Made by a program: the position numbers and the translations under genes
The notes under the pieces: model-generated
Told to the model about the DNA's origin: nothing
The model's input: only the letters and a program-made list of their open reading frames with translations
Database searches by the model: none
Shown: positions 1-64,000 of the stretch, in pieces
Layout of the letters: each line of letters opens with the position of its first letter
Numbering within the stretch: the first letter of the stretch is position 1
NCBI GenBank assembly: GCA_963920665.1
Contig: OY987266.1
Span: 5,523,001 to 5,587,000 of the forward strand
DNA from: Straminergon stramineum
Taxonomy: Eukaryota; Streptophyta; Bryopsida; Hypnales; Calliergonaceae
DNA length: 64,000 bases
Direction of reading: 5' to 3'

Positions 1-18
1 GGTCATGGGTCGAGCCCT

Positions 19-519
19 ATGATTGTGTACAAGGTAAAATTGGATATGACCAACCCTTTTTCAAGTGTTAAAATTAGGAAAAGGCCCCTTCGTGGTTGCT
101 TTTCTTTTCTTCATTTGGTGATGTTTTTATGCTTTATGTTTCTATGTTTCTATGTTCTTGTTGTTCTACTTTGTAGCTTTGGATTTTGTGCACTTTTTTG
201 TGGTGGATATTCATATTCCATAATAGCGAATGCACCTCACAAAGTGCTTGGAGATGTGTCGAACGTATATTATACAATGTTAGCAATTGGTGCTAAAAAA
301 TTAGGTGCTAGTTTTGTGACTTATGGTTCAAATTTTGGTCAATCGAGTTTTGTGTTTGTTATGAATTCTAGAGGTGGTCTTGCAACTAATGACAATGAGG
401 ACTTCAATCCAAATTTTTCTCCTTATCTTACAAATTATAAAGTAGTGACTTACAATAGTTGTGATTTCAAAGACATGTTTGCTATTTGTAATCCCATTAG
501 GGAAAAGAGAGTCCAATAG
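19..519 (+). CDS. Unrecognised 166-codon open frame
   Basis: An ATG-initiated frame that I do not recognise. Residues about 28-65 form a long hydrophobic, Cys/Phe/Leu-rich stretch that could be one or two membrane segments; the rest is polar and Asn/Ser/Phe-rich with no motif I can name. The surrounding 10 kb are repeats and no splice partner is evident, so this may be a transposon remnant or a chance frame. Composition is as AT-rich as the flanks. Confidence 0.2.
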   Translation: MIVYKVKLDMTNPFSSVKIRKRPLRGCFSFLHLVMFLCFMFLCFYVLVVLLCSFGFCALFCGGYSYSIIANAPHKVLGDVSNVYYTMLAIGAKKLGASFVTYGSNFGQSSFVFVMNSRGGLATNDNEDFNPNFSPYLTNYKVVTYNSCDFKDMFAICNPIREKRVQ

Positions 520-659
520 GAGGCCCCTTTAGAAGTGGCTAACATCAAGTTTTATAATATTTAAATTTGTACTTCTATTTGAAGGACAATGAACTAATCC
601 TCTATACTCACTTCAGGTTGTTCAAATGGGCAATCATGATGGTAGGATATGAGTATTTT

Positions 660-1235
660 TCATCGGTGTGGCAAAATATACCCTTAAAGTTGGGCCAATG
701 GGGAGTGTGTGAGACCTCTACCTAGTCCGCCTTCCAAGCAATGTACTCCCTAAGTTATTTGCTACAAATTAGTATTTTGAGACTCTATTCTAACTACACC
801 AATTACACATGCATGAACTCCACAAATTGACAATGCAAATAGATCATCCCTATTGACAATACAATTTTAACAATACAAATGAAAAAAATAAGTATACATT
901 TGCAATCTCATTTATCACTCATAAAAATCAAATCCACATAACCAAGAAAACTCACAAATTTATCAAAATGCAATGAAAATTGCAAAACAAGTACAAGTTA
1001 AGAGATTTGAAGAACCTCGAAATCCATTGAGACCAATTGCCACTAAAATGGCCACTTTGTCTTCGTTTTTGCTCAAAATTTGACAAGCCTAGGCTTAGTG
1101 AAAATTTGAATTCACTATCCATCACACCTTCAAATTTCAGCTCCATTGAAGATATTGTCCATCGGAAATTGCCCTCCAAAGTTGGAAGTCCAAATTTCAC
1201 TTAAACTTCTATTCTAATCATTGTTTTTGTCGTGC
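660..1235 (-). repeat. Inverted partial copy of a dispersed repeat
   Basis: Read on the minus strand, this stretch matches parts of the repeat at 5,605-7,025 and 33,990-35,562. Shared landmarks are TTGCTTGGAAGGC beside a TAGGTAG-type segment, and a block equivalent to 6,345-6,420 (the words CCAACTTTGG and GGGCAAT). It is more diverged than the other two copies and its limits are approximate. Confidence 0.55.
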
Positions 1236-2574
1236 CTCTTAGTGACACTTACCACCTTATGTTCACTTTCTAGTATTTTCTAAGCACCTCACCCTTTAGT
1301 GACACCAAGGGTCACGTTCTCCTAACACTGTACATGCCATGCATCTACAATATTAGATTCTAACCCAAGTCATGGGGTTCTCCATTCTTCCGTGACTCCC
1401 AACACTTCCATTTCAACCTTTAACTCCCACAAGACACTGGGCATGTTATTTTATGACATGGGGCGGAACTTCCATTGATGTCTAAGCACTAGGTGAAGGC
1501 ACTACTCCCCACTGGTACTAACTGCCTTTGAATAGGAACCAACTCTTCACTAGGCTCAATCAAACTCATTTCGGGACTCACTAATCGGGACTTCCAAATG
1601 GGACACACACCATGGCCTAGTGTGGAGTGGAACATCACCCAACCGGTATCAAGAGTGCACAAGCACTCCACGGTAATACACAAGTGATGGTGAGGCTCCA
1701 ACACTAACCTCACCACCCGAGGCCACTTTGGCTCACTATGACACCATCCCGGAGTGAGGAGGGAGACCACCCCTCTTTATAGTACTCTCTACGAGATTCG
1801 GCAGCCCCTCTATACTAGAGGTTACTAGGACACCCCAAGATGCTTCCCATCTTGGAAGACCCCCCCTATTTCCAAGTGGTATACCCCAAACCGAACCTCC
1901 AAAAACTCCCGATCTTTCCATTGGGATAATTTTTAGCTCAAAGCTCCAAATCCCAAGTGTGAGTCCAGTTTTGTGATTTACATTTTACGTAGACCACTAT
2001 GGAGTATTCACTTTTTCCAATATGACAAGTATTGAGGAAGTTATGGCCCTCCAAAGGTACGAGTCCCCCGGGAGGTGTAGTTCTCCGGGACTCCACCCTC
2101 TTTGGATGCCTATAACTTTTAGCTCACACCTCATCTCCTCATGAACCTTATCATTCTAAAAATCTTGTCTCCTTAGCTTTCCAATGATATGCAGCATGCC
2201 TTATTTGTTTCAAAGGAATCCTCCCAAACCTTGTTTCCCACGTCCCCATGCCTTAGGACACGACTAGGATACTACCAACTTTGAAGAGCCATAACTTTTG
2301 ACTCCCAACTTGTATTGTTGCGTTCTTTGAACCCATGGACGTGTCTTCTCACAAGCTTTCCAAGCATGTGCGACACGCCCCCTAATTTGTCCGGATCAGA
2401 GCACTATAATGCTCTGACCGCTCGGGACTCCTAGTCCCCTTCATCCCATCTCTTGCAAAGTTTAGAGAGTCACCTCCAACGTCCCCCTTGCTTACCAAGG
2501 TGGCATAGGCACCCCTTGTGATGACGGTCGTGACAATTTGTTGCGATGTTCGGGTAGAAAACCATGCCACTTGC
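1236..2574. other. Intergenic, no feature recognised
   Basis: No coding signal, splice-supported exon or sharp repeat boundary seen. Composition is less AT-rich than the flanks, with many CCC/GGG words, typical of old transposon sequence. Frames on the minus strand here (1,489-1,921) have no recognisable protein content. Confidence 0.4.
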
Positions 2575-2895
2575 CTCTTGTGCTTTTCACTTGACTGAAG
2601 AGTGTCAAGTTGTTGTATCACCTCTTCTCGGTGATGCAATTGTTGTTGTGCCACCTTGAACTTAAGGTGATGTTGTTGTTGTTGTGTCGCCTTGAGCTTG
2701 AGGTGATGCAATTGGTGCTTGGTGTAAATGAACATCGTCCTCGTCGTCGTCATAGTGAAGATTAACAATTTGCCAAAATCCTAACCTACAAATATTGTAT
2801 AAGAGATTAGCTACAATGTTAGTAAACAAATCTATAATAGATTGATGCATTGTATCGTGCTCTTCAAACAAGGCGCCAACAATAGGGGTATTCAT
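2575..2895 (-). repeat. Repeated coding-like module, copy 1
   Basis: The minus strand encodes a short peptide beginning Met-His-Gln and containing DLF, ANLLY, LGFW and an Asp-rich run, followed by a Gln/Thr/Pro-rich tail with tandem SPQAQGDTT-like units. The same peptide pattern recurs at 37,672-37,890 and, more degraded, at 38,108-38,275. Conservation of the protein pattern across diverged DNA copies suggests a fragment of a mobile-element or repeated gene ORF. Function unknown. Confidence 0.5.
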
Positions 2896-5604
2896 AGCTT
2901 CTTCATGAACTCCAAGTTCTCTAAAGAATGGAACAGTACTAAAGAAATGAAGGAGCTAATTGCATGTAGTTGAGGCTAAAGAAGCTATGACACCTCTTTT
3001 TGGTGTGTCTAGCATGGAGAATGAAAAAATGTAGAATGGATTTACGTTCAAGAGCAATTGGGATAATTGTTACTAAATTCCTAGACCCAATCAAACATTC
3101 TGGATTTCTTTAATCCATGTGGTGTGATTTGTTCTGAGCTTGCTTTGATGGTTGGACAAAGTGATGCACCCCTCATTTAATTATACATTTATACCTTGTT
3201 TTCAACATGATATAATTGACAAGTTGAAATTCTTATGGTTGGAATTATATAGAGTTGTTTACAAAGCAAAGAAAATGCACTAATTTCTATTAAAGAGGTT
3301 CTAGCACTATAGTTTAAGAAAATAAAAGGCAAAAATTTAAAGAAAACACATTCAAATAAAACTTTGGCAAAGTAAACTATAAAAAAAATTATGTAAAAGG
3401 CGGATTATAGAACCATATATATATATAATTGTATGTGAGCGCCAATTTACCTACCCTTGGTAATTCGCGAACACAACCAGGTTTTGGGTTTTGACTAAGT
3501 GACTCCTACTTTTGGGTGTCTAAGTATGGTCCACTGTGCCTTCCAAGCAATGGATCTTTTTACTAAGTGCCTATGTGACCCTCAATTGCAAGATTTGCTT
3601 AAACTACTTCCAATGTTTGGGCCAACCGAGTGGAGGGCCCGTTCGATGATTTGGGTGGGACCCAACCCAGGGCAAAACTATCCTAAGAACCCTTTATTTC
3701 ATCTTGTTCCATTTCTAAAAATATAAGACTCGACTTTATCTAACCTTCCTAGCCAAAGTTATGGTTGGATGTAGGGTTGTTCTGTCGAACACATTTTGGG
3801 GTTCGGGTGTCGAGTTGTTCGTCTGATATCACATGTCGTACAAGACGAGTGTCGTGTATACATGACAATTTTGACGAATAAGGCCTTATCCTAATAGCAA
3901 AGATAATTTGAAATCTCATTTTATTTATGATCCATAATTAATAATGTAATAAGTGATTATTAAATTGAGACACTTCAATAAAATGAAACTCAAATATGTC
4001 AAGATTGAAAATAGAAAGTGCTTTATTTGAAAGTCAACCTTAAAGTTGACTTTATTAGACCAACAAGGGGGTCTACTAGATGTGTTGGACGTTGTGTTCG
4101 TCGTGTTGTTGAGTTGTTCGGCCGAACAACCATGGTTGGATGAAGTTTGATCGCTACTTGGTTCCTCAAACTTCATTCATCCATTACACCTAGCTCCCCA
4201 ATTCAGAAAGATCCGAAATTTTGGGGGATGGTTCACAAGGATTGTCCCTACCCAAATCTGCAATTGGACCCTTATTGGGGTTTTCTACTGAATTTTCATC
4301 CAAGTCTTACCCAAACTTCATCCACTAATTTCTCCTAACTTACAACTCGGAATTGACTTTTTTTTCTTTGGCCTTGGACCCTAGGTGGGAGCCTCCTTCT
4401 AATGTGGTTCATTCCCTGTCTAACCTGGAATTTAGCTATTCTTCATCCAACTTGATCCTAAACTTCATTTGGCCATAACTTTCTCAATTTTCACCCGATT
4501 TGGGCTTGCTATAGGATTTTGGAAAGCCACGACCTTCTCCTCTAAGCTTATGCCCCTGGAAATGACCTGACCTATGATCCTGAGGGTCTATCTTAGAGGT
4601 TGGCCTCAGCCCAAGCTACTAAATTCTAATTAGAGCCCTAGGGAAAGTTTGGAGAGGTCTCACTCATACCTCAAAACTTGAGTCATTGATTGCCCCACCC
4701 AGAAGCTCTACCTCCTCTACCATGAACTCCCATGCCATGAGACAACGAACCACCGCTTTAATCATGAACTAAATTGGTACAAGGATTTATTTGCTGATCT
4801 TTCTCCCTCCTCTTTCTTTCCTCTTTCTCCTCCTTTTCTTTCCTCCCACACTCGAAGGTGGCCCAACTAACCCCCAATCTCACCCGCTAAGCTAATCTTA
4901 AGTACGTGTCTTACCTTCCTCCAAGTTGAACTACTTCTTACGTCCTATACTTACGTCTCACGCTTAATCTCGAGGTGATTACCTACTTCTAATCCAAGGG
5001 CCTAAGTAAGTCTTGTGGATTTCCCCTCCTATCTTATCTACTCCTACTCCTCTCCCTCAAATTGTCATTCCCCCTTGTCTCCTCCTCATTCTTTTATCTG
5101 TTTACTCGTTGCCTCGATGGTGGTTTGCGGTAGACGGGCAATTGGATTCCCCGCCTTGATGGTTAACTTAGCGTAGTTGACTGTGTTGTAGACCTTCCCC
5201 CTTCTTCCTTCCAATTTTTGACTGTAGCTTTTCTTGTACCTGTGAACCACCATATTGGTTCACTATTAAAAAAACCCAAAATATAAACATTAGGCATGAA
5301 TTTACAAATCCGGAAGTGTTAGTACTCTGGATTAAGCTATAACCAACAATTAAGGAGTTTTCCGCTAAATAGCAATGGAAACTTCATGAGGTTAGGGCAA
5401 GATGCTAGAAAATACAATTAGGAAGAAATGAAGGGAAATTCTAGGGAAAAAATGAGGAGTTAAAACTAAAAAGAGGTTACGCAAGATTTGGTAGAGTAAC
5501 CAAATTAGGCTAACGGTAAAATGATGAAAAAATAAAAACCAAAAAATGAAAAATAAAAATGAAAACAAAAGACGAGAAGTAGGAAATGAAACTAAACATA
5601 AATT
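2896..5604. other. Repeat-like intergenic DNA
   Basis: No supported gene. Around 3,500-3,560 a piece of the dispersed repeat word (CCTTCCAAGCAATGG) recurs. A 70-bp A-rich tract with alternating AT lies near 3,370-3,430. Open frames at 3,499, 3,925 and 4,147 show no recognisable domain and I do not call them genes. Confidence 0.4.
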
Positions 5605-7025
5605 AAAAACTACAAAAACTACAAAATAATAAAAAACACAAAAGAAGTTAGTTAAACTAAAACTATGACTAAAACACTAGTGTAGTGCTAGAAACACTTA
5701 AATAGGATTTTACAGTAACTTAGAGGGTTTTACAGTAATTTAGGGGGTGGAACACTAAAATAGCGCAATTTACACTAAATTAGCGAATTTACAGTAACCT
5801 AGCGCGATTAGCACTAATTTGGCGCATTTTGCACCAAATTAGCGGATTAAGAGTGAATTAAGGTTGGATGAAAGTGATTAGGTAAAATTAATCCGTTAGA
5901 AGTTGGATATAGGCAAAATTAGGGTTTGGAGCTCTCTCTCTCAACTCTCTCAACTTTTGTGTGAACTTTGGATGTGTGTGTGTTTTGAGAGGAAGGTTGT
6001 GATTTGTGAGCTTTTGAAGCATGAATTGCAAAAGAGTAGGGTAGGGGAAGATTAAGACAATTTGTTGAGTAGGTTTCACCATTTTTTTGGAATGAAAATG
6101 GGTGAAAAATGAAGGGGTGTGAGGTCAGATGGGAAAGTGCTTGGGAAGGAGGAAAAAATGTAAGTTACATTGGAGGGTCAACTTTGAGGGCTGATTGCGG
6201 GAGCGTGGAGAATGTAATGAAGTTGAAATTTAGAGGGATAGAGCGCATTGAAGTTAGCTTTCCGAAAAGCTATAACTCGCCTAATTCGGAGCCAAAACGC
6301 GACGGTGGTGGTCAATTTTGTGCGGGGAGGTTGGCTGCCGCAACAATGGAGGATTGCCGACTTTGGTGGGCAATAGTGGGAGAACGACATGGCGGAATCA
6401 GCTGAAATTTGGAGGTCTCGTGCGCCTTGAAGTTGGCTTACCAAAAAGTCTAAGATCGACCCATTTAGAGCAAAGACAAGAAAATGGCGGCTGTTTTTGT
6501 GGAAGAGGGTCTGTTGCCCCTTGGAGGAGGCAAAATTTGAGTTTTTTTTGTGTAATCCTTCACAATTTTAATTGAATCATTGCAATTTTAATTTCACCTT
6601 GCTAAGAAGATGTTGTAAGTGTAATGGTTGTTGAGTGATGATGGTTGGTGTGATTGCAATTGCATAAATGTGAATCTCAATTTTTAGGGTTTAGGTGAGA
6701 TGTGATGTGCTGTAATTAGTACTTAGAATCACATTTAGGTCATTTTGAGCCCCAAATGTGCCATTTGGGGTAGATTTTGGCATACAAAGTTGTTATAATC
6801 TATTTGAGTGCTTAATTAGATGATAGTAGATTGTTAGGGGGTGTATTTGGTCATGTGAGATGGGCTGTCCCCTTCTTACTTAGAATTACTTAGGTCAAAA
6901 TTCACCCAAAAATCTCATTGTTGGAGTCCATTGCTTGGAAGGCAATCTAGGTAGGTGTCCTATACACTCCCTGCCGGCCAACTCTAGGGGGTTTCTTCAC
7001 CTTGCAGTGGAAAAGCCTCATAGTA
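5605..7025 (+). repeat. Dispersed repeat family, copy 1
   Basis: Matches 33,990-35,562 over its whole length: both start with an A-rich segment containing CACAAAAGAAGTTAG, pass through degenerate TTAGCG/TTGGCA tandem units (about 5,755-5,860), an AATTAGGGTTTG word, and end in AACTCTAGG...GTGGAAAAGCCT. The second copy carries about 165 bp extra near 35,050-35,220. Probably a non-autonomous or decayed mobile element. No coding domain was recognised in the open frames. Confidence 0.75.
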
Positions 7026-7154
7026 ACTTTCGATCCTGGATAGCCTCAAATCCCCCCCTTCTCCCCCCCCCATGTTAACCAGAGATCAGCCTATGCCGAA
7101 ACCCCATAGCACCTGCCCCTAGTGCCCACCCCAAATCCAAAGCCCGCATGTGTT

Positions 7155-7322
7155 AGAACTCACAGCCCCAAACTCCAAAACCCATCCCAATACCTGATTC
7201 CTTCTTGTGCTAGAATTCACAACCTTGAACTCCAAAGCCCATCCTAGTACCCGGTTCCTTTTTGTGCTAGAACCCACAGCTCCGAACTCCAGAGCCCACC
7301 TCAATACCTGACCCCTGCCCAA
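7155..7322. repeat. 57-bp minisatellite
   Basis: About three imperfect head-to-tail units of 57 bp. On the minus strand each unit reads as a 19-residue peptide of the type VLGWALEF...SSTRRN. The period is a multiple of three, so the frame stays open (7,119-7,322), but nothing else supports a gene. Confidence 0.7.
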
Positions 7323-7779
7323 ACCCTACCCCCTTCCCAACTTGGCCCACTAGTACCAAAACCCACAGCAACCGCCCTTGTGTCGGAATCCACAATACCT
7401 GACCTTGGGCCGAAACCCAAAGCACCCGATTCCCTACTTTACCCGGTTGTTGGAGGTGTCGGAGGCGTGGCTAGATTGCTACTAGATTGTTGGGCTACTG
7501 TTAGACTGTTCTCTTTTCATATCTCGGACTCTAAAAAAGGAGGATTAAAAGGTTGTGGTTTTGCTATCAGGTGGTGGGTTAGGTTTGTTTGGAAGAAGGC
7601 ATTATTCTACTTGTCACTAATTGTTCCCTACGCCAACCTTGACTCCTAGTTTCTATTGTTTCTTTTTGGGACCTAAACCTTAGTTTATTCCCTTTGTGTT
7701 TTGGGAACTAAACCTTGTGGGGAGAGGGGCCACATGGTCCCACAGTTCCCCCGTGAGGTGGTTTTAACGCATTGCTAAT

Positions 7780-8470
7780 ACTTTCCACCCAAAACTAAGA
7801 TATTGTCTGACTTTTATGGTCAGTCAAAGTTCACCCTTCCCAATTCAAAGGTAGCTCACCTATACTTCACTCTCAAGCCCATAACTTTTTCATACTAACT
7901 CCAAATCAAGAAAATAAATCCATTTTGAAAAGTTAACATAAGTATCTACAACCTCCCCAAGTTTCTCCCAAATCTAAAATACTGTCCACTTTTTATAGTC
8001 TACCAAAGTTCATACACTTGAAAACCCGAAAGTGTCTTTTCACCCTTTCACTCTCAAACCCATAACTTTCACATACTAAGTCCAAATTACAAAAATAAAT
8101 CCATTTTGGAAATTTAAGGTAAATATCTACAAAATCTCCAAGTTTCACTCAAATCTAAAATATTGTACACATTTCATAGCCTTTCAAAGTTCACATATTT
8201 GAAAACCCAAAAGTGTCTCTTCACCCTTTCACTCTCAAGCCCATAACTTTCACATACTAAGTCCAAATCAAAAAAATAAATCCATTTTGGAAAGCTAAAA
8301 GAAGTATCTACAAACTCTCTAAGTTTCACTAAAAACTAAGGTACTGCTCACTTTTTATAGTTTACCAAAGCTTATTCTCTTGAAAATTTGAGGCAACTCT
8401 ACAACACTTTACTCCCAAACTCATAACTTACACATAATAACTCCAAATTTAATGAGTGATAGCTTTTTGG
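7780..8470. repeat. Tandem repeat, about 181-bp monomer
   Basis: Nearly four copies of a unit of about 181 bp. The word CCCATAAC (last copy CTCATAAC) occurs near 7,878, 8,060, 8,240 and 8,420, and AAAATAAATCCATTTTG recurs at the same spacing. Copies 2 and 3 are the most alike. The unit length resembles plant satellite monomers, but the array is short. Confidence 0.85.
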
Positions 8471-10397
8471 AAACACAAAAACAAGATACACAAGATCTCA
8501 AAAATTCATTATCAAACTCTCCATGTACAAAGTGAAATGCCCTATCAAAGTCACGGGTCTCCCTAAGCAAACAAGGAGGAAGAAAATGACCCTCCATCTC
8601 ATCCGCCACCTCAGCCCCGATGCCATCCACCTAAGCTAGTAGATTTTGGCCACTAAGATGCCACATGGGCCATAATACCCCCATGGGCCATCCCCTAACC
8701 TCGATAAGTGTATCCACATCATCTACGTGGATTGCTAATCCATTAAAAAAAGGTTTTTAATCTGGTACATCCCAATTTCTTGGGCGCTTATTATATCTTT
8801 TTCCTACAGAAAGCATCACAATGTAGTAACTAGTTACTATTTTAGTACTAGTTCTCATATAGAGCTATATGCAAACTGAGAAAATTCCCTAGCATCATCT
8901 TTGTGCAAGTAGACTCACATTGTGTAACTATTGCAATACCAACTCAAAATATATCAATACAACCCTTTTGTTTCCGAAACTGAGAGGAGAAATTTTGATG
9001 CTAAGAAATGCTTTTTCTTAGCATTTCTCTCTTGATCCATTAAAATATTTCCTTAAACATCATCATAAAGGCAAAATATCCATAGTTTACAATAGAAGCT
9101 ATATAAGTATACCATATATTGCATATGCAAGTATTAGCTCACTTTACAACTTAGAAAACATTGCAAAGTATCTAAAATATAGAGTAAAGAGAAGTTTTTT
9201 TGAGGAGTATAGGCATTGTCTAGAATCCAATAGATCTTCAAGAAGTTTGGGGCCTCACCTGTGCCCATCCCAAAAATACAACACGAATGTTTAGTTAGTG
9301 AGGATACATGAGGTGTCTACAGCCCACAAACGCATGTTAGAGCTTTTACTAAGAGAAACTATGCCAAGACCAAAAAATCACTACATCCTCAAACTTTCAA
9401 GAAACTCAAAAAGAATAACCATCAAAGAACCTGTGCAGAGATAGATTGTGAGGATGCTATGCTAGTAGTAAGGCAACTCAGTGACTTCACAATGATATGA
9501 AAATAACAGAGCTCCAACTCAAACGTTCTTATAAAATTTCACTATTCACAATAAAGCCACCACTTAAGTCCTGTGTAATACTCAGCACTCTCAAGCTCAA
9601 AGAATGATGGCTAAAAGTCGTTTTGTTTTAAGGCAACCAAACATCCTGTCTATATGAGAATTCTAGTTGGGAACCAATAAAGACCCCAAGCATTCACAGT
9701 TATTGGGCCATGTGTATTAATTTACTGCATTAGTTTAATGCAGCTTACCCCATGCTTGAGCCAGTATGGTGCATCCCTGGCTAGTGACTTCACTTACCTT
9801 GATTAATAAATATCGTTGGTAAGTTAGAAGTACTACTGAGGTCAGTAAGTCCTTTGAATTAATTTCTACTAACTAGCTTAGTAAGTGCTAAACTGGTTTA
9901 GTACAGCATGAAATGACCATATGAGATCAACCATGTTTGACTGGTAAAAAGTCCATGGAATATGAATAGCTGAAGCAAGGCTTCAAGTAGATAGCTTTAA
10001 TTTGTAGTACATATGTCATAATCTGGAAGCAAATCTTTAATAAGAAAAGATTATATGCCTTGGTAAAATCTTCCATCATGCTTCATATATACTTTGGAAT
10101 CTAAACAGCATGTGAAGGCACATCATAATTAGGCTACAAATCAAAGCATGACATATTTTGAGTTGGTATAAATTACCAATTGCAAATATTTAAATATAGT
10201 TCCTGTAGTCACTATATTAGTCACATCTTCTCACATTCAAAATGCAAGAATATTAACCCAAATAAAACAACTTTTTCATATACCCTTAAACAAACAAATT
10301 TTATAAGTAAAAATTTGCCCCTATTCAAGGAAAACTTGTGAATTTAGAAGAGAAACATGGTGATCCCAATCCTTTTTTGTATATTAAGGATATTAGA
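8471..10397. other. AT-rich intergenic DNA
   Basis: No gene recognised. A small hairpin lies near 8,994-9,020 (arms ATGCTAAGAAA / TTTCTTAGCAT). The stretch runs into the left target duplication of the large transposon at 10,398. Confidence 0.4.
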
Positions 10398-10405
10398 ATC
10401 CCAAC
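10398..10405. repeat. Target site duplication, left (ATCCCAAC)
   Basis: Eight bases ATCCCAAC directly abut the left inverted end of the transposon; the same eight bases abut the right end at 18,317-18,324. One more C also matches, so the duplication could be read as nine bases. Confidence 0.8.
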
Positions 10406-10432
10406 CCCAGGTACGCAACTCCCATATTATAT

Positions 10433-13400
10433 GACCATGATTATAATCACTTATAATGCATTTTAGTACAATCTCAAGGGATATAATTTGTTTTAATGTA
10501 GAAAACTCTTGTAGCCCTTTCAACAAGGAATCCAAAAATGTAATTATATACATGAAATGGGTATTTTTGAGGATAAAAATAGCATTAAAAACCTAATTAT
10601 ATGAGTATTTTTAATACATGTATCATAGGCCGAGCTACCCAACTTTTAGGGCTTTCTAATAAAAATTTAAGATTTTTATATTATAAATAATACATTGAAA
10701 ATGAATTTTAATTTTAATTGGAGGGAACTTTTTGAATGAATTTTTTAAAATTATACATAGGGAACTTTTGAGTGTGATGGTTGAACTAGAAGATTATTCA
10801 TTTGTGTTAGAATATTGCTGAGGTAGGTGTTATTTATGACCAAATATTTCATATCGTATCCAATGTATTTCAAGAATATAATAGCTAGCAGTAATGGACC
10901 CTGGGTAGTTGAAGGTCATTCCAAGGGAGCAACAGGTGTATTCTAAACCATAGTGCCATTGTTGTTTAGGTCTTCTTCTCTCTCTTGTCCATTTTCCCAC
11001 CGTGTTTTTCTATTGAGTTTTACTGCCGCATTGTCTCTTTCATTTCTCTGTCGTCATTCTCCCATTTTTTTGGTGGACCACTGTCTTTGATTTGGAAGGG
11101 TGTTGCCAACATTTTTTGAGGCTGGATTCCATTTGGCAATTGTTGTGGAGGATCACACTTGGAGCATTGCCATAGAGTGTTGCTATGGAGGATCTTGTTT
11201 GGTGATCATACATTTACATTCTTGATCAAAACTCAAAGATCTACATCTCATACGTAAACTTCCATCTCTGTCCTCCCTTGTGGGTTTAGGTTTGTGTTTT
11301 TGAACCAGCTTGTGCAGCTTTTACATTTGCCGATTGGATCACTGTTTCTAGGGCATGCCTATTTGGCTTTGATTTTTAGCTTTATGATGGCCAGGCTCAA
11401 TCGAGCATTGCATGAGGGTATTGATTGACTTGGCCTTCTTGGGTTCCTGATTCTTATGCTCCTTTTCTCACTCCTTTTGAAGTTGCAACCTTGTACTTTT
11501 AGGTCCATTGAACATTGGTTTGTTCCATATTTGGGTTTGTCTTGTTGTTGACTTGATGTTTAGAGATGGAGTTTAAAGCTTGTTGGGTCTGGTGTTGTTT
11601 CCCATTGGTATGAACATGACCTTGATAAAACTCTCATTGGTATATACTTCCCAGTGAAGATTAGATCTACTTCAGATTAGATTTGAGGTTTATGAGTGCC
11701 ATCAACATATTGCCCCCACATTGTTTGGAATTGGTTGTCATTGAAGCTGAGCATTTCAAAAGGAGTACACAGTTCGAATTTTTTTTGAGCCGAGCCTATT
11801 GCTTGATGCTCTTGACATCTTCATGGAGTAGAGATTGCAAAGTTGGCATGGTTAATTTTTTTTTCTCAGGGTTAGTTAATCCTCGTTTACTGCACATTGA
11901 CTGCAGTATCACCTATCAATCAATGTGCAATATTGCATTCCTTTTTTTCTCTGTTCTGCTTGCAATTTCATGATTCTTGATTTGTTTTAGAACATGATTA
12001 GGATGACTATGCAACTTTGGTTTCTCTATTCTACACTTCTACTTCCACTTTTATAATTATTGATTTGATTTAGAACGTGATCAGGAGAGTGATCAGGAAC
12101 ATGATTATGAGCTTGATCATGTTTGATTAAAATATTTGTCAACCATTTGTTGAACTAGTGAGTCTAGTCTGATCTATGTTAGTTTGAGACCTTTGATCTG
12201 TAATTTGAGATCTCTAATCCTAGCACTTGAATCTCATGCTTACTTTTGTGAATCTTAACAAACATGATCCTCTGTCGATGATGTGTAGTTTCAACTTAAA
12301 CTAATTTCAGGCTTCCATTGTCATTTCATTCTTGTAGGGGGCCCTGGCAACTAGAAATGGAGCTTAGCTTGATTGGAGAATTTTAACTCTACTTGTCAAG
12401 GTGTCTAAGAGACTGAAATTCTATTGATTGCTACTGTCAACGACTTGTGGGACAAGAATCTTATTAGGTAAGCAAGCCCATGTGAAATTTTAGTACTAGC
12501 TAAGGTAGTTTGCTCATAAACTGTGCGTTTAAGGGCTGGTCGGCCTTTTCGATGGTTCTTAGATGCACGAAATTATTTTTTTCTTATTTTTCACTTGAAG
12601 AAAAATTGATGTGGAATCTAACCCAAGTGGTTTCATATTTTTCGGAGCATTTTTGAATTACTTACGAATTTCTAAAGAATTCTGCCATAGGTATCTATTT
12701 CTTCATCGTAGGCCTTACAAAACCCACACATGCATAGTCTGAAAAAAGATATGGCTTCACCAAAAACAAATACTGCAGCATGTAGAAAGTAATAGACATG
12801 ACCATATATAAGTTGACAGTGAAGGAACTTGAACAATTAGGAAATTGATCAGCTATGGACTTGAATCAATGAATCAGGTAGAAACTTGAACTTGAATCCT
12901 TACTCAATTATTGATGTCCAAAGTATGACCAACTGATTGGTTAAGTATGACTAAGTAATTCAGTTTTTTATTTAGTGTTTTTATTGATGGAAGTGTTGAT
13001 GGATGTGTTGATTTGGTAACTCATCATTGGCATTGTTTTTTGATTTTTCAGAACATTCTGCATTTTCATTACTGCATTGTTTGATCTACAAAAGACATTG
13101 ATTTTAAAGTTACTGCATCATTATCAAGTTTCAACATCAAGTTTCAAGAGGTTGCTACATTCAGGTGTTGAAGCCCACCTTAAGAACTTTTTTGTCCCAT
13201 TCTTGTCCCTTTTCAAGAACTTTTTCTGAAGTGGTTGTTTTCTTCTTTTTCTCTAGAGCCTCTTGGTTGCATGAAAAATCTCACTACAGGCCTTATGTTT
13301 TATAGTAGTTTTGAGTATGTCCTATGTAGACTTCTTGTTCAAATCTATTTGTTTTAGGATCACCACAAGTAAAATTTGATCCCATCTGAATTATTTCTTC

Positions 13401-13694
13401 TACAATATGATCCATTCAATTTGCCATTTTGAAACCACTAATCCTTGGTCCTATAGGGATTGAAGTCCAACCCATGGCTATAGAAATTGATATTGTTTAG
13501 GATACAAAAAAAGCATATCTTATTATTAGGAGGTTTTAAAAGAAGTTTTATTAATTTCTTGTGTTTATTTTCATGATACAGATGTGGTGATACTATTGGT
13601 GTGTTGCTCTTTGGTGATCCTCTTCAAATTGGGCTATATTGGAACATACCAAATCTCATTCTTGTTTGGAAATAAGGTTTCCAAAGAGTTGAAG
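10433..13694 (+). other. Non-coding 5' part of the large transposon
   Basis: No long frame with recognisable content. A pyrimidine-rich acceptor-like site (ATACAG) at 13,574-13,580 suggests that the region just before the gene's first clear ATG could be an exon joined to an upstream leader I cannot locate. Confidence 0.4.
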
Positions 13695-16600
13695 ATGGAT
13701 GGTGTTAAATTCCTAGAGTGCAAGCATCTCACAGGTTGCAATGGAGATGGTTGTTTGTTGTTTGACCCTTCAGATGAAAACCCCTTGCTTTGTGATTGTT
13801 GCTCTTGTCATAGAAGCTTTCACCTTGCAATTTTTGATAGACCTCTAAGTAGTGGTGCTTGTGTAAAGAAACACAATGGTGGGGTTGATGGTTGCCAATT
13901 GTTTCATGCTAATGTGGCCAATGCCCGTAAATGTGGTGCATGTGGGTGCCACAGATCGTTACATCAGCCTCTACCATTAACCTCACCATCATGTTCACAT
14001 CAAATTACATGGAATTCTGTTGTAAGCACTGCTCTTTCATCACATGGTAATATTCTATTGATGGATGATGATGATGAATGTTTGAAAGAACCTATAACTA
14101 AGAAGCTGAGAGTAAATGATGGTTCATCTAATGTCAATGGTAGTCCACTTCCTTTTGCCAAGGTTAAATTGGAGTTTCCTATGAGTGACACTAACTGTGA
14201 GGTCATAGAAATGGGTGTTAGTAATAGCTTGGAGGTTGATATGATTGGCATACCTAAAAAATTGAAGAAGAATTGGGAATTATTAGTGAAGAAATATCCT
14301 AAATGTGACTTTGGTAGCTTTGTTCCTTGCCTTTCCAAGGATGTAAAGAAGGGTTTGTCAACTTGGATAATTTGGTGTGATCCATGTCAAAAGGAAATGT
14401 GCATTAATCCAGGGAAGTCATTTAACTTGTCAAACTTTGAAATACATCTCCAACCCAAATTATCTCTCAAACGTGGAGTCCCTAGTGATAAATCAAAGCA
14501 TGAGATGGCTTTGTTGGAACAAAGGAGAGTGGCTGAGTCCAAGTTGAAAGCTACTACAACTATTGAACTCACTGAATTGAAGAGGAGATCTTGGATAGTG
14601 AAGCATGCTTCAGAAGGTAATTATATTATTCCCTTCAATTTTGGACAAAATATTTTTCTTTTTTCATGTATAATTCTAATGACAGTTTCTGTGGTTATAT
14701 CTCAGGGGCTGTAATGATTGATGACAATAATTGGAGGTACACAATATGTGATTACAAGGGAAGGTTTGGGCAAGGGGATACAATTAGTGTTCACATGAAA
14801 GGAGCAGTACACATACAATCAATGAAAAACAAGGATGTTGCTTGTGGGGGAGGTAACCAACTTACCATTGTTGCTTCTCTAGCAAAGGGGGTCAGATCAG
14901 GAGCACCTGAGTATCCTCCATCTTTTATCCCTAATCCTATTGATATTCCACATTATGTATTATTGAGTTACATTGAAAAAAATGTTTGCCATGGATTCTA
15001 CAACAAGTCATTAGTCATAATGAATGAGGTGGTAGATTGTAGCTTATTACTAAATGATCTTCATATTGGATCATTGTGGTACCCTGATCCACACTATTCT
15101 CAATGTATTGAGAAAAATAATGAAACTCTCCACATTAAAGGGACATTTAGGCATGTTGATTGTTCTATCATGTTTTGTAAAATGTGTCCCTTGATCCCAA
15201 AACTAGATGACTTCAGAAAAAGAGCTTGGCGTTCAAGTCATGCAGTAGTTCCTAGAGGAGAACGATGCATGCAAAGGGGTACACATTTTGATTATCTTCA
15301 ATATGAAGAATTGATCACCTCAGCTAAAGAGTGGGAGAAGAGAGCTGATGCATGTAGTGGCCAAGTTTTTATGTTGAATTTAGCTTTGACTAGAGCAAAA
15401 ACAGCTAATCAATATCTTCAACATAAATTGAAGACTACTTTGATTGAAGGCTCACTCCCTAAAATAGCAGAGCTTCTTAGGAAGGCTGCAGATTTTGGGG
15501 CCTTCCAAAAAAGGTCCACTTTGTATAATCTTTTGTTTGACACAGCCTCTAATTTGCTATCTGTTCATAAATGTGGTGGGGATGGCCATGGAAAGAGGTA
15601 CCATCCAAGCACTGTGAAATTATTTGAGGTAGTTCACAATTTTGGTGGGACTTCTACACACAATTTTATTTCTTCCAATTTGTTAGGACCAGTTATAAAC
15701 ACTAGCCAAAAGATATATAAAAGTGAGGGATTTTTGTATTTAGTTGGTCTAAATGAAGAAACATTTATTCATTTGTCATCAATACTAACAAAGTGCAAAG
15801 CCAAACTTGGAATTTCAGGCCCTATTCCTTTTGAATGCTCTGAAGATGAAACCACTTGTGTTGCATTAGCAACTCTAAATAGGCGCAATGACTTCATAGA
15901 TGGTTTTTGTGGAACCAAAGCTTCTTCTGAAACTCCTCATAAGTGTTCATTTGATCCTAAACCTTCAATTGCTAGTTTTGAGTCAATTATAGATGCTTTT
16001 TCAAGCTTGGAGGTTGGCAACATGTGTCGTGTATTAGTGGCAAACCCTTTGGTTAAAGGAATGCCTAGATTGATCTATGGAATATTAACCACATACAATA
16101 AGTTTGATGCCACCCAAGTTCAGTTGCAATGGACACGTGTTGCAGCTTTGCACAAGAAGCATCTTGAAGAGGTTGTTGGTCCTCTTAGAGGGCATGCAAG
16201 TGATGGTGATGTAAGGAGGAGAAAACTAATGTTAGAGAGCATTTACAAGGGTACATTTGGACTGAATGAAGATGGCTTCTTGATGAAGTCAGAGGTTGTT
16301 GATGGACATCCATTAATCATGGTACAAGATCGAATACATGTAGGTAAGAAACTTTGAAACCCTTTGTTGAGTCCTCGAAGGACAATATTTTGGGGTCATT
16401 TTTTGGCTCACAAAAACCATTTGCAATTGGTCACGGAATTGTTTATTAGAGATGAGTATGGTTTGTTGGATGAAGATATAAATGTAAAGGACAAGCAAAA
16501 TTATCCAGCTGTACAACGTATTTCATTTCCTCAAGTTAGAGCATGTTTAGAAAAATTACATGCAGGAGTAGTTGTAAAAGGGGTCTTCAGGAAGGAATGT

Positions 16601-18118
16601 GTGTTGGGTACAATCATTCATTTAGAAGTATTGTGGGCATTCTTAGAGATTTTCTATGGACATGGAACAATGTATGAGAGGGTAATGCTTGCTTCATTTG
16701 TCTCTCATATGCTTTATTATGGAACAGAGTACATCCTTCATCAAAAGCATGGTCATACCATTGGGGGCAATTGGATGAGTAGAGAGACTCGCATTGATTG
16801 CCTCATATCTTGTCATGCTGTTGTTAACTATGTTAGAATGATGAGAAATAATTACCCTCATTTGCCATGCCCATTAGGTAACATTGGTTCAAATTGTTGT
16901 GAGGACTTTTTTTCCCTCCTTGGACAACAAGTGAAGAATAAACATACATTTTTTGTTGGAGAAGCTATTGAAAGATATTCTCACATTGGTAGAACTAAGC
17001 AAGTTAAATATTCTGATGATGGAATATCATTTGCTCAATCCCGGCGGAGGAAGAATATATGGTGATCATCAAATGCCCAAGTGGCAGGTTCTAACTTGTG
17101 TGATTATGCCTCAGTGACTAATGAGAATCTTAAGAAGGCTTGGTGTGAAGGCATTGTTATGGCACAGAATAGGGCTGAGAGGGTTGCCATGAAGGAGGTA
17201 CTTCAAACATAAGGGAAATGGACTGACCCTTGCCCCCATTCTTTTAGTCATGAATCATTAGCTCATGATACACATGAAAATTATACAAAAAGAAGTAACA
17301 ATCATGTTGTTGATGATGGGCCTCTTAGAGAAGGTATAGTAGTTTTACAATCAACATTGTTACATGCTGAGCAAAGTGATAATTTAGATAGTAGAATTTT
17401 GAATGTAGGCTCAAAACACTCTTCTACAATTGAAGTACTAGGTAAAGGTCAAGTGTACAAGATGAGATTAATTTCTGAATTGAACATACACTCCCTTGAG
17501 AAGTTGCCTTTGGATAGGTTGAGGCGTGTAAGATATAAAAGTACAAATCTAGATGCTTATGTGTATGATGATGATCAAGTGCATATTGGATTATTTGATG
17601 ATGTTGGGCTTTTGTTTGATGAGGGTAATGGGAAGTTGCTATGGCACATTGGAAGGGTGTAGAAAATAGTCAAGGCTGTTGGAGAAAAAGGAGCCCAAGT
17701 GGATTATGTTCAAAGTGTTTCACTTTCTGATGAGAAAATCAGTATATTGCCAAAGTATTACAAGCACATTGCAGGATTGCAATATACATATGGAGGTTAT
17801 GAAGGAGCTGAATGTGACTTCATTGGTTTGGAGAGTATTGTATGCATTGTTACAATAGTCATTGATGTGGATAAAGACATTTATACATTGGTTGTAGAAG
17901 ATCGTGATGCCTTGGATAAGTATGTGGATTGTGAGATGAAGCGTAGAGGCTCATGTAGTGGAGTTAGAAGTAGAGAGAAGGAGTGCACTACATCTGTAAT
18001 TGCCACAGCTCCTTCCAAAAGAGGGAGACCTCGGAAGGTCCCTATAGTTTTAGCAAATACTAGTCTAATATCTTCTTTGAACACCCCGATAAGGCACTCT
18101 ACAAGGTTAAAAAAATAG
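13695..18118 (+). pseudogene. Transposase-like gene with two ZF-HD zinc fingers, four in-frame stops
   Basis: Exons 13,695-14,616 and 14,706-18,118; the donor (G|GTAATT) and acceptor (CTCAG|G) keep phase, giving 1,444 codons. N-terminus: two zinc fingers at residues 9-43 and 56-90; the second fits the plant ZF-HD pattern exactly (C-x3-H, DGC, C-x2-C-x-C-H-x3-H). The middle and C-terminal part has a layout like RNase-H-fold (P/THAP9-type) transposases: KRYHPSTVKLF, a SEDE acidic motif, ASDGD, IHVGKKL, DKQN, EDFFSLLGQ. The tail has an AT-hook (KRGRPRK) and a basic end. The frame stays the same throughout exon 2 but is broken at 16,355 (TGA), 17,063 (TGA), 17,210 (TAA) and 17,660 (TAG). The ZF-HD match is seen directly; the transposase fold is inferred from motif order, and KDZ-like or unclassified families remain possible. 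Confidence 0.75.
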
Positions 18119-18316
18119 GTGTTTCATTCTTCATATATCTTATGAAGTTTTTTTAATAAATATGCAACCCAACATTTTCTACAACTATTTAATTTAATTT
18201 GGCCTTCACCCAACTTTTTGGTTGTTTTAATTCCATATAATTTTTACAAAAGCAGTCCTCTAAGCCATTTTAATGCCGATGACCCCTGTATATAATATGG
18301 GAGTTGCGTACCCGAG

Positions 18317-18324
18317 ATCCCAAC
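18317..18324. repeat. Target site duplication, right (ATCCCAAC)
   Basis: Right-hand copy of the eight-base direct repeat bounding the transposon that ends at 18,316. Confidence 0.8.
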
Positions 18325-18416
18325 CTTATAACTACTCTATTGCACTAAGATATCCTAGATTCTAGAGATCAAAATTCGAACATAAATCTTATGTCCAAGA
18401 CTTGAAGTAGGAATCT

Positions 18417-18458
18417 AAAAAAAAGAAAAAAGAAAAAAAGAAAAAAAGAAAAAAGGTA
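18417..18458. repeat. Purine tract (A-rich with G interruptions)
   Basis: Low-complexity tract of A runs separated by single G bases, 100 bp outside the transposon's right end. Confidence 0.8.
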
Positions 18459-18685
18459 AAACAAGCTTTACCTTTTGTTTTTACAACTTCAAACAAACTA
18501 ACTACAATAAAAATATCTTCAAGTATAGAAATCAAAGAACTAAATGTTTGTCAAATAGAGGTAAAAAAAAAGAGTTCAAGTGGAGTATGACCCCATTTGT
18601 TTCTTGAGACTCTAGAAAAAAAAACCTCCGATTTAACAAACAATTATGTATTTTCACATAATGAACGCATTTACAATGCGACAAC

Positions 18686-19182
18686 GTGACCTCTTCAATA
18701 TGTCAAAGATTTTCAAGAGCGTTGTATATGACCAACAACCACCTTCAAATCCAGATACATATCCAATGGTTAGGAACAATTGAACCATACGGAGAATTGC
18801 AAGTGTACCATCTACAGAACATTGAAACAAGTAGGAGAGTGTTGATAACATTAAAGGACAAATCCTTGGAGTAACAGTGCTTCCTTTTCCAAGCCTAGGT
18901 GCAATTGTGTCATTTGAGACACAGGGAGATCGCAACAGAAATGTGTATCGAGTTACAGTGGGTATGTTTCCCGTGTGTACATGCCCAGACTTCGTGAACA
19001 TGTGTGTTTCGACTATTGGAGGTCATCATCAGTACGTGAATTGCAAGCACCTATACTACTTGTACCGCTACTTTTGCAAAATGGACATCCATGATGACAA
19101 ATTCATTCATGCACTAAGTTATAGCTTCAATGAGTTGAAGTTACTTCTAATTCGAGTAGGAATTATCACAATTTTAGAGTAG
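18686..19182 (+). pseudogene. SWIM zinc-finger transposon remnant
   Basis: Two adjacent frames (18,686-18,874 and 18,877-19,182) in different phases. The second contains a SWIM-type finger: FPVCTCPDF, then about 18 residues later NCKHLYYLYRYF, i.e. C-x-C...C-x-H. SWIM domains are common in Mutator/FAR1-type and other plant transposases, and this looks like the C-terminal part of one. The phase change between the two frames, the absence of upstream domains and the lack of splice signals indicate a decayed fragment. It lies outside the delimited 7.9-kb element, so it belongs to a different insertion. Confidence 0.6.
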
Positions 19183-19394
19183 GCATGAACTCATTTATTT
19201 GTGTACTTCACTCATATGGTATTCATTCACATATATTATGATTGAAATGATTTGGAATGTATGGAATTGAAAATATTAATGCATTCATGAAATAGAAAAG
19301 CATTTCTTATTGGTCCATTATTTTGCAATTAGTTCATATAAATGATTGAAATATACCACCCTAATCCCAATTTCAGTAAGGCATATATGAATAT

Positions 19395-19800
19395 GTGATT
19401 TTTTTCTCCCCTTCTTCCCTAGTGTTTGTCCATTTTTTTAACTTCTTCATAGTCTTTTTAATTCCATTGTTTTCCCCTTCATTTTTGCATTTGCTTCCGG
19501 CTTTTTTTCATTGTACTTTCTTGTCGGTTTACTTTACTCCAAATTTTTTCTTTTTCCATTATTTTTTTCTTTCCCACTCTTTTTTTCTTTCCCATTTTTT
19601 TTCTTTCCCCATTTTTTTCCTTTCCATTCTTTTTTTCTTTCCCATTTTTTTTCTTTACCCATTTTTTTCCTTTCCATATTTTTTTTCTTTCCCAATTTTT
19701 TTTCTTACCCATTTTTTTTTTCTCTACCAAATTTTTTTTCTTTTCCCATTTTTTTCCTTTCCATATTTTTTTCTTTACCCCGTTTTTTTGGGCCAATTAT
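19395..19800. repeat. Polypyrimidine low-complexity tract
   Basis: Long T-rich tract built of degenerate TTTTTTTCTTTCCCA units, about 19-21 bp each in the best part (19,560-19,790). All three forward frames read Phe/Ser/Pro-rich and the reverse reads Lys-rich; these frames are composition artefacts. Confidence 0.9.
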
Positions 19801-19859
19801 TACAATTTTTTTTCGGGATGTCAACATTTGGCAATACTTACGATTATGAAGAAAAATAA

Positions 19860-20417
19860 ATTTAATAATTGAAAATTATGTAAAGTAAAAAACCTTAAGA
19901 TTATAGTCAAATGTCTACTACAAATCCACAATGGCTTGTTGTCCTCATCTCACACAAATCTTTAGGTTGTTTACTCACCCTTCACATGTGCACTTATAAT
20001 AGTGCATGTTGAACATCCCAAGCATTATGGGATATTTAGAAGTCTTTGCTCTATGTATTTAACTTTGCAAGTAAAAACAACACGATAATGTAGTCATAGA
20101 ACGAAGTGTTGAAACTTTTCAACAAAGTTTAAAGGTCTTTTCTTGTAGTAATTAACAATTTTAGAAGAATGGAAATTAACTAATAGCACAATCCATGGTT
20201 ATAGGGGACACGGTCATAGATCACAAAACTTACTATAAATAGTAAATTTTCTTCTATTTTTGAATTTTTTGGGATAAAAATAAAATTGGGGGCCAAAATT
20301 TTAAAAAATTATGTTGTTGGGGCTCCACGCTCACAAGTTCTACGCTCACAACTCACAAGCTCACCGCTCTAGGCTTGCATGCTAGCGTCGTTGAAGCCTT
20401 GGGCGGTGAGGGGTCAA
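19860..20417. other. AT-rich intergenic DNA
   Basis: No feature recognised apart from short direct repeats of a CTCACAAG word near 20,325-20,360. Confidence 0.4.
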
Positions 20418-22235
20418 CACAAATGTCAAAATTGGAGTCTTCAAAAAAGACTTACAACTAAATGTTTGGATTGGCTACTCCATGGTTCATCAACATTGAT
20501 ATGGAAAATACATCAGCTAGTTCAAGGTTAGCTTGTGGAAGTGGGAAAAAAAATCAATTGCATTTTGAAAACAATAGCTGCAAAACAAGAAGGAAATTAG
20601 TAGGGCCATAAATCAACTAGTGCCGGCCCACCCAATTGGAGGTTATCTTACTCCCATCCATTGACCACTTACAAGAATTCAATTGCTATGGGATAATATT
20701 TAATGGCTAATACCTAGGGAAGGTGAGGCCATACTCACTTCTGTTTTCTCTAGTATCAACCTTGTAGGATAGGGTATCGAACTAGGGGATTCAATAACCT
20801 AGGTGGTTTTGAGGAAATAGAATAACATGATAAAATGCATTTTGAAAATGCTTAAGCAATTCCATAGCTTTTATCAACAACTTATGTAATGCATTCGATC
20901 CATGTTGTGACAATTTGTTCAAACTCTTGTAGAAATCTTATTTAGAATCTCAATTTGAACATCTAGCCCCTTGAAAACCAAACCAAAAGGTTCTAATAGT
21001 ATTACAATTCTATTGGTAGATATTTGAATAGGTAATATTGTGACTTTGTTTTCTCAAATTCTTTGATTGGACCTACTTATACATAAAATATTCTTTGTTG
21101 ATTTTGATGATATGAACATAGCCTCAACTAATTATAATTTTCAAATTACAATGAGATAAATTGGTCATTTTTCAAAAAATGAATCCTTTTTTTTCTAAGC
21201 TAGGGGTTAGATAAAGTCAATTTCTTGTAGTGTTCTAATAACTATAAGAATTCTTCCTATGAGAATTTTATTTATATACTAATCTAAAGCGATAGCTTAT
21301 AAGGGCAACAAAAAAATTATTTGAAGAAGGTAAAAACTTTGATTCCTAAACTCTTTTGATTTTCATGCAAGTTTTGATTACTATTCTCAACTCCATCTTC
21401 GATGAGTTGGGAAGATCCTTGGCCTTCAAATGGTGAAGGGCTATGCTAAGTTCAGTTCCTACCAACATAACATTACACATTGGCGCTCATTTGACTTTGG
21501 TTGTGGCTTGTTTGTTCACCTACTACGAGGTCATGAATTTTTAGGATGCAAATTTCTAGATATTGAATTTTGGATCACTTCTCTTCTTAGCAAATTGTTT
21601 TTAGTGCCAAGGGATGGAACAAAGAGGAGCTCATATTTTTCATAAAATTATGCATTAACCACTTGCAGAAGATAAAAATTATATTGCAATATTCATTACT
21701 TGTTGCAATTTTCACTCACAAAATACATCCAATAAGCAAGCATTTGTATTCATGAGCACTCTTATAAATGTGTTTAAAGCTACAAAATGTACTGAATTTA
21801 GAATTTTATATTCCCAAAGAAAGACCTCAACTCTAAATCATTGTAAAGAAAATAATCTAAATTGATTTCTTAAAAATTTAAGAGTTTTTCAAGCATTTCC
21901 AAGTACAAACTACAACACTTTCCATCAAAAAGTCATCACAAGTTGCCAAAGGAGGAGAATATAACTGTCTTGAGCTATATCAATGTACAAAAATTTTAAC
22001 AATGAAAAGCTCAATGACATGTAAAAAATAGAGTTTAGGATCAAAAGCCACATTAGAATATTAGATATCATAGAAGTGAAATTTAAATTAAATAAAATTT
22101 CACATACATAATAAAAATATCCCTTAAAATAGATTATTTGTATAGTGTCTATTGAATCTAACCCTAGGGTAAGACACTATATGATGTTGTGTATTGTAAA
22201 AGACAATGAAGGAAATTTTAGAAGAGTTTTAAATC

Positions 22236-22238
22236 TTA
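22236..22238. repeat. TTA target duplication, left
   Basis: TTA immediately before the element at 22,239; TTA recurs at 23,961-23,963. The uninterrupted copy B has a single TTA at 41,420-41,422. Confidence 0.8.
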
Positions 22239-23960
22239 GTGTAGACAAGGGTTTGGTTGCCAATTAGGTAACTACCCATATAGTATATTAAGTTCGATCC
22301 AAGGGAAACATTTAAGTAAGGAGATTAATTTTAATTTTAATTTGATTCAACCTAAACCAATCTCATGTCTTCAACCCAATTCCAAATTCAATCCAATTCA
22401 ATCCAACACACCATTTAACCCCTAAATGTTTTCAACTATGTTTTCACCAAAAATGCTCCCAAACTGTCATTTCTAGAACAAGTACCAAATTTTAAGAAAA
22501 AAACATTTTTGGACACATGTAACCGTAAGATCTTGTACTAAACTTATTTGAGAATATGTGGAAAAAATTTCAGAATTTTCCACCGTGTAGATTGTAAGAT
22601 ATTAGTGTTTGAATTAGCAAAAATCCTTTTTTGGGCCCTGTGAAAAAACGGGCAGCTGCACTTCACAAGGCCACATTTGTATGAAAAAAATTCCCAAATG
22701 GTGGTTACTCTTTGGATTCATTCTTCAAGGCAAGTTGTCTATGTGCTTGAAAAAATTCAAATCATTTGAAATTGTACAACATATAGGAAAAAGGAAGTAA
22801 GTACAAAGAAGTAGAGAATGATTCAAAATACTAAATTGTGAAGAATTTCGTTATGGAATTGAAAATTTTTAATCCCAATGGTTGTAATGTTTTAATAAAC
22901 AATACACACCCTATCATTTTATTTTTTTCCAAAAATATTGAAAATTGAGTGAAATAAAGGACTTCAAAGTTTATTTTAGAGTAGGGAATCCGAAACTGCC
23001 CGCAAACTAAAATGCCTCATAACTTTCATCTCATAAATCAAAATGGAATGATTCAAAGCTTTCCATGTACATATAAATCTAGAAAACCAATTTTAAATTT
23101 TTATTTCTTAAAAAAGTGTTTTTTTAAGAAATTTTTCGGCTGCCCGAGGAGCACTGAAAATTACATATCATGCAATAACTTTTTAACCATGAAGTCAAAA
23201 GTTATGAAAATTGTTGGGCCTTAAAGATACTCCTCGGGCACATGTTGTGTGAAAATTTCAAAGAAAAATAAGAAAAACTCCATTCGTAGTGAGCTGCCTA
23301 AAATCGCTATGTTGCCAAAAAACGCAGTTTGGGCGTTTAGGGGTTAATAATACCAATTAGGCATTCAATTTTCTCACATATTAAACTCAACTATTAAACC
23401 GACTACAACGACACAACCAATACAGATTCACAATTGAATAACATGCCAATTAGGTACATAATTACATCAATTTCCCATTTGGATTATCATGCATACAACA
23501 CTTGACAAAAACCAAGCAACACACTTTTGAACACATTCAAGCATAACACATAAAATCACAAAGATATATTCACATACTCCAATTAAGCAACTTAACCATT
23601 GAACTATATTGATTGCCAAAAATACATAAAAGAAATTCAGCCTTCACAGGGCTGGACTCGCAGTGGGCTCAACTCAATACTGGGTGAAAATCCAAATTGG
23701 AAGAGAGGGCTAAATACCCCACTAGGCACCTCTTCAACTCCACCAAATTAGCTCACAACAATCAAAATCCAACACAATTGAACTACCCACTTCGAATCCA
23801 ACTCAACTACATATCCACTAGCCCTTTTTCCACTATAATTAGCCAAAAGCACTGATTTGGACTAGTATTCTACAATTTAACATCCTAAATTTGTAAGCTG
23901 CAACTCCAAATAGGAATTTGCATTACCAAACATTGGCCTCAAAAATTAGCTTGACTACAC
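22239..23960. mobile_element. 1,722-bp TIR element, Harbinger-like by target site
   Basis: Absent from the otherwise matching copy B, where the flanks join directly, so the limits come from a filled/empty-site comparison. Ends are GTGTAGACAAG and CTTGACTACAC (10 of 11 complementary), with a TTA duplication. A 3-bp TTA/TAA site is typical of PIF/Harbinger; CACTA elements also duplicate 3 bp. No transposase frame is present, so it is non-autonomous. A diverged inverted relative lies at about 49,640-50,600. Confidence 0.85.
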
Positions 23961-24868
23961 TTAAATACCCAAGGCTTTTGTCAAGCTTCTTGGAATTTGC
24001 TTTAATTTGAACAAAAAGCCAATATTTTGATAAGTTTTATCAATTGTTTTTGAATTGTAACCATACAAATTCAAAGTAGACATGTTAGGGATCATATAGA
24101 AAAGAAAACACAACAATAACATTTATAGATTGAAAGATTCTAATATTTTATCATCAAGGTGTTAAAAGTGTGAAAGTGATTTGAAGTCTTCCAATTCTCT
24201 TTTCACATGTCAAAAATAAAAAAATTGGTTATCAAAAATTTATGACGTTAAAGGGCATAACCAATTAACCAATTAACCACAATCAATTTATGACTTCTCA
24301 AAATCTACTCTACAATTTTTTCAAATGAATTTCTAATGTGATTTTTTCTCCAAGATCTAGTGTACTTGAGGCAAGAGTCCTCATCACTAGAAAATCAAGA
24401 TTTGCAATGGGCACCCTTGCACCAAATCTTGAATAGGAAAATCACAATCATTCATTTTCTAAATCAGGTTTTTGATGCTAAAACTAGACTTCAAAAAGGA
24501 ATTTGAAAAACTACAAATGACTAAAAGAAATAACTTGGTAAGGTTTTATTTAACTTTGAAGTATTGTTGACACCAAAATTTGTTCCTCAATTCAAGCATT
24601 TAGGGGTTAATTTACCATTGAAGTAAGTTTATGTGCACATGTAATTAACATTGCCCAAAGAGTGTGACAATATATGAGATATTGATTACAAATGATAGAT
24701 GTAAACAATCAAAACATGAGAACCCTTGAGGCTATGAGAGTCTAGTGGGTTTTTTTTTCAATTTACCTAGATATAACACTTAGAAAATTCATAACTTACT
24801 CATAAGGTACCAAATAATGCATGATAAATTGTGGAGGAATCTTCTTTCAGAAGCCAATAAGATTCAAT

Positions 24869-25705
24869 GCAATTCATCTTCCACGAATGCTGAAAAACTG
24901 CGAAGCAATTCCATTCATCAGGAAATGGCATTTCAAACTTCTAGTCAGAGAGATTAAAGTGATGTTCAGGCTTGCCATACACTGGCTTAAATGGAGCCGA
25001 GGGATTCCTGTAGTCAACTGCATTGCAGACAAATCATACTAGACCTACCTTCATCTCAGAGCAAGCAATTTGAATTGCCGAATCGTTGGTCCATCTTGCC
25101 ACCAATTTTATCTTCCAGCAATCATGGTCAATACCAGAAGACAGAAAAAGCTACCAAGTTTGGAACCACCTAAACTTATTTGAAGGCCATGCTTCCTAAT
25201 CTACTACTTAAGCTTCAAAAAGGGGTCTTTAGTTTGCTGACTTCATCTAAACCTTGTCATTAGGAGCCGAGAAAAACTTGATGACAGAAACGAATGAAAC
25301 CGATTCTAATTACCGCTTTCCGAAAGCACCGCGCCTATATCAAGAGGGCATCTAAATGCTAGGAGTCGATTGATCGAACTCCATATCAAAACTGTTTTTC
25401 GCTTGGGAGCTTGAACTCTGAGCTACAAAAGCACCGAGAGGGAAACTCTGTTCGAGGGCTCAGCTCTTAGAGAGTGCTACTCCACATTGAGCAAGAGTCA
25501 AACAAACGTTTTCAGCAGTGCCAATGCTGGTGCACCTATGTGAGCAGAAATTGTCACGTCGAAATACCTCATGTAAGCCACTCGGAAAAAATCAAAGCGC
25601 TGCTTCCGACATTCACGAGTAACTACCCCAAAGTGCTGTGATCAGAGTTCCTTCTCCTTGATGACTTTCAATGGGTCACGGATCGTGAGGATCATCTTCT
25701 CTACA
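24869..25705. other. Downstream flank / probable 3' UTR of the CCCH gene
   Basis: After the repeat ends, composition becomes markedly less AT-rich and stays so through the adjacent gene. No frame with recognisable content. It probably includes the 3' UTR of the minus-strand gene ending at 25,706. Confidence 0.4.
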
Positions 25706-28700
25706 TTAGTGAAGGGCAATCCAACGCTCCACAGATCCATTACAGACGAAGCATTGGGCATAGTCATGATTTCCTTGACGCAGCTTGCTTTCGCACAAGG
25801 AGCACAAGTTTTGGTGACCGCATGGAACCGCAACCCAGAAAGCTTGTCTCTCACATATTCCAGCCGCCTTTGAGTTGAAGCCTTGAGCTGGGCTTGATGA
25901 AGCAGAGAAGTATCCACTGGGCGTGCCGAAATTCGATTCGTTACTGTGAGGAGGATTCTGGCCAAACAGATGGTAGAACAACTGAGAACGTTTTGGCTTT
26001 GTAGCAAGGTCATGGCAGGCACCCCGGATAATATTAAATTTGAATTGCGTCACTCGAAAAAGAAAAACAACTGCTCAGTGCGGGACAATAATACTCCCCG
26101 TTTGCAAGCCATTCGTGAGCATCCCAAACTCCGAGTGGTGTGAAACGTTACCCACTAACCCGCTTCTACAGATTCAGGAAATCGTGTTCGGGGCTGGTGC
26201 TATACCTCGTAAAGCTGACATGCGGAGTTGTAAGTCTCAGTTCCGCTGCCCTGAATGCCATAGCCACCCACCTTCATCCTCTCTGGGTCTTGTCCCCACA
26301 TGCTTGAAGGGGGGAAATTTTCTGAAAGAAATCCAGCGAAAGCATGACTGGAAGGGGGAGTAGGAGGATTGTTTTCGCGCGTTGGTGTCTTTGGTTCCTT
26401 CTCGATAAACGGGGAATACATAGATCTCTCCCTTTCATTGTCCACATTCTTAGTCGACTTTTGTAAAAACTGCCCTGGTGGTGCTTCTGCATCGTCACAG
26501 GAGCAGGCCAGGAGCCTATTGCTGCGTGATTGGCAGGCGGCGCATGTTCTTTTCCCGCAATCTTCAGCCGTGATATCAGCTATAGTAACAGAGACACATC
26601 CTCTTTGGCTAGTCCAGAATTTATGTCAGAAGAACTCGTCTCACCAATAAACAAAGCTTCCGTGTCTTCTGTTCGCACCAATGTATCCTGACTGGCTGAT
26701 CGGCATCTCCTGGAGGAGCTAGAATGACAGGTCATTGGGGTTCCGCTGTTCAATCCATTCCGGCTATGTCCTTCAGAATAGGTCAACGAAGTTTTCGGTG
26801 GCCCATCACACGTTGCTTTCAGGTCTGCGTTGTCGCCTGCGACTGCAGTACTGGGTCCGTGTCCCCTCAACGACAAGCCCTGATAAGAGAAAACTGGCTG
26901 ATGGTCAGTCGAAAAGGTCATTCCTCCTGATGGTGCTGGAGCTCCTGCATGCTTTCCTTGATGACCAAGATTAGAGCCGCTTGTACAGAAAGCAGCATTA
27001 CAGGGCGGTGCTGCATCAGACCTGCGGAGTCTAGCAGCTGAACCGTGGCAGGCGACCTCTGCGTATGAGCGTCTACCGTCCACTAAGGAACGGGGTGTAA
27101 TGTTCGAAAGATTTCGCCGACCAGCTGCTGAGAAGATGTTTCGATTCATAGGTGGAAGTAGAACCATATGAGTGGCTCCCCTGCCCACAGGAACAATCTT
27201 CATCCTGCAGAGCTCTGGGAATGACCGAACAAAGTCGCTGAGCTTCTCGAACCCTGGTGAAGCATGATCGAGCTCCAAACCGCATATTCCTCTGTAATCT
27301 CCTTTGAGAGAAGATAGTGGAGACCACTCTCCATCGTTCCATTGCATAGAGACTCTTGACAGGAATTCCGGATGCCACTCCTTGAAGGTGTTCAACCACG
27401 TCGGCTTCCTTCCGAGCACAGTATTGGATGGCGCCCCTCGCATGACGGATTGTGAAACAGAGTGATCACGAGTGACACTGGATACATTTGCAGAAGGACA
27501 TCCAAACCAAGGTGAAGTACTTTCCGGCGGCACCTCTCGAATTACAGATTGTAAATTTGAATCACCAGAGACGTTGCATACCCCTGCTGAAGGAAACCCA
27601 GTCAAACCGGAAGTCAGAGCTGGTCTGTCGGGGTTCGCCAGCGGGCTCGTCTGATTGCACTGCTGGAGTTCATTCTTTGGCAGACAAAGTGATCCTGGTG
27701 TTGCTACTTCGAGCACCTCTGCTTCGTTCAAATCCAATATTTTGTTCCCAGTCATTGCTATGTCGGAATGAGTATCAGAGTCGACTCTTGACACTTCTAG
27801 TGCCGGCAATTCGAAACGAGGAACTGCACCCTTAATTTCCACCTGCAAGGGAAAGAGGTGCAAAGAAGAGTTAAGAGGGAAAAAAAACCCTCAGTACAAA
27901 CTACTTAGGAAATTGCAGCTTCTTCAGTGGTGCATCTTTCCAAGCAATACAACTCTACAAGCATTAACTCTTCTCCGGAGCCATCGTCTGTAATAACTCC
28001 GTCCCCCATACCTTCTTTCCATAAATGTTAATATAATGAGCCTCCACTGCAGCCGAGACCGACGCTGCGTGCTTGAAGTTGACAAACCCAAATCCACGAG
28101 ATTGCATTTGATCACCTGCCTGGCTCCCAATGACCACAGCGTCCAAAACTGGTCCGTAGTTTACCTCGAAGAACTCCCGCAAGTCATCTACACATCCAAG
28201 CACGGGCACAGTCAGAAAGAAAAGCTCTCTGTGACTATTAACGAGTTTGAACAAAATCAAAAATCTACTGAAGTCACTCTTACTGTAAACTCTTGAAATT
28301 TCTTTCAAAGATTTAAAAGAATGTAACGCATAGGAAAAGTACCTCACTGGTCTGTGATCGACTCTTCCTGCCTAAAAGCTAATGAACCAAGCCGACCTCC
28401 GCTCGATCGGATCTAGCGGAAGAAAAAAAATTCAAGAAAAGTGAATTGAGCCCTGGACGCAACAGGTCTAACTCTTTGCACTGGGCAACTAGTACGGCTG
28501 GATGATAGACCAATGAACTGTACGTTACTACTTAGCGCATCAAATCAAGCAGGTGGCAATAGTTACGTTACTCATGAGGACATGGAGCTCACCCTAAAAC
28601 ATGGTAGATCGGCATAATCTACGAATAGAATTCATCAGTAACGTATTCATTTGGCCTGTTTGGCCAGTACTGTATCCCTATTCATGACAGAGTCTCTGAA

Positions 28701-29385
28701 AATGAGTTTTCCTGTACCGTACCGAATTGTCGCGCTCTTGAAAGAGAATGATAAGGCAACTGAAGAGATGTTCGTTTAGGATGGGAATTAATTATACTAC
28801 TGTTTCCGGGTCTACATTCATTTCGATATTTCTCGTTGGTTTCTACATTATTTCACGTAATTGAAAATGCGATCGCCTTTACCAGATTCTACCGACGGTG
28901 ACAATCCTCCACCGACTATTTTCTTGCCGAAGTCCTCTGCGCCAATACGCTGTATTTGCAAGGTCATTGAAGTGCTTGAATCGTCAATTTCACTTTGCCA
29001 TAAGCTTGATAACAAAATTATGAGCTCAGTAGCATAGATTTAAGCGACTGACGAAGAATTTCCGGACTTAGCAGAAAAATATCGAGAGACCAGACAGTAA
29101 GTGGTGGTGAGTACTTTAGGACCTTCGACTTTCATTATATTGCTTAAGAAATTCGACTGTTATTCGATCGAGAATTCTGGGTAAGGAAGTGCTCTTCCAA
29201 TGGGATAAAACACATATGGACCTTTGTGCCTCCAACCTGCTTGGGAATGAAAGATTGCCCCATCTCCAGCGACATAAACTGCGCGGCTGGATGCGAGAAC
29301 AGGCATTTCTCTCCACGAGCACACCCTCCTGGCATTGTGTCGTAGCGGCACGTCGCCTCAGATTTCGAAAGTATCAGCGAGCTTG
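25706..29385 (-). CDS. RNA-binding protein: CCCH finger, RRM, LOTUS-like and RING-like domains
   Basis: Resembles plant CCCH/RRM proteins of the C3H18-like group, which bind RNA. Exons read 5' to 3' on the minus strand: about 29,385-29,237 (CCCH finger, C-x8-C-x5-C-x3-H), 29,004-28,883, 28,367-28,343 (25 bp), 28,228-28,012 (RRM: ELFFLTVP as RNP2, RGFGFVNF as RNP1), 27,842-26,645 (begins VEIKGAVPRFE; LOTUS-like block GLELDHASPGFEKLSDFV...CRMKIVPVG), 26,579-26,206, and 25,981-25,706 (stop). The intron at 26,644-26,580 is only 65 bp but restores frame. The last exon ends in a RING-like motif (PCGHQNLCSLC...CFVC) missing the first Cys of the usual C-x2-C. Phase agrees for all junctions from 29,004 down. 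The CCCH-to-next-exon junction does not fit as drawn, and the 5' exons are unresolved. Confidence 0.8.
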
Positions 29386-31717
29386 ACCTGGACATTCAAA
29401 AGGCCGCCATAGCCTCACACCTTTGATATACTAGAACAATAATTACTTTTCAGGAGTGATCTATTCAATGACATCGTAGTACTCGACAAAGAAAATCGAA
29501 AAATATGATGGATCATAAGCGATTCGTGCCAAGTCGCCATAGAATTCTTGCATGTAGTAGAAAGGATCATGGTACAGAATATGTCTCAGCAGGGCAGATT
29601 TATATCTGAGAAACCTAGCTCAGCAAAATGCGTTGAACCTCGAGGTCTGTAAGGTGACGGATCGAGGATTATTCCCGGAGTGATTTGTGAAAATCTAGTG
29701 CTACTGGGTCTGAAACTCGAATGAACCTAGGGATGGTATTCCGATTCGCACCAAAGTTTACAGTTCAATCATTGCAAATGGTTAGCTCCATCTTGTAGAC
29801 TTCAGAACTCAGGGAGACTAGATCGAGTTTCTTGGATACTGTTACAATTTCTAATATATTTAGATTAGGTACAGAAATTCCGAGTGGACACACCAATGCG
29901 ATTCATATTAGAATCTCCGCGTCGACAAATTCGGCAAAATATTGTCATTGTTAGAAGACAGTTTAGATTACTCTTACTATGCTCAAATGCCACAGAGTTT
30001 TCTAAAGGATAAGTACGAACTATAATGCAGTAACATTTCAATGAATAAACAGGGAACTGCAAGTTTAGGATCGAGAAATGAAACCTCAGGTTGCTGACGC
30101 GTCCGTCCGCTCCATACTGAAAAAGTAAGCGCATGCAATCTATTGAGTGTTTTGAATCCACGCAGATCCTAGCGATCGTCAGCAACTGCGTCTCGCAACG
30201 ATGGCAAGCGGATATACTGGAGTGACGCAGCTGAGCTGATGCCTGAAACCTAAATTTTCTATCACTGCTTGCACGACCGCTTCAATTTGGATTCTTAGTG
30301 CCACCCGAAGACCAAAGGAAAATCAGAGAATAATCACGTGAACAGTCCTCTCAATAATCCTATTGCTGCTAAGTAGATTTCGCAGGACCGAAGAAGAGAT
30401 CGTGCTTGTTAGCAACCAGCTAACCTCCAAGGAGGTGCTCCACGCCCTGACTTCGAAGAAGCGAGCGAATCTCCGAGGCCTACAGAAACATGTAAATCAT
30501 TTCAGTATACCTTACGTACTTAGATAATTTCGATCGGCACTCAATCTCTCCACTCGCATGCACGTACCTACCACTTTCATCTGAGCATGGCCGGAACATC
30601 TTCAAAGAGATCTCATAGATGCGACTAATGTGCCAAACTAGCCTACACTTCGTATAACAGAGCCATGACCACTCGACGCAATTCCACAAGTTGCAGTAAT
30701 GATAAACCCCAATTAAGAATATGCCGTCAAGCAAAGACATATTAAGAAAAATCTCTCTTATCTGAGTCCCTCCAAGCACTGGATATTCAGAGCCTCGATC
30801 AAGGTCGGTATGCTTCTATACTTATCACTAGGAATCACCATAGCCACCGCGCTCATAAGTTCATGATAACCTCTTCCACTCAGCTACTGCGCTCACGGAT
30901 TCACGATAAACTCAGAGCACTACTTAGCTAGTTTGTCTCTCGATCTTCAGGACAATCATATGTTACTCCTCTGTTATCAACGACACGGACTGGAGAATTC
31001 CGAAGTTTACGCAGCTATTCAAGCGTTCAGGAATTGCTCAAATAACATTCAATTAAAAAGTGAGACGTCATTCGATGAACGAAATTGATGCTTCAGAAGA
31101 TTTGTTCAAGCCATAGAAGCCATGGACGACTAGATTTAGAGGCCAATTAGTAGTAACGAAGCAGGACAGGATGACCTCCTCATCCACGACAAATTTCTTT
31201 GCGTGATGGACACGATTGTGATGGAGATATGATGCAGAACAAAGAATTTCCGCAAGCGCGTAGTGAAACTGAAAGACGAATTAAGGATTCTCCAAGTACA
31301 GACAGCCATTCACACGATGTGGAATCGCTCTAAAAACTAAAACAGAAATGAATGATCAATTGTTTGACCATTCACTAGCGATACATGAGACTTATTTAAG
31401 CCATAACCAGGGACGAATCCAAATTGACGAAGCAGGACCTGATGATCTTCTTCTCACCAACGAGTAGTTAACCGGGCACAGTCGACCTGTCTTTGAAGCT
31501 GAACGGAATCGAACTTCCGCAGGCTCTCAGCAATGCAGATTTAAGAATTTCTTCAGAGCTTAGAGCTCTTGGATCGCTCTAAATAAATTAAATAAACAAG
31601 AGTGAGACACCAATTGATCAACGGAACTGACTACATGAGATTAATTCAAACCAAAACAAGTCAGGGGTGAAATAAATTAATGGTTAGTTTAGAAGCAGGA
31701 AATGATGGGTGAATGAC
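29386..31717 (-). other. Unresolved 5' introns/exons of the CCCH gene
   Basis: Composition matches the gene body rather than the transposon-rich flanks, and no repeat family seen elsewhere enters it. I could not identify further exons with confidence. A minus-strand frame near 31,160-31,250 (residues ...HHAKKFVVDEE before GTCATC) resembles the candidate first exon and lies in a tandem-repeat copy. Confidence 0.4.
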
Positions 31718-31830
31718 CTTCTCCTCGTCCACCAGCAATTCTTGCAGCTGGCTAGGCACGATCGCCATGCTTGTCAGAGAGAGAGGAGGATTTCCGCAAT
31801 CGAGGTGGGAAGATGTTTTAAGCAGTGCAC
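31055..31830. repeat. Three degenerate tandem units of about 265 bp
   Basis: The word GAAGCAGGA recurs at about 31,159, 31,423 and 31,694; (A/T)TTCCGCA-type words and GGAATCGCTCTAAA / GGATCGCTCTAAA recur at matching offsets. Copy 3 overlaps the candidate first exon of the minus-strand CCCH gene, and each copy carries a related Glu-rich coding segment next to a GTCATC/ATCATC donor-like site. Confidence 0.6.
31718..31768 (-). CDS. Candidate first coding exon of the CCCH gene
   Basis: An ATG in good context (A at -3, G at +4) starts MAIVPSQLQELLVDEEK, then meets a donor-like AAG|GTCATT in phase 0. A longer upstream frame exists (to about 31,913) but has no ATG. Linkage to the downstream exons is inferred only from strand, composition and position. 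Confidence 0.35.
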
Positions 31831-31899
31831 GAGCAGCAAAGCAAGCTCGGCCGTCAAGCTGCTGCGGTGAATTTGGAGAAGTGCAGGCGATGACCACTC

Positions 31900-32499
31900 G
31901 CCTCCCGTGCTTTCACTTGACCGATGACTATGCTCATTCAGGTGTCAAGAGTGGTTAGCGTAGGGAATTTCACATTTAGGAGTTGCCTGCTCACTTGTCG
32001 CCTCCTGCTGCTCTGATAGAAAGTAGGCTGTCTTCTGAGTGGATAGTGACACACAGATAAAATTTCTATTGATCCACAATGTAAATATACTTGTTGTACA
32101 CATGGCATCTAGTAATAGGACAAAATTTCTTTTTAATTCACAATCCCGAATCCTAACATGTTCCAAGTCGGGACCCAAAACCTAACCCAGACCTAAGCTC
32201 AAACCCTATCAACGGCCCATATTTGTAATTTCAGATTGGAACTTCACATGCAATCGATATGGGATATATTCCCGTATTACTGTATCCGTATCCGTATTCT
32301 GTACTTGTATTCGGTATTGGTATATGTCTTCCATATCCAACCTAATCAACTTGACGGCCGAGATTATTTGGTCAAGATTAACGGCTGAGATCATTTGGAC
32401 AACAAAAAAATGAAATCAACGGCTAAGGGGGTGGCAGGATTTTTTTCCCACTTTACATCAAGGGCTCTTATTTTTTCAAAAAGGGAGGGGGCCACTACA
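31900..32499. other. Intergenic, upstream of the CCCH gene
   Basis: Probable promoter side of the minus-strand gene. Contains a short tandem of GTATCC/CGTATT words at 32,270-32,320 and two copies of an ACGGC(C/T)GAGAT(T/C)ATTTGG word at 32,353-32,400, a type of small plant repeat. No gene seen. Confidence 0.4.
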
Positions 32500-32748
32500 A
32501 GGAGGGAGTTGTCATTATAGGAGATAGTGTGATACAATAAGTATATATGTCTCATTGAAGGATTATATTATTCCTCTTTTATAAAGAAGAGGAGAAGACA
32601 TACCAAATGGTGGCATCTTTTGATTATATCAAAGGACGTATTGTAACATCTAACCTAGTAGATTTAAGATGTATAAATTATATCTCCCCCCGATTTAAAA
32701 CATGTAAATAAGATTTTAAATCTATAATAGTAAATCTATTAATACATC
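32500..32748 (-). repeat. Probable 3' LTR of the copia element
   Basis: Begins TGATGTATTAATAG just after the polypurine tract. A TATA-like CTTTATAAAAGAGG lies at about 32,573-32,588 on the minus strand, as expected for an LTR promoter. The distal limit is a guess. Confidence 0.5.
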
Positions 32749-33148
32749 AAGACCCACCCACCCCCCATTTTGAATCATGTCAACTTTGAGACCTAGAAGC
32801 TTTAGACAATGATGATGTTTGTTTTTGGAAAGGTTCTTTGTTGATAACTTGGTTGCCATAACATAGGTGGGAATTCAATTCATTGCTACTTCACCAGCAA
32901 CAACTTGTTTTCAAACAAAGTGAATTCGAATAGAAATATATTTGCTATGGTCATGAAAAGAGGGATTCTCTTTTAATTAAATGGATATTTTGGTTATCAG
33001 AATATATGAGTATAGGAATAGGTTGTGAACAACTTAAAGTATTAAGTAAATAATGAAGCCGTATTGCCTTTGTAGAAGGATGAGAAAGGGCCATATATTC
33101 ACTTTCAGTGGAAGAAAGGGTTGTAGATTGTTGTTTTCGATTGGAATT

Positions 33149-33881
33149 ACCAAAAATTTTGGCCCTCCAGAGGGCCATCTAGAGGGCCTACAAAAATTAC
33201 TTGTTTTTTTGTGTACTTGCATACGAAGTGAAGAAACCTTTGTGGCACTCCTTGTGCCAAATGGAGAAAATGCCAAAAACATGGAGGATTGAACAATGAC
33301 ATTTGGGGGAGTTGGATGGTACTAAACATGGTATGATGGTACTAGCACCTCCGAATAGTTTATTCCCACTATAGTCGTGGTACCAATAATATTTTATAAT
33401 ATTTTAGTGTACACTAGTGATAAATGGATACGTGACTCCAACTTCACTTGGTGTCATGATGACATTTAAGTGTACCCCATCAGTGACTACCCTTTTTCTT
33501 ATTGGGAGAAAGTGCAATGCACTCATCAAGAAGCTCTTGTCCTTCTTTGCCCTCCATTTTTTAATGCAAGGCCCTCTATTATTTAAAGAGGTTTTAATCC
33601 TCGCATTGGTGCTAGCACATCATTTGCCGAAGCCAACTGTGATTTTAGCGCTCATTTTCTAGGGTCTCCAAGATGCGGGAAGTGACTTGGATACTCCAGT
33701 GAAGGCACTGGTTTTGACCGATGGCTCCACTTTTGTCTCCACACACGAATTTTTTATGTTTCTTCTAAAATTTTTTACTAATTTCATAGATATAGCATGC
33801 AATAGTAATGGCGCATTTCTAGCTCTGGAGATAGTACATAGAGCCCTTATACGACCCTTTAGAGGGCCCAAATTTTTTGTA
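33149..33881. mobile_element. TIR element inserted in copia RNase H
   Basis: Ends are inverted copies: TTACCAAAAATTTTGGCCC... on the left and the complement ...GGGCCCAAATTTTTTGTAA on the right, followed inside by a GAGGGCC word. RNase H coding sequence resumes on each side, so it is a nested insertion of about 730 bp. No transposase frame is present and no clear target duplication was found. Confidence 0.65.
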
Positions 33882-33989
33882 ATGTCCAACTTACAACTCA
33901 CTAGCCTAAGAGAAAACAATAACCAGATGTTAATCGTTAAGTGTCCACATTTTCAGCCTAGTCAACATCCAGATAACTTTTGAGAATAA

Positions 33990-35562
33990 AACCACAAAAA
34001 TAATAAATATGAAAAACACAAAAGAAGTTAGTAAACTTAAAACTACTACTAGAACACTAAAATAGTGGTAGAACCACTAAATTAGGCAAAAAGCACTATT
34101 TTAGGGGGGTATTATAGCAAATTAGCATAGTCCATACTAAATTGGCATAGCTTACAGTAATTTAATTCTATTTGCACTAATTTGGCACGTTTTACACTAA
34201 TTTTGCAAATTAACAGTAAATTAAGGGGGGATGAAAGGAGTTATGAAAATTAATCCACTAGGAAGTTGGGTTTTAGGAAAAATTAGGGTTTGAAGCCTTC
34301 TTTCTTTCAATTTTTGGGGAATTTTTTTTGGGGGGGGGTATTTAGAGGGGAATATTGTGAATTGTGGGCATTTTGAGCATGAATTGCAAAAGAGTAGGGT
34401 AGGAGAAGATTAGGAGTAATTTGTCGAGTACTAAGTTTCTTCTTTTCATGAAAGAAAATGAGTGAAAGATGAAGGGTTTTGAGATCAGTTGGAAAAGTGC
34501 TTGAGAAGATGGGGAAAATTTGAGTTGAGACTAGACCACCAACTTTGATGGCTGATTTCGGGAGCATGGAGAATTGAATGAAGCTGAATTTTGGAGCAGT
34601 GGAGCACCTTGAGGTTAGCTTTTTGAAAAGCCATGGCTTGCCCAATTTAGAGCCAAAATGCGACAATGGTGGACGATTTAGTGTGAGGAGGTCAACTACA
34701 ACAACAATTGAGGACTGCCAACTTTGGCGGGCAATAGGGGAAGAACAACATGACAAAATCAGCTCAAATTTAGATGGGTGTTGCACCTCGAAGTTGACTT
34801 TTCAAAAAGTCTAAAATCGATCTATTTGGAGCAAGGACAAGACAATGGTAGCTATTTTTGTAGAAGAGGGTCTATTGCCTCTTGGAGGAAGTTTAATTTG
34901 AGTTTTTTTGTGTAACCTTTCACAATTGTAATTGAATTATTGCAATTTTCATTGCACTTTGCTAAGAAAAATGTTGTAAGTGTAATGTTGTTGAGTTACG
35001 ATGGTTGGTGTGATTGAAAATGCATAAATGTGAATTTCATTTTTTAGGGTTTTAGGACAAGTGTAGAAGTAGTGCCCAAATTGAACTAAATTAGGGTTAG
35101 CTAAATTGAGTGATAAAAAACAAAGTATCACGTAATTGCTTAAAAAGAGGTCGATGTTTTAAATTTGCACTTGAAAAACTAAAGGGAAATATAAATAGAG
35201 CAAAATGCATATGAAGGGGGTTGTTAGGGTGAGATGTGATGTGCTGTGATTAGTGTTTAGGATCCCATTTAGGCCATTTTGAACATGAATTGCACATTTG
35301 AGTTATATTTTGGTATACAAAGTTGTCTTAATCTACTTAAGTGCTTAATTGGATGATGGTGGGTTGTTAGCAGGTGTATTTGGTGACGTACGATGGACTA
35401 CCCCCTTCTTACATAGAATCACTTAGATAAAAATTAATAAAAAATCACATTGTTGGAGTCCATTGTTTGGAAAGCAATTTAGGTGGAGGTCCCATATACA
35501 CACCACCAGCTAACTCTAGGAGTTTTCTTCCCCTTGTAGTGGAAAAGCCTTATACCATATCT
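33990..35562 (+). repeat. Dispersed repeat family, copy 2, nested in copia
   Basis: Second full copy of the repeat at 5,605-7,025, with an extra stretch at about 35,050-35,220. It sits between the copia GAG-pre-integrase region and the RNase H start, exactly where integrase and reverse transcriptase are missing, so insertion and deletion are associated. Confidence 0.75.
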
Positions 35563-37074
35563 GAGGATGTTAAAGACAAGGCTTGTTCATCTTTTATTGA
35601 AATATTGTTATGATTATTTTGGTCATGTATCTTTAGTTTATTAGAAATAGAGTGTCCTAAGATATATAAGTCGTTTTTCAATTTGCATTTAAGGCAATTA
35701 CTTTATTATAAGTATTGTATAAAGTTGCAATGGTATTAGCAATACAAAATATACCACTAACTTCAGCCAATTGTTTCATAGAAAATAAGTTACACTGTAA
35801 ATGTGGTACATGCAATATTTGGAGGATGAACTTTATTACTCCATTTGAAAGAATAACTTCAACATCTCCAATGCTTTGAATGGCATGAGATGTGCTATCC
35901 ACTATAAAAGGCAAATTGACCAGAGGAAACATGCTTATAATTAATAAATGAACTTTTATTATGAGCCATGTGGCGAATAGCACCATTGTCTACTATCCAT
36001 TGACATTATTATTTGTAAGTCGAGTATTATAGGTTGCAACATATAAGAATTGGGAATGATTTCCAATTGAAGTATTATGGTGTATGCCATTTGCTTCATC
36101 AGACATTCGTTTTTAACAATGTCCTTGATGATGATTTGGTTTTCCACAATAAAAGCAAATTAATGTTTTATTCAAATTAATAAATTTGGAATCATTGTTG
36201 TCAACGGATTTAGTCTAATTGATTGAAAGGAAATAAGGACCATTTTTGGAACGATTGTCTATTCCAAGACAGCTTCTATGTTCTTGATGAAAGTCATGAA
36301 ACTGATTAATATTACTATGATTATAATTAGGCTTATTTTGAAAACGTTTAGAATTGAATTTGTTTTGCCAAGGCTTATCCTACATACCTAATAGTAATGA
36401 GGAATTGAGGATGAGGAAGACGTTTTAACATTGTTCTCTAAATTCTTCATCATCATTTCTTCTTGAAGTGAATAAGTAATTAGTTCTTGTAAGGTCAAGG
36501 TTTGACCTCGAATAGAAATTAGAAAATTCCTATAGCTTGATGCATGCTCTGCATTAAGGCTAAAACATTGTCTTCATCACTCATAGGCAAGCTAGCTACT
36601 AATAATTGATTGAGAAGAGCTTTGAAAACATGTAAATGTTTGTTCATGCTATCATCACTTTCTATCTTCAATATAAATAATTGCTCTCATAAATGTATTA
36701 TTGTAACAAAATCGTGGGTTTCATATAACTTGCACAATTCATCCCAAACCACTTTGGAAGACATCTTGATCGTTATATGATATACCTGGCTTAATTCCAA
36801 GCAATTGGTAATGATTGAAAGAGCATTGGTATCCTTCTCATACCATTCTTCTTTACTTCCAGCACTTGAAGCTGGAGTATGTCTAATGTATCTACTAGGT
36901 ATTGCTTGTAGTGTTGAAGGTAGAATTTCATCACCTTCTATTACTTTTAATATTTTTTTCTAATTTAAGCTCTAATTTTTAGTTGTGCTTCCAAATTTAG
37001 AAATAAGTCCCATCAAACTTGGTGTTATTCTTTAGATTTGATGAACTAAATTGAGACATGATAATTTATAATAC

Positions 37075-37390
37075 TAGGACTCTTGATTATTTAATGAAGA
37101 TTCTAAAAGATATGACTCATCTATAAAAGAATTTGGATTTGATTCATCTAAAACAATTAGTGCTTCAATATAGGCATGAGGAGCATTGTCAATTTGATAT
37201 TGATTACGCATATTTTCAAATGAGTCTATAATTTGTGTAATTTCCAATGAAGGTAAGATAGGTTCAATTGCAACTTAGAGAAAGCTATTAAAAAATCCAT
37301 TAGTTAATTGTAAATTGGTTTCTACTTCATTTCTTTTTAATTCAAGAATTAACAAATCTAATACATCTTCACTTGCACATTCTCTTGACA
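37075..37390 (-). pseudogene. Coding-like frame upstream of copia gag
   Basis: The minus strand reads SEDVLDLLILELKRNE... then, after one TAA, VAIEPILPSLEITQIIDSFE...APHAYIEALIVLDESN, about 100 residues. The acidic, leucine-rich text looks like real protein. It stops just before the gag ATG, where a 5' LTR or leader would be expected. I do not recognise the family; it may be an extra retrotransposon ORF or a captured host exon. Confidence 0.35.
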
Positions 37391-37479
37391 GAGAGGTGGA
37401 CAACACATTCTGAAGTGCTTAAGAAAATAAAAGATTTAAATGCAAGGAAACCTGTCTATGAAGCCGTCTACCAACATCC

Positions 37480-37668
37480 GTCTATACTAACTACCCTTGT
37501 CCGTCCATCCACATTCGTCCACACTAACCACCCCTGTCTGTCCACCTACATCCGTCCATACTAATTGCCCCTCTCCGTCCACACTAACCGCCCGTGTCCA
37601 TCTACCTACATCCGTCCATACTAACTGCCCCTGTCCGTCCACACTAACCGCCCTTGTCCATCCAATGA
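37480..37668. repeat. 60-bp minisatellite
   Basis: About three units of 60 bp, each containing CCGTCCATACTAA and CCGTCCACACTAACC. Each unit is itself two related halves of about 30 bp. Frames across it are Thr/Pro/Ser-rich artefacts. Confidence 0.8.
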
Positions 37669-37671
37669 TGC

Positions 37672-38061
37672 CAATGGTGGTGTTGTATCGCCTTGACCTT
37701 GAGGTGATGCGGGTGGTAGTGTTGTGTTGCCTTGAGCTTGAGGTGATGTGGGTGGTGGTGGTAGTGAATCAAGATCATCATCGTCGTGACAATTGAAAAA
37801 TCGCCAAAATCCTAACGTGCATATATCATACAAGAGATTGGCAAAAAGATTAATAAATAAGTCTACACAAGATTGATGCATTGCATTGGGATTGAAAATT
37901 AGATTGTGAGTGAAGGGATTGTGAGTGTGAAAGACGTGATGACAGAATCTTGGGAAAGAGGCTAAAAGAGAAGGAGAGAACAAAGGATGGAGGATGAGCA
38001 GGAAGGATCTTTGCAAGAATGGGAACGAAAGGGGAGGGGGTAGAAATCGAGACAGAGACAC
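37672..38061 (-). repeat. Repeated coding-like module, copy 2
   Basis: The minus-strand frame runs from a Pro/Ser/Phe-rich N-terminus into Met-His-Gln...DLF, ANLLYDICTLGFW, an Asp run and SPQAQGNTT-like tandem units. It matches copy 1 (2,575-2,895) at protein level better than expected from the DNA, with the same order of parts. Host or transposon origin unknown. Confidence 0.55.
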
Positions 38062-38107
38062 CCCCTAAGGGTTTGGGAAAATTTTCGAGGTCCTCCCATG
38101 CTTTCAC

Positions 38108-38275
38108 TTGTCAAGTTGTTGCGCCTCACAGTGATGCGGGTGGGGGTGCGGGTAGATTGTTGCCACGGTGACAATTGACAAAATGGCGAAATCCAAACAT
38201 ACATATATTGTACAAGAGGTTCACAAGAAGGTTTATGAACAAATCGACGCAAGTTTGATCATTGCATTAGGAGTG
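38108..38275 (-). repeat. Repeated coding-like module, copy 3
   Basis: A third, more degraded version follows copy 2 head-to-tail: the same CTTGTCAAGTTGTTG entry, CACGGTGACAATTGACAAAAT block and CATACATATATTGTACAAGAG block. The two adjacent copies are therefore a tandem duplication. Confidence 0.5.
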
Positions 38276-38375
38276 TGAATGAGAAGGAGAGAAATAGGGC
38301 GAAGGATGAGCAGGATGGGATGATGGGAACGATGATGGGAGGGGGTGGAAATCCGGGCGGAGACACCCCCTAACC

Positions 38376-39085
38376 GTCGAGCTTATAGTTGTGTGATGAG
38401 CCTCTTGCAGAGGTCCAAGCAAGGGTGAATGTAAAACAAACCGCCCTGTTTTTGTGCCGTAACAACTTTAATGTTAACATCTTCCCCAACTAAAGGCCTC
38501 TTCGCATGAAGGACTGGACCGGACCTCCAACTGGGCCCCGGGGGGTTTGCATGACGAAATTGTGAACTTGATTTCCAATATAGAGCTCCGGTCCCTCCCT
38601 GGCTCTTCCATCCTTGAATTTAGGATTTTCAAACCCGCTCTCCTTTCCATCAACCTGACTTACTAAAATAAACAAAGATTATCCTCCACATGTCTCCTTG
38701 TCTCACGTCATAAGTCAAACTTCCTTTTAAATATACAGAGAGTTCTCAAGTTCTCTCTACAAGTATTTTTTTATAGAAGTATCACTGCCACATGCCAATC
38801 AATCCTAAAAATATGGAAATGTTATATTTGGAGAACCGGTTCACATGTGGAAGCTTGATGTGACATAGACCCAATCTTCATGAACTGGCCCCTGAAGCTC
38901 CACCTCTGGTCCGATCCTACATGTGAATAGCCTCTAAATTGGGGCCTCTAATTGCAAATGTGAACTCAAAATTTGCAAAAAAAATTTTGCGTAGCAAATA
39001 AAAGGTTCCTGCGTTTTCCCCAGGGGTAAAATATAGGGGTGAAAATAGCTCCACAAGAGACTCGTCACACAACTATAAGCTCAAC
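38376..39085. mobile_element. About 710-bp TIR element
   Basis: Inverted ends of roughly 35 bp share GAGCTTATAGTTGTGTGA, then GAGTCTCTTG-like words. Similar direct repeats flank it: CACCCCCTAACC on the left (38,364-38,375) and CACCCCTAACC on the right (39,089-39,099). A flank of 9-11 bp would suit a Mutator-like element, but the spacing to the right end is imperfect. No transposase frame. Confidence 0.65.
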
Positions 39086-39109
39086 ACACACCCCTAACCT
39101 CCTTCTAGT

Positions 39110-39420
39110 GGTTGGGGTGGATTGACCTAGGGATTTTTTTTTCATTTATTGTAGGCAGTGCCAAAAGCAATAATAATTGGAAGGTTGAAGTTGTTTACAT
39201 CCATGGAAATGGATGAAACTTAAAATATATGGATGAAGTTTCATTTATTCATCCAAAATTATATACTTTCATCTAAGTAAAGTAATATTGTCCCAAGATG
39301 TGGTAGCAAATTAGTGATTTCATCCACTAGAAAGCAAGAATATTTCGCCTAATATTTTGTCAAAAAAAATTCATCGCTTTTTGGAAAAAATTCCCTAAAA
39401 AAAACCTAGATCTCAGACCT
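39110..39420 (+). repeat. Dispersed repeat shared with 57,470-57,850
   Basis: Both places contain TTGTTTACATC(C/T)ATGGAAATG-type, GATATTGTCC / AATATTGTCC and TTTCATCC(A/G)CT words in the same order, with many differences. An old mobile-element fragment. Confidence 0.55.
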
Positions 39421-39597
39421 TGTTGAATGCCCCATGCAATTAATGGTGAAGCACTTCAACTGTAAATGCAAATGTATATATTTATAGCAAAATTGGCAAA
39501 GCCCTTCAATCCTAATTATGTTATTCACCTCCCAAAGGTAGACAATTGCATTCCTGTGAATTGAAAGGCACCTCTTCACCAATGTTTATTGCTTAAC

Positions 39598-42332
39598 ACA
39601 AATGTCAAAATTGGGGTCTTCAAACAAGACTTACAACTAAATGTTTGGATTGGCTACTCCATGGTTCATCAACATTGATATGGAAAATACCACGGCTAAT
39701 TCAAGGTTAGCCTATAGAAGTAGGAAAAAAATCAATTGCATTTTGAAAACAATGGATGCAAAATAAGAAGGAAATTGGTAGGGCTAGAAATCAACTAATG
39801 CCGACCCACCAAGTTCAAGGTTATTTTACTCCCATCCATTGACCACTTACTGGAATTTAGCTACCATGGGATAATATTCAATGGCTAATACCTAGGGAAG
39901 GTGAAGGTCATACCCACTTCTGTTCTCTCTAGTATCAACCTTGTGGGCAGGGTATTGAACTAGGGGATTCAATAACTTAGGTGGTTTTGAGGAATTAGAG
40001 TAATAGGATAGAATGCATTTTGAAAATGCCTAAGCAATTTCATAGCTTTTATCTACGACTTATGTAATGCATTCAATCCATGTTGTGACAATTTGTTCAA
40101 ACTCTTGTACAAATCTTACTTAGAATCTCAATTTGAACATCTAGCCCCTTGAAAACCAAACCAAAATTAAGGTTTTAATTGGGTCACAATTCTATTGGTA
40201 GATATTTGAGTAGGTAATATAGTGACTTTGTTTTTTCAAATTCTTTGATTGGACCTACTTACACATAAAATATTCTTTGTTGATTTTAATGATATGAACA
40301 TGGCCTCAACTAATTATAATTTTCAAATTATGATGAGATAAATTGGTCATTTTTCAAATAATGAATCTTTTTTTTTCCAAGCTAGGGGTTAGATAAGGTC
40401 AATTTCTTGTTGTGTTCTAATAACTATAAGAATTCTTCCTATGAGAATTTTATTTATATACTAATCCAAAGCAATAGCTTATAAGGGTAGTTAAAGAATT
40501 ATTTGAAGAAGGTAAAAACTTTGATTCCTAAACTCTTCTGATTTTCATGCAAGTTTTGATTACTATTCTCAACTCCATCTTCGATGAGTTGGGAAGATCC
40601 TTGGCCTTCAAATGGTGAAGGGCTATGCTAAGTTCAGTTCCTACCAACATAACATTACACATTGGTGCTCATTTGACTTTGGTTGTGGCTTGTTTGTTCA
40701 CCTACCACAAGGTCATGAATTTTTAGGATGCAAATTTCTAGATATTGAATTTTGGATCACTTCTCTTCTTAGCAAATTGTTTGTAGTGCCAGGGGATGGA
40801 ACAAAGAGGAGCTCATATTTTTCATAAAATTATGCATTAACCACTTGAAGAAGATAAAAATTATATTGCAATATTCATTACTTGTTGCAATTTTCACTCA
40901 CAGAATACAACCAATAAGCAAGCATTTGTATTCATGAGCACTCTTATAAATGTGTACTAAGCTACAAAATGTATTGAATTTAGAATTTTTTATTCCCAAA
41001 GAAAGATCTTCACTCTAAATCATTGTAAAGAAAATAATCTAAATTGATTTCTTAAAAATTTAAGAGTTTTTCAAGCATTTCCAAGTACAAACTACAACAC
41101 TTTCCATCAAAAAGTCATCACAAATCGCAAAAGGAGGAGAATATAATTGTCTTGGGCTATATCAATGTACAAAAATTTTAACAACGAAAAGCTCATTGAC
41201 ATGTAAAAAATAGAGTTTAGGATCGAAAGCCACATTAAAATATTAGATATCATAGGAAGTGAAATTTAAATAAAATAAAATTGCACATACATAATAAAAA
41301 TATCCCTTAAAATAGATTATTTTGTGTAGTGTCTATTGAATCTGACCCTAGGGTGCGATACTATATGATGTTGTGTATTGTAAAAGACAATGAAGGAAAT
41401 TTTAGAAGAGTTTTAAATCTTAAATACCCAAGGCTTTTTTCAAGCTTCTTGGAATTTGCTTTAAATTGAACAAAAAGCCAATATTTTGATAAGTTTTATC
41501 AATTGTTTTTGAATTGTAACCATACAAATTCAAAGTAGACATATTAGGGATCATATAGAAAAGAAAACACAACAATACCATTTATAGATTGAAAGATTCT
41601 AATATTTTATTATCAAGGTGTTAAAAGTGTGAAAGTGATTTGAAGTCTTCCAATTCTCTTTTCACATGTCAAAAATTAAAAAATTGGTTATCAAAAATTT
41701 ATGACATTAAAGGACATAACCAATTAACCAATTAACCACAATCAATTTATGACTTCTCAAAATCTACTCTACAATTTTTTCAAATGAATTTCTAATGTGA
41801 TTTTTTCTCCAAGATCTAGTGTACTTGAGGCAAGAGCCCTCATCACTAGAAAATCAAGATTTGCAATGGGCACCCTTGCACTAAATCTTGAATAGAAAAA
41901 TCACAATCATTCATTTTCCAAATCAGATTTTTTATGCAAAAACTAGACTTCAGAAAGGAATTTGAAAAACCGTAAATGACTAAAAGAAATAACTTGGTAA
42001 GGTTTTATTTAACTTCAAAGTATTGTTGACACCAAAATTTGTTCCTCAATTCAAGCATTTAGGGGTTAAATTACCATTGAAGTAAGTTTATGTGCACATG
42101 TAATTAACATTGCCCAAAGAGTGTGACAATATATGAGATATTGATTACAAATGATAGATGTAAACAATCAAAACATAAGAACCCTTGAGGCTATGAGGGT
42201 CTAGTGTTGATTTTTGTCAATTTACCTAGATATAACACTTAGAAAATTCATAACTTACTCGTAAGGTACCCAAATAATGCATGATAAATTGTGTAGGATT
42301 CCTCTTTTGATAGCCAATAAGATTTAATGCAA
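39598..42332 (+). repeat. Long duplicated repeat, copy B (empty site)
   Basis: Matches copy A (20,418-24,868) but lacks the 1,722-bp TIR element: at 41,411-41,430 the sequence passes directly through a single TTA. The preserved 71-codon frame is at 40,612-40,827. Confidence 0.85.
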
Positions 42333-43604
42333 TTCATTTATTTTTAACCCCTATCGATCCATGTTTGAAAATTGGAAAATTCTCATGAAATTGTCAAAAA
42401 TCAACACTCTTTAAAGAAAACCTGCTATTAATCAAATTTTACTCATTTCTTAGAATTTGAAGGATCTTTTGCTTGATAAGGAGTTAGGTCACCTATTACT
42501 AATTTAGAGTCTAAAGGCAATGTGTGAGTGAGTGTGAATAAAGCCTACGAAATAGAGCAAATAGTTTTATTCAAGTTTGCTTGAACTTTTGACTATGCTC
42601 CTTAAAGACACACATAGTCACTTTTTGGCACTTGGATGATTGAAAATGAGGTATACATGATGAAGATTAACTATGTTTCATCCATTATTCAGAGGTCTTT
42701 GAATGAATTTGCCCCAAAAGTGGTGGAAATCACCTCACTAAAGTATCATGGACAATTCATGAATTGTAGGAGTCTCTATTCAATTGAAGAAAGCCCAACT
42801 ATCTAGGAAAAGATAGTGACAAGTTTTTTGGCAGTGCCTATGACTATCCAAGGTCAAAATGAATGGATAGAAAATGCTTCCAAAACAACATTTTCCCATA
42901 CCATTCTTTTATAATCTTGGGACTTTTGAGTGCATGAGTCCTTAGATTAGGGCCATTATACACAAAAAGTTGGTGCATACCGACAAAAGATTTACATTCT
43001 AGCTTTAGACAAGCATGTTTTCTAGACAATTCATGTCAACCCCATCATCTAGGGCTACGGTAGAGGATACTATTGTATTGCATTTGCAATGCTTATAGCA
43101 TTTAAACCAATATACAGAAGTGTCATTCTTGAGAGGTCAGTTATGGAGAGCTCTCAGGGCGCTACAACCAAACTTTTCAGATCAAATTTTTCTCCCTAGG
43201 AATGAATTTCATATACAATCATTCAAAGTGGGAGGATGTAGATCACTAACAGTGATAATAGAAATCCCAGTTTCCATTCAAAGATTAGTGGGTAAAAGAC
43301 ATTTAGCCTAGTCATGCTGACAGCCAGATTGCAAATTGAAGGACAACCAAGTGTATGAATTACAGATGAGTTGCTGTTATCAGGGTTCAATGGTTCAGTA
43401 TAGGAGACAAGATCAGGTCCCTAAGTAGACGGTTTTCATATTCTCTACCTTATTCCGACAGTGATCAATCACTGAGCACTGCTCCCCAGTAGTACCATCT
43501 GGAAAATGCGCACATATCCTGAATGGAATGGAAAACTTCGAAGCTTGAAGAATTGGATCCCCTAGAGTAGTTATAGAAAGGAATTGGGGTACCAATCTAC
43601 AGCT
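42333..43604. other. Intergenic; right part probably the acyltransferase 3' UTR
   Basis: No gene recognised at 42,333-43,100. From about 43,120 the composition becomes gene-like and leads into the stop codon of the minus-strand acyltransferase at 43,605, so it probably includes its 3' UTR. Confidence 0.4.
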
Positions 43605-46600
43605 TCAACTTGAAAATTTTGGTGTTTTTGGTGTTCTTGGTGATTTCGGCCTCAGTAGAGTAGGGTGAGCAGACATGATGATGGCCAAATACTCTGGATT
43701 TCGTTTCAGAAAGCCACTGAACTCCTCCCAGCTGATTTTCCCATCACGATTTAGATCTAGTGTGTCAAAAAGTTTCAATACCTGCAAATCATCCAGTGAA
43801 ACAATGTTATTTTTGGACAAGTAGCGATTCACTAAAATTTAGAAGAGAAGCAAAGAATTGTAGGGCGTCATAGTAGCTCCCCTAACATGTCAGTGAGTTT
43901 TGAAACCCTAAACTTCATTGACATCCTGGTCCTGAATCCATTTCCGGCAAACCTGTTATCCAAATGTTAGGGTAACTACCCTGACTATCCCTAAATTGGC
44001 AAAGAGGAGTAGCAGCATGATGGATGGGGCTATTTGAGCATATGTACCGTTAATGGGGGCAGCTCAGGGAAGATGGCAAGCAAACTCCTCTCCACCTCCT
44101 CACGGGAAAGGGTGCCATCACCATTCACATCACAAGCTTTGAATGCCGCCTCCATTGTGCTTGCAAATGACGTGTGGGTAGACACAAAGGCTAGCCCTGC
44201 CAAAAACTGCTCATACACCGTGATTTACTTGAGAACCCTGGTTTGTAGCTGAACTGATCTTTCGAAAATACATGTACATTTAAAGAGGTATGCTCACTAG
44301 TGGAAAGTATGTCATGTTCCAACCAGAGAGTCCATCCAACCTTGCTGGAATTGGTCACTAATGATCTGTTCCAGTTGAGTTCGATGGACTCCCAGGTTGC
44401 AATCGCACATGGCTTCCCAGAATGCTGAGATCTGACTGATATAACTCAGCAACATAAAAGACACATTTGAAACAAAAGTAGATTAGGACGGCAGAAGGGG
44501 TTTCATTTGCATACCTCTCGAAAGTTGATATCGCCGTGCCCATCCTTGTCAAGAAGATGGAACACCTGTTTAGTGCTTTCTGAATTTGGAAGGTCAAGTG
44601 CCGTAAGGAATTCATCATATGTAACTAAACCACTGCAATTACAACAAAAGTAGTCATAGGTCAATGTAGGGACGCACACGAAACTAAAAACCCTTTTGCA
44701 ATTAGCTGCTAGTCAACATCCATAATTGTACGTCACCAAGTGGAACGCGAGATGCAGAGCGAGGAAACAGTGACCAATTTCTTGAGTACATGCAACATAA
44801 GTGAAAATCCTGTCCTATTCCAGTCTGAAAGTCCATCTGTTAGAAATGGTCACTACTGCAAGAATATTGAAAACCTATTGCAAATCCCAATTAAAGTACC
44901 TATGTTTGACATCCATTGCACTGAACTTGGTCAAATAGTTTTGGGCTGTCGCATAGTCCAGCCGAAATAGCTTCTCCATGCGCGCAAACTCGACCAACGA
45001 ACTTCCAGAAGGCTGCTTAAGCTTCTGTGCAGCTAGTGATAATTTGATATCCAGAAAGGTATGCTCTGTGCAGACGACACCTAATGCTTTGGCCATCTCG
45101 CTGCGCACCCTATTTGCAAAATCATGAGGATTTTTCATCTCCTTCACTGTTGGTACCATCACCGGTAAATACTCCACCTGCAAAGATTACCACCGGCAAA
45201 CAGTGCACACTATCATTACTCTACTGGAAATTAAACAGTCAAATAGTCCTGGGCTGTGGCGTAGATATCACGTCATGTTCCAACCAGGGAGTGCATCCAA
45301 CTTCACTAGAATTGGTCCCTAATGACCAGTTCCAGTCAAGTTGTGTCATTACACGGATTACACAATTCATGATAATTTTAAGACATGTTTCAGCATCTAC
45401 AATTCTCTGTCCATGCCCAAGTGGGAGTTGCAGATATAGAAAGAGAATATGTTGCTGTTTAGTTGAGGGGGCGAGGTAATTAATACCTCCATGAAATTGA
45501 CAAACTGGGTCATGAGCTGGAACAGAATGATCAGTGGACCTCCTTGGTCACACCAACATGGATTCATATACTTGTGAGGGTATTTGATGACCATGGGCTG
45601 CACAGGCAGACCCGGCGAGAAGGCTCCCGTTTTGAAAGAGATTATTGCTTTCCCATTGGTGGTGGTGGCCTCTGGAAACAACATGACGTGTGGCCATTTG
45701 TTGTCCATAGCCCTTCGCCGAATGTTCCCGGCTGCATGATGCCTAGACTCAGCTGATACTCTGTCCACCGGTATTATCTGCGCAATTCAAAAGTCAGCAA
45801 TCCACTTCCTAACAAAAATCAGTTCAAATGTCAATACTCCACATCCCTAGTAACTTCAGTTCAAAGTCAGCACTCTTGTTCACCAACTTTCAACAAAACT
45901 GCATATGGGATATGAAAATTGCACATTCAAAAACTCCTTTTTTCAGAGTAGGCTATGATTCTCAAGGATCGGCAACCTTACCATGCACTTTTTTAAGTTC
46001 ATACTAAGAATTCTAGGAGATTGGCAATCACCAAGGCCATCACCATGCAATATTTTTTACCGAAGTGAAAAAATAGTGTGCACGTGGCATGTGCAGTTTC
46101 AACAAAAATAATGTCCAAGGTAATAGACCCTATGTATCAATTACAGTGTACATTCAAATGTTCAAATGCACTCTATGATACATAGTGTTGCAAATAGTCA
46201 CACGGCACAAATAGGGTCTCTTCCCTAATTAATATACAAATCCAGTTCAAGACACAACAAACATAGACGGGTGCAGGTGACCTACTTGCAGAGCATGTAA
46301 AAACATGCCAACAACGAGCATCTCCACATTCTCCTTGGCTGTCACAAGAACAGGCAAGTGCCGGTAAAACACAAAGATTGGGTCCACGAACCCAATATGA
46401 TTCGACACAATAATAGGCGCCACTGAACGATGAGCAGGCCTCCCCTTGATAGAAATGTAATAATACCCCATAGTGAACATCACGACTCTAGCTCCCAACC
46501 TCGCAGGCCACAAAAGAAACCTTCGCCACGGATGGAAAGGCTTGAACAAAGGGTCAGAGACGCCAATCAATGCTAGTCTGATGAACAAGTAGCCCAAGGT

Positions 46601-46831
46601 CATGAGTGTCAACATGGCCCCCACTCGCACGAGGAACAAAGGAAAGAGGAGAATGGACTTGAGTCTTTGGATGGGGCTCCAGTTGCTGGACTCGTGGAAA
46701 GGGTTCACCGGGGGATCTCCTATTGCTGGTCGCTCGCCCAGAGGAAACTCTGGAACAATCTTTGGGTCATACTCGTCATCATCTGAAGAATCAAAATCTT
46801 CTGTTGGAATCGCCATGGTTCTAGAGCTCAT
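43605..46831 (-). CDS. LPEAT2: Lysophospholipid acyltransferase, LPEAT2-type, with EF-hands
   Basis: Transfers an acyl group to lysophosphatidylethanolamine or related lysophospholipids at the ER in plant membrane repair. Six exons in phase: 46,831-46,286, 45,777-45,487, 45,177-44,900, 44,632-44,515, 44,206-44,048, 43,781-43,605; 522 residues (Arabidopsis LPEAT2 is about 540). An acidic N-terminus precedes a hydrophobic stretch at about 57-92. PlsC motif I is NHIGFVD (144-150); motif III is FPEAT (216-220), with Ala where EGT is usual. Three canonical EF-hand loops lie at 400-411 (DKDGHGDINFRE), 437-448 (DVNGDGTLSREE) and 473-484 (DLNRDGKISWEE), implying calcium sensing. The second Met (codon 6, AACCATGGCG) has the better context and may be the true start. 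The exon 5/6 junction aligns without gap to the family. Confidence 0.92.
44310..44380. repeat. Intron repeat, paired with 45,271-45,342
   Basis: Introns 2 and 4 of the acyltransferase gene share about 70 bp in direct orientation (TCATGTTCCAACCAG, then CATCCAAC and AATTGGTC words). The intron 2 copy is preceded at 45,238-45,264 by a near match to exon 3 sequence at 44,931-44,958 (TCAAATAGT..TGGGCTGT). Confidence 0.7.
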
Positions 46832-48189
46832 TCACATTCTTCTACAACCATGACAACCATGTGTTCAGTAAGCTATTGAAGAATTGTTAAACAACATCAT
46901 AAGGAGACTGATCATGGAGAAGGACTTCTCAACGCGTGTACATTCAGTGTTTGTTAGTGTAAACGACTTTGCTAGAAGACCTGTACAAGCACAAAAATAG
47001 GGGATAGACTTACAATTGAGTCCATGCATGATTAGGATATACACATAGAACTATTAACTTTGAGATCATGGAAAGGCAAGATAAGCTGGTAATGCAATTC
47101 ATGGATATTACATATCAATCGCAGGAAGGTTCCCTTGAATTGCCTTCTTCTACCCACTTGCAAGGAACTATCCAATGTATTTAATTCATAGCTTCTCAAT
47201 TATTTCAGTTAAATAAATGGAGATTTCTCTTCATTATCGGCCTACAGAACTGCTATTTCCCCGTAATTCACGTTCAAAAAACACTGAAACGTCTAGTTTA
47301 CATGAAACCCTGTTAATGAACCTCTGCAACATGAGGAGAATCCCTATCAGTCAAAAGTAGGACGCAAAACCTAAAACGAGACGCATCACCTAAATCCAGA
47401 ACCAAGAGACTTCTTGTTTCCAATTTGCAGGGAAGAACACACCCCACAAACAAAGCGCAGACGAATATTTCAAAAAACTTCACAACACCCAGCGATTCAC
47501 CAAAACACGTCAAAAACTCAACCCCTGGCAAAACCCTTTAATTCCACTGCCAGAATTCGCTCAGGAACCACGAACAGCAACGAAAGCAGAGATTGAGAAC
47601 AAGAGCACCGACAGAACAAGAAAGATTTCTCCAAAATTCAAAATCTCACAAACCCAACCGAATTTCACCCAAATTACCTCGAATTCAACCCACACGATGA
47701 TTTTAAATAGACAATCTCACCGATTTTCATCAATCTAAGGTTCCGAACGCAAGAATGAGCTCTGTAAACATCAGAAATTCAAAAAAAGCCCGGTGATCAC
47801 TGGAGTTTGCAGCAGTGCCATTCAAGAGATGATCTCGATTCTACTACTGCTTGCGATTCAGAGAAAAAAAAAGAATAGCATCATCGAAATGGTATCTGCG
47901 AAGAAATCCAATGAGTTTCTGAGGTGTGTGGATTGTTTGACTGTTGACAATTTCTTACCCATGGTGCCGGATTTTGCTCCGGAGTGTGCCGGATTCGGCT
48001 GTGTCCGCTGAAAGAGGCATCCAGGATTGGATGAATGTGGGATGAGAGAGGGAAAAGGGGTTCGAGAGTGGATGAATGTCGGTGTGGGAAAGGTTGACAA
48101 GATCAATCTGGGTCGGTGTCGCTGTGACGGGAGTTGTCGTCGTGTTAACCCTGAATTGTCAAGTGATTGATTTGAGCAGTCACTTGGGT
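46832..48189. other. Upstream region of the acyltransferase gene
   Basis: Gene-like composition at 47,290-48,130 suggests a non-coding first exon and promoter for the minus-strand acyltransferase, probably with a 5' UTR intron below 47,300. I cannot place the transcription start. Confidence 0.4.
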
Positions 48190-48192
48190 ACC

Positions 48193-48221
48193 CCAAAAAT
48201 TAATTGTTGATTAATTTTTGG
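48193..48221. repeat. Perfect 12-bp hairpin
   Basis: CCAAAAATTAAT and its complement are separated by TGTTG. It stands six bases before the larger foldback at 48,227. Confidence 0.85.
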
Positions 48222-48226
48222 ATATA

Positions 48227-48327
48227 ATAATAAAACTAGAGAGAAAACATGAATGAATTGCAGTCAAATTTCAAATGCTTTGGAATTCAACTACAATTCA
48301 TTCATGCTTTCTCTCTAGTTTTATTAT
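48227..48327. mobile_element. Foldback / MITE-like hairpin with 38-bp arms
   Basis: Arms 48,227-48,264 and 48,290-48,327 are complementary at 36 of 38 positions around a 25-bp loop; each arm contains ACTAGAGAGAAA and CATGAATGAATTG (or complement). A small MITE or small-RNA hairpin would look like this. No clear target duplication was found. Confidence 0.75.
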
Positions 48328-48329
48328 CA

Positions 48330-49639
48330 CTTTGAATTATGTAAAAATGACTCCTGTGAGTGTTTTAACCCTTTAACCCCTTGGACATTCAAATTTTGAA
48401 TATTGGATGACAACAACCACATCCCAACACACAAAAATGCATTTTTTTCATCCATTGAGTTTTTTGAAAATTCGTGTGTTAGTTCCTTAACATTTGTATG
48501 GTATAGATTTCTAAGACTTTGTTTTGCAAATATTCTATGGTTCAAAGGGTATTAGTAGGTGTGGCCTAAAAAAAACATTTTTAGTTCAAAAAATGCCAAC
48601 CTCCCCAAAAATTGTTGTGTTCAAATATCTTTGTAAAGTTATTAATTTTCAATTACTTCACAATGCAATATAGTAAAATCCCAAGGTACATACCTAGTAT
48701 CCCTATTTCTTAGTGCTAATGTAGGAAGCTCTTGCTAAAGCAAATTTATCATATCTAGGAAGATAACAAGTGCTAATCATTAGGGGAGATTTGAAGCCTT
48801 TACAAGACTGCAAGTTCCCAGGCTAAGGGGAATGCAAGAACTGCATCATTGCTGCTATCTGACATGGCTGAGACCATACCACATCAAAAAAAATTGAATT
48901 TTTTTTAACTTCTTTTTGCATTTCATAACTAATCATTTTTATTTTTTATATTTTTTTCTTGACAGCAACGAGTTGTTCCCGAATAGCACAAGAAACAAGT
49001 AGGGGACCAAACCTGAAACGACCCTCCCTTGCCCCCAAATCTCCCCCAATACCTTTCTAATTTGAACAATATAAAAAAAAAACATTCAAGTTTAGTAGGT
49101 AAAGAAGTAACTTGGGATCAATTTATAATATAAATTTTCTAAAGCAAACTCAAGCTATTTTACTTGTCTTATGGAAAATTACAAAAACACAATAAAAGGC
49201 CAAAAGAAAATAGATTTCTAATCACCCATAAATTCATAATTTTCTTCTTCAATTATCCTTGTTCATCTATAATGATCCAAATGCAAGTAATTTCTACATG
49301 TTATCAAAAACATCTAATCATATATTCATTTTATCATTCAAAAAGAAGTAGATTAGCTTTTCAATGATTTACTTACTATGACTAAATGAACGGAAAAATT
49401 CCTACATTTATTCAATTGGAGAGAAAGTACATTTTTGCCTTCAATTTTGTATGAAATATAGAGCCCAAAACAAATTTTGAAAAAAATTAGCAAAAAATGA
49501 CATTCCAAAATGAGAGAAAATTTGTTATGTTTGAAGGCCAAGGTTGGTGCGCATAGAAGCATCCTTGACAATAATAGAAACTAAATGTATCTCATTTCTT
49601 ACAAATCAAGTGCTTGGATGACACTTGCTTTGTAAGCAA
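48330..49639. other. AT-rich intergenic DNA
   Basis: Runs of A and T, no coding content. A TTTAACCCCTTGG word near 48,370 recalls the AGGGGTTAA words in the repeats at 23,336 and 56,722. Confidence 0.4.
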
Positions 49640-50600
49640 GTGACTTTTTATCCCTTGAAGGACTAAGTAACATTTTTTGGCAATATAGTGTTTTGGGTCA
49701 TCCATTTATGAATGAAATTTTCACATGTGGTTGAGGACTAGCTTTAAGGTGCAACAATCTTCATAACTTCAAACTACATGGTTAAAAAGTTATTGTTTGA
49801 TATGCACTTTCTTTCTCAATACACGCAATGTAGGCAACATAGAAAAAATCAATATTTTAAGAAATAAAAATTTGAACTTGGTTTTCTAGATTTCTACATA
49901 TGTAGAGAGCTTAGAATCATTCCATTTTGATTAACAAGATGAAAATTATGAGGAGTTTTAGTTTGTGGGTAATTATGGAATCTCTACTAAAAAAAAGTAT
50001 TTGAAGTCCTTATTGAATTCAATATTCAATATTTTTGGAAAAAAACAAAAGCATAGGATGTAGATGGTTTTTTTACAACATTACAACCATTGGAATTGGA
50101 ATTGGAATTTTTCAATTCTATAACTAAATTCTTAACAATTTAGTGTTTTTAATCATACTCTACCTCTTTCTAGTTGCTACTTTTTCAAGGATGAAAACAA
50201 AATATATTTTGTTGAAATTTTTTATATGCATTCTCAACTTAGTTCTTCAACATATTATGGAGAGTTACAAGTTGTAGGATCTATACATTTTGGGGTTAAA
50301 AATTTGAAAGATGAAACCTAACTATTTGGGAATACTTCTTTTTGAAAATTCAAACATTATAATCAAAGAATTGGTAAGGTCTCTTACTTTGAAATTTTAG
50401 GAGGAAGATATACTCTAACAAGTAAACCAAAGGTTCCTACATTGAAGTTGTTAATGAATAAATATAGATGAAGATTTTAGCCTTGCTTTAGATACAAGTA
50501 TTTTGAAGTAATTTTGAACCTAAAAAACACCACATTCCTTTAAGGGTTCATCCACCTACCTTAAAACATTGATTTGAATCAATTTGCCCAAAGACTTGCT
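49640..50600 (-). repeat. Diverged inverted relative of the 1,722-bp TIR element
   Basis: The complement matches 22,690-23,350 in order: CAAATAGTT, GAAGTAGAGAATG-like, CCAATGGTTGTAATG, CAAAAATATTGAA, AACTAAAA.TCCTCATAA, GGAATGATTC, AATAACTTTTTAACCATG. Many substitutions; ends not identified. Confidence 0.65.
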
Positions 50601-51346
50601 GATAAGCTAAGAGATCCTATTTGTGCCAAGTGACTATTTGTGCCACTACATAACAATGGAGAGCATTTGAAAGTTTGAAATGTACACAATTGATACATAG
50701 TAGCACATGCTTCTGCTTCTTGTTGAGGTGCTTATTCCGAATGTTTCACAATTGTGAATGGCTTGCATTTGGAGGTCGCTCATAAATGTGATTCAATCAC
50801 AACAAATTAGCAATCAAACAACAGATCAATCTAACTGACTGTTCAACACATTCTGCAGTAGATATGAATCATTAAATTCATGATGAAGTATGAGGTACTA
50901 ATTCCAAGCAATGTCTCTCAACTACCTTGTCAAGTTTTAAATGGCCCAAATCCATAAGTTTTCCTAATCAAGGGAACAATTTCATGTTTTGTATATTCTC
51001 AGAACAAGCAATCCATAAATGATCACATTCATGACCTCAACAATACTCTCTTGTTCTAAAGGATGAACGTGTCATGCCTCGACTCGGAGCTCAAATGCCG
51101 TAATCAGATTGAGCTACCTATTCCACATACAGCAGATGCAGTCATTCTGTATGAGCAACTGCACTTCCAAAAATGAGCTTAATTGCATCCAACACTAAGA
51201 CTATCTCCTTCACATCATTCATTGATATACAACGGTGCAATTGCACCAGCATAAGAATCATTCTCCAAATGTCTATTCTACTCTATTCCATCTCGTAACA
51301 ACCAAGAACGATTAGCATCTTTGTAATCAAAGAAGGATTATGGTAT
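50601..51346. other. Intergenic and probable 3' UTR of the HAD gene
   Basis: No gene seen. Composition shifts toward gene-like after about 50,900, consistent with the 3' UTR of the minus-strand gene ending at 51,347. Confidence 0.4.
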
Positions 51347-53365
51347 TCACAAAGAACAGCCCAATGCAACAAGCTCTTCTTCCAACTGTTTGGCGTTCTG
51401 AAACACAATGCCTCTCATTCCCACTGCAATCGCAGCTTCCACATTTTTACGTCTGCAACCAGAAAATTTATTATAGTATTAAAGATTAAATCAGAATCTA
51501 ACGCAATCACAATATTCCAAAAACAGAAAGGAAGTTGAGAGCAACGACACCCAGACAGTCTCCAGTCTCTCACCTGTCATCAACGAAAACGCAATTTGAT
51601 GGGTCAAGCTTTAGCTGGCGAGCAGCCTCAAGATATATCTCCGATTCAGGCTTCCTCAACCCTGCGAACAGTCGGAAGAACATCACAAAATCAAAATAAC
51701 TTCGAAGCTTCTGGAAAATGCTACTGCACACATATGATATGAATGTACTATATCCAGAACTAGGCTCTACTTTCACATTGCCTACACAACCTAGCGACCA
51801 TTTCGACATTCGCTTTGTAGGGTTTGTGACATACGAGGGTCACCCTAAAGCCCAAATCAATGATCTTCCTCTGCAGGGGCTGTCAACGCATCGGACATGA
51901 AGGACGACACTCTACAGTACGTTGGGTTCCCTCCTCCAGGTCAACTGTAGTAAATACTAACCCCAGAAATAAACTCAATGAGAATCATATGATCTTGCTC
52001 AATTAAGGTCTCAAAATGAGCTAAACCTAACATAAAAAAAGAACAAGATTATGAGATATAACCAGAAACTCCCCTTCCAAAGCATAGGTAGCACATGAGC
52101 TGCATCAAGGTTAAGGTGACGAGCAGTCATACCCATTTGACAGGAAAGGAAAGTCCAAGGCATGTAGTTGGAGAGTTGCAGCTTGTCCTCAATCATGGTG
52201 TACCAGCAAGGATAGTTGGAAAATACGTGCATGGTGAAACCGGCAGAAAGCAGCCGCTGCAAAAGCTCCTCCACACCTTCCAAGTAAATGTATCCCTTTC
52301 TCATACATTCCTTCAACCCTGGAAATCATCATCCACAGAACAAGGTCAGGATCAATAGGAAATTGTCATACCAAATTATCATACTAAATTGTGCGAATTC
52401 GAAGGACTGGTGGCGAGATCGATACTAACCCTGGATGTCAAAATCTCGTCCGTCAGCGAAGAATTTCTTGATTAGGTCCTCCTCAGTCAATTGACCGCAT
52501 TCAAACTCTATCCAAGCAGTCGGGTGCTTCGCAGCCAGCAGCTCCTTCATCGTCATTCTGCAAACGGACATCAGGGAACATCACCGTCATTCTCCAATCC
52601 TAAACCCTAAATTGAAAATCTCTCAAATGCGTGCAATAACATTTCGGGACAGGACACTTCGCAATTCAGAAACCAATTCTCTCGCATACTGTAGCGCCTT
52701 TGAAAACGGAGAAACGGAAATCGATCGTTACCCAAAGAAAGCCGGAACATCGTCATCCTCAAAGTCTAGACCCTACATTTGAAATCCCCAAATCTCTGGG
52801 ATACCGATACGGTGTGGACAACTCGCAATTCGGAAACCAATTTACTCATATACTGTAGCGAATCTATAAACGGAGAAGCAGAAAATCGATCGTTACCCAA
52901 AGAACATCGATCGTCATCCTCAAATTCCAAGCCCTAAATTTGAAATCTCTGGGATACAAAATCGGTGTGGACATTTCGCAATTCAGAACCAATTTCACAC
53001 ATTCTATAGCGAATTCGCAAAAGAGGAACAGATTTCGATCGTTACCCAAAGAAAGCCGGAATGTCTTCATAGAAAGGGTCGCGAACAAGAGTGCCCATGA
53101 CATCGAGCAGCAACACGGGCGCCGCGGGTTTTCCCATGCCCTTCACCGCCACTTGCGATTCACTCGTCCAATTACTCTTGACAGCAGACAGGCCACAAGT
53201 TCGAGATGAGCTCCAATCCATTTTCTTCCTCCGCAAGCTGCTGCTGCTGCTGCTCCTGCTCCTGCTGCAAACGAAGTTGCGCAACAAGGGTGCTGCGAGA
53301 AGCTTGGAATTCAACGACGCAATGGCTGCATTGGAAGAGATGGCAGGGAACAACATCTTCGTCAT
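51347..53365 (-). CDS. Plastid HAD phosphatase, FMN hydrolase-like
   Basis: Resembles plant chloroplast flavin mononucleotide hydrolase (AtcpFHy1), which dephosphorylates FMN to riboflavin. Five exons in phase: 53,365-53,046, 52,557-52,430, 52,318-52,133, 51,661-51,574, 51,452-51,347; 275 residues. Residues 1-75 are Ser/Arg-rich and hydroxylated, like a transit peptide, with a poly-Ser run from a GCT/GCA-type repeat. HAD motif I is LLLDVMGTLVRDPFYEDIPAFFG at 85-107 with nucleophile Asp88; the usual second Asp is Met90, as in the plant family. Motif II is VFSNYP (Ser183), motif III Lys215 in GLRKPE, motif IV VFVDDR (Asp239/240). The start ATG is the first in frame. The neighbours are unrelated. 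Substrate is inferred from the family. Confidence 0.88.
52570..53060. repeat. Tandem repeat of 150-165 bp carrying splice-donor copies
   Basis: Intron 1 of the HAD gene consists of imperfect direct repeats. The word GTTACCCAAAG, complement of the exon 1 end plus donor, occurs at 52,727, 52,892 and 53,041, and ATCG(T)CATCCTCAAA, ATTTGAAATC and CAATTC.GAA words repeat between them, with a partial fourth unit from about 52,575. Only the 53,041 copy continues into exon 1 coding sequence. Confidence 0.85.
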
Positions 53366-53371
53366 GATCAA

Positions 53372-54486
53372 ATGTTCACAGCCTTCAAACCAAATTGCAT
53401 ATGAGATTCTGGAGCATCTGAATCGAGACTACGATACAACAGAATTTTTCATAAGCGATAAGGGAAGAGGCCCACAAAGCGACCATTTACCAGTTGAAAG
53501 GGAAATTGGAAGGCGGTAGAGCACAGTGAAACAATTTCCAGTCAATTTTCCATGAAAGAAGAAGGAATTCCGCTTTGAATGCAAAAAGTTTCATTTTGGA
53601 ATCAGTCTGCACTTAGTTATAATTGCTCAAAGTGAAAGGCAGTAAGTTAGGCCATTATTTGAGTCCATAAGGTAGACCAGCCTATTACCACCCTGATTCG
53701 CAATCTGAGTATATTGGGACCAACTCCCGGAGAGGCACATATTTTTCAGAGGTGTGCGCATGTTTCACGAATCAAACCCAAGTGGAATTATAATTTTCTG
53801 ATAAAAATTGTAATTTCTATGAATTTTTAAAGTGGTCTGCCCTAAATTACAAATCCGTCACTAAACTAAAGTCATAAATGTCCTATCCTCAACCTATAAC
53901 CGCCATTATATTTACCTATTAACACCGGAATTTCCACCAATCAAAGGTTGACATGTTACCCAAGCTGGAATTAATGCACTGAAATTGTCAATGCAGTGAA
54001 TGGACTTGGGAGGGTTTTCGGGTGGTGATGGGGCCAAAACTAGGATGGCAGTTATAGGAAGATGACGGAAATGGGATGGTCTACCTTAGTTGTGGTATTG
54101 ATGAATCATATGATGGAGTTCAGTTTATGGACCTTGATGTATCCAAAACAAGTTCAGGTTGTATTTGTACAAGACACACACATCAGTCCACAAATTGCCT
54201 CAAACATACCCAATTGGTTATTGCACACAAGGCTTACAAAATTTATTGTTTCTCTTGTATCTATGATTTATCTTTTGTGCTATAATAAATTAGAAGGTGG
54301 GTAAAGCAACCTTTCAGTCAACTATGGGTACTTTGCTTCAACCAAAAATATATATATAGAATGATTTTCCAAGCAAGAACAAATCTAACTTAGTTCATGA
54401 GTGTGTGTTTCTTTTCCCTTGTATTTTTGAATCTTTGAATCAATTACAGATTATTTCTGAATTTCCTAAGCTACCTATAAATATGA
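53372..54486. other. Intergenic, HAD gene promoter side
   Basis: Upstream of the HAD gene; no further gene seen. The plus-strand frame at 53,091-53,519 is an antisense shadow of exon 1. Confidence 0.4.
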
Positions 54487-54488
54487 TA

Positions 54489-54569
54489 CTCCCTCCATTT
54501 GGAAATAGTGTATCCATTCTCAGTGCAACAACCACTGAGAATGGATAAACTATTTCCAAACAGAGGGAG
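54489..54569. mobile_element. Stowaway-like MITE, 81 bp
   Basis: Starts CTCCCTCC and ends GAGGGAG, with arms complementary at 34 of 37 positions around CAACAAC, flanked by TA on both sides (54,487-88 and 54,570-71). The CTCCCTCC end and TA target are the signature of Stowaway (Tc1/mariner) MITEs. Confidence 0.88.
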
Positions 54570-54679
54570 TACTTACTATTCATGGCACATAGAGAGGTTA
54601 AGAAAAAGCCAAGGTGTACCAAAAAAACACCACAAAAATAATAACCAAGATTGGATAGTCTTTAGATTAACCCATAAAC

Positions 54680-54990
54680 AACATGTTAGACATTTTTTGT
54701 TTGATAAATGACAAAAAGTTCTCTTGTCTAGGACAAAAGTGCAATTATTCATCCTCAAAATTAGGAGTGTAAAGGGGAGATCTTCCACAATAGTTTGACT
54801 CCTAATGAATATTTTTTTTTTGGGGGGGGGGGATTTAAATAGATGATGTCACATGGTTCCAAAAATGATGATTTCCATGGGCACTAGTCCAACATTTAGG
54901 GATTAAAAGAGGGCCTCATAGGTTTTGAAAAGGATACAATTAGATACTAATTACCACACTACCTGATAGTTTGTAGTTCTAGAGTAGGGT
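54680..54990. repeat. Long inverted repeat, left arm (pairs with 59,100-59,395)
   Basis: The complement of 59,200-59,395 matches 54,680-54,890 continuously (GGACAAAAGTGCAA, AGGAGTCAAAC-type, ACCATGTGACATCATCTA words), with weaker similarity further in (GGGCCTC). A run of ten G at about 54,822-54,832 lies inside. Confidence 0.7.
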
Positions 54991-57124
54991 TGATAAAAAA
55001 TAACTTTAGTAGTAGATGCCAAAATTTTGGGGATGTTATTTTATCCCCAAACAAAAAATTGGTATTGTGCAAACAAAATACTAACAAAATTTTTTATTTT
55101 TAGCATTTGTTGAACCTTATATTTCAGTACAAAAAATCGACAAAGAGGAGTTGACTCTACCCTACACTTATGGTAGTTCATCTAACTATGCCTAATTGAC
55201 TTTGGTAATTATTGTGGCAATATCTAATATAGACTCCATCATCTCTTATTGAAATTCAAGTGGTTATGTAAAATAACCTCTTTTACATAACATGACCAAC
55301 TTTTTACTTTACAAGCCCTTGGCTCCATTTTAACTTCAAGTGGTCTCCTCTAGGCCCCTATACTTGAAAATGAACCACTTCTCATAATTGCCCCCTATTT
55401 TTGAAGGGAAAATAAATAAGGAAGATACTTGAAATGGTGCACATTACAAGGAAAATTGTAAGGTAGAGTTAAGGGTCATTTTGAGAAGTATGAAGCTCTA
55501 ATTATTGTATTGTGGAGGTGGAATCTTACAAGTGGTCTTTTTTTTATATATTTTTTGTTGTTTTAACTTCTTCTCTATGAGATGTTTTGATTCTACTAAT
55601 GCAATTTCTTCATGTGCATCAAATGGATTTTGGCATCACCTACATGACACTTTTGACACCCTACACCTTACATCTTTGAAAATTTGTAACTCATTCACAA
55701 TGTGTCCAAAAATTATGGAAACACTTGCATTTTGATTCAAAGTCCTTCATCAATGAGTAAAAATTGTTGTTTATTTTCTAGACTATACTTATCATGCCAC
55801 AAAGCTTTTTTGTGCCTTTTTAAATGTAATTATTACACTTACTTTTTACCTTGGCCATTTACTTTTCATCCATTTGTGATCTTCATATCATCTCTGTTTG
55901 TTCCCCATTTTGTCTAAACATGATGTAGAAGCAAGTTATAGTTATCTGGAAAGAATATTTGATAAGTTAAAGAGTAGTTATTTGATAAGGTAGCCCCACA
56001 TAATTGGGAATTGTTTACAAATTTGCCATATCTAGATTGTTGCCTAAATGCAAGTAGTCGAAATATAAGAGTGTAGGCATATCAATTTTGGGCACACCTA
56101 TTTTGAGCACTTTGAAAAATCATAGTTTATTAACACGTTGTCCTAAACCTACATGCCAAAAGACATACAAATTTTTTTGATTGTGAACAAGATTCTACAA
56201 AAATTTTGAAAATTTAGTAATAGGAACGATGGTTAAATAATTATTTTTGTGATTTTAGATGCAATTACCTTAAAGTACATAAGATAGGGGGCTCAAGCAC
56301 CCAAGTTTTGACTTAGAAAATTTTTCTATGTGTTCTTGTTTATAGATGAATGAAAACACACTCCACAAAAAAACCTTGTCCAATAGGGCCTACAAACTTG
56401 AACTCCTTCTATAATGGAATTCTTACACTAAAAATGGTTATTTTTTTTTACATTTACCTCTGTATCATGTAAGCTATACACCTGCCAAATTTCAAAATCA
56501 TAAGAAGAGTTTTGCACACACTGCCCTAAGTTGCCCAAGCTCCTCGCAAAGTTTAGGGTAGCATAACTTTTGATCTAGACACTTGATTAGAAAAGTAATT
56601 AGATTTTCAAGAAAGGGTACATAATTACATATCATGTCCAAATTTTATGTACATCCAACCAAAAACGACTTTGTAGGAACCTACTCGAGATTTCTTGTGT
56701 AAGTTAAACAGACACTTGATGCTTTAGGGGTTAAGCCTTCCTTTGCTCCCCCTCATATAAAGTGGATTTCAAATTCCAATTACTTCTATTGATGACCGTA
56801 ATTTGTCAACACCTCTGTAAAGTTTGTCTTTTAATTTAGCTAGCTTTTGAAGCGATTTATTTTCTACATCAAGTATCTAAATTTGACATTTTTCTCTTAC
56901 TTATTCAAAGGACTTTTGAATGCACCTCCAATGATTGATCAAAATTTCAAGTTTGAATTCCTAAAGAGTGAAAAGTTAGGGTTCTATTTGGTGGGGCAAA
57001 TTCCGGAGTGCATTGGGGATGACCTAAAAGAGTAATAAACATTTAAAAAAGAAGACATTGAAGCTCTCACGGGCATCAAAGTGTGTGCTTTCGGCCACTT
57101 TTTCTTTCCACCTCCTCCAGTGGG
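54991..57124. other. AT-rich intergenic DNA between inverted repeat arms
   Basis: No coding domain recognised. A T-rich frame at 55,505-55,735 has no recognisable content. An AGGGGTTAAG word occurs at about 56,727. Confidence 0.4.
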
Positions 57125-57132
57125 GTGAGCAC

Positions 57133-57262
57133 CAGGGCTTTTTTTTTTTTGAGAAATTTCGCCAGATCTGTCAGAATCTGACCACTGTAAATCTGTCCCT
57201 CCAAAATCTGGCCTGTGCGGTGAAGCCAACACAGAGGACACTAGTCCAAAAAAAAAGCCCTG
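57133..57262. mobile_element. hAT-like MITE, 130 bp
   Basis: Ends are CAGGGC followed by a T run and the inverse A run followed by GCCCTG. Eight-base flanks GTGAGCAC (57,125-57,132) and GTGGGCAC (57,263-57,270) agree at seven positions. CAGGG-type ends and 8-bp duplications are typical of hAT elements. Confidence 0.85.
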
Positions 57263-57469
57263 GTGGGCACGGGAGTTAGCTTACGTCATCATCAAGGGTC
57301 GTTACCTGTGACGTCACACCCGGGAAAAAGTTCTTTAAAACAAAAGGTTTCAGACCTCAAAAGGCCCCAAAGCCCCGCCAGCCAGCAGCCCATGTGCTCC
57401 ACCATGACTGAATTAATGACTGGGAGTACACCTCACGCTCCTCTCATGCTCCACCTCACCCAGGGGTGG

Positions 57470-57850
57470 GTTTTTTTACATATAATTATTTTGGGCAGTG
57501 CAAAAAAAACACCCATGTATTCATTCAAAAAGGTGTACATTCATCTAAAACAAACTGATATTGTCCAAAGATTTGGTAGCAACTTAGCAATTTCATCCGC
57601 TGAAAAAGGAAGAATATCTTGCCAAATACTCCTGATAAATTTATTTTTATTGCTTTGTCGTGAAAATTTTGCTCCAAAAAAAATCTATGACCTCACTCCT
57701 CAACCAAATGAATTTTCATTCAGGGATTTGGGTTTCATTTAACTTTATTTGGGACAATGCAAAAAAAAAGAGCTTCTTCTTTAGTATAATAATGCACTTG
57801 TTTACATCTATAGAAATGAATGAAACAAGCAAAATTCAGATGGAACTTCA
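57470..57850 (+). repeat. Dispersed repeat shared with 39,110-39,420
   Basis: Same order of TTGTCC, GGTAGCAA, TTTCATCC and GTTTACATC words as at 39,110-39,420. Two related sub-blocks (about 57,470-57,700 and 57,710-57,850) lie head-to-tail here. Confidence 0.55.
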
Positions 57851-57868
57851 ATTATTAATCCAAAAAAG

Positions 57869-57893
57869 TATATATATATATATATATATATAT
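57869..57893. repeat. (TA)n microsatellite
   Basis: About 12 TA units in uninterrupted run. Confidence 0.95.
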
Positions 57894-59099
57894 ACTTATA
57901 CATGTGAATCTATATTTTTCTATGCAAAAATCTAACAATGAATATCTGGTGAAGACAATTACACCTAAAAAAACACAAGCATATTGTAATTGTATGAATA
58001 CAATGCAGTTGTATTCACTTGTATTTATACACAATTTCACATGGAAAGTTATATGCAATTAGAAACAGTTGTATGTATTCCCTTGTAAGGATACAAAATA
58101 TTTATAAAGTACATGTGCGTCATGTACCAATGTCTGAAGTATATACTATATCTGGCAGTCTCATGTACTGTACTGTAGATGATTACTGTGGAGATTTCAT
58201 CCACTTGATGGTGTCGAAGTTGGATTGATTTCATCCAGATTTCACCTACGTTCAAGAATCCCAAGGGATAACAAGAGGTGGTGGACATCAAATGGATATC
58301 TCAGGTAATGTTCTATGGATGTCGAGGATTGAAAGTGTGTGATGGATGACTTTCAAGGAAATTTTAGAAAACTGACTAATGTGCATGTTAGAATTTTTGG
58401 TTAACTACTTTTGGTATGTCTTGTTGCAGAGTTAAATCAACCATAAATCAAAGATCTTTTGAGAAGAAGGTGGTATACTATTTTGTACCCTTTTTCTTCT
58501 ACCTTGACTAGAATGGTGAAGTAGGATTTCAAAGGCATTTATTGAGCAAGCTATTGGAGGTGTCTAATTTGTTTACTAAAATGGTTTTTGAACTTTTGAC
58601 TTCTCATACGTTGCAAATTAGCCACCTAAGTCATTATAAATAGTGAAGTTATAATATTTTTCTAAAAATGCAAGGAGAAGAACTTGCCAATTTTGAAATC
58701 CTTTAGAATTTGATTTTTTGGGAGGGTGTGGGGGTGGTGCTCTCTCCCTTTTAACCTTGAAAGGATGGTGAGGCCAAAAAGTGGGCGATGGATGGCGTCA
58801 TTGTTCACTGTGGAAACCAAGAATGCACCAAATGGTCCAATAATTGAAGCAATTTTGGTGACTACCTTGGTTATGGGGGCTGCGTCCTTTAGGACCTCCT
58901 ACCATGTAGGCTGGTCCAATAAAGTTCTCTAGAAGTGCTACAGGGTCCGTGGAGCAAAGGCACTGTCATGTGGACCTTGTGGGTGGAAGAGGGATCAAGT
59001 GAAAATAATATGCTTATAGATTCCCTCATAATTGACCAATCTTGACTAGAGTGGGATTATCTACTGCTATCGATGAAACTTGAAATCCTTCTTCTCCGC
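57894..59099. other. Intergenic DNA
   Basis: No gene recognised. TGTATTCA / GTATAC-type short words repeat at 57,990-58,100. Confidence 0.4.
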
Positions 59100-59395
59100 T
59101 CACCAAGACCGGCAAGACAATCAATTGGATCTTCTTGTCTTCTAGTGCTATTTCTACTCGCCCAGTTCACATGGTAGGAGGCCCTTAATCCTTGAACGCT
59201 AAGTTGGTGACTATGGAAATTGGCCATTTTTGAACCATGTGACATCATCTACTTATAAAAAAATAAAAAATCTTCATTGGGAGTCAAACCACTGTAGAAA
59301 ATCTTCCCTTTCCACCCCTAAGTCTAAAGATGAATAGTTGCACTTTTGTCCTACATAGGAGAATTTCTTAACATTCATTGGACAAGGAACATCTA
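59100..59395. repeat. Long inverted repeat, right arm
   Basis: Partner of 54,680-54,990 in opposite orientation, about 4.4 kb away. No target duplication was identified at the outer ends, so a single element spanning both is possible but not shown. Confidence 0.65.
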
Positions 59396-60374
59396 CCGCA
59401 TCATTTACGTTTTCGTTTGAGGGGTTAAGGGTTAAGACTCCTTTTTGTTCTCAGGCAATAACTTATGTCAAAGGGGCGTCAAAGTTCCTTCCTTGGTTTT
59501 CTCCCTTTGACACGACGCACGTGAGAACCAAATTCCAATTGTCAGCTTACGGAGTAGCCTTGACGCCCACTATTATCTCAGCGCATGCTAATATGTACAA
59601 TACGACCGACGATACAGATATTGTAGACGATACGAATACGTAGATGCATCGGAAGACCATGTCCACAGCGCACAAGCCCAAGCAAGCAGGCGACGCAAGC
59701 GCCGCAGCAGCAGGGGAGCACGCACCAGATTGTTGTTTGCCATCGAAGATCTGCGTTTGACTCGTCACGGGATCCGCGCAGCAGCGATCTCGCGCGCTTT
59801 CACGGCGCCACGCGACATTCAACAACGCCGTATTCGCGCTTCATCGCTATGGAAATGGTGCACTGTGGACCAAAGATTGCTCGAGGTTTGGTGGAGGTTC
59901 CATTTTTGAAGCTGCTCGCCTAGGGTTTGGAGGTTCCCAACGTCGTCGAGAAATTCCTCAAGAGTATTTAAATTTTTTTTCTTATGTAGAGTTTGTGAGA
60001 TTGCTACGCAGGGGATGTGAGAAACGATGGAGATCGCTGGGGGAAGATTTTGCTTTCTTTTTCGGTAGGTGTGGGAGAGATGCGCTCCAATCTCGTAGAA
60101 AGGGATGCTGCAAGGGTTGAGGATTCGGTTTCGGCCAGATTTTTAAGTTTCTTCGGGGAGGGGAGGAGAGGGGAGGGGAGAGATATTGACACTAACCGAT
60201 GAGACGAGTGGACGGAGATGCGCGACTTCAAAGTTTCTTGGCTAGGGTTTGTGGGATTGGAACCAAGGGTGTAGTAGAGAGGAGGGAATGCGAGATGTGG
60301 TTGAGGGAAGATTGGTTGAGCAGTTTGTTAGGGTAGAGGTGTGAGTAAGGGTTTGAGGAGTGTTTAGGAAATCC
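59396..60374 (+). promoter_or_regulatory. Promoter and 5' UTR region of the MYC gene
   Basis: Composition turns GC- and CpG-rich at about 59,500-59,870, unlike the AT-rich flank. A palindromic G-box CACGTG lies at 59,518-59,523, 851 bp before the start codon; G-boxes are the binding site of MYC-type bHLH proteins. Several ATGs precede the main start (for example 60,017 and 60,027), so upstream ORFs are likely if transcription starts this far out. The start site itself cannot be placed. Confidence 0.45.
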
Positions 60375-60660
60375 ATGATGATGGAGACGCCATTGCCGAG
60401 CTTCTGGGACATGGGAGACTCGGCCATGATCGAGGCGTTCATGGGACCGGCGACCTACGGGATCCCGTCGAACTTCCACAACGAGACGAATGGGGGATCG
60501 GCGCAGGAGGAGCATCTGGGGAACGACAAGGGGCTGGAGTTGAGTGAGACGCTGTTGCTGCGCAGGCTGCACTCGCTGGTGGAAGAGTCGCCGGAGAATT
60601 GGACGTACGGCATTTTCTGGCAACTCTCTACGTCTCCTACAGGCGAGCTGTAAGCCCCTC

Positions 60661-60701
<41 letters not shown>

Positions 60702-63700
60702 CTCTCTTCCTATTGTAATTCCTCTTTCAAGCTCTTCAAGCTCAAGCAAGCAAGTGAAAGGGAGAAATGGCTCTCGCTCTCACTCTCTTACTCCGCCCTT
60801 ACAGTGTCAACTTCCTTTAGAATTCTTCAAACCGGGATGTTTACTATAATCAACCCTGTGCTTGTGAATAAGGCCTGGGATACGAAACCTGTTAGAGCCC
60901 TGAAAACTGATCCCCCCTGTGAACAGCTCATCTAGTCCGATACACTTGGTTGGCCTTCTATTAGCAAGTGGCGTAAGCTTGCCTTTGCTAAATGCCCGTA
61001 GGCACTCATCTTTGAATGGAAATGAGGTTGTCTGTTGCTCCTTCAATAGGGATCTACAACCCCTCACTCTGAATGGTTGCTAAAGAAATTCCTTTGTACA
61101 GTAACATGAATTTTTAAGAGCCAAGAATGCGTCTTAATTTACAAAGGTGTCTTGATACGGAATGAAGATTCTTCTGGAGGATGATTAATAATCTGGTAAT
61201 TAGGGATTAGAATTTTATCTAAAGGCTTTTTTGTTCTTGTGTATAGAAGACCTCTCCACAGTTCTCCCGGGAAAAAAACACTCCTATATCTGTTAATATG
61301 CTTCAAATTGATGCTCTACCGTAGTTGTGATTCAACTCCATCCATCTTGATAACTTGTAGCCACCAACTCTTCTTCTCAATCTATTTTAGACCCCACCCG
61401 CATCAACCAAATAGTATCAATTATCTCACTGGGGTGTTAAGGTTTATTTGGAAGCTACCTGACCTGACCTAAGGTAGGAGGCTTGGAAAGCGATTATTCT
61501 AAGAGGAAACCAGCTTCTGTGGAGAAATGTGCATAGTGTAGCAGAATGCGACGCTGTTGAATCATAAAATTTGGATGATTGGTATATTAGATATGGATTT
61601 TTCAAAGTACAAAGTGTGTAGGGCTCTAACTGCGTTCCTCCCCTTAAATGTAGAGTACATGTAAACTAAAGAATTCAATATTATCCCATGTGTTCAATTT
61701 GACTAGGGTATGTAGAACTTGGGATGATTTTAAAGCCTCCTACCTTATTAGGGGAAACCCAGTACCTGTCAGATTCTTCAGCGAGTTCGCTGAAAGTATA
61801 AACCCGTTCTTGGCTGATGAAGAATTCTACAGCGAGTTTGTTTTTCCGAGTTCTGCGCGCTAACCACTTTCCGCCACGCATATATTCTTTCTACGAACTC
61901 GGGGAATGCTACAGTGTTCGCGATCAACTGTGACTCTCCCTATTGTGTGCTTGCACTCGCATTGTAACTAATGTGGAGTTAGGCTTTCGAGTTAACAAAA
62001 TGCTGCTACTTGGTTGGTGTGGGAGAATTTTGTATTTCACATCATTGGCATAGGTGCAGTTAGTTAACTTGTCCAAAATGGTGGTTATGCATGGAAAATC
62101 ATTACAAGTTAGTTAACCGGAGTTTGCACCGATTTTCGACCTGGCACATCGTGGTTAATGTGGGCATTAGTAACTAATTTAGGTTAGCTGAAATTGCTAC
62201 TTGGTTGGTGTGGGCAGAGCTTTAGCTGCAAATTCATAAGAAATGGGAAGGGTATGAATGTTCACGGTGGTCCGGCCGCTCTCCCCTTAACCCACAAGCG
62301 GACATTTGTGATTTTTTCTATATTGTCGAAATAGATTAATCATGAACCTCCAAGGAAGGGAACCAAATGTACCAATAAAAAGGAGAATTGATGTTCTTCG
62401 TTTTTGAGGAGTAGAAATATTACTTCTTATATCTATTAGCTTCCAATGATTTTGAACTCATGATCGACTATTGCCTTTTCAAGGTGGACTCCCTAATTTC
62501 CCCTGGGCAATTGAGGGTTAAGGTCTCCCCTTTCGTGCTGTGCTGGTGTCCTTGCGAAGTGGATTTAAGGACCGAGCATTTACGGCATTTCCAACTTTGG
62601 AAGCGTTTTTGTTTTTAAAACATATTTCTGTCCAGATTCACATGGCAAGTGGGGGATTAACCGATGTTAGACATAAAAATTAATTCCTAATTCTAAACTA
62701 TTATTATTTGTATGGAGTTCCCATGGCAAGGGTTTTAATGCCGTGGTTTTGGCTGTTACAGTATGTTGGGTTGGGGAGATGGGTACTTCAAGGGTCCCAA
62801 GGAGAATGAGGTTCCTGATACAAAGCGCATGGAACAGGGAGTGAGTGAAGAGGATCAGCAGCTGAGGCGGAAAGTGTTGAGGGAGTTGCAGGCTCTTGTG
62901 AGCAATTCTGAAGAAGACATTAGTGACTATGTAACAGATACAGAATGGTTTTACCTAGTCTCGATGTCACACTCATTTGCCCACGGGGTGGGGTAAGCAT
63001 TGCAAGTCTAGCTCCTTTTTTCTGATTGCTTTTTGATGCCAGGGCTTCTTTTTCGCCCTTTTCAGAGCTTGGAGTACTAAAACCACTAATCTGTAGTGGG
63101 TATCTCCAATTTCAACTTCCTCACTGCGAGCATATGATAATGCAGGACCCCGGGTCAAGCATTAGCAACTGATAGTCCAGTGTGGCTCACTGAGGCAAAC
63201 AAGGCCCCCACTCATATCTGCACTCGAGCTCATTTGGCCAAGGTACGACTTTACGATTCTCCTTCTTAGTGTAGTGTGAATTTGTACTTTTCCCGTAAGT
63301 TAGATCTTACTGCATTTGTCAAGAGCCAGTATGATATTGTGACCTTACCCTGAATCATGGCAAATATTCTCTTGGTGATGCTGTCTAATAGTTCCTGAAA
63401 CAGTCTAATTCTATTGAAAACCATCTTCCTTTTGTTTAGATTTGATTTTCAATTTTCACTCTGTTCACTGTACAGAAAGTTTCATTCCGGCTTGCTGTCC
63501 TAGAACACCACTGATACCTTACTTCTATCATGAGTAATTTCTGCAGGATGGAATAATTATACCAGAGTAAAAATTTACAGAATAAGAGGCAAAGAGAGGT
63601 TTTGGACTGATTAGCTTCTGGTTGGTGGCTTTGTTTTATCTTTTATGCCGCTTCATCAATGCAGATGGCCGGCATTCAGGTATGGACAGGACTTGAGCAT

Positions 63701-63943
63701 TTTCTTTTGTCTCAGATTTAGTCACGCGGGGTGTTTTGTGATATTATGTTCTCTCGTATGAGCTTTTTCAGTTATATGGAATTGTCATCTAATTGAGCCA
63801 GAGTGCATCACTTGCGCGAGTTTTTTGCATTAGCGTCCCAATTTGTGTATCACATTCTTATCCGTAAGGTTTTCTTGTCCCTGCAGACAATTGTTTGTGT
63901 TCCAACAAAGGATGGTGTTGTCGAGCTAGGATCGACAGATCTG
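60375..63943 (+). CDS. MYC-type bHLH transcription factor, N-terminal part (runs off window)
   Basis: Encodes the bHLH-MYC_N domain of plant MYC factors, which binds JAZ repressors and MYB partners in jasmonate and related signalling. Exons in phase: 60,375-60,649, 62,762-62,992, 63,146-63,242, 63,665-63,679 (15 bp, MAGIQ) and 63,887-63,943; the last donor is CTG|GTGAGT and the gene continues beyond 64,000. The 225 residues seen include NWTYGIFWQLS, GWGDGYFKGPKE, KVLRELQALVS, TDTEWFYLVSMS, GQALAT and QTIVCVPTKDGVVELGSTDL. KVLREL and GYFKGPKE favour the MYC2/JAM subgroup III(d+e) over TT8/GL3, though RAHLAKMAGIQ is shared with both. The DNA-binding bHLH lies outside. Three ATGs in a row open the frame; the first is taken as start. 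Confidence 0.9.
60665..60698. repeat. (TC)n microsatellite in MYC intron 1
   Basis: About 17 CT units starting 15 bp after the splice donor at 60,650. Intron 1 (60,650-62,761) otherwise shows no feature. Confidence 0.95.
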
Positions 63944-64000
63944 GTGAGTCTAGAGAAATCTCCAAGTGAGTTTATTGTTTTGGAAACCTCTTTTGCACAA

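Follow-up and report, generated by a model that had tools for sequence, protein, structure and literature searches.

ZF-HD proteins are described as plant specific, with a zinc-finger domain that mediates protein-protein contact and follows the motif CX3HX11CX12-26CX2CXCHX3H (PMC13087070); in another paper zf-HD is one of the families that red and green algae are listed as lacking (PMC3880041). No account of the finger's origin was found in a limited literature search, which tests novelty only weakly. P elements, for their part, make an 8-bp target-site duplication (TSD) on insertion, a length common to several transposon superfamilies. The signature of the P superfamily, as set out in one account, is a DDE catalytic triad together with a D(2)H motif, with DmTNP supplying the reference residues (PMC8230255).

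The locus considered here would bring the two together. It lies in a window of 64,000 nucleotides (the whole stretch analysed) of the Straminergon stramineum genome. The reading we favour, at a probability of roughly 0.7, is that tandem compact fingers of ZF-HD type form the N-terminus of a plant P-superfamily transposase and share an old ancestor with the ZF-HD domain. Its computed part comprises a profile match, a gene structure, element ends with an 8-bp TSD, a DDE triad with D(2)H, and the presence of the fingers in several diverged subfamilies.

The finger pair and its gene

The two fingers are encoded on the forward strand at 13719..13823 (C-x10-C-x12-C-x2-C-x-C-H-x3-H) and 13860..13964 (C-x3-H-x6-C-x12-C-x2-C-x-C-H-x3-H). 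Residues 1-98 (window 13695-13988) match the Pfam profile PF04770 (ZF-HD_dimer) in two stretches at 37.9 bits (E 2.2e-9), above the curated gathering cut-off of 27 bits; the whole exon-1 frame (308 aa) scores 32.6 bits. Taken alone, neither finger reaches the cut-off: finger 1 scores 21.9 bits (E 2.2e-4), finger 2 scores 23.4 bits (E 7.4e-5). The ZF-HD assignment therefore rests on the pair and on its relatives. Low single-finger scores also explain why scanning all six frames of the genome with PF04770 (E<=0.001) listed host ZF-HD genes only, and not the window locus.

An earlier note on this DNA had proposed two ZF-HD-like fingers at 13695-13964, and the score of the pair bears it out; the significant match also disposes of the objection that no ZF-HD likeness would be found by profile. 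The note had further allowed that the C/H clusters of KDZ elements, or others, might lie equally close; no Pfam family other than PF04770 is listed at E<=10 for residues 1-98 or for the exon-1 frame. Its statement that finger 2 fits the ZF-HD motif exactly was too strong. The C-x12-26-C-x2-C-x-C-H-x3-H half of the published motif is present in both fingers of the window copy, and the C-x3-H-x11-C half in neither: finger 2 reads C-x3-H-x6-C, with an H-to-C spacing of 6 and not 11, and finger 1 reads C-x10-C, the H at its position 11 being unconserved between copies (R or C elsewhere). The transposon fingers are of compact form. The predicted structure of the pair is of low confidence (pLDDT 42.3); a search of PDB sequences returned GATA-1 as sole match (E 4.3), which was taken as chance.

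One way to account for the likeness is convergence: an unrelated transposon C/H cluster would have come to share with ZF-HD the CX2CXCHX3H knuckle and the GC-x2-F before it. The alignable stretch is indeed short, about 30 residues; single fingers fall under the Pfam cut-off and lack the N-terminal CX3HX11C; and the most diverged fingers barely match (finger 1 of L032 fails to match ZF-HD at E<=10, and P0017 scores 14.4 bits). Against this, the match takes in two stretches per protein, and relatives extend it: six of 28 homologues from a profile search carry a precomputed PF04770 label and score 27.4-48.5 bits on rescan (best P0016, at 48.5 bits), and copy L037, of a subfamily 40-57% identical in transposase, has two PF04770 stretches at 22.4 bits. 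The zinc ligands were also discounted directly. When C and H were held fixed and the other residues shuffled 1000 times, then scored against an HMM of the three host ZF-HD domains, only 0-8 of 1000 shuffles reached the real score for seven of eight transposon fingers, so that each of these beat at least 992; the eighth, L037 finger 1, was equalled by 41 of 1000, which speaks for convergence.

Profile comparison with the host domain gave 1.1e-6 for finger 1 and 1.6e-6 for finger 2, and 5.9e-11 for one finger against the other, all pairwise values without database correction. In the alignment both transposon fingers keep the register of the host domain, minus one stretch of five residues and one of four (three in one host finger), and the likeness covers residues that bind no zinc, in GC-x2-F-x-P and HR-x-[FL]H. 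Convergence is thereby made unlikely, and homology of the transposon and ZF-HD fingers is held with good confidence.

The fingers open a gene with a single intron and 1,444 codons plus stop, all on the forward strand: exon 1 (13695..14616; 307 codons and one base) carries the finger pair, an acidic linker and a C-x2-C...H cluster; the intron (14617..14705) is 89 bp long, GT-AG and in phase 1; and exon 2 (14706..18118), with its natural stop at 18116-18118, encodes the transposase. Exon 1 is shared with two homologues, P0011 (80% identity) and P0012 (76%). P0012, from a contig of 1,575 bases that is presumably a transcript, covers exon 1 completely and carries on, with the intron absent and the junction residues the same, into the start of exon 2, which supports the join. 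The more distant P0006 and P0007 have residues AGAV at the site of the junction, which suggests that the intron position is old.

The earlier figure of over 1,400 codons applies to the gene and not to the window copy, in which exon 2 is broken by premature stops at 16355, 17063, 17210 and 17660; copy L023, elsewhere in the genome, is open in both exons to the natural stop. Three further features were picked out, all on the forward strand. The exon 1 cluster (14376..14447), in which both cysteines are invariant in alignment A5, is C2H2/BED-like by eye, the name of the fold being putative; a second C2H2-like cluster, also recognized by eye, lies at 14738..14812, its first C replaced by Y in the window copy and retained in P0005, P0006, P0007 and L023; and KRGRPRK (18017..18037) we take, by eye, to be AT-hook-like. 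No homeobox family is listed by Pfam at E<=10 in exon 1, in 14711-16354 or in 16358-17062.

The element and its transposase

The gene sits within a DNA transposon, P-superfamily-like and in this copy broken, at 10406..18316 on the forward strand (7,911 bp). Its left terminal inverted repeat (TIR) of 27 nt (10406..10432, +) matches the right one (18290..18316, -) at 25 of 27 positions, the inner 23 perfectly, and the TSD ATCCCAAC adjoins them at 10398..10405 and 18317..18324, identical in all eight positions; the TIR-bounded element reported earlier is thus confirmed. Six further full-length copies (7,906-7,920 bp) are 95.7-97.9% identical to it. Both ends could be seen in seven of 16 sequences (the window and L023-L037), all of 7,906-7,920 bp and with 95.5-99.96% pairwise identity; the TSD is 8/8 in six and 7/8 in one. 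Two of them on C1, L024 and L025, lie about 12 kb apart in inverted orientation and differ at three of 7,906 aligned sites; near-identity with differing TSDs points to recent movement.

Other parts of the window were annotated in passing. A short frame at 18877-19182 (+), adjoining the right end of the element, has C-x-C...C-x-H and looks SWIM-like by eye, with no Pfam match at E<=0.1. RING, LOTUS/OST-HTH and RRM matches stand in a row at 25706-28347 (-), probably in one host gene; 45397-46831 (-) holds an acyltransferase match at 45400-45768 and, upstream, an acyltransferase-like N-terminal frame with no Pfam match; and 60360-60650 (+) begins like bHLH-MYC_N (25 bits, below the cut-off of 30.2), probably as exon 1 of a MYC-type factor.

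Candidate catalytic residues of the transposase can be placed in the window copy by way of P0002, which carries the DDE plus D(2)H signature in full (D371, D490, D532-x2-H535, E724). The first D candidate, in SEDE (15839..15850), corresponds to D371 and was compared with D230 of DmTNP; the second, in HASDGD (16193..16210), corresponds to D490 and was compared with D303; the D(2)H motif QD-x2-H (16325..16339) corresponds to D532-x2-H535; and the E candidate, in GSNCCEDFF (16886..16912), to E724, all on the forward strand. From D(2)H to E there are 192 residues in P0002 and in DmTNP alike; in P0006 an N replaces D532. A structural comparison, made with a poor predicted model, put P-element chains in the top two places, well ahead of the rest. 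On the motif and the structural comparison, the transposase looks like a member of the P superfamily. Searching its profile against PDB sequences gave a chemotaxis receptor (E 0.0036) and a LIM protein (E 2.1), both taken as chance.

A different placement would put the element in another superfamily with 8-bp duplications, KDZ or hAT. The 8-bp TSD found in the window element and its copies is as in P elements and not unique to them; the predicted structure is poor; and no P/THAP9-type Pfam match is listed for the exon 2 pieces of the window, exon 2 of L023 or P0001-P0010. Pfam matches to KDZ or hAT are equally missing from the listings, with no KDZ or CxC domain profile at E<=10 in the exon stretches scanned, though a family can be present and go unlisted; and the D(2)H motif, its DmTNP-like spacing to the catalytic E and the clear lead of P-element chains all favour the P superfamily, so that the KDZ or hAT placement is improbable.

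Selection on the fingers was approached in two ways. Pooled dN/dS among 11 close copies is 0.96 for the fingers and 0.52, 0.65 and 0.48 for other coding pieces, which lends no support to constraint on the fingers among close copies and counts against ZF-HD descent. Between the window and an older copy, L034, 12.5 of 64 synonymous and 17.5 of 227 non-synonymous finger sites differ; here the fingers look more constrained, in a comparison of one pair, both copies of which are broken.

Fingers across subfamilies and in host genes

Searched against the plant's own genome (326,016,511 bases in 59 contigs), the transposase query gave at least 85 matches, 79 of 132 candidates having been scored. Twenty regions were taken from these matches and tested for fingers by tblastn at E<=1e-3. 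Fingers were found in all 15 regions in which the transposase shares 40-97% identity with that of the window, the diverged L032, L036 and L037 included, and in none of five whose transposase is 28-33% identical (L038-L042). These five, a related transposase family, have a different N-terminus, by eye perhaps of ubiquitin-like fold. The earlier note had also suggested a tree against ZF-HD and MIF proteins, for which some 30 alignable residues do not suffice. The tree drawn in its place, from transposase cores (29 rows, midpoint root; L034, whose best piece was too short, and P0005, with 35 residues, were left out), gathers all 15 finger rows in one group (support 97/96), within which fall P0001 and P0004, placed by transposase core alone; the five distant copies form a group of their own (100/100).

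Searching back with the finger pair produced 25 matches at 22 loci, two of them (C3:40145755 and C4:12334401) with a finger match weaker than E 0.001. Among the matches listed, 20 of the 22 are followed on the same strand, no more than 6 kb downstream, by a transposase match, which at two of these 20 (C1:21.66 Mb and C4:12.33 Mb) is only 31-32% identical. The fingers belong to the element. The search proposed in the earlier note, for the same finger joined to the same C-terminal region, has thus turned up further such proteins; a pattern search with alignment A3 for distant relatives confirmed none in 25 viral-contig and 301 genome-contig matches. Finger loci C7:3071854-3072132 and C7:9686778-9687029, with no transposase nearby among the matches listed, may be fragments or solo genes.

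Those two loci are also what one would cite for supposing that a MIF-like finger gene merely stands beside a separate transposase gene and that the two were wrongly joined. The order and spacing are the same at 20 of 22 loci, the intron is bounded by GT-AG and absent from P0012, which reads across the junction, and fingers and transposase both lie between the TIRs; a wrong join is exceedingly improbable.

The host has ZF-HD genes of its own: seven PF04770 matches pair to five genes, three of them with finger and homeodomain (by eye) in one frame. These genes mark the genome as a plant's, and so low a number might suit a bryophyte. In the other two (L004/L007 and L005/L006) an intron apparently interrupts the finger, which is undivided in the three single-frame genes. 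Transposons can pick up host exons, and with such genes at hand a recent capture of the finger from the plant's own ZF-HD gene might be supposed. The fingers, however, recur across subfamilies only 40-57% identical in transposase, and so predate the subfamily split; every aligned transposon finger lacks the same two short insertions that the three host fingers have; finger 1 and finger 2 of the transposon resemble one another more than either resembles the host's; and at E<=10 the finger query recovered not one of the five ZF-HD loci of the host. Recent capture is accordingly very improbable. The earlier note had offered a captured host finger or a transposon source: the fusion of finger and transposase stands, and recent capture finds no support.

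A capture long ago, with an early ZF-HD gene as the source, is possible. In the opposite direction, the ZF-HD finger of plant transcription factors would descend from the finger at the N-terminus of a transposon of the P superfamily, a tentative proposal that we rate somewhat unlikely. On it, an early streptophyte would have joined a transposon finger to a homeodomain; the compact form would be nearer to the ancestral one and the two insertions a plant innovation. A precedent of a kind comes from PAX homeodomain proteins: their PAIRED domain, linked to a homeodomain, is believed to stem from a Tc1-like transposase (PMC4901127). That case is animal, with a Tc1-like source and an unrelated domain, whereas for ZF-HD the direction is only proposed.

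Proposed working and comparison with known systems

The favoured reading, an old ancestor shared by the transposon fingers and the ZF-HD domain of plant transcription factors, would have the two fingers arise by duplication inside the transposon lineage. In the working protein, the C/H clusters at 14376-14447 and 14738-14812 and the AT-hook-like KRGRPRK would bind the element ends; the finger pair would join transposase subunits into a multimeric complex; the RNase H-like DDE core would excise the element in a cut-and-paste reaction; and staggered joining would leave the 8-bp duplication. Multimer formation is proposed for the finger pair because ZF-HD domains mediate protein-protein contact (PMC13087070); by this analogy it is the first choice, at about even odds, with binding of the element ends by the fingers a second and less probable one. 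The fingers may also make contact with host ZF-HD proteins, which would steer or regulate transposition.

A transposon family with a related finger supplies a concrete relative with which the origin of ZF-HD can be tested in either direction, and it would add a plant member to the P-superfamily transposases, one that carries a finger module where others have THAP. Annotators might also bear in mind that PF04770 matches without a homeodomain may be transposons and not MIF genes.

The ZF-HD dimerisation domain of plant ZHD and MIF proteins resembles the transposon fingers in CX12CX2CXCHX3H with GC-x2-F before it, and the finger pair passes the curated profile cut-off. It differs in its H-to-C spacing (11, against 6 in transposon finger 2), and in the host fingers the loop from F to the first knuckle C is longer. 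The transposon fingers, unlike those of ZF-HD proteins, stand two in tandem and are fused to a transposase, and for the exon stretches scanned Pfam lists no homeodomain. With the P-superfamily transposases (Drosophila P element, THAP9) the window transposase has in common the DDE triad and D(2)H, a spacing of 192 residues between D(2)H and E, and signs of cut-and-paste with an 8-bp TSD. An RNase H-like core with a helical insertion between second D and E, which in the P superfamily binds GTP, is putative here, in a poor predicted model. The window transposase differs from them in having no listed THAP domain or P-family Pfam match, in an N-terminus made of ZF-HD-like fingers and other C/H clusters, and in its plant host.
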